From Halococcus morrhuae DSM 1307 (GTDB taxonomy: Archaea; Halobacteriota; Halobacteria; Halobacteriales; Halococcaceae), in NCBI RefSeq assembly GCF_000336695.1, contig NZ_AOMC01000134.1:10658-48257 (forward strand): a stretch of 37,600 nt of DNA, written 5' to 3'. Position numbers and translations under genes: made by a program. A model generated the notes under the pieces. The model made no database searches, was not told the origin of the DNA, and was given only the letters and a program-made list of their open reading frames with translations. This document shows, piece by piece, positions 1-37,600 of this stretch (position 1 is the stretch's first letter; every line of letters starts with the position of its first letter).

Positions 1-174
1 ATACGTTCTGACTGCAAGTCGAGCTTTGCTCGACAATGACGAAAGACGCGAAGCGTCTTTCGAACCACTCTCCTGAGCCTCGGCTCGCTTCACTCGCCGA
101 GACGCCAGGACCGCACCGTACAGCCGCCGCTGGCGGCAGGGTGAGAAACGAACGAAGCGAAAGCAGCAGGCGAG
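1..174. repeat. Intergenic stretch with perfect hairpins downstream of nuoN
   Basis: I see no credible gene here. The stretch holds several perfect inverted repeats. One is at 18-34 (7-bp stem, TTT loop). One is at 40-62 (10-bp stem, GAA loop). One is at 79-101 (6-bp stem CTCGGC/GCCGAG around an 11-base loop). One is at 123-137 (6-bp stem, GCT loop). They resemble the hairpins in the other long gaps of this window (7927-8482). Being just past the nuoN stop codon they may affect the 3' end of that transcript, but no clear oligo-T terminator is present. The role is unknown. Confidence 0.5.
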
Positions 175-1650
175 TTAGAACAGCGCCGCAGCCGCGTCGA
201 CCGCCGGATCGGCGACGAGGTTGAACGCCGGGATCAGCAGCACCGTGACGACCGCGGCAGCGATGACGGCGGTGTAGAGACCGAGCGGGTAGCCCTCGAT
301 CGTGCGATCGCCGTTCGATTCCTCGAACCACATCGCGCGCACCACGCGCAGATAGTAGTACAGCGAGAGCACGCTGTTGACGATCGCGATGGCCGCGAGC
401 CACCAGAAGCCCGCGCCGACGGCCGCGCCGAACAGGAAGTACTTCGAGAGGAACCCGCCGCCGAGCGGGATGCCGGCGAGGCTCAGCATGAACACCGACA
501 TCGCAGCGCAGGCGATCGGTGCCTGCGAGCCGAGCCCGTTGTAGTCGGCGAACGTCCGGCCGATGTCCCAGTGTTCAGCGAGTGCGATGAACAGGAAGGC
601 CCCGGTGTTCATGAACCCGTAGACCAGCAGGTGGGTCATGCTCATGCCCAGTACGAGCGCATCCTGCCCGCCGCCGAGGGCGGCCAGTCCGATGAGCACG
701 TAGCCTGCCTGACCGACCGAGGAGTACGCGAGCATCCGCTTGACGTTGTCCTGAGTCGCGGCGGCGAAGTTACCGAGCGTCATCGTGACGACCGCGAGCA
801 CCTGGAAGGCGAGCACCCAGTCGACGCTGGAGACGATGTCGAGCCCGAACGCGACGGTAAAGACGCGGAAGGCGACGACGAACCCGGCAGCCTTCGACGC
901 CGAGGAGAGATACGCCGAGATCGGCCCCGGCGAACCCTCGTAGGCCTCCGGTGCCCAGAAGTGGAACGGGACGCTCGCGGTCTTGAACGCGAACCCGCCG
1001 AGCACCATCAGCACGCCGATGCCGAGCATGCCCGTGAGACCGCTGTTCTGGATGTTCGCGGCGACCGTCTCGAACAACAGCCCGCCGGTGACGCCGTAGA
1101 TGAGACTGATGCCGTAGAGCAGGATCGCCGACGACAGCGCGCCGATGAGGAGATATTTCAGACTGGCCTCGACGCTACCGCGGTTGTCTTTCAGGAACGC
1201 GACGAGCGCGTAGGAGGGCAGCGAGAGCAGCTCGAAGCTCACGAAGACGAGCGCGAGACTACCGGCAGAGGCCATCATCGCCATCCCGGTCGTCGCGAGC
1301 ATCACGAGCGCGTAGTATTCGGCCTGCTCGGTCTCGCCGGCGAGGTAGTCGTAGCTCGCGAGCGTAACGAGCGCCGCAACGCTCGTGAAGATGATCGTGA
1401 AGAACAGGCTCATCCCGTCGACGATGATCTGGCCGCCGTAGAGGGAGACGCCGCCGTTCGTTCCCGTCCCGGTGACGAGCAGTCCGACCGCCGCCGCGAG
1501 CGCCGCCAGCGTCCCCACGAGCGTCGTGCCCGCGAGCAGGTTCCGGTTCTTCGAGCGCGGGCTGATGCTATCGATGATCAGCAGTGTGATCGCCGTCAGA
1601 CCGAGCAGGATGGCCGGTGCGGCCGCCGTCCAATCGGGAAGGGGAGCCAT
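175..1650 (-). CDS. nuoN: NADH-quinone oxidoreductase-like subunit N (complex I membrane arm)
   Basis: This 491-aa, strongly hydrophobic protein has about 14 membrane segments and belongs to the antiporter-like NuoL/M/N family. It should form one proton channel in the membrane arm of the complex I-like enzyme. Family residues can be seen: Glu140 in FVSFELLSLPS, Lys165 in SLKYLLIGALSS, Lys223 and Lys253 around the PFHFWAPEAYEGSPGPISAYL stretch, and a VKRMLAYSSVGQAGY helix. Its length is normal for NuoN. It is the last gene of the nuoJ1-J2-K-L-M-N block and its start codon abuts the nuoM stop codon. In haloarchaea the electron donor of this enzyme is uncertain, because NuoE/F/G-type NADH subunits are generally missing; F420H2 or ferredoxin have been suggested. 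That is family knowledge, not seen here. Confidence 0.95.
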   Translation of the reverse strand: MAPLPDWTAAAPAILLGLTAITLLIIDSISPRSKNRNLLAGTTLVGTLAALAAAVGLLVTGTGTNGGVSLYGGQIIVDGMSLFFTIIFTSVAALVTLASYDYLAGETEQAEYYALVMLATTGMAMMASAGSLALVFVSFELLSLPSYALVAFLKDNRGSVEASLKYLLIGALSSAILLYGISLIYGVTGGLLFETVAANIQNSGLTGMLGIGVLMVLGGFAFKTASVPFHFWAPEAYEGSPGPISAYLSSASKAAGFVVAFRVFTVAFGLDIVSSVDWVLAFQVLAVVTMTLGNFAAATQDNVKRMLAYSSVGQAGYVLIGLAALGGGQDALVLGMSMTHLLVYGFMNTGAFLFIALAEHWDIGRTFADYNGLGSQAPIACAAMSVFMLSLAGIPLGGGFLSKYFLFGAAVGAGFWWLAAIAIVNSVLSLYYYLRVVRAMWFEESNGDRTIEGYPLGLYTAVIAAAVVTVLLIPAFNLVADPAVDAAAALF

Positions 1651-3174
1651 CTACAGCCCACCTCCCAGCATCGGCCCGACCGCATCGGTGATCATGTCGA
1701 AGAAGATGTTCGGCGCGGTGCCGAGCACGATGACGAGCACGACCAGCACCGCCAGTGGCACGATGTCGTGGACGGCCGCCCGCCCGACAGTGTAGTCGGT
1801 TTCGAGGCGGTATTCGCCGAACAGCGTCCGCTGCATCGCGTAGAGGAAGTAGCCCGCGACGATGACGATGCCGAACATCGCGACCGCCGTGAACACCATC
1901 GAGCCGGCGAAGTCGGCGGCGAACGAACCCTGGAAGATGAAGTATTCGCCCATGAAGCCGGCCATGAACGGCAGTCCCATGTAACCGAACGATCCGGCGA
2001 CGAACATCCCAGTGGTGACGGGCATGCGATCGGCGAGCCCGGACATGTCGCCGACCATCCGCGTGTGCGTCGTGTTGTAGATGACGCCGACGCAGGCGAA
2101 CAGCAGCCCCGAGAGCAGGCCGTGCGAGAGCATCTGGAAGGTCGCCCCGCCGAGGCCGTACTCGGTATAGGCGACCAGCCCGAGGATGACGAAGCCCATC
2201 GACGAGATCGACGAGTAGGCGACGATCCGCTTGAGATCCTGCTGGGCGAGCGCCAACATCGCGCCGTAGATGACCGAGACGACCGCCAACAGCGCGATGA
2301 ACGGGGCGAAATCGGCCGCGACGTCCGGCAGCATCGTGAAGTTGAATCGCAGCAGTGCGTAGGTGCCCATCTTCAGGAGTGCGCCAGCCAGCATCACCGA
2401 GGCGGGCGTCGGGGCCTCGACGTGAGCGTCGGGCAGCCACGTGTGGACCGGCACGATCGGCACCTTGACCGCGAAGCCGGCGAACATGGCGACGAAGGCC
2501 ACGCTCTTGATCGTCCCCGGCGCGATGCCGGCGAGCGAACCGAGCTCGCCGGCGCGGATCGCCTGCGTGATCGCCGGCATGTCGAGGGTCGACACCGAGT
2601 CGCCGAGCCCGAACACGAGCGCCATGAACCCGAGGAACATCACCAGCGTCGCGAGGTTGGTGTAGACGAAGAACTTCACCGCGGCGTACTTTCTTCTAGG
2701 ACCGCCCCAGACGCCGATGAGCATGTACATCGGGACCAGCACGACCTCCCAGAAGACGAGCCACGCGAAGAAGTCGAGCGCGACGAACACGCCGAGCAGG
2801 CCCGCTTCGAGCAGCAGCATGAGCCCGTAGAACTGCGAGCGGCGCTCGTCGATCGGCGTCCACGCCGTCAGAATGGCGAGCGTCGTCAGCACCGTGGCGA
2901 GAACGACCAGCGGCATGCTGATGCCGTCGACGCCGACGTGCCAGTTGATCGCGTACGGTCCCAGCGAGATCCACTGGACCATCGTCTCGTAGGCCAGCTG
3001 TCCGCCTTCGAGGAAGGCGTTGCCCGAGCCGTCGAAGCCAAACCACATGACGAAACTCGTCACGAGCGGGAACAGGCTCGCGGTGAGCGCGCCGACCGGC
3101 GCGTACTCGTCGGGCAGGACGAACACCACGACCGCACCGATGAGACAGAACGCGAGCAGCAGTTCGATGATCAT
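1651..3174 (-). CDS. nuoM: NADH-quinone oxidoreductase-like subunit M (complex I membrane arm)
   Basis: This 507-aa membrane protein has about 14 helices and is a second antiporter-like, proton-translocating subunit of complex I. Glu143 in FWEVVLVPMYMLIG corresponds to the essential TM5 glutamate of the family. The HTWLPDAHVEAPTPASVML stretch and the later DLKRIVAYSSISSMGFVILG helix are typical of NuoM. Its length matches bacterial NuoM. The stop codon touches the nuoN start, and the start codon directly follows the nuoL stop, so translation of the three antiporter-like subunits is probably coupled. It acts in the cytoplasmic membrane. The assignment is firm; only the electron donor of the whole enzyme is open. 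Confidence 0.96.
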   Translation of the reverse strand: MIIELLLAFCLIGAVVVFVLPDEYAPVGALTASLFPLVTSFVMWFGFDGSGNAFLEGGQLAYETMVQWISLGPYAINWHVGVDGISMPLVVLATVLTTLAILTAWTPIDERRSQFYGLMLLLEAGLLGVFVALDFFAWLVFWEVVLVPMYMLIGVWGGPRRKYAAVKFFVYTNLATLVMFLGFMALVFGLGDSVSTLDMPAITQAIRAGELGSLAGIAPGTIKSVAFVAMFAGFAVKVPIVPVHTWLPDAHVEAPTPASVMLAGALLKMGTYALLRFNFTMLPDVAADFAPFIALLAVVSVIYGAMLALAQQDLKRIVAYSSISSMGFVILGLVAYTEYGLGGATFQMLSHGLLSGLLFACVGVIYNTTHTRMVGDMSGLADRMPVTTGMFVAGSFGYMGLPFMAGFMGEYFIFQGSFAADFAGSMVFTAVAMFGIVIVAGYFLYAMQRTLFGEYRLETDYTVGRAAVHDIVPLAVLVVLVIVLGTAPNIFFDMITDAVGPMLGGGL

Positions 3175-5184
3175 TCAGAACCACCCCCCGAGCAGGCCGA
3201 AGACCACCAGCAGCGCGACCAGCCCGAGCGAGAGCAGCGCCGCGTAGTTGGTGACGACCCCGGTCTGCACGCGCTTGATGCGACTGCCCGAGAACAGGCT
3301 CACGCTCGAAACGCCGTTGACGACGCCGTCGATGACTCCTTGGTCGAACGTGTCGGCCGCACGCGCGACCCGTGTGGTCGCGTCCGCCAGCCAGACTTGA
3401 TACTCGTCTTGGTAGTAGTTGCTCATGAGTAGCGTTTTGATACTGCCGAGTCGGTCGGTGTGTCGCTCCGGGGAGGCACCGCTATAGAGGACGTACGCCA
3501 GCCCCGCACCGGCAAGCGCGAGCCCCAGCGAGACCACGGCGGGGATCAGTGGCGACAGCTCGGCCGCCTGATAGCCCGCGAACTCGGAGAGGAGTTCGCC
3601 GTAGTGTTCGGAGGTGACGCCCGTGATACCGTGTTCGAGCCACTTGTGGAGGAACTCGATGTTCGCACCTGTGAGCTCGGCCACCGGCACCATGTTGATG
3701 AAGCCGGCGACGACCGCGAGTGCCCCCAGCACGGCCAGCGGGAGCTTGACGTTCCAGCCGACGCCGTGGGGGTTCTTGGCCGTCTCGCTGCGCGGCTCGC
3801 CGTGGAAGGTCAGGAGGACCATCCGGAAGGTGTAGAACCCGGTGAACAGCACGGCGAGCAGCCCCATCGCGTACGCACCCAACAGAAGCGGATCGTTGAG
3901 GCCGTGGACGAGCGCCTCGTAGAGCACCTCGTCCTTCGACCAGAAGCCGGCGAACGGGAAGATGCCCGCGAGCGCGAGCGAACCGGCGAGGAAGGTCCAG
4001 TAGGTGACGGGCATTCTGTCCTTCAGCCCGCCCATATCCCACATGTCCTCGTTGTGATGCATCGCGATGATGACCGAGCCCGCACCGAGGAACAGCAGCG
4101 CCTTGAAGAAGGCGTGGGTCATCAGGTGGAAGGTCGCGGCGACGTAGCCACCGACGCCGAGCCCGAGCATCATGTACCCATATTGGGAGATCGTCGAGTA
4201 GGCGAGCACCTGCTTGATCTCGCGTTTGACGACCGCCATCGTCGCGGCGAACAGCGCGGTGAACCCACCGATGAACGCGATGATCGCGAGCACGGTCGGG
4301 AGCAGCGCGTAGAAGCCGTACATCCGCGCAACGAGGTAGACACCGGCGGCGACCATCGTCGCAGCGTGGATGAGCGCCGACACGGGCGTCGGACCCTCCA
4401 TCGCGTCGGGTAGCCACGTGTGCAGCGGGAACTGGGCGGACTTGCCGATGACGCCGCCGAGCACGAGTAGCCCGAGGATCGCGAACCAGGTCTGGGGCTC
4501 AAAGCCGAAGGTGTTGACCGCGCCCACGTTGCCGGCGAGCGCCTCTTCGGCGAGTCTGACGAAGCTCTCCGAGCCGGCGTACGTCGCCGTCGAGAAGGTG
4601 ACGAAGATCCCGACGACACCGACGAGGAAGAAGTAGTCGCCGAAGCGCGTCACCAGGAAGGCCTTCTTCGCGGCGCTCGGCGGTGCGTCGTCGCGGAACC
4701 AGAAACCGATGAGCAGCCACGAGCAGAGGCCGACCATCTCGAAGAACATGAACGCCATGAACAGGTTGTCGGCCAGAACGAAGCCGAGCATGCTCGCCGT
4801 GAACAGCCCAAGCCCGGCGTAGTAGCGCGGCAGGCCGGTCTCGCCCTCGTCGTTCATATATCCGAGACTGAATATGTGGACGAGGAAGGCCACGAGCGAG
4901 ACGATGATGAGCATGAGCGCCGCGAGCGGGTCGACGAGAATGCCGAGATGGAGATCGAACGCTTCCGGCGAGACGAACGTGTAGAGCTCCTCGTTGTAGG
5001 TTTCGCCACCGGCCACCGTGAACGCCATCCAGATCGAGAGCACGAGCGAGCCGCCGGTGGCGAGAATGCCCGCGAGCGCGCCGCGTTTGGGCATGTATTT
5101 GCCCGCAAAGAGCGCGATGACGAACGAGGCAAAGGGCAGGAGCGCGATCGCCGGCGCGTAGTCGAATGCCACCATCGTTACCAC
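3175..5184 (-). CDS. nuoL: NADH-quinone oxidoreductase-like subunit L (complex I membrane arm)
   Basis: This 669-aa protein is the largest antiporter-like subunit, at the distal end of the membrane arm. Glu149 in FMFFEMVGLCSWLLIGFW and the HTWLPDAMEGPTPVSALIHA stretch identify it as NuoL rather than NuoM. A long C-terminal part (about 520-669) carries the region expected for the lateral amphipathic helix that braces the other subunits, and ends in one more membrane helix. The start overlaps the end of nuoK by 7 bases; a second ATG three codons later would shorten the overlap. It is the middle gene of a compact operon. An Mrp-antiporter MrpA/D identity is less likely, because K, M and N neighbours are all complex I type. 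Confidence 0.96.
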   Translation of the reverse strand: MVTMVAFDYAPAIALLPFASFVIALFAGKYMPKRGALAGILATGGSLVLSIWMAFTVAGGETYNEELYTFVSPEAFDLHLGILVDPLAALMLIIVSLVAFLVHIFSLGYMNDEGETGLPRYYAGLGLFTASMLGFVLADNLFMAFMFFEMVGLCSWLLIGFWFRDDAPPSAAKKAFLVTRFGDYFFLVGVVGIFVTFSTATYAGSESFVRLAEEALAGNVGAVNTFGFEPQTWFAILGLLVLGGVIGKSAQFPLHTWLPDAMEGPTPVSALIHAATMVAAGVYLVARMYGFYALLPTVLAIIAFIGGFTALFAATMAVVKREIKQVLAYSTISQYGYMMLGLGVGGYVAATFHLMTHAFFKALLFLGAGSVIIAMHHNEDMWDMGGLKDRMPVTYWTFLAGSLALAGIFPFAGFWSKDEVLYEALVHGLNDPLLLGAYAMGLLAVLFTGFYTFRMVLLTFHGEPRSETAKNPHGVGWNVKLPLAVLGALAVVAGFINMVPVAELTGANIEFLHKWLEHGITGVTSEHYGELLSEFAGYQAAELSPLIPAVVSLGLALAGAGLAYVLYSGASPERHTDRLGSIKTLLMSNYYQDEYQVWLADATTRVARAADTFDQGVIDGVVNGVSSVSLFSGSRIKRVQTGVVTNYAALLSLGLVALLVVFGLLGGWF

Positions 5185-5480
5185 CTCATTGTCGCTGCTT
5201 CAGTCACGTCCACGCCGCGGAAGTTGCGGTAGAGGACGAGGACGATGCCGATGCCGACCGCGACTTCCGCCGCGGCGAGTGCGATCGTGAACAAACTGAA
5301 CACCTGTCCGGTGAGATTCCCGTGCTGGAACGAAAAGGCAACGAAGTTGATGTTGGCGGCGGTGAGCATGATCTCGACGCTCATCAGGAAGACGAGCGCG
5401 TTGCGGCGGGTGAGAATGCCGAACAGGCCGACGCAGAACAGCCCTGCCGACAGGAGGAGATAGTACTGGACGGGGACCAT
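5178..5480 (-). CDS. nuoK: NADH-quinone oxidoreductase-like subunit K
   Basis: This 100-aa protein has three membrane helices, the usual size and shape of NuoK. The second helix contains LVFLMSVEIMLTAANINFVAF, with the membrane-buried glutamate of the conserved VEIMLxAxNxNFVA signature. A further acidic residue lies in the third helix (ALAAAEVAVGIGIVLVLYRN). NuoK, with NuoJ, forms part of the proton path next to the NuoN channel. The start codon overlaps the nuoJ2 stop by one base, and the end overlaps nuoL by 7 bases, as expected for translational coupling within one mRNA. Confidence 0.96.
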   Translation of the reverse strand: MVPVQYYLLLSAGLFCVGLFGILTRRNALVFLMSVEIMLTAANINFVAFSFQHGNLTGQVFSLFTIALAAAEVAVGIGIVLVLYRNFRGVDVTEAATMRW

Positions 5481-5896
5481 CAGCGACCGTCCTCCTCGAC
5501 GTCACGGCCACCGTCGGCCCTGGCAGCGGTCTCGGTATCAGTATCGGTTTCGGATTCGTCGTCGGTGTCGCGATCGGGCGAGACGAACCGCAGCGCACCG
5601 GCGATATGACCGTTCTCCTCGGTCTTCGCGAGCATCACCGCGGCCGCGAGCGCCGCCACGAGCGCCAGATCAATGATCTCGAAAGCGATCAGAAAGCCCT
5701 CGCTGGGATACGCGCCGCCGTCGAGATTGAACAGCGCGTAGCCGATCGACGCCGTCACCGAGCCGCTGCCGGGAAAGCCCACGGGGGCGTCGAACGAGCT
5801 CGTCAGGAAGACGGCAGCGAAGACGACGAACAGCGCGACCGCGATGAGCCCGGGGAGGAGATGACTGCCGAGCCGTAGACGCGGACGGGTGGTCAC
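5480..5896 (-). CDS. nuoJ2: NADH-quinone oxidoreductase-like subunit J, C-terminal half
   Basis: This 138-aa protein corresponds to the C-terminal part of NuoJ. It has about two membrane helices (roughly 11-31 and 67-90) separated by a soluble loop, and the second contains FEIIDLALVAALAAAVMLAK, typical of the last NuoJ helix. After it comes a strongly acidic tail of about 40 residues (Asp/Glu/Thr-rich, ending at residue 138) that is not part of the NuoJ fold and probably faces the cytoplasm. The gene overlaps nuoJ1 by 4 bases. From memory, a two-piece nuoJ is normal in haloarchaea, so this should not be read as a fresh frameshift. Confidence 0.9.
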   Translation of the reverse strand: MTTRPRLRLGSHLLPGLIAVALFVVFAAVFLTSSFDAPVGFPGSGSVTASIGYALFNLDGGAYPSEGFLIAFEIIDLALVAALAAAVMLAKTEENGHIAGALRFVSPDRDTDDESETDTDTETAARADGGRDVEEDGR

Positions 5897-6165
5897 GACA
5901 CTGCCTCCTTCGGATCGTCAACCCGTGTCAGCATGACGGCGAAGGTGATGAGGATGAGCACTCCGCCGACGTAGACGAGTATCTGCATCGCGGCGAGAAA
6001 CTCCGCGCTCATCATCACGTAGTGGATGGCGACGCTCAACAGCGTCACCCCGAGCATGAGCGCCGAGTGCCAGACGTCCTCCATGAGGACGACGCCGAAA
6101 GCACCCGCGATAGTGACGAGCGCGAACAGCGCAAACGCGGCCGTCTCGTACGGTAATGCTGCCAT
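5893..6165 (-). CDS. nuoJ1: NADH-quinone oxidoreductase-like subunit J, N-terminal half
   Basis: This 90-aa protein with three predicted helices corresponds to the N-terminal half of NuoJ. The third helix contains AAMQILVYVGGVLILITFAVML, a clear NuoJ signature (YVGG followed by a long helix). It is the first gene of the block nuoJ1-J2-K-L-M-N. Upstream there is no nuoI or nuoH; the next gene is hisD, 128 bases away. A weak TATA-like sequence at 6187-6200 could give a nearly leaderless transcript. In the haloarchaeal loci I know, nuoA-B-CD-H-I precede nuoJ1, so this arrangement is unusual. Confidence 0.93.
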   Translation of the reverse strand: MAALPYETAAFALFALVTIAGAFGVVLMEDVWHSALMLGVTLLSVAIHYVMMSAEFLAAMQILVYVGGVLILITFAVMLTRVDDPKEAVS

Positions 6166-6186
6166 TGTGCCACCTCATATGGGATA

Positions 6187-6200
6187 GTGTTTGAAGGTTT
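6187..6200 (-). promoter_or_regulatory. Possible promoter of the nuoJ1-N block
   Basis: On the minus strand the sequence AAACCTTCAAACAC lies 22-35 bases before the nuoJ1 ATG, the usual place for a TATA box in a leaderless haloarchaeal transcript. It is a weak match. It matters because no other nuo gene precedes nuoJ1, so the block needs its own promoter or read-through from hisD. Confidence 0.35.
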
Positions 6201-6293
6201 CGAGACCCGCCCGTTAGCGGACGACGCCCGTACCGGTCTCAGCCGCAGGCAGCCGCTCTGAACGGGCCGAACGTTCGACGACGAACATGATCG

Positions 6294-7574
6294 TTACTCG
6301 TACTCCGCCCGATCGCGAACCCGAACGCTCTCGGCGTGGGCCTCCAGCCCCTCGGCCTCGGCGAGCGTCGTCACCGTATCGCCGAGCGCGTCGAGCGCGT
6401 CCGACGAGAGCCGCTGGACCGTCGTCGATCGCAGGAACGTCTCGACCGACAGCCCACCCGTGGTGCGCGCGTGGCCACCGGTCGGCAGCACGTGGTTCGG
6501 CCCGGCGGCGTAATCACCCGCCGCCACCGGACTGTACGGACCGAGGAAGACGCTGCCCGCATTGCTGATCCGGTCGAGCAGCGCCTCGTCGTCGTCGGCC
6601 TGAATCGAGAGGTGCTCGGCGGCGTACTCCTCGCAGAAAAGGACCGCTTCGGGCATCGAGCGGGCGACGAACACGCCGCTGGCATCGTTGTCAAGCGCTT
6701 CCCGGATGGTTTCCTCGCGCTCACGCCCCTCGACCTGTCGATCGACGGCCGCGACGATGTTCTCGGCGAGTTCCTCGTCGTCGGTGATTGCGACGACGGA
6801 CGCCGCGGGATCGTGTTCGGCCTGTGCGACGAGATCGGCCGCGACGAACTCCGGCGTGGCGGAGTCGTCGGCGAGTACGCAGATCTCGCTCGGTCCCGCG
6901 AGGAAGTCGATGGCGCAGTCGTTTCTGACGGCGGCTTTGGCGGCCGTCACCCATCGGTTTCCGGGGCCGACGATTTTCTCGACCGGTGAGACCGTCTCGG
7001 TGCCGTAGGCGAGCGCGGCGATCGCCTGTGCACCCCCCACCTGGTGGATCGCGTCCGCGCCGGCGACGTGCAGCGCCGCGAGCGTCGCGGGGCTGAGCTC
7101 GTCGGCCGGCGGCGTCGCGACCGCCACCTGCTCGACGCCGGCGACGGTGGCCGGAATGACGGTCATCAGCGCGCTGGAGGGGTAGGCCGCGCCGCCACCG
7201 GGGACGTACGCGCCGACGCGCTCGATCGGTCGGTAGCGCCGTCCGAGTTCGCGGCCGTCGAATTCCGCCCGCCAGTCCTCGGGCAGCTGGCGCTCGTGAA
7301 AGTCTTCGATGTTGTCGGCAGCGGTCTCGATCGCCTCTCCGAGATCGTCGTCGATCTCGTCGTAGGCACGCTCGGCAGTGTCGGTCACGTCGATCGTGCC
7401 GACGGTCGTATCGTCGAACTCCTCGGCGTACTCGCGCAGCGCGACGTCGCCCTCCTCGCGCACGCGCTCGATGATGTCACCGACATCGTCGGCGATTGCG
7501 TCGATCCCGGCATCACGATAGAACAGCGCTCGCCGCCGGTCGGGCGGGAGATCCGCAACGGTGTTGACATCCAT
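6294..7574 (-). CDS. hisD: Histidinol dehydrogenase
   Basis: This 426-aa enzyme performs the last two steps of histidine synthesis, oxidising L-histidinol to L-histidine with two NAD+. Family motifs are intact: GPGNRWVTAAK (203-213), AGPSEICVLADD (226-237), and the catalytic pair Glu320-His321 in AAEHLSIQ. The expected zinc ligands are Gln251 and His254 in AQAEHDPAA, Asp354 in GDYAAGPNH and His413 near the C-terminus. Length is normal. No other his genes are nearby, so it stands outside any his operon in this window. A small membrane protein gene lies 42 bases upstream on the same strand and may be co-transcribed. It is a cytoplasmic enzyme and is expected to be active. Confidence 0.97.
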   Translation of the reverse strand: MDVNTVADLPPDRRRALFYRDAGIDAIADDVGDIIERVREEGDVALREYAEEFDDTTVGTIDVTDTAERAYDEIDDDLGEAIETAADNIEDFHERQLPEDWRAEFDGRELGRRYRPIERVGAYVPGGGAAYPSSALMTVIPATVAGVEQVAVATPPADELSPATLAALHVAGADAIHQVGGAQAIAALAYGTETVSPVEKIVGPGNRWVTAAKAAVRNDCAIDFLAGPSEICVLADDSATPEFVAADLVAQAEHDPAASVVAITDDEELAENIVAAVDRQVEGREREETIREALDNDASGVFVARSMPEAVLFCEEYAAEHLSIQADDDEALLDRISNAGSVFLGPYSPVAAGDYAAGPNHVLPTGGHARTTGGLSVETFLRSTTVQRLSSDALDALGDTVTTLAEAEGLEAHAESVRVRDRAEYE

Positions 7575-7616
7575 GCGAGCGACTCGGGGGCCGGTGCGAA
7601 AACGGTTTGTGGTCTC

Positions 7617-7829
7617 TCAGTCCTCGATCTCGACGAGACGGAGCTTCGATAGTACCGCCCGCACGAGGAGATAGCAGACCAGCGCGAACCCGAGCAGGGT
7701 CGTCGGCGCAGCGAGAACGCGCGCCGTGCGGTAGGGGAGGACGAGCCGCGAGAAGCCGAGGATCAGGAAGCTCACCAGGATCAGCCCGAAGGCGAGAAGC
7801 GAGAGTTTCACGAAACCGTTGCGATCCAT
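7617..7829 (-). CDS. Small two-helix membrane protein, function unknown
   Basis: This 70-aa protein has two hydrophobic segments (about 8-27 and 40-60), a positively charged link (LPYRTARVL) and a short acidic C-terminus. I do not recognise a named family. The coding region looks real: it has a good start codon, a plausible TATA-like sequence (complement of GATATAAAT, 7853-7861) 24-32 bases before the ATG, and haloarchaeal codon use. It sits between a long gene-poor stretch and hisD, on the same strand as hisD. Confidence 0.7.
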   Translation of the reverse strand: MDRNGFVKLSLLAFGLILVSFLILGFSRLVLPYRTARVLAAPTTLLGFALVCYLLVRAVLSKLRLVEIED

Positions 7830-7926
7830 TCGGGCAGCGATACGGTGGCTTTCGATATAAATGTGCGATCGTGCATGATCGGCAGATTTCGACCACCGTG
7901 TTGGAAGACGTCCACCGCTGGTCGGT
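7830..7926. promoter_or_regulatory. Promoter region of the small membrane protein gene
   Basis: On the minus strand, ATTTATATC (7853-7861) is a good TATA-like box for the gene starting at 7829, with the start codon about 27 bases downstream of its centre. Nothing else is evident between here and the repeat element that begins near 7927. Confidence 0.5.
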
Positions 7927-8288
7927 GGTGGTGCGGTAGCGGTTCCTGGCGTCTGCGGTCGCAGTCCTGGTGTATGAAGGGCGAGTAGCGAGGGGTCTTC
8001 GGTCCCTTGTACCGTGCGAGCGGGCCATGCGCGGCGCGTAGCGCCGCAAGTTCGAGGCGGCGAATCCGCCTCGTACGCCCGCGAGCAGACGCCCGAAGGG
8101 CGCGAGGGCTTCGGCGGAGGCGGTGCTGTGCGGTTGCGGAAAGTGTCGCATCCGCGCGAACGCAGTGAGCGCGGTTCACCGCGAACGAGCCGAAGGCGAG
8201 TGAGCGGAAGTTTTTGGTCCAGATTTTTGGACGGGGTTCGAGGCGAGCGAACGAAGTGAGCGAGTCGAGGACTCCGTCTAAAAAGGTG
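7927..8288 (+). repeat. Dispersed intergenic element, copy A
   Basis: This non-coding stretch shares ordered blocks with 20319-20592. The blocks are an identical 11-mer (7927-7937 = 20319-20329), ATGAAGGGCGAG (7974-7985 = 20339-20350), CGAGGGCTTC plus GCGGTGCTGTGCGGT (8103-8134 = 20397-20422), a 28-base identical block (8152-8179 = 20460-20487), and a T-rich tail with a terminal stem. Here that stem pairs 8224-8234 with 8274-8284 (11 bp, extendable with wobble pairs to 16). Copy A also contains perfect hairpins at 8031-8047 (7 bp, GTA loop), 8053-8073 (8 bp) and 8090-8102 (5 bp, GAA loop). There is no convincing gene. It may be a non-autonomous mobile element or a structured RNA; the sequence alone does not decide. 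Confidence 0.7.
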
Positions 8289-8593
8289 GAATTGTCGCCC
8301 GGAACACTAACGGCCGGCCTCATCGCGGGCGGTGTGCCGTCTCGGCCGGTAAACCCTATGCCGGGCGGGTCGTCGGCGACCATCCTCGGCCGGCGTGTGC
8401 CGGCCTCGCAGTCGGTTGCGCATGGCGCAACCCGTGTCGCCGGTCGACACCGGCTCCACGTTCGGTCGTGCTACGCACGACCCATGTCGCACGCCGGGGT
8501 TCGCCGCGCGTCATCGCGTCCGTGTGGACGTACTCGGGCGAGGACTACGGCGTGCGGTCGCGATACGGACCACGAGTATAAACCATCCGTGAC
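8289..8593. other. Gene-free stretch containing a run of five perfect hairpins (8368-8482)
   Basis: Five consecutive perfect hairpins lie in 115 bases: 8368-8381 (5-bp stem, 4-base loop), 8388-8405 (7 bp, GTGT loop), 8414-8432 (8 bp, ATG loop), 8439-8454 (6 bp, CGAC loop) and 8464-8482 (8 bp, TAC loop). Spacers are only 6-9 bases. A further long-range pair CCGGCC/GGCCGG (8314-8319 and 8344-8349) precedes them. Short reading frames here have no protein-like features. I could not match the region to RNase P RNA, SRP RNA or tRNA. It lies just past the 3' end of the flavoprotein gene (stop at 8594) on the minus strand. Confidence 0.6.
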
Positions 8594-9940
8594 TCAGACG
8601 GCGTACTCCGATTCGCGGAGCTGGACGTAGCCGCCGTTGCGGTAACCGAACTTCGCTTTGCTGTATCGTGCGAGCACCGAAAGCCCGGCGCGACCGGAAA
8701 ACGGCATCCGGAGCGCGCTGAGACGACCGTCGTCGAGCATCCGATCGACTGATCCGAAGGCATCGTCCCAATCGTGGGGTTCGAAGCCAGTGACGACGTC
8801 AGCCATCGAGACATTTCGGAGGATCTCGTCGCCGACCGCGCGCTTCCACTCGCGATTGTAGGCATCGAGCGCGCCCGCACCCGCCAGCGAACCGGCGATC
8901 TTGCCGGTGCGCACGGCCACGTGATCGCCGCCCTCGTGGAAGGCCGAGGTCGCGCCCATCGCGCCGCCGACGATGGCGATGTTCGCGCCGGTCGGCGAAT
9001 CGATCGGGCGCGTCGAGGAGATCGGGTAGGTCTCGGTCCCGCCGCTCTTGCCCCGATCCTCGACCAGCGGAAAGTCGTCGAGATCGTAGTCGGGATATTC
9101 GGCGGCGAGCAGCCGTTCGACGTATTCTTTCCCCGATGGGACGGTCTCGTCGTCGGGGTCGAGCAGGCGATAGCGCTCGGGGTTTTGCACCTCGTCGATA
9201 TCGAGCCCGATGGGCATCGTCAGCCCGACGCGCGCCACGTGGCCGTCGTTCGGGAACACCCACGGATAGGCCGTGTGGCCGGGCATCGATCCCCACCAGA
9301 ACGTGAGGAGATCGTCGTCGAACAGTTCGGGTGGGAACTCCCGATACTCCTGGTAGGCGATGTGGTTCGCACGGTTCGAGGCGAGCTCCCCCAGCCGTTG
9401 CTCGGCGACGAACTCGGCGAGCACTCCACGGGTGATCGTCCGCTGTGGCCCGTCAGCGAGGATCAGATAGTCGGTCTCGATCTCGGTGCCGTCGCGCAGC
9501 GTGAGCGTGTGGGTTCCGCGGCGGTCGATAGCGACGTCCCTGACACTCGTGCCGACGCGATAGTCCGCGCCAGCGGTCTCGCAGCGCTCGCGCAGCCAGT
9601 CGTCGAATCGCGCACGATGGAAGGTGAAGCCGAAATCGGGATACGAACTGCCCATACCCGTATCCCGGATCGTGAGGCGCTCGGTGGGCCCGGCGAAGGT
9701 CGCTCCGTTCAGCTCGCGAAGGATCACGTCGTCGGGGATCGCTTCGGGAAGATCCATCAGATCGACCCAGTAGTCGAGCATCCCCGCAGCGTCGGTCGAG
9801 TCCGGTCCCAACTCCGCGCGGTCCTCGCGCGGGACGCCCTTTTCGAGCACGACTGTCTCGGCACCCTGTCGGGCCGCCGCCCGTCCGGCCGAGGTGCCTG
9901 CCGGACCGCCGCCGACGACCGCCACGTCAATCCGCTCCAT
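8594..9940 (-). CDS. Geranylgeranyl reductase family FAD-dependent oxidoreductase
   Basis: This 448-aa flavoprotein starts with MERIDVAVVGGGPAGTSAG, a Rossmann FAD-binding GxGxxG motif at residues 10-15. A second FAD-contact region reads LILADGP, and a later one NIAIVGGAMGATSAFHEGGD. This layout is that of the digeranylgeranylglycerophospholipid reductase/geranylgeranyl hydrolase-like group, which saturates isoprenoid chains of archaeal lipids or quinones. Whether this copy acts on membrane lipids, menaquinone or another prenyl compound cannot be told. I chose the start at 9940 over an upstream in-frame ATG (10096) because the FAD motif begins at once and a TATA-like CTTTATTC lies about 25 bases before it. 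It is divergent from the neighbouring dehydrogenase gene. Confidence 0.87.
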   Translation of the reverse strand: MERIDVAVVGGGPAGTSAGRAAARQGAETVVLEKGVPREDRAELGPDSTDAAGMLDYWVDLMDLPEAIPDDVILRELNGATFAGPTERLTIRDTGMGSSYPDFGFTFHRARFDDWLRERCETAGADYRVGTSVRDVAIDRRGTHTLTLRDGTEIETDYLILADGPQRTITRGVLAEFVAEQRLGELASNRANHIAYQEYREFPPELFDDDLLTFWWGSMPGHTAYPWVFPNDGHVARVGLTMPIGLDIDEVQNPERYRLLDPDDETVPSGKEYVERLLAAEYPDYDLDDFPLVEDRGKSGGTETYPISSTRPIDSPTGANIAIVGGAMGATSAFHEGGDHVAVRTGKIAGSLAGAGALDAYNREWKRAVGDEILRNVSMADVVTGFEPHDWDDAFGSVDRMLDDGRLSALRMPFSGRAGLSVLARYSKAKFGYRNGGYVQLRESEYAV

Positions 9941-9960
9941 ACGGTTCCGGCCAGCGCCGC

Positions 9961-9969
9961 GAATAAAGG
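9961..9969 (-). promoter_or_regulatory. TATA-like box of the reductase gene
   Basis: Minus-strand CCTTTATTC is centred about 25 bases before the ATG at 9940, fitting a leaderless haloarchaeal transcript and supporting the shorter start. Confidence 0.6.
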
Positions 9970-10017
9970 TCTCCCGCTCGGCGGTCGCCGCCCGACAGAG
10001 CGAACATTCGACGGGTG

Positions 10018-10027
10018 AAGTTAATGA
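10018..10027 (+). promoter_or_regulatory. Candidate promoter of the 2-hydroxyacid dehydrogenase gene
   Basis: AAGTTAATGA resembles a TATA box. It would place the transcript start near 10048 and give a leader of about 25 bases before the ATG at 10074. The divergent reductase promoter lies about 50 bases away. Confidence 0.4.
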
Positions 10028-10073
10028 CAATGGCCGTCGAACCCCCGCCCATGATCCAAACGAGGGACGAGCG

Positions 10074-11036
10074 ATGAGCGGCGACGAACCGGACATCGTA
10101 GTGCGCCAAGAGGGGGTTCACGGCATCGCGACCAGCGAGTACGCAGCGGCGCTGCGCGAACGCCTCCCCGAGTACGACGTCCGGCTGGCACGCACGCCTG
10201 CCGAGGAGCGAGAGCTCATTCCGTACGCACGCGTCGTCGCCGGCAAGACCATCGACGAGGACCTGCTCGATCGCGCCGAGAACCTCGAACTGCTCGCCTG
10301 TTCGTTCGCGGGCTACGGCCATCTCCCGATGGATGCCATCGAGGGCCACGGCGTGAGCGTGACGACCGCCTCCGGCGTGCACGGGCCGAACATCGCCGAG
10401 GACGTGCTCGGCCACCTGCTCACACTCACCCGCCGCCACCACGAGGGCTGGCGACGCCAGCAGAACCGGGAGTGGCGTGCCTACCCGACCCGCGAGTTCG
10501 CCGGCTCCACGGTGACGGTCGCGGGACTCGGTGCACTCGGCAGCGCCGTCGTCGAACGGCTGCAGGGGTTCGACGTCGACACGATCGGCATTCGCCATTC
10601 GCCCGAGAAGGGCGGTCCGACCGACGAGGTCGTGGGCCCCGATCGCCTCCACGAGGCGCTCGCCCGCACCGATCACCTCGTGCTCACGGTGCCGCTGACC
10701 GACGAGACCGAGGGGATGATCGGCGAGGCCGAGTTCACGACGCTGCCACCCGATGCGACGATCGTCAACGTCGCACGCGGGCCGGTCGTCGACACCACGG
10801 CACTCGTCTCGGCGGTGCGCTCGAACGACATCGGCGGGGCAGCCCTCGACGTGACCGATCCCGAACCGCTGCCTGAGGACCACCCGCTTTGGGGATTCGA
10901 GAACGTGCTGATCACACCGCACAACGCCGGCAACACACCGAAATACTACGAGCGACTCGCGGACATCCTCGCCGAAAATCTGCGACGAGTTGCCGACACC
11001 GGTGAGTACAATGGCCTGAAAAATCAGGTCGCGTAG
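10074..11036 (+). CDS. D-isomer-specific 2-hydroxyacid dehydrogenase
   Basis: This 320-aa NAD(P)-dependent enzyme belongs to the phosphoglycerate/glyoxylate/hydroxypyruvate reductase family. It has a split catalytic domain (about 1-100 and 285-320) around a nucleotide domain with GLGALG at 151-156. The catalytic triad is intact: Arg235 in VNVARGPVVD, Glu264 in DPEPLPEDHPLW and His283 in TPHNAG. It lacks the C-terminal ACT/regulatory domain of long SerA, so it is probably not the main serine-pathway enzyme. The substrate is not determined. I chose ATG 10074 because the upstream extension of 60 codons is low-complexity and antisense to the neighbouring gene. It is divergent from the reductase and convergent with asd (4-base gap). 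Confidence 0.9.
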   Translation: MSGDEPDIVVRQEGVHGIATSEYAAALRERLPEYDVRLARTPAEERELIPYARVVAGKTIDEDLLDRAENLELLACSFAGYGHLPMDAIEGHGVSVTTASGVHGPNIAEDVLGHLLTLTRRHHEGWRRQQNREWRAYPTREFAGSTVTVAGLGALGSAVVERLQGFDVDTIGIRHSPEKGGPTDEVVGPDRLHEALARTDHLVLTVPLTDETEGMIGEAEFTTLPPDATIVNVARGPVVDTTALVSAVRSNDIGGAALDVTDPEPLPEDHPLWGFENVLITPHNAGNTPKYYERLADILAENLRRVADTGEYNGLKNQVA

Positions 11037-11040
11037 TCGC

Positions 11041-12072
11041 TCAGACCCAGCCCTGTTCGACGAGTAGTTCGCCGTTCAGAACGCTCGCACCGGCCGCCCC
11101 GCGCAGGGTGTTGTGGGCGAGACAGTTGTACTGCACACCATTGGAGGTCTCGCGGAGACCACCGGCCGCGACGCCCATCCCGTCGCCGACCATCCGGTCG
11201 AGACGGGGCTGCGGACGATCCGGCTCCTCGAAGACCTCGATGAACTGGTCGGGCGAACTGTGCAGATCGAGCGACGGGGCCTCGCGCATGGCCGTTGCGG
11301 CGTCCTCCGCGGTGATCGCCTCGCTGGTTTCGGCCCAGACGTTTTCGAGGTGGCCGTCGAGCGTCGGTACGCGATTGCAGGAGGCGGCGACGTCGGCGTC
11401 GTGGTGGTCGAGCTCCGCGCCGTCGAAGTTCCCGAGGAGCTTGCGCGATTCGGTCTCGATCTTCTCCTCCTCGCCGCCGATGTGGGGCAGGACGTTGTCG
11501 ATGATCTCCATCGAGGTCACGCCCGAATAACCGCCGCCGGAGACCGCCTGAAGCGTGGCGACGTGAGCGGTCTCCAGGCCGAACGTGTCGAGCGCCGCGA
11601 GCGTCGGCACCGCGGTGATCGTCGAGCAGTTCGGGTTCTTCACGAGTGCGCCGTCCCAGCCACGCTCGTCGCGCTGGACTTTGAGCAGGTCGAGGTGATC
11701 GTGGTTGAGCTCGGGGATCGTCAGGGGTACGTCGTCGGCCATCCGTGCGTTCGAGGAGTTCGACGAGACGACGTAGCCCGCCTCGCAGAGGTCGGGTTCG
11801 ACGCGCTCGCCGACCGACGAGGGCAGCGACGAGAACAGCAGGTCGATGTCGTCGGGGATCGCCGCGGGGTCGGTCTCGCGGACGTCGAGATCGGCGACGT
11901 CGTCGGGGATCGGGGTTTCGATGCGCCACTTCGCGGCATCGCGGTAGGAGCGGCCCGCGCTGTCGTCGCTCGCCGTGAGACAGGCGATTTCGAACTCGGG
12001 GTGGGGATCGAGCAGTTGGATCAGTCGCTGTCCGACGGCACCGGTCGCACCGAGAACGCCAACGTGTGTCAT
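11041..12072 (-). CDS. asd: Aspartate-semialdehyde dehydrogenase
   Basis: This 343-aa enzyme reduces L-aspartyl-4-phosphate to aspartate semialdehyde with NADPH, the branch point to lysine, threonine and methionine. The N-terminus has the NADP-binding GATGAVGQRLIQLL (8-21). The catalytic Cys149 is in VKNPNCSTIT, the substrate-binding part includes AVSGGGYSGVTS, and the histidine follows in VPTLDGH. The sequence belongs to the archaeal/fungal type of Asd rather than the E. coli type. Length is normal. A TATA-like box (12095-12103) in the 55-base gap to rps17e suggests its own promoter. It acts in the cytoplasm and feeds methionine synthesis, but the link to metK further along is only metabolic. 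Confidence 0.96.
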   Translation of the reverse strand: MTHVGVLGATGAVGQRLIQLLDPHPEFEIACLTASDDSAGRSYRDAAKWRIETPIPDDVADLDVRETDPAAIPDDIDLLFSSLPSSVGERVEPDLCEAGYVVSSNSSNARMADDVPLTIPELNHDHLDLLKVQRDERGWDGALVKNPNCSTITAVPTLAALDTFGLETAHVATLQAVSGGGYSGVTSMEIIDNVLPHIGGEEEKIETESRKLLGNFDGAELDHHDADVAASCNRVPTLDGHLENVWAETSEAITAEDAATAMREAPSLDLHSSPDQFIEVFEEPDRPQPRLDRMVGDGMGVAAGGLRETSNGVQYNCLAHNTLRGAAGASVLNGELLVEQGWV

Positions 12073-12094
12073 TGCTCGGCGTAGGACAATGCCG

Positions 12095-12103
12095 ATGAAA
12101 ACT
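12095..12103 (-). promoter_or_regulatory. TATA-like box of asd
   Basis: Minus-strand AGTTTTCAT is centred about 27 bases before the asd ATG. Confidence 0.5.
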
Positions 12104-12127
12104 GTTCTGGTCGACGCAACGTCCGAT

Positions 12128-12316
12128 TCAGGCGACTGCGCCCTGCTGCTTTCGCGAGACGTAGCCCGCGATGCGGTTGCGAACGCCCTTCGAGTCGACG
12201 TTCGTCAGCGCGGTGACGCTCTCCTTGTTGTGCTCGAAATCGGTCGAGAACGCTTCCGGATACTGTTCGAGCAGCAGATTGCCCGTCTTCTTGATGTAGG
12301 CCGGTTTGATCGCCAT
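12128..12316 (-). CDS. rps17e: 30S ribosomal protein S17e
   Basis: This 62-aa basic protein is a small-subunit ribosomal protein shared by archaea and eukaryotes. The family pattern is clear: it begins MAIKPAYIKKTGNLLLEQYP and continues with FSTDFEHNK and VRNRIAGYVSRK. The length matches the short archaeal version. It stands alone, outside the large ribosomal clusters, between asd and the cofD-led operon, as I recall it in other haloarchaea. It has a strong TATA-like sequence at 12338-12346 and an A/G-rich leader. Confidence 0.97.
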   Translation of the reverse strand: MAIKPAYIKKTGNLLLEQYPEAFSTDFEHNKESVTALTNVDSKGVRNRIAGYVSRKQQGAVA

Positions 12317-12337
12317 ACCATTTCTTCTTCGCCCGGC

Positions 12338-12346
12338 CTATAAACG
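12338..12346 (-). promoter_or_regulatory. TATA-like box of rps17e
   Basis: Minus-strand CGTTTATAG is centred 26 bases before the rps17e ATG and is one of the best TATA matches in the window. Confidence 0.65.
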
Positions 12347-12360
12347 ACGCGCTCTTGCTT

Positions 12361-12957
12361 TCATCCGTCCTCGGGGGCCCAGCCAGTGTGTTCGACGATC
12401 CGCTCCATCGCCGCGCGCTCGCGCGGACCACCACACGTCTCGACCACCTCGGCGAAGTAATCGAGTCGCTCGCGGAGTTCGTCGGTGTCGTAGGCCGGGA
12501 CGTCGAGTCGCGACGCCGCGACGGTGGCCTCGATGACCGCGCCGTAGCCACGATTGGTCGTCGGCACGATCCGATCCTCGATAGCGGCCTCGATCGGCGT
12601 GAGCTCCCATTCCTCCCACTCCGTATCACCCGATTCGCCCTCGTCCACTGATTCGACCGCGACGCGCGCCCACGCGTTCGCCGCTGGATGGATTGGAGAA
12701 TCACGTTCCTGAATCGTGAGCGCGCTCTCGGCGAACACCAGCGGATCGTGCAGGAACTGAACGACACCCTCCTCTTCCTCGTGGAAGTTTCGCCACGTCC
12801 GCGTGCGACCCCAGGTGCGTGCCGTGACCGGTTCGCCCGCGTGGAGACCGAGCGCCGCGAGATTCCACTTCCCGTTCGGGCCGAGCGTCGCCACCAGGGA
12901 TTCGGTCACGCCACGAAGCTCGACGGGCCAATCAACCCCTTCCTGCGAATCGGTCAT
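12361..12957 (-). CDS. DUF447 family protein
   Basis: This 198-aa protein matches what I know of DUF447, predicted to adopt a split-barrel flavin-reductase-like fold in its N-terminal half, with VTESLVATLGPNGKWNLAALGLH near residues 17-39 and VVQFLHDPLVFAESAL near 65-80. The C-terminal half is helical. The biochemical function is not established. From memory, DUF447 genes also occur in the C1-transfer (tetrahydromethanopterin) gene clusters of methylotrophic bacteria, together with CitG-like genes, so a role in cofactor synthesis is a reasonable guess. The start at 12957 overlaps the stop of the CitG-like gene by 4 bases; the longer upstream reading frame is a shadow. It is the last gene of the cofD-led operon. 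Confidence 0.85.
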   Translation of the reverse strand: MTDSQEGVDWPVELRGVTESLVATLGPNGKWNLAALGLHAGEPVTARTWGRTRTWRNFHEEEEGVVQFLHDPLVFAESALTIQERDSPIHPAANAWARVAVESVDEGESGDTEWEEWELTPIEAAIEDRIVPTTNRGYGAVIEATVAASRLDVPAYDTDELRERLDYFAEVVETCGGPRERAAMERIVEHTGWAPEDG

Positions 12958-13787
12958 ACTGTAAGTCCGTCTTCGAGCGCGATGAACAGTCCGGCAGCGA
13001 CGAGATCGGCCGTCGTGCCGGGGTTCACTCCAGCGTCGACGAGCTCCTCGGCGAGCGCGTCGGGATCGGCGTCGCCGCGCAGCGCCGCCCGTGCGGCCTC
13101 GGTGACTCCGCGGGCGGTCGCCTCGTCGTGGCGCTTTGCGACGAAGGTGTCCGGTTCGCTCGCGAGTGCTTCGAGGAAGGCGCGGGCAGCGCGATCGGGA
13201 ACGCTCCCCTCGCCACTCGTGATGCGCTCGGCGATCTCGAAGCTTCGCGAGAACCGCGAGACCCACTCGCGGGCCACACCGTCGCGCTCGACGCTCGCGG
13301 CGAGCACGTCCTCCAGGGTTAACTCGCGCGCTTCGAGCTCGGGAATCGCGTCCGCACCACGGCGCACGTCGAGCGCTTTCATCTCGTCCGGTGGGTCGCT
13401 GATGCCGACATCGACGTGCTCGAAGGCGCGATAGAAGCCGGCGGCGTCCGCGACGGTCGTCTCTCCGACGACCTCGGCCGCGTACTCGGGCGTCAGTTCG
13501 CCGGTCCCGCTCGCCCGGACGAGCGGGACGAGGAGGAGTAACGCGCCGAACTGCGTGTTGCCGCCGCGCTGGTCGGCCATTCCGTCGACCGCGCGCTCGA
13601 AGGACTCGCCGATCGGCTCGCCTGCAGCGGCCATCCGAAGGCCCTCGCTCGCACCGACCGCGCCAGTCATGAAGTGCTCGAATCGGAGGTCGGGGTATTC
13701 GCGATCGCGGTCGACGTTGCCGGGTTTCGGCGTGGCCGTCACTTCGAGCAGTAGTGCCAACTGGGCGTTTTCGGCTGGCGTCCTCAT
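12954..13787 (-). CDS. Triphosphoribosyl-dephospho-CoA synthase (CitG)-like protein
   Basis: This 277-aa mostly helical protein resembles the CitG/MdcB family. CitG makes the prosthetic-group precursor of citrate lyase from ATP and dephospho-CoA. The signatures ATPKPGNVDR (18-27) and GGNTQFGALLLLVPLV are present. No citrate lyase or malonate decarboxylase genes are seen here, and none is expected in most haloarchaea, so the true substrate is probably different. It overlaps the Dus-like gene and the DUF447 gene by 4 bases each. The constant pairing with DUF447, which I recall from H4MPT-using organisms, suggests a role in making or attaching a pterin- or F420-like cofactor; this is inference. 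Confidence 0.87.
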   Translation of the reverse strand: MRTPAENAQLALLLEVTATPKPGNVDRDREYPDLRFEHFMTGAVGASEGLRMAAAGEPIGESFERAVDGMADQRGGNTQFGALLLLVPLVRASGTGELTPEYAAEVVGETTVADAAGFYRAFEHVDVGISDPPDEMKALDVRRGADAIPELEARELTLEDVLAASVERDGVAREWVSRFSRSFEIAERITSGEGSVPDRAARAFLEALASEPDTFVAKRHDEATARGVTEAARAALRGDADPDALAEELVDAGVNPGTTADLVAAGLFIALEDGLTV

Positions 13788-14548
13788 CGACCCGCCCCCG
13801 CAGCCGGCTCCGTCTCCGTCTCGAACCAGTCGTCGACCGCTTCGCGCACGCGCTGGAGGATCGCGGGCCGATCGCTCGGGCGACCGATGCTCACCGCGTC
13901 CGCACCGTATTCGAGATATTTCCGGGCGGTCTCACCATCGCGCACGCCGTTGTTGGCGATGACGAAGAGTTCGGTCGCGTCCGTGACGTCCTGAACCACG
14001 GACTCGGAGTCCATCGCGTCGACGTGGATCACGTCCGCTCCGGCACCGTCGATCCAGCGCGCGGTGTCGGCGAGCGAGACGCCGGGCACCTCCGCCCGGA
14101 CCTTCACGCTCACCGTTGCCCCCGTGTCGGCGGCGGTCTCGACCTGCTCGCAGAGGCGGTGGGCGTCACGGAGCAGGGTCTCGCCACAGCCGACGGCGCA
14201 GAGTTCGTCCTGGCGGCAGTGGGCGTTGAGTTCGAGCATGGCGTCGTGTTCGCGACAGAGCTCGGCGGCCTCACGGATCGGTGCGCGCGACCCGCTGCGG
14301 ACGTTGACGCCGGCGCGGAGCGGGGCGTCGTCGAGCGCATCGAGTTCACGCTCGATGAACGCCAGTGGGTCGTCGGGGAGGAATTCGTCGCGATCGCGCT
14401 CGGTCATCCGTCGGGCGGCCCGTCGCGACGATTCGTCGATGGCGATACCGCCGAGAAACGCCGCGCCGGCGTGGCTCTCGACGTTCCGCGCCCACGCGGC
14501 ATCGGACTCGCCGCTCAGGCTCGCCAGCGCGAGTCGCGGTTCGAACAT
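13784..14548 (-). CDS. Dus-like FMN-binding TIM-barrel protein
   Basis: This 254-aa protein looks like the tRNA-dihydrouridine synthase / dihydroorotate dehydrogenase-like barrel. It carries ELNAHCRQ (106-113, Cys111), a central VSVKVRAEVPG strand, IHVDAM, and a C-terminal FMN-phosphate region reading VIANNGVRDGE and YGADAVSIGRPSD. It is shorter than true Dus enzymes (about 320 aa) and lacks their C-terminal tRNA-binding helical domain, so tRNA modification is doubtful. Its start overlaps the cofD stop by one base and its end overlaps the CitG-like gene by 4. It probably acts in the same small-molecule pathway as its operon partners. Confidence 0.75.
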   Translation of the reverse strand: MFEPRLALASLSGESDAAWARNVESHAGAAFLGGIAIDESSRRAARRMTERDRDEFLPDDPLAFIERELDALDDAPLRAGVNVRSGSRAPIREAAELCREHDAMLELNAHCRQDELCAVGCGETLLRDAHRLCEQVETAADTGATVSVKVRAEVPGVSLADTARWIDGAGADVIHVDAMDSESVVQDVTDATELFVIANNGVRDGETARKYLEYGADAVSIGRPSDRPAILQRVREAVDDWFETETEPAAGAGR

Positions 14549-15546
14549 CAGGCTGCCTCCACGAGGGCGAGCGCGTCGGCAACCGCTTCCACGACGCGCA
14601 TCGAATCCTCCCGATCGTCGATGCCGATATCGGTCGTAACCGTCGGGCGTCCCAGCTCGGTGGGATCGCGCTCGTCGACGACGAACGCATCGGCGAAGGG
14701 GTACGATTCGGCCATCCCTGCAGTGCTCGCCTCGGTATCCGTCGCTCGCATGAGCTTCGCCGCCGGTCCCGAGAAGAGATCGTCGCCGACGAACGGCGAG
14801 ACGGCGACCACGGTGGTCTCGGCGAGCGCTGCGGGCACGCCGTCGAGCGCGAGCAGCGGCCCGATGCTCGTCACGGGGTTCGATGGGCCGATGATCACTG
14901 GCTCGGCGAGCGCATCGAGCACCTTCGCGGTCGGGTCGGCGCGCTCGGCACCCCGGAACTCGACGTCCTCGACGACTGGCTCGCCACCGTGGGCGACCCA
15001 GAACTCCTGGAAGTGCATCACTCCGCCCGGTGTGTGGATCATCGTCGCCACCGGGTCGTCGCTCATCGGCAGCAGCGAAACGTCGAGCGAGAAGGCGTCT
15101 GCGAGCCGGTTCGTGGTCTCGGTGAGCGAGTGGCCCTCGGAGAGGAGACTCGTTCGCAGGAGGTGCACAGCTCTATCGCGATCGCCGATGGTCATGAACT
15201 CGCCCACGCCCGAAAAGCGCCGCCAGCGCGCGAGTCGCGGGCCGTCGGTCTGGCGCTCGTCGGCGAGATATCGTGGGCCCCCCTCGAAACCCGCCCGCTC
15301 GGAGAGATCGCGGAGTTCGTCGTGGGTGGTCGTGCTGTCGCCATCGATGCCCCACCAGCGCTCGCGGTCGAGGACGTCACCGCGCTCGAACAGGACGGTA
15401 TCGAGATCTGGACAGATCAGCAGTCCGCCGAGTTCGATATCGTCGCCAGTGTTGGCGATCACCGTGAGATCAGCGGGGTCGAAGACCTCCCTGGCTCCGG
15501 CCAGCAGTTTCGGCGTGCCGGTGCCCCCGGAGAGAAACGTCACCAT
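14548..15546 (-). CDS. cofD: 2-phospho-L-lactate transferase (coenzyme F420 biosynthesis)
   Basis: This 332-aa cytoplasmic enzyme transfers a phospholactyl (or phosphoenolpyruvyl) group from its guanylyl-activated form to the deazaflavin Fo, giving F420-0 or its dehydro form. Family motifs are clear: [12 protein letters not shown] near the N-terminus, [14 protein letters not shown], and [13 protein letters not shown] in the second half. Length is normal. It is the first gene of a four-gene operon whose members overlap by 1-4 bases, with a TATA-like box at 15568-15577. The next F420 gene, cofE, lies about 8 kb away at 23394. The assignment is secure. Confidence 0.97.
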
Positions 15547-15567
15547 ACGCCGACTCCACGACGGGCG

Positions 15568-15577
15568 GAGTAAACGC
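15568..15577 (-). promoter_or_regulatory. TATA-like box of the cofD operon
   Basis: Minus-strand GCGTTTACTC is centred about 27 bases before the cofD ATG; it would drive cofD, the Dus-like, CitG-like and DUF447 genes. Confidence 0.55.
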
Positions 15578-15850
15578 TTGTGCTCACCGCAGCCGGCGGA
15601 ATCTGTTGAAAAACAAACCAGCAGCGGTTGGCGCGCGCTTGCGCTCGCGTGCGAACGAAGTGAGCACCGAGCGCAAACACTGCGCGAGGGATGAGCGAGT
15701 GAGTGAAACGAACGAGCGAATCGGTTGGGGAGGTATGTGGGCTGTGCGGAGCGTTGTGGCCTCTCATTGTCGTCAGGAGTAGCAGTGGGAATATCGGGAC
15801 GATGCTATGGAAAATCCATGCTGAGAGAGCCATCAATACGAGCAGGGCCG
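15578..15850. repeat. Gene-free stretch with haloarchaeal intergenic repeat fragments
   Basis: Between divergent cofD and the HD gene there is no credible gene. The part 15600-15760 contains short tracts also found in the dispersed elements (ACGAAGTGAGC near 15656, GGGATGAGCGAGTGAG near 15689, TGTGCGG near 15744), but not their ordered blocks, so it looks like a decayed or separate relative. A small inverted repeat AACC/GGTT with a T-rich flank on the minus strand lies at about 15605-15628. The rest (15760-15850) shows nothing I can name. Confidence 0.45.
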
Positions 15851-15859
15851 AAGTTTTTC
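15851..15859 (+). promoter_or_regulatory. TATA-like box of the HD-domain gene
   Basis: AAGTTTTTC is centred about 30 bases before the ATG at 15885. Confidence 0.5.
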
Positions 15860-15884
15860 ACCGAACACGTCGAAGACGGAACCA

Positions 15885-17111
15885 ATGAAGACGATCAAGG
15901 ACAGCGTCCACGACCACATCGAGATCGCCGGCGTCGCGCAGGCCCTGCTCGACACCCCGGCCGTACAGCGCCTGCGCCACGTCCGCCAGCTCGGCACCGT
16001 CGATCTCGTCTATCCCTCGGCCAACCACACCCGGTTCGAGCACAGCCTGGGAGTCTATCACCTCGCCGATCGCGCCCTCTCACAGCTCGGCATCGAAGGC
16101 GTGCGAGCCGAACGCGTCCGCGCGGCCGCGATCCTCCACGACGTCGGGCACGGGCCCTACAGCCACAACCTGGAAGCATTGATCCACCGTCGGACGGGCA
16201 ATTACCACGACGACGTGGGCGAACTCCTCGCCACTGGTGAGGTCGCCAACGTTCTCGCCACCCACGACCTCGATCCGGAACGCATCGCGGGCCTCGTAGC
16301 CGGCGAGGGCCGTCTCGGCCAACTGGTCTCGGGCGAACTCGACGTCGACCGGATGGACTACCTGGTGCGCGACGCCCTCCACACGGGCGTTCCCTACGGC
16401 ACGATCGACCACGGCCGGCTCGTCCGCGAGCTCCGCTTTCTCGACGGCGAGCTCGTCCTCGCCGAGGGGAACGTCCAGACGGCCGAGGCGCTGCTGCTCG
16501 CCCGCGCGCTGATGAACCCCGTCGTCTACAGCCATCCCGTCGCGCGCATCGGCAAGGCGATGCTCCGGCGAGCGACCGAGCGCCTGCTCGACGACGAGTT
16601 GAGCGGGGCAGCACTTCGACAAATGGACGATCACGACCTGCTGGTGACGCTGCGAAACGACGAGCGCACGGAAGCGGACGCCGAACGGCTCGGCCGGCGC
16701 GATCTCTATAAGCGGGCAGTCTGGGCCGAGCTCCGCGACACGCCGGACGAACTCGTCGACGCCGATCACACGGCCATCCGCGAGTACGAACGCGAGATCG
16801 CCGAGCGCGCCTCGGTCGCCGCCGAGAGCGTGATCCTCGACGTGCCGGCGCGCCCGCGCATGACCGAATCCTCCTCGCGGGTCGTCGTGAGCGGCGAGAT
16901 CCGCCCGCTCGGCCGGCAGTCGACGCTCGTCGAGGCGCTCAAAACGACTCAGCGCGACCAGTGGCGTTTCGGGATCTACGCACCGGCGGAGGCCACCGAG
17001 CAGGTCGGGACGGCGGCCGTCTCGGTGCTCGGGCTCGATATCGACGGTGCGCTCGTCTCGGACGTTCGGGATGGCATCAACACGACGCTCGATGATTTCG
17101 CCGCCGAGTGA
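15885..17111 (+). CDS. HD-domain phosphohydrolase
   Basis: This 408-aa protein has the metal-binding HD signature: His53 in RFEHSLGVYHLADRAL, His85-Asp86 in AAILHDVGHGPYSH, and Asp155/Asp158 in ELDVDRMDYLVRDALHTG. This layout matches the SAMHD1/dGTPase-like group of archaeal HD proteins, which cleave dNTPs or other nucleotides. The C-terminal third (about 280-408) is not part of the HD domain and has no signature I can name. The start is favoured by a TATA-like box about 30 bases upstream. It is divergent from cofD. The exact substrate is unknown, but all metal ligands are present, so it should be active. Confidence 0.9.
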   Translation: MKTIKDSVHDHIEIAGVAQALLDTPAVQRLRHVRQLGTVDLVYPSANHTRFEHSLGVYHLADRALSQLGIEGVRAERVRAAAILHDVGHGPYSHNLEALIHRRTGNYHDDVGELLATGEVANVLATHDLDPERIAGLVAGEGRLGQLVSGELDVDRMDYLVRDALHTGVPYGTIDHGRLVRELRFLDGELVLAEGNVQTAEALLLARALMNPVVYSHPVARIGKAMLRRATERLLDDELSGAALRQMDDHDLLVTLRNDERTEADAERLGRRDLYKRAVWAELRDTPDELVDADHTAIREYEREIAERASVAAESVILDVPARPRMTESSSRVVVSGEIRPLGRQSTLVEALKTTQRDQWRFGIYAPAEATEQVGTAAVSVLGLDIDGALVSDVRDGINTTLDDFAAE

Positions 17112-17198
17112 ACTGACCGAAACGGTATCGGCGATGGGAGTGCCTCGACGAGGGCGGACCCGGCTCTCGTCGGTCGGTATTTAACGTGGGCGAGGAAC

Positions 17199-17206
17199 GC
17201 TTTTTG
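17199..17206 (+). promoter_or_regulatory. TATA-like box of the DUF1028 gene
   Basis: GCTTTTTG is centred about 27 bases before the ATG at 17229. A second candidate, TATTTAACG, lies about 20 bases further upstream at 17178-17186. Confidence 0.4.
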
Positions 17207-17228
17207 CCGGCGCGGTGCACTCGGAGGT

Positions 17229-18152
17229 ATGCCACCACGTCCGAGCACGTTTTCCATCGTCGCGCGCGACCCGGAGCAGGACGCGATCGGCGTCGCCGTC
17301 CAGTCGAAGTTCGTCAGCGTCGGTTCGGTGGTTCCCTTCGCCAGCGCCGACGCGGGTGCGATCGCCACCCAGAGCTTCGCGAACGTCGCCTACGGTCCCG
17401 ACGGGCTGGACCTGCTCCGCGAGGGGAAATCGGCAAGCGAGGTCGTCGAAACCCTCACCGACGGCGACGATCAGGCCCCCGAGCGCCAGATCGGCGTCGT
17501 CGGGCGAGACGGCTCGGTCGCGGCGTTCACCGGCGCGGACTGTTTCGAGTTCGCTGGCGACATCCAGGGCGAGAATTATACTGTTCAGGGCAACATCCTC
17601 GAAAACCGCGCGACGATCGAGGCGATGGCCGACACGTACGAGTCGACCGCGGGTGGCCTGCCCGAGCGACTCATCGCCGCGCTGCAGGCGGGCAACGAGG
17701 CCGGCGGGGACGCCCGCGGCGAGCAGTCGGCGGCGCTCTACATCGTGAAACCCGATGGTGGCTACGACGGGGCCAACGACCGCTGGGTCGACGTCCGCGT
17801 CGACGATCACGAGAGCCCGATCGACGAGCTCGAACGGGTCTTCCGCGTCTACGACGTGACGCTACTCGAACGCGAACCGCCCGACACGTTTCGGGAGTTG
17901 GACGGGGCCACCGCTGAAGCGGTCACGGAAGCGCTCGTCGAGACGGGATTTTCCGAGGAAGTATCGAGCGGGTTCGGCGAGGACGAACGCGCGGCGCTCG
18001 CCGAATTCCGGGGCGCAAACAACTTCGAGAACCACGATCTCGATACGCTGGAGGACGCGCTCGCCCGCGGGTGGGACGACGCGGAGGGCAGCGGCGAGAC
18101 GCGACTGGTCAACGCGATCTGGCACGGGATCGCCGGGCGCGAGCGTGCCTGA
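17229..18152 (+). CDS. DUF1028 domain-containing protein
   Basis: This 307-aa protein begins with a DUF1028 domain (about 1-215): TFSIVARDPEQDAIGVAVQSKF, then AIATQSFANVAYGPDGLDLL, QIGVVGRDGSVAAFTG, and YTVQGNILENRATIEAM. The fold is thought to be related to Ntn hydrolases, but no activity is proven. No signal peptide is seen, so it is probably cytoplasmic. The C-terminal part (about 216-307) is acidic and helical with repeated short charged stretches, and may be a separate domain. A 48-aa gene follows 39 bases downstream. Confidence 0.87.
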   Translation: MPPRPSTFSIVARDPEQDAIGVAVQSKFVSVGSVVPFASADAGAIATQSFANVAYGPDGLDLLREGKSASEVVETLTDGDDQAPERQIGVVGRDGSVAAFTGADCFEFAGDIQGENYTVQGNILENRATIEAMADTYESTAGGLPERLIAALQAGNEAGGDARGEQSAALYIVKPDGGYDGANDRWVDVRVDDHESPIDELERVFRVYDVTLLEREPPDTFRELDGATAEAVTEALVETGFSEEVSSGFGEDERAALAEFRGANNFENHDLDTLEDALARGWDDAEGSGETRLVNAIWHGIAGRERA

Positions 18153-18157
18153 CGGGT

Positions 18158-18167
18158 GAAAGTTCTT
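18158..18167 (+). promoter_or_regulatory. TATA-like box of the 48-aa gene
   Basis: GAAAGTTCTT is centred about 29 bases before the ATG at 18192, supporting that start over the GTG at 18156. Confidence 0.4.
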
Positions 18168-18191
18168 GAGGGCGCGCCCCGTCGAGCCGGT

Positions 18192-18338
18192 ATGCGTGAC
18201 GAGGCGGAGATCCGCGAGCAGTACGAGTTCCTCATCGACGAGCTGGACGACGAGGAGATGAACCACGAGGGCGTCAGACAGATGTTTACCTACTATCGGC
18301 GCGCGCTCGGTTGGGCGCTCGAAGAGGAGCACATGTGA
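18192..18338 (+). CDS. Small acidic protein, function unknown
   Basis: This 48-aa protein is acidic and probably all-helical (EIREQYEFLIDELDDEEM, then QMFTYYRRALGWALEEEHM). I do not recognise a named family, but the composition, TATA spacing and position suggest a real gene of the kind often annotated as a conserved haloarchaeal hypothetical. No metal-binding or DNA-binding motif is visible. A GTG start at 18156 would add 12 residues of unlikely composition. Confidence 0.6.
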   Translation: MRDEAEIREQYEFLIDELDDEEMNHEGVRQMFTYYRRALGWALEEEHM

Positions 18339-18380
18339 CGGTCGGCCGATAAGGTTAAGTGTCACAGTCCACAGGATACG

Positions 18381-18475
18381 AGTGACGCTTCGCTTGGAGG
18401 GCCGAAGCGTCAGCGGGGACCAATTCAGGGCGGCGAGCGCCCAACGCGGGCTTTTCTCCCGCGTCGGGCGCTTTC
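18381..18475 (+). ncRNA. Candidate structured RNA with two strong hairpins
   Basis: In the 311-base gap before padR two stable hairpins lie 24 bases apart. The first has a perfect 10-bp stem (18383-18392 with 18403-18412) and a 10-base loop. The second pairs 18436-18450 with 18458-18472, a 15-bp stem with one A/C mismatch, closed by a 7-base pyrimidine-rich loop, and is followed by TTTCCTT. AAGGTTAAG at 18351-18359 could serve as a TATA-like sequence. No reading frame explains this. It could be a small RNA, the structured end of the upstream transcript, or a leader of padR, although padR has its own promoter closer by. The strand is inferred from the T-rich end. Confidence 0.4.
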
Positions 18476-18607
18476 CTTGATTCACGATCGACAGCCGCGG
18501 CCCCGGCTCGTCCGGCGGGCGATCAAACGGATGTTTGCAAGATGATAGCAGCGCGAAAATCACCCACGTTGTCCCGGTGCAACCGTTTCGGCAAGCGGAC
18601 AGTTTCG

Positions 18608-18641
18608 ATATACTTATACGATTCATCCACTTACCAGTAAG
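18608..18641 (+). promoter_or_regulatory. padR promoter with palindromic operator candidate
   Basis: ATATACTTATAC (18608-18619) is a good TATA-like box, placing the transcript start near 18640, about 10 bases before the ATG. A palindrome CTTAC-CA-GTAAG (18630-18641) spans the expected start site, a position where a bound repressor would block transcription. Autoregulation by the encoded PadR protein is the simplest reading. Confidence 0.5.
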
Positions 18642-18649
18642 AGAGTACG

Positions 18650-18925
18650 ATGCACGACCTGACAGGATTTCAGCGGGACCTTCTGTACGCCATTGTCGGC
18701 AAGGAAGAGCCACACGGGCTTGCGATCAAGGACGAACTCGAAGAGTACTACGAGACCGAAATCCATCACGGACGGCTGTATCCGAACCTCGACACGCTGG
18801 TCGACAAGGGGCTCGTCGAGAAAGGTCAGATAGACAGACGAACGAACTACTACAAGATCACTCGCCGCGGCCAGCGCGAGATCGATGCCCGTCGTGAGTG
18901 GGAAGACCAGTACGTCGATGTCTGA
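18650..18925 (+). CDS. PadR family transcriptional regulator
   Basis: This 91-aa protein is a winged helix-turn-helix regulator of the minimal PadR type, without the C-terminal dimerisation domain of longer members. Typical parts are LTGFQRDLLYAIVGKEEPHG (4-23), the recognition region HHGRLYPNLDTLVDKGLVEK, and the wing RRTNYYKITRRGQREI. Haloarchaeal proteins of this kind are often called PhiH1-repressor-like. A palindrome at the likely transcription start suggests autoregulation. The next gene, an aminotransferase 56 bases downstream with its own promoter and a nearby inverted repeat, is a possible target; this is inference. Confidence 0.92.
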   Translation: MHDLTGFQRDLLYAIVGKEEPHGLAIKDELEEYYETEIHHGRLYPNLDTLVDKGLVEKGQIDRRTNYYKITRRGQREIDARREWEDQYVDV

Positions 18926-18934
18926 AAATATTGC

Positions 18935-18958
18935 ACTAACCGAAACGAATTAGTTAAG
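18935..18958 (+). promoter_or_regulatory. Promoter of the aminotransferase gene with an inverted repeat
   Basis: TAGTTAAG (18951-18958) is a TATA-like box centred 27 bases before the ATG. Just upstream and overlapping it, ACTAA (18935-18939) and TTAGT (18950-18954) form an inverted repeat with a 10-base spacer, a possible regulator site. Confidence 0.45.
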
Positions 18959-18981
18959 ACACCGGCCCGACGGTTTGGTTC

Positions 18982-20304
18982 ATGGACCGGGATACCACAG
19001 CACCCCGTGTCAGCGAGCTACCGGGACCGCGCGCCCGCGAATGGGTCGAGCGCCAGCAGGACGTCGCTGCTCCGAGCACCTACGTCTACGAATTCGTCTG
19101 GGATCCGACCGCACCCGCCGAGGGACCGTTCTGTACCGATCCCGACGGCAACGTCTTCCTGGATTTCACCTGTCACGTCGGGGCGGCCCCGCTGGGCTAC
19201 AACAACCCGAAGATCACCGAACCGATGGCCGAGTTCGACCTCGTCGACCCGCTGAAGACCGCGGGTCACGATTTCTACGTGGGGGCTGGTTCACCCGACG
19301 ATCCCGATTTCCCCGGCCCGGCGGGGCTGATGAAGCGACTCACCGACCTGACGAGCGCGTACGACATGGACAAGGTGTTCCTCTCGAACTCGGGAGCCGA
19401 AGCGATCGAGAACGCCATCAAGATCTGCTACGACGGCGGTGGCTCCTACGGCATCACCTTCCAGGGCGCGTTCCACGGTCGGACGCTCGGCGCGCTCTCG
19501 CTCAACCGCTCGAAATCGGTCTATCGTCGGGAATATCCCGAGGTTTCGGGCATTCACGACGTGCCGTTCTGCAGTGATCGAACCTGTGAGGCCGGGGACT
19601 GTTCGTGTGGCTTTTTCACCGGCGAGGGATCACAGCTCCGCCGAATGCTGAGTGACGAGGGATCGGTCGCGCCCGAGGAGGTCGCCTATCTCGTCATGGA
19701 ACCGATCCAGGGCGAGGGCGGCTATCGGTTCCCGAGCGACGCTTTCATGCAGGAGATCGCCGACGTCTGCGAGCAGTACGACATCACGCTGATCGCCGAC
19801 GAGATCCAGGCCGGAATGGGCCGGACGGGTGAATGGTGGGGTGCCGATCACTACCCAATCGAACCCGACGTCATCACGGCCGCGAAGGGGCTCCGCGTCG
19901 GGGCGACGATCTCGCGCTCGGATGTCTTCCCCGAGGAGAAGGGTCGTATCTCCTCGACGTGGGGTGCCGGCGACATCATCGCCTCGATGCAGGGCGCGCT
20001 CACGATCGACGCGATCCAGGAGTACGATCTGATGGACAACGCCGTCGCGCGCGGCCGCCAGTTCAAGCAACATCTGCGCGACGCCGCCCCCGAATCGGTC
20101 GTCGACGTGCGCGGGAAGGGGCTGATGCTCGCCATCGAGTTCGACACCACCGACACCCGTGACGCAGTCCTCGAAAACGCCTTCCAGAGCGGACTGCTCA
20201 CGCTCGCCTGTGGGAACAAGACGCTCAGGATTCTCCCGCCGCTCGACGTCACTGAGCGCGAGATCGACCTCGGTGCGCGCATGCTGCTCGACGCCATGGA
20301 GTGA
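18982..20304 (+). CDS. Class III aminotransferase (PLP-dependent)
   Basis: This 440-aa enzyme belongs to the acetylornithine/4-aminobutyrate/ornithine aminotransferase family. Seen in order: FLSNSGAEAIENAIK, the GAFHGRTLGALSL stretch, VMEPIQGEGGYRFPS, LIADEIQAGMGRTGEWWG with the PLP-binding Asp, and the Schiff-base lysine Lys302 in TAAKGLRVG. The substrate is not clear; some archaeal relatives are broad-range transaminases or racemases. An unusual Cys cluster lies at residues 197-209 (Cys197, 202, 207 and 209, spacing CX4CX4CXC), between the HGRT region and the EGGY region. A similar Cys-rich stretch occurs, as I recall, in several archaeal and bacterial relatives. No biosynthetic neighbours point to a pathway. 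Confidence 0.93.
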   Translation: MDRDTTAPRVSELPGPRAREWVERQQDVAAPSTYVYEFVWDPTAPAEGPFCTDPDGNVFLDFTCHVGAAPLGYNNPKITEPMAEFDLVDPLKTAGHDFYVGAGSPDDPDFPGPAGLMKRLTDLTSAYDMDKVFLSNSGAEAIENAIKICYDGGGSYGITFQGAFHGRTLGALSLNRSKSVYRREYPEVSGIHDVPFCSDRTCEAGDCSCGFFTGEGSQLRRMLSDEGSVAPEEVAYLVMEPIQGEGGYRFPSDAFMQEIADVCEQYDITLIADEIQAGMGRTGEWWGADHYPIEPDVITAAKGLRVGATISRSDVFPEEKGRISSTWGAGDIIASMQGALTIDAIQEYDLMDNAVARGRQFKQHLRDAAPESVVDVRGKGLMLAIEFDTTDTRDAVLENAFQSGLLTLACGNKTLRILPPLDVTEREIDLGARMLLDAME

Positions 20305-20306
20305 CG

Positions 20307-20320
20307 CCGCCGCGCGGCGG
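20307..20320 (+). terminator. Self-complementary GC palindrome after the aminotransferase stop codon
   Basis: A perfect 14-base palindrome CCGCCGCGCGGCGG starts two bases after the TGA. It may fold into the 3' end of the mRNA. Oligo-T runs of the kind that end archaeal transcripts come only about 200 bases later (20521-20525 and 20534-20538), inside the repeat element. Confidence 0.35.
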
Positions 20321-20592
20321 TGGTGCGGTCCCTGGCGGATGAAGGGCGAGGCACATGGTGTGAGCGTAGCGAACACCGCGACCGAAGGGAGCGTGCCGAG
20401 GGCTTCTGCGGTGCTGTGCGGTCGGCGGTCGGTTGTTGCGGTGCTGTGTTGAAGATCGTCCGCGCGAACGCAGTGAGCGCGGTTCACTGCGAGTGAGCGC
20501 GTAGCGCGAACGAGCAGAGGTTTTTAGTCCAGGTTTTTGGTCGGGGGTTGAGCGCGAGTGCAACGAGCGCGATGCCCCCGACCAAAAAAGTG
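20319..20592 (+). repeat. Dispersed intergenic element, copy B
   Basis: This stretch between two convergent genes shares the same ordered blocks as 7927-8288, in the same orientation, but is shorter and lacks the hairpins seen at 8031-8102 in copy A. The terminal stem is perfect here: 20534-20547 (T5 then GGTCGGGGG) pairs with 20575-20588 over 14 bp. Compared with copy A, one pair is switched from A-T (8231/8277) to T-A (20541/20581), so pairing is kept. The T-run comes first and the A-run last on both strands, the reverse of a bacterial terminator. Each strand thus offers a T-run to the convergent transcript entering it, as an archaeal oligo-T terminator could. Confidence 0.7.
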
Positions 20593-20596
20593 GTTG

Positions 20597-20917
20597 TTAG
20601 TGATCGTCCTCGCGCCAGCGGTGTTCGCACTCCGTACAGACGAAGAACCGGGTTTCGGATTCGTCGGCCGAGCGGATCTGTTGCATATACCAGTAGGCTT
20701 CGTCGTTGCCACATTCCGAGCAGTGGACTTCGGTGGTGGGAAGCCCCCGGTTCTCGGCGTCGCTGACGTCGATGATTTCGGTCTCCTCTTGACCTTGTGT
20801 CGTCGTCATCGCCGCCTCCTTCGCATCGTCGCGCGGTTTGGTGTAGCCACAGTTGTCGCAGACCCACACGCCGTCGTCGGTCTTCATCATCGAGCCGCAC
20901 TCGTCGCAGAACTCCAT
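20597..20917 (-). CDS. tfs: Transcription factor S (TFS), archaeal TFIIS-like
   Basis: This 106-aa protein rescues stalled RNA polymerase by stimulating cleavage of the nascent RNA. It has two zinc ribbons. The N-terminal one has Cys4, Cys7, Cys20 and Cys23, and the C-terminal one Cys66, Cys69, Cys94 and Cys97. The tip of the C-terminal ribbon carries the catalytic acidic pair Asp85-Glu86 in QIRSADESET, so the cleavage-stimulating activity should be intact. The linker (about 31-60) is acidic. The length is typical. A TATA-like box (20941-20950) lies about 27 bases before the start. It was formerly called RpoM. Confidence 0.96.
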   Translation of the reverse strand: MEFCDECGSMMKTDDGVWVCDNCGYTKPRDDAKEAAMTTTQGQEETEIIDVSDAENRGLPTTEVHCSECGNDEAYWYMQQIRSADESETRFFVCTECEHRWREDDH

Positions 20918-20940
20918 ACCCGGTAGGTAGGCGTGCGGTC

Positions 20941-20950
20941 GAAGTTAAAC
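20941..20950 (-). promoter_or_regulatory. TATA-like box of tfs
   Basis: Minus-strand GTTTAACTTC is centred about 28 bases before the tfs ATG. Confidence 0.55.
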
Positions 20951-20980
20951 GTCGGGATCGACCGCTGTCGGCCCGATCGG

Positions 20981-21748
20981 TTATTCGAAGTCGGGTTCGC
21001 GGTCCTCGACGAACGCCGTCATGCCCTCACGCTGGTCGTGCGTGCCGAAGAGACCGCTCCAGAGGCGGCGCTCGTAGGTCAGTCCCGCCGAGAGGTGGGA
21101 TTCGTGGACCTGATTCAGCGACTCCTTGGCTGCCTGGAGGGCGTGTGCGGGCTTCGCCGCGAGCTCGGCGGCCATGTCGGCGACGTGATCGTCGAGAGCG
21201 TCGTCGGCGACGACCTCGCTGACGAGACCGATCTCGCGGGCCTCCGCTGCGTCGATGCGCTCGCCGAGGAAGATCAGTCGGCGGGCGCTCTCGTCGCCGA
21301 TCAGTCGCGAAAGACGCTGCGTACCGCCCCAGCCGGGGACGATGCCCAGATCGATCTCGGTCTGGCCGAGGACGGCGCTCTCGGCAGCGACGCGCAGGTC
21401 GGCCGCGAGCGCGAGTTCGCAGCCGCCGCCGAAGGCGTAGCCGTTGACGGCGGCGATCACCGGGGCGGGAAACGTCTCGATCGTGTCGGTGACGCGATGG
21501 CCGAGTTCGGCGTACGCCTGCGCTTCGGCCACCGAGAGTTCCGCCATGTAGCCGATGTCCGCGCCCGCGACGAACGCGTCGTCACCGGCACCGGTGAGCA
21601 CGAGTGCGCGGGCGTCGCGTGCCTCGTCGAGCGCCTCGGAGAGCGCGTCGAGCGTCTCGACGTTCATCGCGTTCAGCGCGTCCGGCCGGTCGATGGTGAT
21701 GGTCGCTACGCCCTCGTTTCGGTCGAGATCGACGGTCTCCCACGTCAT
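20981..21748 (-). CDS. Enoyl-CoA hydratase (crotonase family)
   Basis: This 255-aa protein hydrates 2-trans-enoyl-CoA to 3-hydroxyacyl-CoA. The oxyanion-hole motifs AGADIGYMAEL and NGYAFGGGCELALAADLR are present, and both catalytic glutamates of true hydratases are kept: Glu111 in GGGCELAL and Glu131 in GQTEIDLGIVPGWGG. That argues for hydratase activity rather than an isomerase or dehalogenase. The length is standard. It is divergent from a MaoC-like gene, another hydratase-fold protein, which suggests shared acyl-CoA or fatty acid metabolism. No thiolase or dehydrogenase is adjacent. Confidence 0.93.
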   Translation of the reverse strand: MTWETVDLDRNEGVATITIDRPDALNAMNVETLDALSEALDEARDARALVLTGAGDDAFVAGADIGYMAELSVAEAQAYAELGHRVTDTIETFPAPVIAAVNGYAFGGGCELALAADLRVAAESAVLGQTEIDLGIVPGWGGTQRLSRLIGDESARRLIFLGERIDAAEAREIGLVSEVVADDALDDHVADMAAELAAKPAHALQAAKESLNQVHESHLSAGLTYERRLWSGLFGTHDQREGMTAFVEDREPDFE

Positions 21749-21770
21749 ACCGCGACGACGGGCAGCGAGA

Positions 21771-21779
21771 GTATAATAG
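21771..21779 (-). promoter_or_regulatory. TATA-like box of the enoyl-CoA hydratase gene
   Basis: Minus-strand CTATTATAC is centred 27 bases before the ATG at 21748; a strong match. Confidence 0.6.
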
Positions 21780-21799
21780 CTCGCCTCCGGGTGGCGAGG

Positions 21800-21808
21800 G
21801 AGTTATGC
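21800..21808 (+). promoter_or_regulatory. TATA-like box of the MaoC-like gene
   Basis: GAGTTATGC is centred 27 bases before the ATG at 21831. The two divergent promoters lie within 82 bases and could share regulation. Confidence 0.5.
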
Positions 21809-21830
21809 GCGCGGGTCGATACGAGTGATC

Positions 21831-22220
21831 ATGGCGAGCGAGCCCGCGGACGGCGACGTGCACGTCTTCGAGCGTACCTTCACGCACGCGGACGTCGAAC
21901 AGTTCGGCGAGGTGTCGGGCGACCGGCAGGCGATCCACACCGAGCCCGATTCGGAGGGCCGACTCGTCGTTCAAGGGTTGCTCACGGCGACGCTCCCGAC
22001 CAAGATCGGGGGCGATCTCGGCGTGCTCGCGCGCTCGATGGAGTTCGAGTTCCTCGAACCGGTCTATACCGGCGAGTCGATCACGTGCGAGGTGACGACC
22101 GAGCACGTCGCAGAGCGCGAGGACAGATACGATATCGCCTGTGCGGTCGTCTGCCGCCGTGCGGGCGAGACGGTACTGAACGGTCGATTCGAGGGACTCG
22201 TCTGGAAGGCGGGTCAGTAG
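21831..22220 (+). CDS. MaoC-like hot-dog fold dehydratase
   Basis: This 129-aa single-domain hot-dog protein resembles MaoC/(R)-specific enoyl-CoA hydratases. FTHADVEQFGEVSGDRQAIH holds the hydratase-2 pattern with Asp31 and His36, followed by VVQGLLTATLPTKIGG, the central helix, and later strands ending in VLNGRFEGLVW. I used the ATG at 21831 rather than a GTG two codons upstream because of TATA spacing. It is divergent from the crotonase-type hydratase. Acyl-CoA substrates are likely, but which ones is not shown. Confidence 0.87.
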   Translation: MASEPADGDVHVFERTFTHADVEQFGEVSGDRQAIHTEPDSEGRLVVQGLLTATLPTKIGGDLGVLARSMEFEFLEPVYTGESITCEVTTEHVAEREDRYDIACAVVCRRAGETVLNGRFEGLVWKAGQ

Positions 22221-22221
22221 G

Positions 22222-22230
22222 CACAAGTAC
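22222..22230 (+). promoter_or_regulatory. Weak TATA-like box of the 73-aa membrane protein gene
   Basis: CACAAGTAC is centred about 26 bases before the ATG at 22252 and lies in the short gap after the MaoC-like stop codon. Confidence 0.3.
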
Positions 22231-22251
22231 CCCCGTCGGCAACGTGTGGAC

Positions 22252-22473
22252 ATGGCAAACGTCGTCTTCGAACTGCTCGGCAATCTCGCCGAGCTGACGA
22301 ACATCGTGACCGACGTCGCGCTCGGCGACCCGCTCTCGGCAGCACTGATACTGTCGAGCACCCTCATCTGGATCGTCGCGTTCGGGCTGTTCGCCTACCT
22401 CGCCATCGGGGGACTGCTCTCGGGGCTCACTCCCGACGGGTTCGGTCGCACACCGCCCCAGCAAGGTCGATAG
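22252..22473 (+). CDS. Small membrane protein, function unknown
   Basis: This 73-aa protein has an N-terminal amphipathic part (FELLGNLAELTNIVTDVALG) and one membrane helix (about 31-57, LSSTLIWIVAFGLFAYLAIG), ending in a short polar tail. I do not recognise the family, though it reads like a conserved haloarchaeal protein. Its last 47 bases overlap the 3' end of the oppositely oriented F420-dependent oxidoreductase gene. A GTG two codons upstream is an alternative start. Confidence 0.65.
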   Translation: MANVVFELLGNLAELTNIVTDVALGDPLSAALILSSTLIWIVAFGLFAYLAIGGLLSGLTPDGFGRTPPQQGR

Positions 22474-23407
22474 CGCTCTCGACGTCGGGCCCGAGCGGCG
22501 AACCGATCACGATGCTGTCCGCATGTTCCAACACACCCGACAGCCGCTTCTCGACCCTATCCGGCGTGCCGGCCATACAGAACGCGTCGATCATCGGCTC
22601 GCTCACGCGCTCGAACGCGGCGTCGAACTCGCCGGCCGAGATCGCCTCGCCGATCGCGTCCGCGCGCTCGCCGTCGAGTCCGTGGCGCTCGACGACGGGC
22701 GGTGGCGCACCGGCGGCGATGAACGCCACCGGCGGGCGGGCAGCCTCACGTGCGGCGTCGCCGTCCTCGGCGATGCTCACGCTCGCGTACGCCGTGAAAT
22801 CGAACTCTCCATACTCGTCGGGTCGCTCGCCGAGACCCTGCTCGACCTGGTCGGCCGCCCACGCGATGTCGTCGGGATGCGATCCGTTGAACAGCAGTCC
22901 GTCGGCGTGTTTGGCCGCCATTCGACACATGTGTGGCCCCTCGCCGCCGACGTAGACCGGGATCTCGCCGACCTCGTAGTTCAGGCCGGCGTCGTGTGCG
23001 CCGAACGTGCCGTCGTGATCGACGCGCTCGCCCCCCCAGAGATCTTGGGCGACTTTGAACGATTCGAGGACGGACCGGAGCCCGCGGTGCTCGCCGAGAT
23101 CGAGATTCTCGAGCGTCGAGGGGTCGCCCGGCCCGACACCGAAGACCGCCCGGCCGTCCGAGAGCTCGTCGAGCGTCGCCACGCGCGAAGCGAGCGTCAC
23201 CGGATGAGTCTCGTAGGGGTTCGTCACGCCCGGGCCGAGCCGGACGTTGTCGGTGCGATCGGCGAGCAGCGAGAGCGCTGCGAAGGGATCGCGGTTGTTG
23301 TAGTGATGGCTCGCGAAGATCGTGTCGAATCCCGCTTGAGCGGCGCGCTCGCCGAGATCGACGGTGCGCCGCGTGGGTCGCTCGGGCGTGAGTTCAATGC
23401 CCTGCAT
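22427..23407 (-). CDS. F420-dependent oxidoreductase of the luciferase-like family (Mer-like)
   Basis: This 326-aa TIM-barrel protein resembles 5,10-methylenetetrahydromethanopterin reductase and other F420-dependent enzymes of the bacterial-luciferase superfamily. Seen are MQGIELTP at the start, FDTIFASHHYNNRDPFAAL, VRLGPGVTNPYETHPVTLA, GRAVFGVGPGDPSTL and the later EIPVYVGGEGPHMC. Its start overlaps cofE by 14 bases, which strongly supports F420 as the cofactor. Haloarchaea are thought to use folates rather than methanopterin as C1 carrier, so the substrate may be methylene-H4folate or something unrelated. The longer upstream frame is a shadow of cofE. The 3' end overlaps a small gene on the other strand. 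Confidence 0.9.
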   Translation of the reverse strand: MQGIELTPERPTRRTVDLGERAAQAGFDTIFASHHYNNRDPFAALSLLADRTDNVRLGPGVTNPYETHPVTLASRVATLDELSDGRAVFGVGPGDPSTLENLDLGEHRGLRSVLESFKVAQDLWGGERVDHDGTFGAHDAGLNYEVGEIPVYVGGEGPHMCRMAAKHADGLLFNGSHPDDIAWAADQVEQGLGERPDEYGEFDFTAYASVSIAEDGDAAREAARPPVAFIAAGAPPPVVERHGLDGERADAIGEAISAGEFDAAFERVSEPMIDAFCMAGTPDRVEKRLSGVLEHADSIVIGSPLGPDVESAIDLAGAVCDRTRRE

Positions 23408-24146
23408 ACGACCACCCCCGGAGCGCCTGGCGGACGAAATCACCCTCGACGGCGCGAAAGAGGTTGTCGCTGCCGTCGAACCCGTCCATGTCGAACCCGT
23501 CCACGACGGCGACGGGGTTCCCGCCCGCACCCTCGCCGAGCACGAGGTTCGCCGCCGCCGCGAGTTCGTCCACCACGGACTCGACCGTGACACCGAGTTC
23601 GCGGCCGTCGCGGTCGTGTTCGCCGCGCCAGTCGCGACTCGCCGGCAGTCCAGCCCAGCCGATGGCCACGCCGCGTTGGCCGTGTCGGAACGGTCGCCCG
23701 CAGGTGTCGGTGACGATCACCGGAACGCCGAGTTCATCGCTGAGCCGGCGCGCGCTCTCGCTCGGCCGTTTCGGCAGGAGGAGGATATCGTTGTCGGGGA
23801 CGTTCGAGCGGTCGATGCCGGCGTTCACCGAGACGTGCCCGAACCGCGTCTCGGTGAGCAAGAACGGTTCGTCCATCAGGAGCTCGGTGCTCTCCTCCAG
23901 GACGGCCTGTGCGAACCGTGGGTCCTTCTCGTCGCCGGAGAGCTCGGCCAGTCGGTCGGCGATCTCGTGTGCGCGCGGGCCGGCCGGGAAGTCGGCGAGA
24001 TCGCGCGCCCGGCCCTCGGCCTTCGAGACGACGGTGCTCGCCACGCAGACCACGTCGGGAGCGCCGTCGGCCCGCTCGGCGACGAGCGCGGCGAGATCGT
24101 CGCCGGCACTGATTTCGGGGAGATCCGTGACGGGTGAGACGTTCAT
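23394..24146 (-). CDS. cofE: Coenzyme F420-0:L-glutamate ligase
   Basis: This 250-aa cytoplasmic enzyme adds glutamate residues to F420-0 using GTP. Motifs of the family are present: VVCVASTVVSKAEGRARDL, an acidic region and the VSVNAGIDRSNVPDNDILLL signature, then IVTDTCGRPFRHGQRGVAIG, which holds metal- and substrate-binding residues. It lacks the C-terminal nitroreductase-like domain found in actinobacterial FbiB, as expected for archaea. I placed the start at 24146 because the upstream 34 codons do not fit the family. It is co-transcribed with the Mer-like gene (14-base overlap), so the cofactor maker and a cofactor user share one mRNA. Confidence 0.95.
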   Translation of the reverse strand: MNVSPVTDLPEISAGDDLAALVAERADGAPDVVCVASTVVSKAEGRARDLADFPAGPRAHEIADRLAELSGDEKDPRFAQAVLEESTELLMDEPFLLTETRFGHVSVNAGIDRSNVPDNDILLLPKRPSESARRLSDELGVPVIVTDTCGRPFRHGQRGVAIGWAGLPASRDWRGEHDRDGRELGVTVESVVDELAAAANLVLGEGAGGNPVAVVDGFDMDGFDGSDNLFRAVEGDFVRQALRGWSYAGH

Positions 24147-24171
24147 ACACGGCAATCGCCGGGTAGCCACT

Positions 24172-24182
24172 TCCGTACTTCG
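24172..24182 (-). promoter_or_regulatory. TATA-like box of the cofE operon
   Basis: Minus-strand CGAAGTACGGA is centred about 30 bases before the cofE ATG. It is a modest match. Confidence 0.35.
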
Positions 24183-24231
24183 GGTCGTGCCAATACTGGC
24201 GAGCGATCGAATCGGATTCCTCCTCTCCGCA

Positions 24232-24243
24232 CTATCTTGAAAC
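24232..24243 (+). promoter_or_regulatory. TATA-like box of the Nudix/eIF2B-like fusion gene
   Basis: CTATCTTGAAAC is centred about 28 bases before the ATG at 24266 and is divergent from the cofE promoter. Confidence 0.4.
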
Positions 24244-24265
24244 GCCACGAGTAGCTACTGGTGGT

Positions 24266-25516
24266 ATGGACGAACCTCGTGTCGCCTGTTTCCTCCGTGA
24301 TCGTGGCAAGATACTCTTGATCAGGGATGGCGACGGAATCGACCCGAATATCGATCGGTTGAGCAGCCTCATCAACAACGCTGACGACGATCCTGACGAA
24401 GCCGCACACGCGGCGATTCGTGAACGGACAGTAGACGATGCGATCTCGCTCGTCCGTGCTGGCAAGCCATTCACCGTCGAAGTGGGTCAGGAAACACGTT
24501 GGCGGATCTATCCATATCTGTTCGACTGTGATTCGTGGGCTGTCGAGACGAACGACGAGACCACCGCCGAGTTCGCGTGGGTCTCGCCGGCCGAAATCCA
24601 CCATCGCGAGACAGTCCCCGATCTCTGGAAAGCCTACGATCACGTCGCGCCAACGATCAAGACGATACGTGAGGACGGCGATCACGGCTCGACGTGGCTC
24701 TCGGTGCGCGCACTGGCGGTGCTCCGGGATCGCGCCAGCGTACTCGCAACGACAGACGGAGACGAGGCGGACGGCTGGGACGACCTCGCGGCGCTCGCAC
24801 GCGATCTTCGGATGACCCGGCCGAGCATGACTGCCATCGAGAATCGCGTCGATCGAGCGATGGCGGAGGTAAACGCACGGACGCCGACAGCGGTCGAAGA
24901 GTCGGCGCGCCAGGGAATTCAGTGGGCGCTCGATGCCGATTCGCGGGCCGCCAGCGAAGCGGCAGCTCGGCTCTCGGGTACCGTCCTGACGCTCTCGCGA
25001 TCGGGGACGGTGCTGGAGGCGCTTCGTGAGGCGACCGTCGAGCGAGTGATCGTCGCCGAGTCGCGGCCCGCACGCGAGGGTGTCGGCGTCGCCGAAACGC
25101 TCGCGAGTGACGATGGCTTTCGGGTGACGCTCGCGGTGGATGCGGCCGCTGCGCACGTCCTCGCCGAGCACGCCGTCGATAGCGTGCTCGTCGGGGCCGA
25201 CACGATCCTCCCGGACGGGAGCGTCATGAACAAGGTCGGCACGCGTGCGGTCGCCATCGCCGCCGCCCGCGAAGAGGTTCCCGTCCACGCCGTCGCCGCG
25301 GGCGACAAGATCGCTACCGACGGCGACGCACGCTTCGAGCCGAGTGATCCCGAGGCCGTCTACGACGGTGACGCCGACATCGAAGTATTGAACCCGACGT
25401 TCGACCGCACGCCGGCCGACGTGATCACCGTTGTCACGGAGGACGGAGCGCTCAGCCCGACGATGATCGGTGAGTACGCAGAGCGGTTGGCCGGGCTGGC
25501 TGCATGGACCAACTGA
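24266..25516 (+). CDS. Fusion of a degenerate Nudix domain and an eIF2B-alpha-like domain
   Basis: This 416-aa protein has two parts. Residues 1 to about 135 look like a Nudix fold (RVACFLRDRGKILLIRDGDG, then WRIYPYLFDCDSW), but the box is degenerate. The Arg52-Glu53 pair remains, while the expected Gly, Glu, Glu, Glu and Gly positions read Asn38, Asp44, Val56, Asp57 and Ala59. Hydrolysis of nucleoside diphosphates is therefore doubtful. Residues from about 145 on match the eIF2B-alpha/ribose-1,5-bisphosphate isomerase group, with SVLVGADTILPDGSVMNKVG and HAVAAGDKIATD. Such fusions are, as I recall, seen in other haloarchaea. The N-terminal domain may now bind a nucleotide as a sensor. Isomerase, MtnA-like or translational roles are all possible. 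Confidence 0.85.
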   Translation: MDEPRVACFLRDRGKILLIRDGDGIDPNIDRLSSLINNADDDPDEAAHAAIRERTVDDAISLVRAGKPFTVEVGQETRWRIYPYLFDCDSWAVETNDETTAEFAWVSPAEIHHRETVPDLWKAYDHVAPTIKTIREDGDHGSTWLSVRALAVLRDRASVLATTDGDEADGWDDLAALARDLRMTRPSMTAIENRVDRAMAEVNARTPTAVEESARQGIQWALDADSRAASEAAARLSGTVLTLSRSGTVLEALREATVERVIVAESRPAREGVGVAETLASDDGFRVTLAVDAAAAHVLAEHAVDSVLVGADTILPDGSVMNKVGTRAVAIAAAREEVPVHAVAAGDKIATDGDARFEPSDPEAVYDGDADIEVLNPTFDRTPADVITVVTEDGALSPTMIGEYAERLAGLAAWTN

Positions 25517-25546
25517 CGAAGATCACGGTGCGGATCTGGACTCGGA

Positions 25547-26326
25547 TCAGGCGTCTTCGAGATACTGATCGAACCAGACATCGAGCAGGCCGACGAGCAC
25601 CGTCGCGAAGCCCGTGTGGGCGCTCCAGATGGCCGCCTCGTGATCGACGGCCGGCAGTCCGTCGCCGCCGGTGACGCTGATGAGCACCGTGTCGGCATCG
25701 ACGACGAGCACGCGCCCGCTCCGCTCGTCGTTGGGCGCATCGGTCGTCGCACGGAACGAGACGTCGTCGCCGAAGCGCTCGCGTACTCGGTCGCCGTCGA
25801 CGACCGTCACCGCGACGCCACGCTCGCCTGCGGCCGTCAGCGCGTCGGTGACGGCGTCGTCGAACGTCCCTTCCTCGCGCGCGCCGAAGACGACGCGCTC
25901 GTCGGCGTCACCGATGAGCGTGACGACCCGATCGTCGATCGTCTCGGTTCCCTGGACCGTCCAGATGTCCTCTTGGGCCTCGCTCTCGTCGGCGCGCTCG
26001 CGGCGGGCGGATTCGAGGTAGTCGAACGCGCGATCCTCCTCCCTGTCGAGGCGCTCGCGGAGGCGCGTACGTGCCTCGTCGAGATCGACCGCGCGATACT
26101 GGATCGGGTTCGACTGTTGAATATCGACCAGGCCGCGCTCGGCGAGGTCCTCGGCCGCACCGTAGATCTGCGAACGCGGCACCTCGGTCGTCCGATCGAC
26201 CTCGCGGACGGTGGCGGTGTCGAGACGCTGGAGTGCGATGAACACCTGTGCCTCGTAGCTCGACAGTCCGAGCCGCTTGAGCGCCGCGACCGCCTCGTCG
26301 TGATCGCTCACGTCAGCGCCTCCCAT
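25547..26326 (-). CDS. TrmB-type transcriptional regulator
   Basis: This 259-aa protein starts with a winged helix (about 14-80): LKRLGLSSYEAQVFIALQRL, then EVPRSQIYGAAEDLAERGLV and a wing. A coiled region (about 80-118) follows, and then a C-terminal domain (about 120-259) shared with TrmB-like proteins that act without a sugar-binding part. It is the last gene of the surface protein/RND operon. The ATG start overlaps the RND gene by 19 bases; a GTG at 26311 would give a 4-base GTGA overlap and is an equally good choice. A role in controlling its own operon is suggested by position and by the inverted repeat at 31532-31581, but not shown. Confidence 0.87.
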   Translation of the reverse strand: MGGADVSDHDEAVAALKRLGLSSYEAQVFIALQRLDTATVREVDRTTEVPRSQIYGAAEDLAERGLVDIQQSNPIQYRAVDLDEARTRLRERLDREEDRAFDYLESARRERADESEAQEDIWTVQGTETIDDRVVTLIGDADERVVFGAREEGTFDDAVTDALTAAGERGVAVTVVDGDRVRERFGDDVSFRATTDAPNDERSGRVLVVDADTVLISVTGGDGLPAVDHEAAIWSAHTGFATVLVGLLDVWFDQYLEDA

Positions 26327-28755
26327 GCGACGAACACCGACGGCGTGACGAGCATCGCCGTGAGATAGGCGAAGAAGATCGAGAGCGCGACGACCAGCCC
26401 GAACTGGCCGAGGATCGGCGTGATCGCGAGCGCGAGCACGCCGATGCCCGTGGTGGTCGTGAGCATGCTCCCGGTGAGCGCGCCACCGGTCCCCCGCACC
26501 GTCTCTTCGAGTGCGGGGAACAGCTCCTCGTCGAGTTCGTGATATTCGTCGATGAACCGATGGACGAAGTGCGCCGAGTAGTCGACGCCGAGGCCGATGG
26601 CGATCGAGAGGATCGTCGCCGTCAGCGCGTTGAACGGGATACCGAGCAGTCGCATCGAACCCGCGAGCAGCGCGACAGAGACAACGATCGGCGCGAGGTT
26701 CACCAGACCCAACGACGGACGGCCTTCGATGACGTAGTAGACCGCGACGAGGAAGATCGCCGTGACGACCAGCGCGGCGACGAGACTCCGGATCGCCGAG
26801 GTCAGGATGGTGCCCGAAACGGCTTCGAGCACGAGCGTCTGGCCCGTGGCGGTCGCCGAGAACCGATACCGATCGGCGAGCGCCCGCGCATCGCGCGTGA
26901 TCTCGTCGTTCGAGGCGTCGCTCTCGGTCGAATACACCACTTGAGCGCTGCGGTAATCCTCGGTGATGTACTGGAGCGCCTGCGCGCGGAACGGCGAGTC
27001 GAGCAGCGCGTCGTAGATCTCGCCGAGGTTGTCGTCGGGCACGCCGTCGTCGTCGGCGTCGTTGCGCGCGACCAGCTGGGCGAACTCGGGCGACTGTGCG
27101 GCGTAGTCGCCGATGACGTCGACGATGCTGTCGGCGTCGGCCGACCGGTTGCTCGCGACGAACGCGTCCGGCGGGTCGTCGTTCGCGCGCTGGATGGATT
27201 CGAGCGCGTAGTCGTCACGTAACGGTCCCTCGACGTAGATCGTCACCGAACTCCCCTGCGTCGTCGAGAAGCGATCCTCCAGGAAGTTCGTCGTATCGGT
27301 GACGGTGTAGGTACCGGGCGCGAACGGTTCGGGCAGGTCCTCGACGTAGCCCGGCAGCTCCTCGGGCGGCAGGAAGTCGTCCTGTGAGAACGAGGTGTCG
27401 ACACCGGTCGCGTACGCCCCCGAGACGACCGTCAGAACGACCGTCAGTGCAAGTATCACGTAGGGCGCACGCCGTGCCGCGCCGACGCCGACCATCAGTA
27501 TCCGCCCCAGGATCGAGCCCTCCTCGCCGAGCGGCGAGAGGCCGAACTCCGGGATCCCGTACTCGATGCGGAGCTGGTCGCCCCAGACCTTCGCCGCCGG
27601 CAGGAAGATCCCGAAGATCAGGAACGTGAAGACGATGCCGACGGCGGCGATGAGGCCGAACTGCCGGATCGGCCCGAGACCGCTGATGCCGTTGGCGGCA
27701 AAGCCCACGACCGTCGTGCCGGTGACGATGAAGAAGGCCACCAGCAGCTGGTCGGTCGCGGTCCGCATCGACTGGCTGATGCCGACGTCCTGGACGCGCT
27801 CCTCGCGATAGCGGTTGATCGCGTGGATGCCGAAGTCGATACCGACCGCGAGCAACAGCGGCGGCACGGCAATGAGTAGCTGTGAGAACGGCAGTCCCAC
27901 GAGCCCGGTGAACCCGAACGTCCAGATGATCGCCATCACGAGCGCGAGCACGCCGAGCAGCAGATCGATCGGGTCGCGATAGGCGAAGACCAGGAAGACG
28001 AGGATCAACAGCGACGCCGCAGGGACGACGATGACGAGCGAGTCGAAGATGATGTTCGTGAACTCGTCGGAGATGATACCGCTCCCGAACACACGGATGT
28101 CGCTGTCGACGGAGTCGACGATCTCCTGTCCACGCGTCTGGATATCGAGCAGCGGGCTCGATCCACCAGTGCCGGCCGACGACGTCGACACCCCGCCCAG
28201 AACGTCGTGCTGGACGGTGCCGATCGTCGCCGAAGCCGACATCGACTGCCGGTCGAAGTCGTTGCTCACAAGTCCCGTGAAGCCGGGGCCGGCGGCGGCC
28301 GTCCGGATCGCGCTCTCGATCTCCGACTGCGTCGCGTCTTCGAGCGTGCGGATCTGTGCGTCGACGGTCGTCGCGTTCGGATCGATCGTCTGGGCGACGA
28401 TGCCCGCGGCGCTCGACGCCGATACCACCCGCTGGCTCTCGTGGTCTTCGAGGCGCTGCTGGGCTTCGAGCATCGCCAGCAGTTCGTCCTTCGCGAGCAC
28501 GTTCGATCCCGACTGGATGAGCTGCGTGCTCCCGTTGTCCTCTGAAAAGGACGGCGAGAACTCCTGATCGATATCGTCGAGAGCGGCCTGTGCGGGGCTG
28601 TCCTCGGTGAACTGGCTCGTCCCGGCGTCCGTCGAGATGTTCGCCAATCCGCCGGCGAAGACGATCGTGAGCAGGACGAACGCGATCACCACCGTCCGCG
28701 GCCGCTCGGTGATCCACTCGTCGATTCGGTCGATGTAGCGCTGGTAGTCGACCAT
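26308..28755 (-). CDS. RND superfamily (MMPL/Patched-like) membrane protein
   Basis: This 815-aa protein has the RND layout: one helix near residues 20-40, a large outer loop (about 41-230), five helices, then a repeat of the same plan with a sixth helix, second large loop and a final bundle near 640-810. Motifs such as AVGIDFGIHAINRYREER and IGLGVDYSAHFVHRFIDEYHE hold the conserved GxDxxxH/YS pattern in the middle of each half, with Asp residues likely used in proton coupling. The closest groups are MMPL and the Patched/SSD-like archaeal exporters that move lipids or hydrophobic compounds. The cargo is unknown. The start codon abuts the stop codon of the surface protein gene, so the two are probably made together and work together. 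Confidence 0.93.
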   Translation of the reverse strand: MVDYQRYIDRIDEWITERPRTVVIAFVLLTIVFAGGLANISTDAGTSQFTEDSPAQAALDDIDQEFSPSFSEDNGSTQLIQSGSNVLAKDELLAMLEAQQRLEDHESQRVVSASSAAGIVAQTIDPNATTVDAQIRTLEDATQSEIESAIRTAAAGPGFTGLVSNDFDRQSMSASATIGTVQHDVLGGVSTSSAGTGGSSPLLDIQTRGQEIVDSVDSDIRVFGSGIISDEFTNIIFDSLVIVVPAASLLILVFLVFAYRDPIDLLLGVLALVMAIIWTFGFTGLVGLPFSQLLIAVPPLLLAVGIDFGIHAINRYREERVQDVGISQSMRTATDQLLVAFFIVTGTTVVGFAANGISGLGPIRQFGLIAAVGIVFTFLIFGIFLPAAKVWGDQLRIEYGIPEFGLSPLGEEGSILGRILMVGVGAARRAPYVILALTVVLTVVSGAYATGVDTSFSQDDFLPPEELPGYVEDLPEPFAPGTYTVTDTTNFLEDRFSTTQGSSVTIYVEGPLRDDYALESIQRANDDPPDAFVASNRSADADSIVDVIGDYAAQSPEFAQLVARNDADDDGVPDDNLGEIYDALLDSPFRAQALQYITEDYRSAQVVYSTESDASNDEITRDARALADRYRFSATATGQTLVLEAVSGTILTSAIRSLVAALVVTAIFLVAVYYVIEGRPSLGLVNLAPIVVSVALLAGSMRLLGIPFNALTATILSIAIGLGVDYSAHFVHRFIDEYHELDEELFPALEETVRGTGGALTGSMLTTTTGIGVLALAITPILGQFGLVVALSIFFAYLTAMLVTPSVFVAWEALT

Positions 28756-31467
28756 CTACGACCGTCGCGACCAGACCCAGCCGATGCCGAACACGACGAG
28801 CAGCGCACCGAGCGCCCACATCACCGACAGCGACGAGAGGATGCCGCCGTCTTCGACTTCGACGAGTTCGATCGGCACTTCGTAGGTGTTCGAGAGCTTC
28901 GACTCGCCACCCGAATCGTACTGGAAGTCGACCGACAGCGGGTATTCGCCGGCGTTCGCGTCGCCGCCAGCGCTCGCTTCGAAGGCGATCTGCTGGGTCT
29001 CGTTCGGTTCCAGCCGAGAGATGTACGCCTCGTCGCTCGCGATCGACAGCGGGTCGTCGACGAACGCCTTCGCATTGACGTTGCTGACCGTGCTCTCACG
29101 GTTGTTGGTCACGTTGAGCGTCACCGTGTCGGAGCCACCGACATCGAGGCTCGCGTTCGCCCGCTCGACGATGAACGCGTCGCTCTGTGCCCCGATGTCG
29201 ACCTGCGTGTCGAGCGTACCGCTCCGGCGCGTGTCGCCGTTCCGGTTGTCGTACTCGACGACGAACGAGAACTGCTGCCCGCCGGGTTCAGCGCTATCGG
29301 TCACCTCGACGGGGACCGAGAACGACGTCGATCCGTTCGCCGGCAGGCTACCGAGCGCGACCTCCGTCGACTGCGGTTTGACGTTCTGACTCTGGGAGAT
29401 CAACTTGATGACCGCGTTCCCCGCGTCCTGCGGGCCGCGGTTCGTGATGGTGCCCGTGACGTTGCCCTCGTCGCCGACGCTGAGCGTGCTGGACGTGTTT
29501 CCGAGGGCGAACGACTGCTCGGACTGTGGCGTGATCCCGACCGTGAACGGTCCCGACCGCCCCGGATCGCCGTCGCTGTCCTTGTACGATATCGACGTCT
29601 GTAGCGGGTAGCTTCGGGTTTCGGATTGATTGCTCGCGGTCGCGTTGACCGTGACCGTGCGCTGGGCACCCGCGGGCCACTCGCCGATGAACTGCGTGGC
29701 GTTGGCCGTCCGCCCGAACAGGATATCGCCGGTCAGCGACTGCAGCGAGACGGTCGCCTCGGAGACGTTCTCGCCCTGATTTTCGAGCGTGACGCTCACG
29801 GGTCCCTCGTCGCCGACCTGCACGTCGGACGAGGAGGAGACCACCGCGAAGTCATCGCTTTCGGCATCGATGTCGACCCGTGCGTTGAGCGGCTTGCTCT
29901 GGAGCGGGTTTCCATCCGCGTCGTAATACTGGACGACGAACGAGACCTGGCGCGCGCCGGGTTCGGCGGTACTGTTGACGAGCACCGGATACTCGAACGC
30001 CTCCGATTCGTCGGGATCGAGCCCGCCGATGACGTACTGTGACTGCCGGGGAATGATGGCGCGACTCCCGTTCGGCGAGAGCGTGATCACCGCGTCGGTG
30101 GCCTGTTCGGGCCCATCGTTGGTGATCGTTCCCGAGATCGTGCCCTCCGATCCGGCCGCGAGATCGCCGTCGACGCTACTCAGGGTGAACTCCTGTTCGC
30201 TGGCGGGGCTGACGCCGAAGGTCAGCGGCGCGGACTGCGAGGCATTGCCGTCGTCATCGTCGTACGAGACCGTCGCCTGGACGGGGTAGTCGTCCGTGTC
30301 AGCTCCCTGCATCGCGCGCGCCGTCACCTCGACCGTTCGCGATTCGCCCTCGTCCCAGTCGCCGACGTACCGACTCGTCTCCGCCGACTGGCCGAAGACC
30401 AGATCGCTCGACTGCGACTGGAGGCTGACGACCGCGTCGGTCGCATCCTCGCCGGTGTTCTCGATCGTCACCGAGACGTTGCCCGTCCCGCCGACCGACA
30501 CGTCGGCGGAGACTCCGGTGACGTTGAACTCGGCGTCCGGCGAGGCACCCGTGGCGCTGCCCGCAGCACCGCCGGCCGCTGCACCGCCTGGCGCACCGTT
30601 CGCGCCCGCTGCGCTCGGGGCACCCGCTGCCCCGGCCGCCCCGCTTGGGGCACCCCCGGCTGCTGCACCGCTCGGTGAACCACCCGCACCGCCGGCCGCC
30701 GCACGGGGCGCACCGCCAGCGGCCCCGTTCGGCGCGCTACCGGACGGTGCTGCACCCGCTCCGGGCGGTGCTGCACCGGCGGCTGCGCCACCCGGACGGC
30801 CCGCGGCCCCATCCGAACCACCGGAAGGCTGTCCGGCACCGGCCGGCGGGGCGCTCGCTCCACCGCTTCTCGACGGCCCGCCGGCACCACCGGATCCACT
30901 GGCTGGCGGCGTGGCGCTTCCGGCATCGCCCTGCGGTGCGCCACCCTCGCCAGCACCGCTGGACGGGGATTCGCCCTCACTCGGCGCTTCGCCGCCGTTA
31001 TCCCCTGATGAAGTTTCTTCATCAGTTGGGGACTGCGTCGGTGATTCGGGTTTCGGGGGAGATTTCTCGCCCGAGTCGCCCGATTCGTCCGTCGTATCCG
31101 AAGTTTCGTTGTCGTTCGTGCTCTCGGGGTTTTCCGAGGTTGTCGTGTCCGTTTCGGTCGACGTTTCTGTCTCGGTACTGGTCGATGTCGTCGTATTCTC
31201 CGTGGTAGTCGTCGTGGTCGACTCTTCGGAAGAATTCGCCGTGGTTGCCGACGTCTCGTGGGAGCCCTCGTTGTTGGCCGCCATCACCGAGGTCGAACCC
31301 GTCCCTGGCGATTCAACGGTTGTGACTTCCGTCGGCTGTTCGACGGTCGTGTTGGATCCGTTGTTCGTGCTCTCGTTCGGCAAGACATCGCCCGTGAGGA
31401 CGCCGACGACGCTACCCTGGATCGTGAGAAGAACGACGAGAACGGCGGCGAGCGCGGCCCGGTTCAT
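28756..31467 (-). CDS. Cell-surface protein with Ig-like (COG1361/NEW3-like) repeats and a low-complexity stalk
   Basis: This 903-aa protein has a signal-type N-terminus (1-26) and a Thr/Ser/Glu-rich region (about 31-155). Next comes a Gly/Ala/Pro/Ser-rich stretch (156-312) and five beta-sandwich repeats: A 313-426, B 427-539, A' 540-652, B' 653-764 and a more distant C 765-870. One C-terminal membrane helix (878-898) ends in WSRRS, so the chain should be anchored with the repeats outside. A resembles A' and B resembles B' more than A resembles B, so an A-B pair was duplicated. Many N-x-S/T sites may be glycosylated. It is the first gene of the operon with the RND and TrmB genes. A partner or substrate-delivery role for the RND protein is inferred. 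Confidence 0.87.
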   Translation of the reverse strand: MNRAALAAVLVVLLTIQGSVVGVLTGDVLPNESTNNGSNTTVEQPTEVTTVESPGTGSTSVMAANNEGSHETSATTANSSEESTTTTTTENTTTSTSTETETSTETDTTTSENPESTNDNETSDTTDESGDSGEKSPPKPESPTQSPTDEETSSGDNGGEAPSEGESPSSGAGEGGAPQGDAGSATPPASGSGGAGGPSRSGGASAPPAGAGQPSGGSDGAAGRPGGAAAGAAPPGAGAAPSGSAPNGAAGGAPRAAAGGAGGSPSGAAAGGAPSGAAGAAGAPSAAGANGAPGGAAAGGAAGSATGASPDAEFNVTGVSADVSVGGTGNVSVTIENTGEDATDAVVSLQSQSSDLVFGQSAETSRYVGDWDEGESRTVEVTARAMQGADTDDYPVQATVSYDDDDGNASQSAPLTFGVSPASEQEFTLSSVDGDLAAGSEGTISGTITNDGPEQATDAVITLSPNGSRAIIPRQSQYVIGGLDPDESEAFEYPVLVNSTAEPGARQVSFVVQYYDADGNPLQSKPLNARVDIDAESDDFAVVSSSSDVQVGDEGPVSVTLENQGENVSEATVSLQSLTGDILFGRTANATQFIGEWPAGAQRTVTVNATASNQSETRSYPLQTSISYKDSDGDPGRSGPFTVGITPQSEQSFALGNTSSTLSVGDEGNVTGTITNRGPQDAGNAVIKLISQSQNVKPQSTEVALGSLPANGSTSFSVPVEVTDSAEPGGQQFSFVVEYDNRNGDTRRSGTLDTQVDIGAQSDAFIVERANASLDVGGSDTVTLNVTNNRESTVSNVNAKAFVDDPLSIASDEAYISRLEPNETQQIAFEASAGGDANAGEYPLSVDFQYDSGGESKLSNTYEVPIELVEVEDGGILSSLSVMWALGALLVVFGIGWVWSRRS
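29176..30531 (-). repeat. Two A-B pairs of Ig-like repeats in the surface protein gene
   Basis: Units in transcription order are A (30190-30531), B (29851-30189), A' (29512-29850) and B' (29176-29511), all 112-114 codons. A and A' share VVSLQSQSSDLVFGQSAET versus TVSLQSLTGDILFGRTANA and the Y(V/I)GxW pattern. B and B' share GTITN(D/R)GP and the SAEPG(A/G)(R/Q)Q pattern. A more divergent fifth unit follows (28858-29175). Confidence 0.8.
30532..31002 (-). repeat. Gly/Ala/Pro/Ser low-complexity tract in the surface protein gene
   Basis: Codons 156-312 encode an almost pure Gly/Ala/Pro/Ser stretch rich in GGA, GGAP and AGGAG-type units. The DNA is a chain of similar GCC/GGC-rich words, prone to slipped-strand length change. 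The protein segment probably forms a flexible stalk between the anchored repeats and the Thr/Ser-rich N-terminus. Confidence 0.7.
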
Positions 31468-31531
31468 TCACCACTCCTCCGCAGCGACCGCCTGCTCGTC
31501 GATTGCGGCCCATCGAGAAGGTCCGTCCCTC

Positions 31532-31581
31532 CTGTGTGTATTCTCCTACTGACGGCACTCATACTACGTCGATACACACAG
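31532..31581 (-). promoter_or_regulatory. Long-spaced inverted repeat in the leader of the surface protein operon
   Basis: CTGTGTGTA (31532-31540) and TACACACAG (31573-31581) are perfect 9-base inverted repeats with a 32-base spacer. Their centres are 41 bases apart, close to four helical turns, so two bound dimers would sit on the same DNA face. They flank the expected transcript start. An operator for the operon's own TrmB-type regulator is a reasonable guess. Confidence 0.5.
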
Positions 31582-31586
31582 CTAAC

Positions 31587-31595
31587 AGTTATACG
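31587..31595 (-). promoter_or_regulatory. Candidate TATA box of the surface protein/RND/TrmB operon
   Basis: Minus-strand GTATAACTG would start transcription near 31563, giving a leader of roughly 95 bases, longer than for most genes in this window. Confidence 0.45.
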
Positions 31596-31633
31596 GCTTT
31601 CGGAATCCGCAACGCAGCGAGTGAAACGCGGCG

Positions 31634-32833
31634 TCAGAACGTCGAGATGTCGCCCTCGATGACGCGTTCGGTCAGCCCGGTGATGTCGGCGAGTTCGCGG
31701 TCGACGATCGTGCGGATCTCGTCATCGACGTCGCCGACGGCGATGCCCGCCTCGGTGCTCACGTGGATGTCGGCGACGTGTGGCTGGTCGACGGGGCGGC
31801 CGATCTGGCTCAGCAGTCTGACCCGGAGATCGCGGATGCCGGCCACGTCGTCGACGACGCGCTCGGCGATCTCCGTCGAGAGGAGGTTGTAGATCTTGCC
31901 GATGTGGTTGACCGGGTTCTTGCCCGAGGTGGCCTCCATACTCATCGAGCGGTTCGGCGTGATGAGCCCGTTCGCGCGGTTGCCCCGCCCGACGGAGCCG
32001 TCGTCACCCTGCTCGGCGGAGGTGCCGGTGGTCGTGAGATAGATCGAGCCCGCATCGTAGTCGTCGGCGGTGTTCACGTCGATCGAGACCGCCCGATCGG
32101 TGTACTCGCCCGCGAGCTCGGCGACGTATTCGCGGACTTCCTCGACTGCCGCCGCGTACTCCTCGACGTCTCCGATATACGTATCTACCATCGCGGCCGC
32201 CACGGTGATGTCGATTGCGTCGCCCTCGCGCTTGCCCATCACCTTCACGTCGGGGCCGAGCTCGGGATGCTCGGCGGCGTACTCGCCGGTGAGTCGTCGT
32301 TCGGCGTTCAGGACGATCTCCTCGGTTTCCGAGAGCGGCGCGTGACCCACGCCATAGCTCGTGTCGTTTGCCATCGCCACGCCGCCCTCGCCGAAGACGT
32401 CACGGAGGTCGCCGCTGCCCTCGCCGAGTTTGACGTCGATCACGATGTCGGTGCCGACGTCGAGTTCGGGGACGTGCGCTTCGAGATACTGGCGGGCCGC
32501 CCGGAGCGCGATCGGTTCGGTGGGGATCGTCGTCCCTTCGTACTCGCTGGTCGCGCGCCCGACGATGAGCAGGTAGATCGGTTCGACGACCTCGCCGCCG
32601 CCGAAGGCGGGGGCTGCGCTGCCGGCGACCAGCTGGGTCTCGTCGGTGTTGTAGTGGAGGATCCGTCCGACGCGATCGAGATAGGCCGCCGCGAGCGCCC
32701 GCGAGACGCTCTCGGCGATGCCGTCACACAGCGAGTCGGGATGGCCGATCCCCTTTCGCTCGACGATCTCGACCGGTTCGTCCTCGGCGGCCGGCCGATC
32801 GAGCGCCGCCACGCGGATGTTGCGTTCGGTCAT
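31634..32833 (-). CDS. metK: S-adenosylmethionine synthetase, archaeal type
   Basis: This 399-aa enzyme makes S-adenosylmethionine from ATP and methionine. It is the archaeal type (MAT-gamma), nearly unrelated in sequence to bacterial MetK, with [18 protein letters not shown] (25-42) at the ATP site, [15 protein letters not shown], and [26 protein letters not shown] further on. The length is normal. A strong TATA-like box lies at 32858-32866. Its stop codon lies about 165 bases from the start of the surface protein operon on the same strand; that gap holds a separate promoter. Confidence 0.97.
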
Positions 32834-32857
32834 GCCGTGGGTTCGCCGCCGCCCGGC

Positions 32858-32866
32858 CTATAACTT
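32858..32866 (-). promoter_or_regulatory. TATA-like box of metK
   Basis: Minus-strand AAGTTATAG is centred about 28 bases before the metK ATG. Confidence 0.6.
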
Positions 32867-32901
32867 GCGGAAACCTTCGCGCGCCCGGAGATAACCAGTA
32901 G

Positions 32902-33456
32902 TTATTCGTTCGGCGGTCGGTCGTCCGTTTCGGCCGCGGACAGCAGTTCGAGATAGGAGGTCCGGATCTGCTCTCCCGGATCGCAGTCGAGCGCCGCCAA
33001 GAGGTCGCGCACGCCATCGCGCACGCGTTCGATCTCGTCTTCGGTTTCGGCCTCACCCTCGACCTCGACGAACGTGCCGAGCCCCGCCACCGAATCGAGC
33101 GCGACGGTGTAGTCCCGACAGCGAAATTTCTCGCGGGTCTTCTCGACGGTCGCGGCGGGAGTGAACCCGAGCGCGTCGAGGACGTTCGCCATCTCCTCGG
33201 CGCTTCCGATCGCCGTCTCGTGTTCGGCACGGGTCTTCGATTGGTCATCGACGAGCGGCCCCTTGTAGGTGAGTTGCGCTCCATCGTCCTCGCGGCGAAT
33301 CCTGAGCGCCTCGTCGGTCTCGGGAAAGCTCCGATGTGGCGCGTCGTAGTACGTATCGACCTGCTTGACGGTGCCCACGGCGTCGGCATCGAGCGCCGAT
33401 AGCCGCTCGCGGACCGGTTCGTGGGGGCTGGCGACCTTGCACTCGACTTCGTACAC
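32902..33456 (-). CDS. CYTH domain protein (class IV adenylate cyclase-like / triphosphatase)
   Basis: This 184-aa protein begins with the ExExK motif of CYTH enzymes (MYEVECKV; Glu3, Glu5 and Lys7) and continues with VDTYYDAPHRSF, ALRIRREDDGAQLTYKGP and a C-terminal VALDSVAGLGTFVEVEGEAE strand, all typical of the triphosphate tunnel. It could be an adenylate cyclase of class IV, but in archaea inorganic triphosphatase or thiamine-triphosphatase-like activity is equally possible. The start is a GTG at 33456, just before the ExExK motif; the longer ATG version adds residues that overlap the amphi-Trp gene and do not fit. It lies 25 bases after the amphi-Trp gene on the same strand. Confidence 0.9.
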   Translation of the reverse strand: MYEVECKVASPHEPVRERLSALDADAVGTVKQVDTYYDAPHRSFPETDEALRIRREDDGAQLTYKGPLVDDQSKTRAEHETAIGSAEEMANVLDALGFTPAATVEKTREKFRCRDYTVALDSVAGLGTFVEVEGEAETEDEIERVRDGVRDLLAALDCDPGEQIRTSYLELLSAAETDDRPPNE

Positions 33457-33481
33457 GGGGGCCGTTCGTCCGGGACGGAAA

Positions 33482-33724
33482 CTACTCTTCGGCTTTCCAG
33501 TGGAGGTCGATGCTGATCGACTCGCGTTTGTCACCGAGCATCGGCTCCCGCTCACTCACCTCGATCTCGTACTCGACGGTGTCGCGCGGCGTGAGTGCGA
33601 CCGACTTGTTGCCGGCGAGGACCGTCATCTCGGCGTCCCCGCGCAGCTCGTTCGCGAGCGATTCGAGCGCTTCGGCGGCCTCGTCGCGCGAGAGGGACTG
33701 ACTCGCTTCGGTCGTGTCTGCCAT
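33482..33724 (-). CDS. Amphi-Trp domain protein
   Basis: This 80-aa protein matches the small amphi-Trp family (as I recall it, TIGR04354). It has an N-terminal helix with DEAAEALESLANEL, then strands with VLAGNKSVALTPRDTVEYEIE and a closing ISIDLHWKAEE holding the characteristic tryptophan. The function is unknown. It shares a strand with the CYTH gene, which starts 25 bases after its stop codon, so the two are probably co-transcribed. A TATA-like box lies at 33748-33756. Confidence 0.85.
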   Translation of the reverse strand: MADTTEASQSLSRDEAAEALESLANELRGDAEMTVLAGNKSVALTPRDTVEYEIEVSEREPMLGDKRESISIDLHWKAEE

Positions 33725-33747
33725 ACTCGACAGAGGACGTTCCGGTT

Positions 33748-33756
33748 CCTAAACCT
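33748..33756 (-). promoter_or_regulatory. TATA-like box of the amphi-Trp/CYTH unit
   Basis: Minus-strand AGGTTTAGG is centred about 28 bases before the ATG at 33724. Confidence 0.5.
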
Positions 33757-33841
33757 GTCCCCTGCACGAACGGCGACGGCGTCGCTCGCTTGTAAGGCAT
33801 GAGCAGCGCGATCCGTCGTCTGCAGGCGAACGTGAAGCAAC

Positions 33842-33851
33842 GTTCTTAAAC
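33842..33851 (+). promoter_or_regulatory. TATA-like box of the FKBP gene
   Basis: GTTCTTAAAC is centred about 28 bases before the ATG at 33874. A purine-rich GGGGAGGT sits directly before the ATG. Confidence 0.55.
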
Positions 33852-33873
33852 GTCGAACGGGAGTTGGGGAGGT

Positions 33874-34827
33874 ATGAGCGACGAAGCAAGCGAACAGTCC
33901 GCATCGGACGCCGACGAGGAAGCCGCAAGCGGGATTCAGGAGGGTGATTTCGTCCGTCTCGCCTACACTGCCCGGTCGGTCGAGAACGACCAGCTCGTCG
34001 ATACGACCGACGAGGAGGTCGCCGAGGAGGAGGGCGTCGACGACCAGCAACAGAGCTTCGAGCCGCGCGTCATCGCGGTCGGCGCGGGCCATCTCTTCGA
34101 CACCGTCGAGGAGGATTTCACCGGCGGTGAAGCCGGCGATTCGGGCACCGTGACCGTCCCTGCCGACGAGGCCTTCGGCGAGTACGACGAGGACGAGGTT
34201 CGGACCGTGAGCGCCGACCGCATCCCCGAGGACGACCGCTATCCGGGCGGCCACGTCGACATCGACGGCGAGCACGGCCACGTCGAGACGATCATCGGCG
34301 GGCGCGCACGCGTGGACTTCAACCACCCGCTCGCCGGCCAGGACGTCGAGTACGACTACGAGGTGCTCGACACGGTCGACGACCGCCTCGAACAGGCCGA
34401 CGGGATGCTCGGCATGTACTTCGACGCCGACTTCGACATGCGGATCGAGACCGACGAGGTCGAAGAAGAGCAGATGGTCGAGCCCGACGAGGACGAAGAC
34501 GACGAGGAGAGCGAACCCGAGTTCGAGACCGAAATCGTCGAGAAGGAGACGCTCTACATCGAGCAGTCGCCCCAGCTCCAGTTTGACCAGCAGTGGATGA
34601 TGGGCAAACAGCAGATCCTGGGCGATCTCATCGACCGGCTCGATCTCGACCGTGTGGTCGTCGAGGAGGTCATCGACGGCACTGGCGGGATGATGGGCGG
34701 CATGGGTGGCATGATGGGCGGTATGGGTGGCGGCGGTGGCGAGGCCGACCTGGATGCCATCGAAGAAGAGCTCGAGGATGCCGACGTGGACGTCGACGAC
34801 ATCACCGACGAACTCGACGAGGAATAA
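33874..34827 (+). CDS. FKBP-type peptidyl-prolyl isomerase (SlyD-like) with a Gly-Met tail
   Basis: This 317-aa protein is a long archaeal FKBP/SlyD-type prolyl isomerase and chaperone. The FKBP part starts near residue 21 (IQEGDFVRLAYTARSVENDQ), with the inserted-in-flap domain (about 90-145) and the returning strand RVDFNHPLAGQDVEYDYEV (146-164). A C-terminal domain (about 165-265) follows, interrupted by an acidic run at 194-220. The end has a Gly/Met-rich tract (270-289, GGMMGGMGGMMGGMGGGGG) and a final acidic helix. The Gly-Met run resembles the C-terminal tail of GroEL-type chaperonins. The cell location is probably the cytoplasm. Transcription likely starts at or near the ATG. Confidence 0.93.
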   Translation: MSDEASEQSASDADEEAASGIQEGDFVRLAYTARSVENDQLVDTTDEEVAEEEGVDDQQQSFEPRVIAVGAGHLFDTVEEDFTGGEAGDSGTVTVPADEAFGEYDEDEVRTVSADRIPEDDRYPGGHVDIDGEHGHVETIIGGRARVDFNHPLAGQDVEYDYEVLDTVDDRLEQADGMLGMYFDADFDMRIETDEVEEEQMVEPDEDEDDEESEPEFETEIVEKETLYIEQSPQLQFDQQWMMGKQQILGDLIDRLDLDRVVVEEVIDGTGGMMGGMGGMMGGMGGGGGEADLDAIEEELEDADVDVDDITDELDEE

Positions 34828-34844
34828 CGACCCCACACCGGACC

Positions 34845-35171
34845 TTAAACGCGCTCGTACTGCCGATAGCCCCAGTCGCCGAGGTAGACGAGTCCGCCGA
34901 GAACGAGCAGCGCGACGACGAAACCGAATCCATTGATGACGGTCCCCGCGATGCCCGCGAGAACGATGACGACGCCGAACGCGACCGGGTAGAGCGGATG
35001 TTCGCGGATCGTATCGACCGCCGCCAGCACGAGCAACAGCCCGCTGAGAAAGCCGACGACGGCGAAGACGGGGTTGCCGAAGTCGCTGAGCGCGACCGTG
35101 ACGACCAGCCCGACGAGCACGATCTGGGCGGCGAGGCGTCGGAGGTCGAACGCCGGCTCTGCGGTTGCCAT
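34845..35171 (-). CDS. Small four-helix membrane protein, function unknown
   Basis: This 108-aa protein has about four hydrophobic segments (roughly 13-28, 33-48, 60-75 and 78-98), with short charged links such as DTIREHPLYP. I do not recognise a family. I use the ATG at 35171 because of the TATA-like box (35196-35205) 25-34 bases upstream; the longer frame adds a positively charged stretch unlike a haloarchaeal protein. It is convergent with the FKBP gene (17-base gap). Confidence 0.75.
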   Translation of the reverse strand: MATAEPAFDLRRLAAQIVLVGLVVTVALSDFGNPVFAVVGFLSGLLLVLAAVDTIREHPLYPVAFGVVIVLAGIAGTVINGFGFVVALLVLGGLVYLGDWGYRQYERV

Positions 35172-35195
35172 TGCGGGCGCTGTCGGCCGGCCGTC

Positions 35196-35205
35196 GCATA
35201 AACGC
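35196..35205 (-). promoter_or_regulatory. TATA-like box of the four-helix membrane protein gene
   Basis: Minus-strand GCGTTTATGC is centred about 29 bases before the ATG at 35171. Confidence 0.5.
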
Positions 35206-35230
35206 TCCGCCGGAGACAGCCGCCGTCTCA

Positions 35231-35857
35231 TTACGCGATATCGCGACTGGTGTCGACGGCGACCCGATCGGTCAGGGTGAGTTTGAGCGTCTCGGTGAGT
35301 GCACGCCCGCCGCGGAACTTCGGCACCGCGAGGCGGTTCTCGACCGTCGCGCCGGTCGTGTCGGTCGTGAGCCGGAAGATTACGTCCGCCAAGTGTTCGG
35401 TACTGTCGCGCAGGGGCGAGACGTCACGCCCGTCGAGGCAGTGCAACACGGCGAGGCTTCCAGTGTTGTTGAGGCGTCGACGCAGACCGGCCATGAACTC
35501 CAGAAACGCCGGGCGCTCGGCGCGCTCGATCGCCGAGTGTGAGTCGACGACGACCGTCGAACGCTCGGGGAGGTCGTCGAGGACGGTGAGCGCTTCGTCG
35601 ATCGGCTCGTCAGAATCGACCGCCTGGATCGTCGGTTCGCCGGTATCCACGTTCGTTCGTTCGATATTCGCCGAGACGACCGCTGCGGGTCGCTCGAACG
35701 TGAGATAGAGTGTTTCGCGCGGCACCACGAACTCGGCGAGCAGGAGTTCGGCCTGGCTCGCCGGCGGGGCCGAAAGGGCGACGATGCTCCCCGCTGGAAC
35801 CCCACCCCCGAGTCGGTTGTCGAGAACGTCGATGCCGGTCGGCAGGCGCGTTGACAT
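35231..35857 (-). CDS. RecA/KaiC-like protein with a degenerate P-loop
   Basis: This 208-aa protein begins like RecA/RadA/KaiC proteins (MSTRLPTGIDVLDNRLGGGVPAGSIVAL), but where the Walker A GxxGxGKT should be it reads APPASQAE (30-37), with no lysine. A Walker B-like strand is kept (RSTVVVDSHSAIE, Asp105). The rest follows the fold, including an internal LAVLHCLDGRDVSPL strand. ATP hydrolysis is thus unlikely; a structural or sensing role is more probable. The long upstream frame is an antisense shadow of pyrB. It is divergent from pyrB with the two TATA-like boxes about 25 bases apart, so a regulatory link to pyrimidine synthesis can be imagined but is not shown. Confidence 0.8.
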   Translation of the reverse strand: MSTRLPTGIDVLDNRLGGGVPAGSIVALSAPPASQAELLLAEFVVPRETLYLTFERPAAVVSANIERTNVDTGEPTIQAVDSDEPIDEALTVLDDLPERSTVVVDSHSAIERAERPAFLEFMAGLRRRLNNTGSLAVLHCLDGRDVSPLRDSTEHLADVIFRLTTDTTGATVENRLAVPKFRGGRALTETLKLTLTDRVAVDTSRDIA

Positions 35858-35880
35858 TGGATTATCTTTCTGATGAGGCT

Positions 35881-35924
35881 GGATAAAGCTTGCCGGCGGA
35901 CGGGGCGTGTCGGGGGATTCAAGA
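35881..35924. promoter_or_regulatory. Divergent promoters of the RecA-like gene and pyrBI
   Basis: On the minus strand AGCTTTATCC (35881-35890) is centred 28 bases before the ATG at 35857. On the plus strand GATTCAAGA (35916-35924) is centred 29 bases before the GTG at 35949, which supports that start. The two promoters almost touch and may influence one another. Confidence 0.5.
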
Positions 35925-35948
35925 CGAGTCGGTGCCCGGCTGTATGCA

Positions 35949-36866
35949 GTGACCCACGACCACGTCATCAGCGCCAAGAGCCTCTCACGGGCGGACATCG
36001 AGACGGTGCTCGATCGCGCGGCCGAGATCGATCGATCTCCGCCGGACCGGGATCGCCACGCCGACGATCTGCTCGCGCTCTGTTTTTTCGAGCCGAGCAC
36101 GCGCACGCACATGAGTTTCGAGACGGCGATCAAGCGCTTGGGTGGGGATGCACTCGACATGGGGCCGGTCGAGTCCTCCAGCGCGACCAAAGGTGAGAGC
36201 CTCGCCGACACCGTGCGCGTCGTCGAGGGCTACGCCGACGCGCTCGTGCTGCGCCACCCCAGCGAGGGCGCGGCGCAGATGGCGAGCGAGTTCGTCGACA
36301 TCCCGTTGATCAACGCGGGCGATGGGGCCGGCCAGCATCCGACCCAGACGCTGCTCGATCTCTACACGATGCGCGAGGCGGCCGGCGATCTCGCCGATCT
36401 GACGGTGGGCATCATGGGCGATCTGAAATACGGGCGAACCGTCCACTCGCTGGCCTACGCGCTCACGAAGTTCGACGCCCGCCAGCATTTCGTCAGTCCC
36501 GAGAGCCTCAGCCTCCCCCGGAGCGTCCGCTACGATCTCCACGAGTCGGGCGCGCGGCTCAAGGAACACACCGATCTCGACGCCGTCATAGAGGAACTCG
36601 ACGTCCTCTACGTCACTCGCATCCAGCGCGAGCGCTTCCCCGACGAGAACGAGTACCGACAGATCGCCGGCGAGTACCGCATCGACGCCGCAACACTTGA
36701 GGACGCGCGCGAGGAGTGCGTGGTGATGCACCCCCTACCCCGAGTGGACGAGATCGCCCCCGACGTCGACGCGACGCAGCACGCACACTACTTCGAGCAG
36801 GCGCACAACGCGGTTCCCGTACGGATGGCGTTGCTCGATCTGCTGCTCTCGGAGGACGACCGATGA
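35949..36866 (+). CDS. pyrB: Aspartate carbamoyltransferase, catalytic chain
   Basis: This 305-aa enzyme joins carbamoyl phosphate and aspartate, the first committed step of pyrimidine synthesis. The carbamoyl phosphate loop is intact ([21 protein letters not shown], Ser50-Thr51-Arg52-Thr53), followed by HPSEGAAQM, the later [12 protein letters not shown] loop and the [10 protein letters not shown] motif. I use the GTG at 35949: it gives the family's usual length and start ([14 protein letters not shown]), while the upstream codons do not fit. It overlaps pyrI by 4 bases (ATGA), so catalytic and regulatory chains are made together to form the allosteric holoenzyme. Confidence 0.97.
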
Positions 36867-37372
36867 ACGAGCGCGACGAGAGTGAGGATACCGGTGACGG
36901 GGAGAGCAGCGAGGAGTCGGCACACGAACTCCGGATCAGCAAGATCCGCAACGGCACCGTCATCGATCACATCGCGGGCGGGCACGCGCCGGACGTGCTC
37001 GCCATTCTCGGCATCGACAGCGCCACCGACGAGGTCGTCAGCGTCGGAATGAACGTTCCTTCGGACAGGCTCGGCTACAAGGACGTGGTGAAGATCGAGG
37101 GGCGCGAACTCAGTCAGGACGAAGTCGAGGTCATCTCGTTGGTCGCGCCCGCGGCCTCGATCAACATCATCCGCGAGTACGACGTGATCGAGAAGAATCG
37201 CGTCGAACGGCCGTCGACCGTCGAGGGCGTGCTCTCGTGTCCGAACCGCAACTGCATCACCACCGCGGACGAACCGGTCGCCACCCGCTTCGAGGTGCTC
37301 GACGACGGCGTGCGCTGTCTGTACTGTGGCACCATCATCCGCCGACGCCTGACCGACCACATCGACGTCTGA
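36863..37372 (+). CDS. pyrI: Aspartate carbamoyltransferase, regulatory chain
   Basis: This 169-aa chain binds nucleotide effectors and holds the catalytic trimers together. From residue 21 it matches the family ([20 protein letters not shown], then [20 protein letters not shown] and [11 protein letters not shown]). The zinc site near the C-terminus is complete: CPNRNCI and CLYCG supply four cysteines. The first 20 residues form an acidic extension (Asp/Glu/Ser-rich) absent from E. coli PyrI, a common haloarchaeal feature. The start overlaps the pyrB stop codon. An upstream in-frame ATG inside pyrB is not used. Confidence 0.96.
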
Positions 37373-37379
37373 AGGGTAG

Positions 37380-37424
37380 CTTTTCTGCCGGCGGCTGGCG
37401 CACGCTTGCAGCCGCCGGCCGAAG
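37380..37424 (+). terminator. Possible transcript end of pyrBI
   Basis: Just past the pyrI stop codon is CTTTTCT, an archaeal-style oligo-T stretch. It is followed by a perfect 11-bp hairpin (37387-37397 with 37409-37419) and a short GGCC-GAA-GGCC hairpin that overlaps its end. Confidence 0.4.
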
Positions 37425-37432
37425 GCCGAAAC

Positions 37433-37453
37433 CCATCCATGACTGGTGGATGG
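37433..37453 (+). promoter_or_regulatory. Inverted repeat directly before the last gene
   Basis: CCATCCA (37433-37439) and TGGATGG (37447-37453) form a perfect 7-bp inverted repeat ending one base before the ATG at 37455. It could be an operator or could fold in the mRNA leader. No good TATA box is visible in the short gap. Confidence 0.35.
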
Positions 37454-37454
37454 T

Positions 37455-37600
37455 ATGGCGGATCCCGGCGCACGCTTCGGGTTCGACTTCGTGACGACGC
37501 TCGTCGGCTCCGGGCTCACCCTGCTGGTGTCGGCGGGCATCCTGCGCTACGGCAGCCGGTTCCAGTGGACGACGACCGAACTATACGCCATCGGCGGCGG
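37455..37600 (+). CDS. N-terminus of a membrane protein, cut by the window end
   Basis: The frame is open from the ATG at 37455 to the end of the window (48 codons). The start reads MADPGARFGFDFVTTLVGSG and continues into a hydrophobic helix (TLLVSAGILRYG) and a polar stretch with FQWTTTELYA. I cannot name the family from this fragment. It follows pyrI on the same strand after an 82-base gap that contains hairpins and a T-run, so it is probably a separate unit. Confidence 0.55.
   Translation, partial: MADPGARFGFDFVTTLVGSGLTLLVSAGILRYGSRFQWTTTELYAIGG

Follow-up and report, generated by a model that had tools for sequence, protein, structure and literature searches.

An intergenic element family of haloarchaea with a fixed T-run, T-run, A-run core retains its fold at gene borders while its letters are rewritten

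Two intergenic elements, copies A and B, in a 37,600-nucleotide stretch of the Halococcus morrhuae DSM 1307 genome (contig NZ_AOMC01000134.1, positions 10,658 to 48,257 of the forward strand; hereafter the window) are members of a large haloarchaeal family, the core of which runs in the order T-run, 8 bases, T-run, hairpin, A-run, 5 bases. The reading preferred here, on sequence evidence and with a probability of about 0.45, is that the element is a transcription-unit border, probably a bidirectional T-tract terminator, that is rewritten by recombination. The combination of a run-length register, a strand-autonomous fold, hairpins rewritten at fixed places and repeats of the neighbouring gene's tail is rated as new, although the job that the element performs may be an ordinary one.

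Results

Two copies with a common paired core

A sequence-only reading of the window had proposed that two of its gaps hold copies of one structured element, and the coordinates given for the shared blocks and stems were all correct on recheck. The 28-base identity between 8152-8179 and 20460-20487 is exact, and the longest exact common word is 29 bases, compared with at most 12 in 200 dinucleotide shuffles. The arms at 8224-8234/8274-8284 and 20534-20547/20575-20588 pair along their whole length, with a single G.T in copy A (8229/8279), and the compensatory pair is present as described: 8231/8277 is A-T in copy A and 20541/20581 is T-A in copy B. Beyond those arms a closing stem continues the pairing, CCA 8219-8221 with TGG 8287-8289 in copy A and CCA 20529-20531 with TGG 20591-20593 in copy B, and an extra T5 lies outside the stem in both (8211-8215 and 20521-20525). 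When up to 3 mismatches were permitted, the 18 bases TTTTTRGTCCAGRTTTTT matched the window at copies A and B only, both exactly, with an expectation of 0.00. Folded as single-stranded DNA, the 76-nt stem region of copy B gives z = -6.1 and copy A gives z = -2.9. The parts of the core are named T1, linker p1-p8, T2, hairpin hp2, A-run and right end q1-q5; all features below were delimited from the sequence unless another basis is given.

7927-8289, plus strand: copy A, whole element
8152-8174, plus strand: copy A hairpin CCGCGCGAACGCAGTGAGCGCGG
8179-8207, plus strand: copy A hairpin hp1, CCGC ... GCGG
8211-8215, plus strand: copy A outer T-run (T1)
8216-8223, plus strand: copy A linker GGTCCAGA
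8224-8284, plus strand: copy A inner T-run, hairpin hp2 and A-run
8285-8289, plus strand: copy A right end, GGTGG
20319-20593, plus strand: copy B, whole element (left structured part and core)
20338-20406, plus strand: copy B left hairpin, GATGAAGGGCGAG ... CGAGGGCTTC (sequence and alignments of nine orthologous pairs)
20460-20482, plus strand: copy B hairpin CCGCGCGAACGCAGTGAGCGCGG, within the 28 identical bases
20487-20517, plus strand: copy B hairpin hp1, CTGC ... GCAG, which contains tandem G.A pairs and lies just 5' of the outer T-run
20521-20525, plus strand: copy B outer T-run (T1), of a length that covaries with T2 and the A-run
20526-20533, plus strand: copy B 8-base linker p1-p8, AGTCCAGG (stem covariation)
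20534-20588, plus strand: copy B inner T-run, hairpin hp2 and A-run
20589-20593, plus strand: copy B right end q1-q5, AGTGG

The gap that holds copy B is flanked by an aminotransferase gene (plus strand, 18982-20304) and a convergent TFIIS-type zinc-ribbon gene (minus strand, 20597-20917), the TAA stop codon of which follows the core after a 3-nt spacer (20594-20596). In Halococcus-type copies the left hairpin has a variable middle between fixed bases.

Directly to the right of copy A, the minus strand of 8290-8560 holds a candidate H/ACA guide RNA that resembles HgcG. It matches RF00064 with E 0.013 and 16.2 bits, far under the gathering score of 77; its ACA plus 3 nt terminates exactly at the copy A core, and a TATA-like TTTATA lies upstream at 8582-8577.

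Family size and range

The search for further copies that the sequence-only reading had proposed found many, both in the host's own genome and in genomes of the order. BLAST with copy B found at least 64 matching pieces in the own genome (40 of 110 first-look candidates scored) and matches in 18 of 41 genomes, namely the own genome, all nine others of the genus, five of eight further genomes of the host's family and three of 23 beyond it. Five loci in Halococcus thailandensis (L063, L088, L094, L099 and L100) have the same form of the element. The strict pattern GTCCAGRTTTTN{20,50}AAAARGTGG found matches in 53 of 145 genomes from the order and none in the reversed control. The loose pattern TTTTN8TTTTN{20,50}AAAANNT, with overlapping matches counted twice, gave 51 matches in the own genome against 3 in the reversed control and 18-72 in each of 14 other genomes of the host's family, with controls of 0-3; one genome (G010) had just 2.

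No Rfam family matched the window at gathering score, and at E up to 10 the copy B region had a single match, with E 2.2. Literature searches found no account of such an element. BLAST of copy B against 72,556 plasmid and 50,697 phage records found no similar DNA, and a viral scan with a short core gave 79 stretches, none of which has AAAA[AG]GTGG inside 75 nt. A further 25 bacterial and other non-haloarchaeal matches appeared by eye to have no A-run plus right end and were taken as chance.

Two variants were encountered. At G003:C1:2088635-2088701 the core stem is a long G run followed by a long C run, possibly an assembly artefact. The own genome, G002 and G003 also hold a related class with a 7-base linker (CCCCAAG, CACTACG) and a right end beginning GT, the pairing of which was checked in few members.

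Core anatomy and covariation

Among 232 distinct strict-core copies, T1 has at least four Ts in all 231 with readable letters; T1 and p1 were unconstrained in the strict-pattern and BLAST searches, and in one set of 110 pattern-fetched loci T1 was fixed at five and p1 restricted to A or G. The trio (p1,p8,q1) reads G,A,G in 149 of these 232 copies and A,G,A in 71.

In a census made without any requirement for pairing, p4-p6 pair with q3-q5 at all three positions of the closing stem in 178 of the 192 candidates with an eight-base linker; the other 14 look mis-registered in the A-run or due to chance. The stem occurs in seven versions (CCA/TGG, GCA/TGC, GTA/TAC, CGA/TCG, CAA/TTG, GAA/TTC and GGA/TCC), the spread of which is not a fair sample since most loci had been retrieved either through the GTCCAG motif or with patterns in which q3 is T. 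When 76 motif-selected cores of one hairpin type were aligned, 97.4% of cells were paired and 81 had a two-sided change (24 in shuffles), with a covariation score of 0.184 compared with 0.041, the copies of the family not being phylogenetically independent. The five pairs with two-sided change are less striking (3.4 in shuffles, reached by 30 of 500). The closing stem is invariant in these 76 cores, so its covariation rests on the other classes. The earlier suggestion of selection on structure is supported, with strong additional covariation in both the closing stem and the hairpin.

T-run and A-run lengths in register

The lengths of T1, T2 and the A-run in 231 copies are 5/5/5 in 121, 4/4/4 in 34, 6/6/6 in 12 and 7/6/6 in 6, together 173. 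T1 and T2 are equally long in 102 of the 149 copies of the G,A,G class, compared with a maximum of 79 in 20000 permutations, a test in which the length classes partly track hairpin subfamilies. The exceptions in that class include 6/5/5 (11 copies), 4/5/5 (10) and 5/4/4 (8), and a hairpin subfamily starting with ATC is 4/5/5 in 9 of 9. At the copy-B locus all three runs are jointly shorter (4/4/4) in several species of the genus.

Three phage-like contigs (L389, L390 and L391; GC 41-42%) hold TTTTCTTTTTT-AGTCCAGG-TTTTTTCTTTT...AAAAGAAAAAA-AGTGG, an 11-step mirror tract that includes a C opposite a G-C pair. The motif pattern by which they were found fixes four Ts on each side, and the extension of the mirror was unselected; the contigs are related, and the tract may have arisen by chance or convergence. 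Immediately after it comes a second, similar motif (GCCAAGC ... GCGGC), and neither L389 nor L390 has an Rfam match at gathering score. A search of 392 genomes with one pattern for a C-G replacement in a haloarchaeal T:A helix gave 3 matches, none with a convincing hairpin and all judged from their strings to be chance.

Placement at gene borders

Placement was scored for 215 copies with sufficient flank, 62 with a gene-tail repeat and 153 without; gene calls for these counts, as for the strand contexts and the T5 control below, came from a GC-position heuristic and not from a gene finder. A convergent right-hand gene was detected at most 250 nt away in 83 of the 153, and in 73 of them the core and the stop codon of that gene are 0-10 nt apart, with a mode of 3-4. 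Among the left neighbours of these stop-abutting copies, 36 are forward, 29 reverse and 8 undecided. In the remaining 80 copies without a tail repeat a start codon lies 15-75 nt to the right in 43, at 30-48 nt in 35 of these, where a leaderless gene's promoter would be expected. A crude promoter motif is present in 8 of the 80 and in none of the other groups, so promoter adjacency rests on the start-codon distance. Start-to-start layouts are the minority, 9 of 35 copies of the start-codon group with a called left neighbour.

T-runs face outwards on both strands, T1 and T2 from the left and the A-run complement from the right; where a convergent gene abuts, that complement is within 15 nt of its stop codon. 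A T-run of at least 4 thus faces the upstream gene, as in archaeal T-tract terminators. Among element-free genes, 15 of 307 have T5 within 15 nt of the stop. The 17 neighbouring proteins compared with Pfam are mostly housekeeping; none is a transposase, one has no Pfam match, and the others gave tRNA-ligase anticodon domain, thiolase, ETF-alpha, phosphate acetyl/butyryl transferase, glutaredoxin, histidine biosynthesis, carbamoyltransferase, M29 peptidase, beta-lactamase fold, citrate synthase, PCNA, aconitase, glutamyl-tRNA reductase, aminotransferase, TFIIS zinc ribbon and FAD oxidoreductase.

One strand folds whatever the direction of the neighbours

In 91% of 222 cores the T-rich strand folds more stably than the complementary strand, as it does over the 45 nt before T1 in 90% of 221 copies. 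Compared with shuffles, the hairpin in that stretch is only modestly better (median z -1.35), and its stem ends at most 3 nt from T1 in 79% of 221 copies and 65% of shuffles. A bacterial intrinsic terminator has a GC-rich stem and then a T-run; hp2 has T-runs before its stem on both strands, and the order of hp1 and then T1 is a loose fit. In the 208 of 223 unique hp2 hairpins that passed a score filter, G.A and A.G mismatches number 561 compared with 29 C.T and T.C, tandem GA/AG occurs 239 times, and G.T and T.G number 143 compared with 46 A.C and C.A.

This bias is much the same across all gene contexts represented by more than a few copies. In the 29 copies antisense to both neighbours, G.A-type mismatches outnumber the other type 76 to 1 and the T-rich strand is the more stable in 25. 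Since the bias is independent of neighbour direction, the fold appears to be a property of the element and not of the neighbouring mRNA, unless copies are replaced so often that local selection is unneeded.

Fixed sites with rewritten hairpins

At the copy-B locus, 3' of the TFIIS-type gene, the element or a recognisable variant is present in 15 of 18 genomes of the host's family, being truncated, degenerate or interrupted in three of the 15 (G011, G013 and G015). At this one locus examined for empty sites, the element is absent in all three g4 genomes. In G015 (L320) the linker CCTGGACT is broken by an insert of about 95 bp of repeat-like sequence.

Comparison of the own genome (G000, 48 cores) with G003 (33 cores) gave 23 orthologous pairs with flanks 85-97% identical, accepted only where the closing stem was paired, so that unpaired cores would escape; the other 25 G000 cores have no partner among the fetched G003 loci, a count that does not establish empty sites. 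The hp2 sequence is identical in 5 pairs and different in 18, and in 14 of the 18 similarity is below 0.9, the lowest being 0.39. The closing stem has changed on both sides in 4 of the 23 (for example AGTCCAGG/AGTGG and CATGAACG/GGTTC); other motif changes affect the p1/p8/q1 class in 2, several linker bases in 1 and one base in 3. In the left half, compared in nine orthologous pairs, hairpin bases are fixed and middles variable. Hairpin modules of about 50-70 nt occur in one species and are missing from the other at the same spot, in the left part of the element or beside hp1, for example between L339 and L502, L341 and L511, and L330 and L498. Shape is retained while letters change unusually fast, which suggests that the element is probably functional rather than junk.

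Gene-tail repeats and tandem cores

In 67 of 227 copies a stretch of 21-156 bp from the 3' end of the upstream gene recurs just behind the core, starting at most 15 nt from the right end, and four additional copies have the repeat at a greater distance. The junction consists of GTGG, gene-equal bases (3-5 in 44 of 62), 1-2 extra bases (57 of 62; mostly C or T in the rows printed) and the rest of the tail. This rule has a mean score of 0.69 over 44 clusters, in a clustering that merged some distinct genes and split others, compared with -1.28 for mismatched pairs and a maximum of -0.35 among 2000 null means. By eye, the second tail copy stops inside hp1 or hp2 at several loci.

In six gene groups the two tails of one locus are 95-98% identical and tails across loci 70-84%, the repeats having been picked by a scoring rule that inflates within-locus identity. 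For several genes the repeat has the same start across different genera, which suggests that it is old and homogenised or has formed repeatedly. At the 124 differences between tail copies, A stands 32 times in the first and 32 times in the second, so they are not adenine-specific.

Tandem cores are spaced 92-133 bp, or about 150 and 220 bp, apart. Neighbouring cores of the closest spacing (92-133 bp) were seen at G075:C1:2160436-2160703 and G096:C1:947246-947404 and likewise in G083, G135, G119, G143, G055, G086 and G088; some close-set cores are tandem arrays of gene tail plus core.

Discussion

In the favoured reading the T-runs would terminate transcription arriving from both sides, as the T-tracts of Haloferax volcanii do, and the folded strand, as nascent RNA or single-stranded DNA, would enforce the stop or be recognised by a protein; T1 could perhaps be a third strand over the T:A helix. 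Copy-to-copy replacement, by gene conversion or template switching at hairpins, would spread and rewrite the copies, altering hairpins and, in some cases, entire cores at fixed places, and leaving gene-tail repeats behind the core. We infer such copying because hairpins are rewritten at fixed sites, tail repeats share a junction and breaks fall inside hp1 and hp2. Weighing against a border, the outer T-run and the T-strand fold are retained in the 29 of 73 stop-abutting copies that need no top-strand terminator; moreover, T-run termination alone leaves the strand-specific fold, the run-length register and the gene-tail repeats unexplained.

In Haloferax volcanii T5C terminates 95% and hairpins lie upstream of 503 termination sites, according to PMC7237163, the main text of which does not use the term 'repeat'. 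The element resembles these terminators as there described (PMC7237163), with a T5 tract after the gene and hairpins upstream of many termination sites, but differs in its conserved folded core, the closing stem of which covaries, and in its T-runs, which point in both directions and on either strand come before the hp2 stem.

Possible, although rather unlikely, is that the element serves recombination as single-stranded DNA, in the manner of integron attC sites or REP/IS200 ends, the T-rich strand folding and a putative recombinase or nuclease acting 3-5 nt beyond the stem, with cores exchanged and tails copied in tandem. A folding strand independent of the neighbours' direction, the replacement of hairpins and some whole cores at fixed sites, tandem cores (92-133, about 150 and 220 bp apart), the gene-tail junction rule and the correlated p1/p8/q1 bases, which have a parallel in guide/cleavage base triples, are all consistent with this. 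Against it, the copy-B site is retained in most genomes of the host's family, the element tightly abuts stop codons, and both closing-stem partners have changed in just 4 of 23 orthologous pairs. The Y1_Tnp domain (PF01797), present in 17 of 26 genomes, is absent from the element-rich G002, G008 and G011, which have 40, 47 and 36 loose-pattern matches, and from G088, which has 9 strict ones; mobilisation by a Y1/RAYT enzyme is thus not supported as a requirement. The fuller version, an archaeal recombination system previously unknown in which the T:A helix of the folded strand takes a third T strand and a putative trans-acting enzyme works 3-5 nt past the stem, is unlikely; there, cores would be exchanged between gene borders and tails copied in tandem, borders being kept and letters rewritten faster than neighbouring genes mutate.

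REP/BIME elements are extragenic palindromes moved by RAYT (Y1) transposases, and the haloarchaeal family is like them in its many extragenic palindromes by gene ends, its one structured strand and its occasional tandem copies. However, several element-rich genomes have no Y1_Tnp match, the element abuts stop codons, and the letters of its hairpin are highly variable, unlike the stem base and the T and A runs, which stay. Integron attC sites likewise act as a folded single strand with a variable hairpin on a fixed base, and some copies of the element form gene-end-plus-site tandem units, but the majority occur singly between ordinary genes. Diversity-generating retroelements share the order of gene 3' end, hairpin and gene-end copy; the absence of adenine specificity in the tail-copy differences sets the element apart, and such a retroelement is not supported.

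Doubtful, and less probable again, is a 3'-end RNA stability module on the T-rich strand, in which U1 and U2 would clasp the A-run in a U.A-U triple helix and the protected transcript would end 3-5 nt past the stem. In MALAT1/ENE the RNA triple helix has its tracts in the order U-rich, U-rich, A-rich. The element shares this order and has matching tract lengths in 173 of 231 copies, and the excess of T1 = T2 (102 of 149, permutation maximum 79), the bias to G.T over A.C and to tandem G.A, and the 11-base mirror tract of L389-L391 with its C opposite a G-C pair point the same way. Its tracts are, however, short (4-7 nt), joined by an 8-nt linker and not tied to transcript sense. T1 and T2 should also halt the transcript short of the A-run, runs of unequal length exist (6/5/5, 4/5/5, 5/4/4, and one subfamily with 4/5/5 in 9 of 9), and the one C-G replacement form sought in 392 genomes gave 3 matches, none convincing. 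In 29 of the 73 stop-abutting copies the T-rich strand is antisense to the left and right gene alike, with the fold unchanged; as the same strand folds in either neighbour direction, a pure 3'-UTR RNA is weakened and is not the whole story.

Selection on structure, as suggested by the sequence-only reading, is supported, with many further copies and strong covariation; its non-autonomous transposon or MITE needing a terminal inverted repeat is very improbable, for despite the high copy number there is no constant target duplication (direct repeats are 21-156 long), positions are retained in 23 orthologous pairs and at the copy-B locus in most genomes of the host's family, and copy B has no similar DNA among the 72,556 plasmid and 50,697 phage records. 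Variable repeat length and retained positions were the grounds for rejecting a mobile element with target duplications.

No Rfam match at gathering score and no literature description were found, and the tests for a Y1-mobilised repeat, a transposon with fixed-length target duplications and a diversity-generating retroelement came out negative; the combination of features is rated new. The functional part could still prove to be an ordinary terminator, and the element may represent a class of bidirectional terminators for archaea or a natural three-strand pairing in prokaryotes. The data provide a testable account of a class of haloarchaeal palindromic intergenic repeats, in which one strand folds, with tandem G.A pairs and a fixed T/T/A core, and a case of structure that is retained while sequence is replaced between close species. 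Furthermore, the common junction of the gene-tail repeats points to an undescribed copying process.
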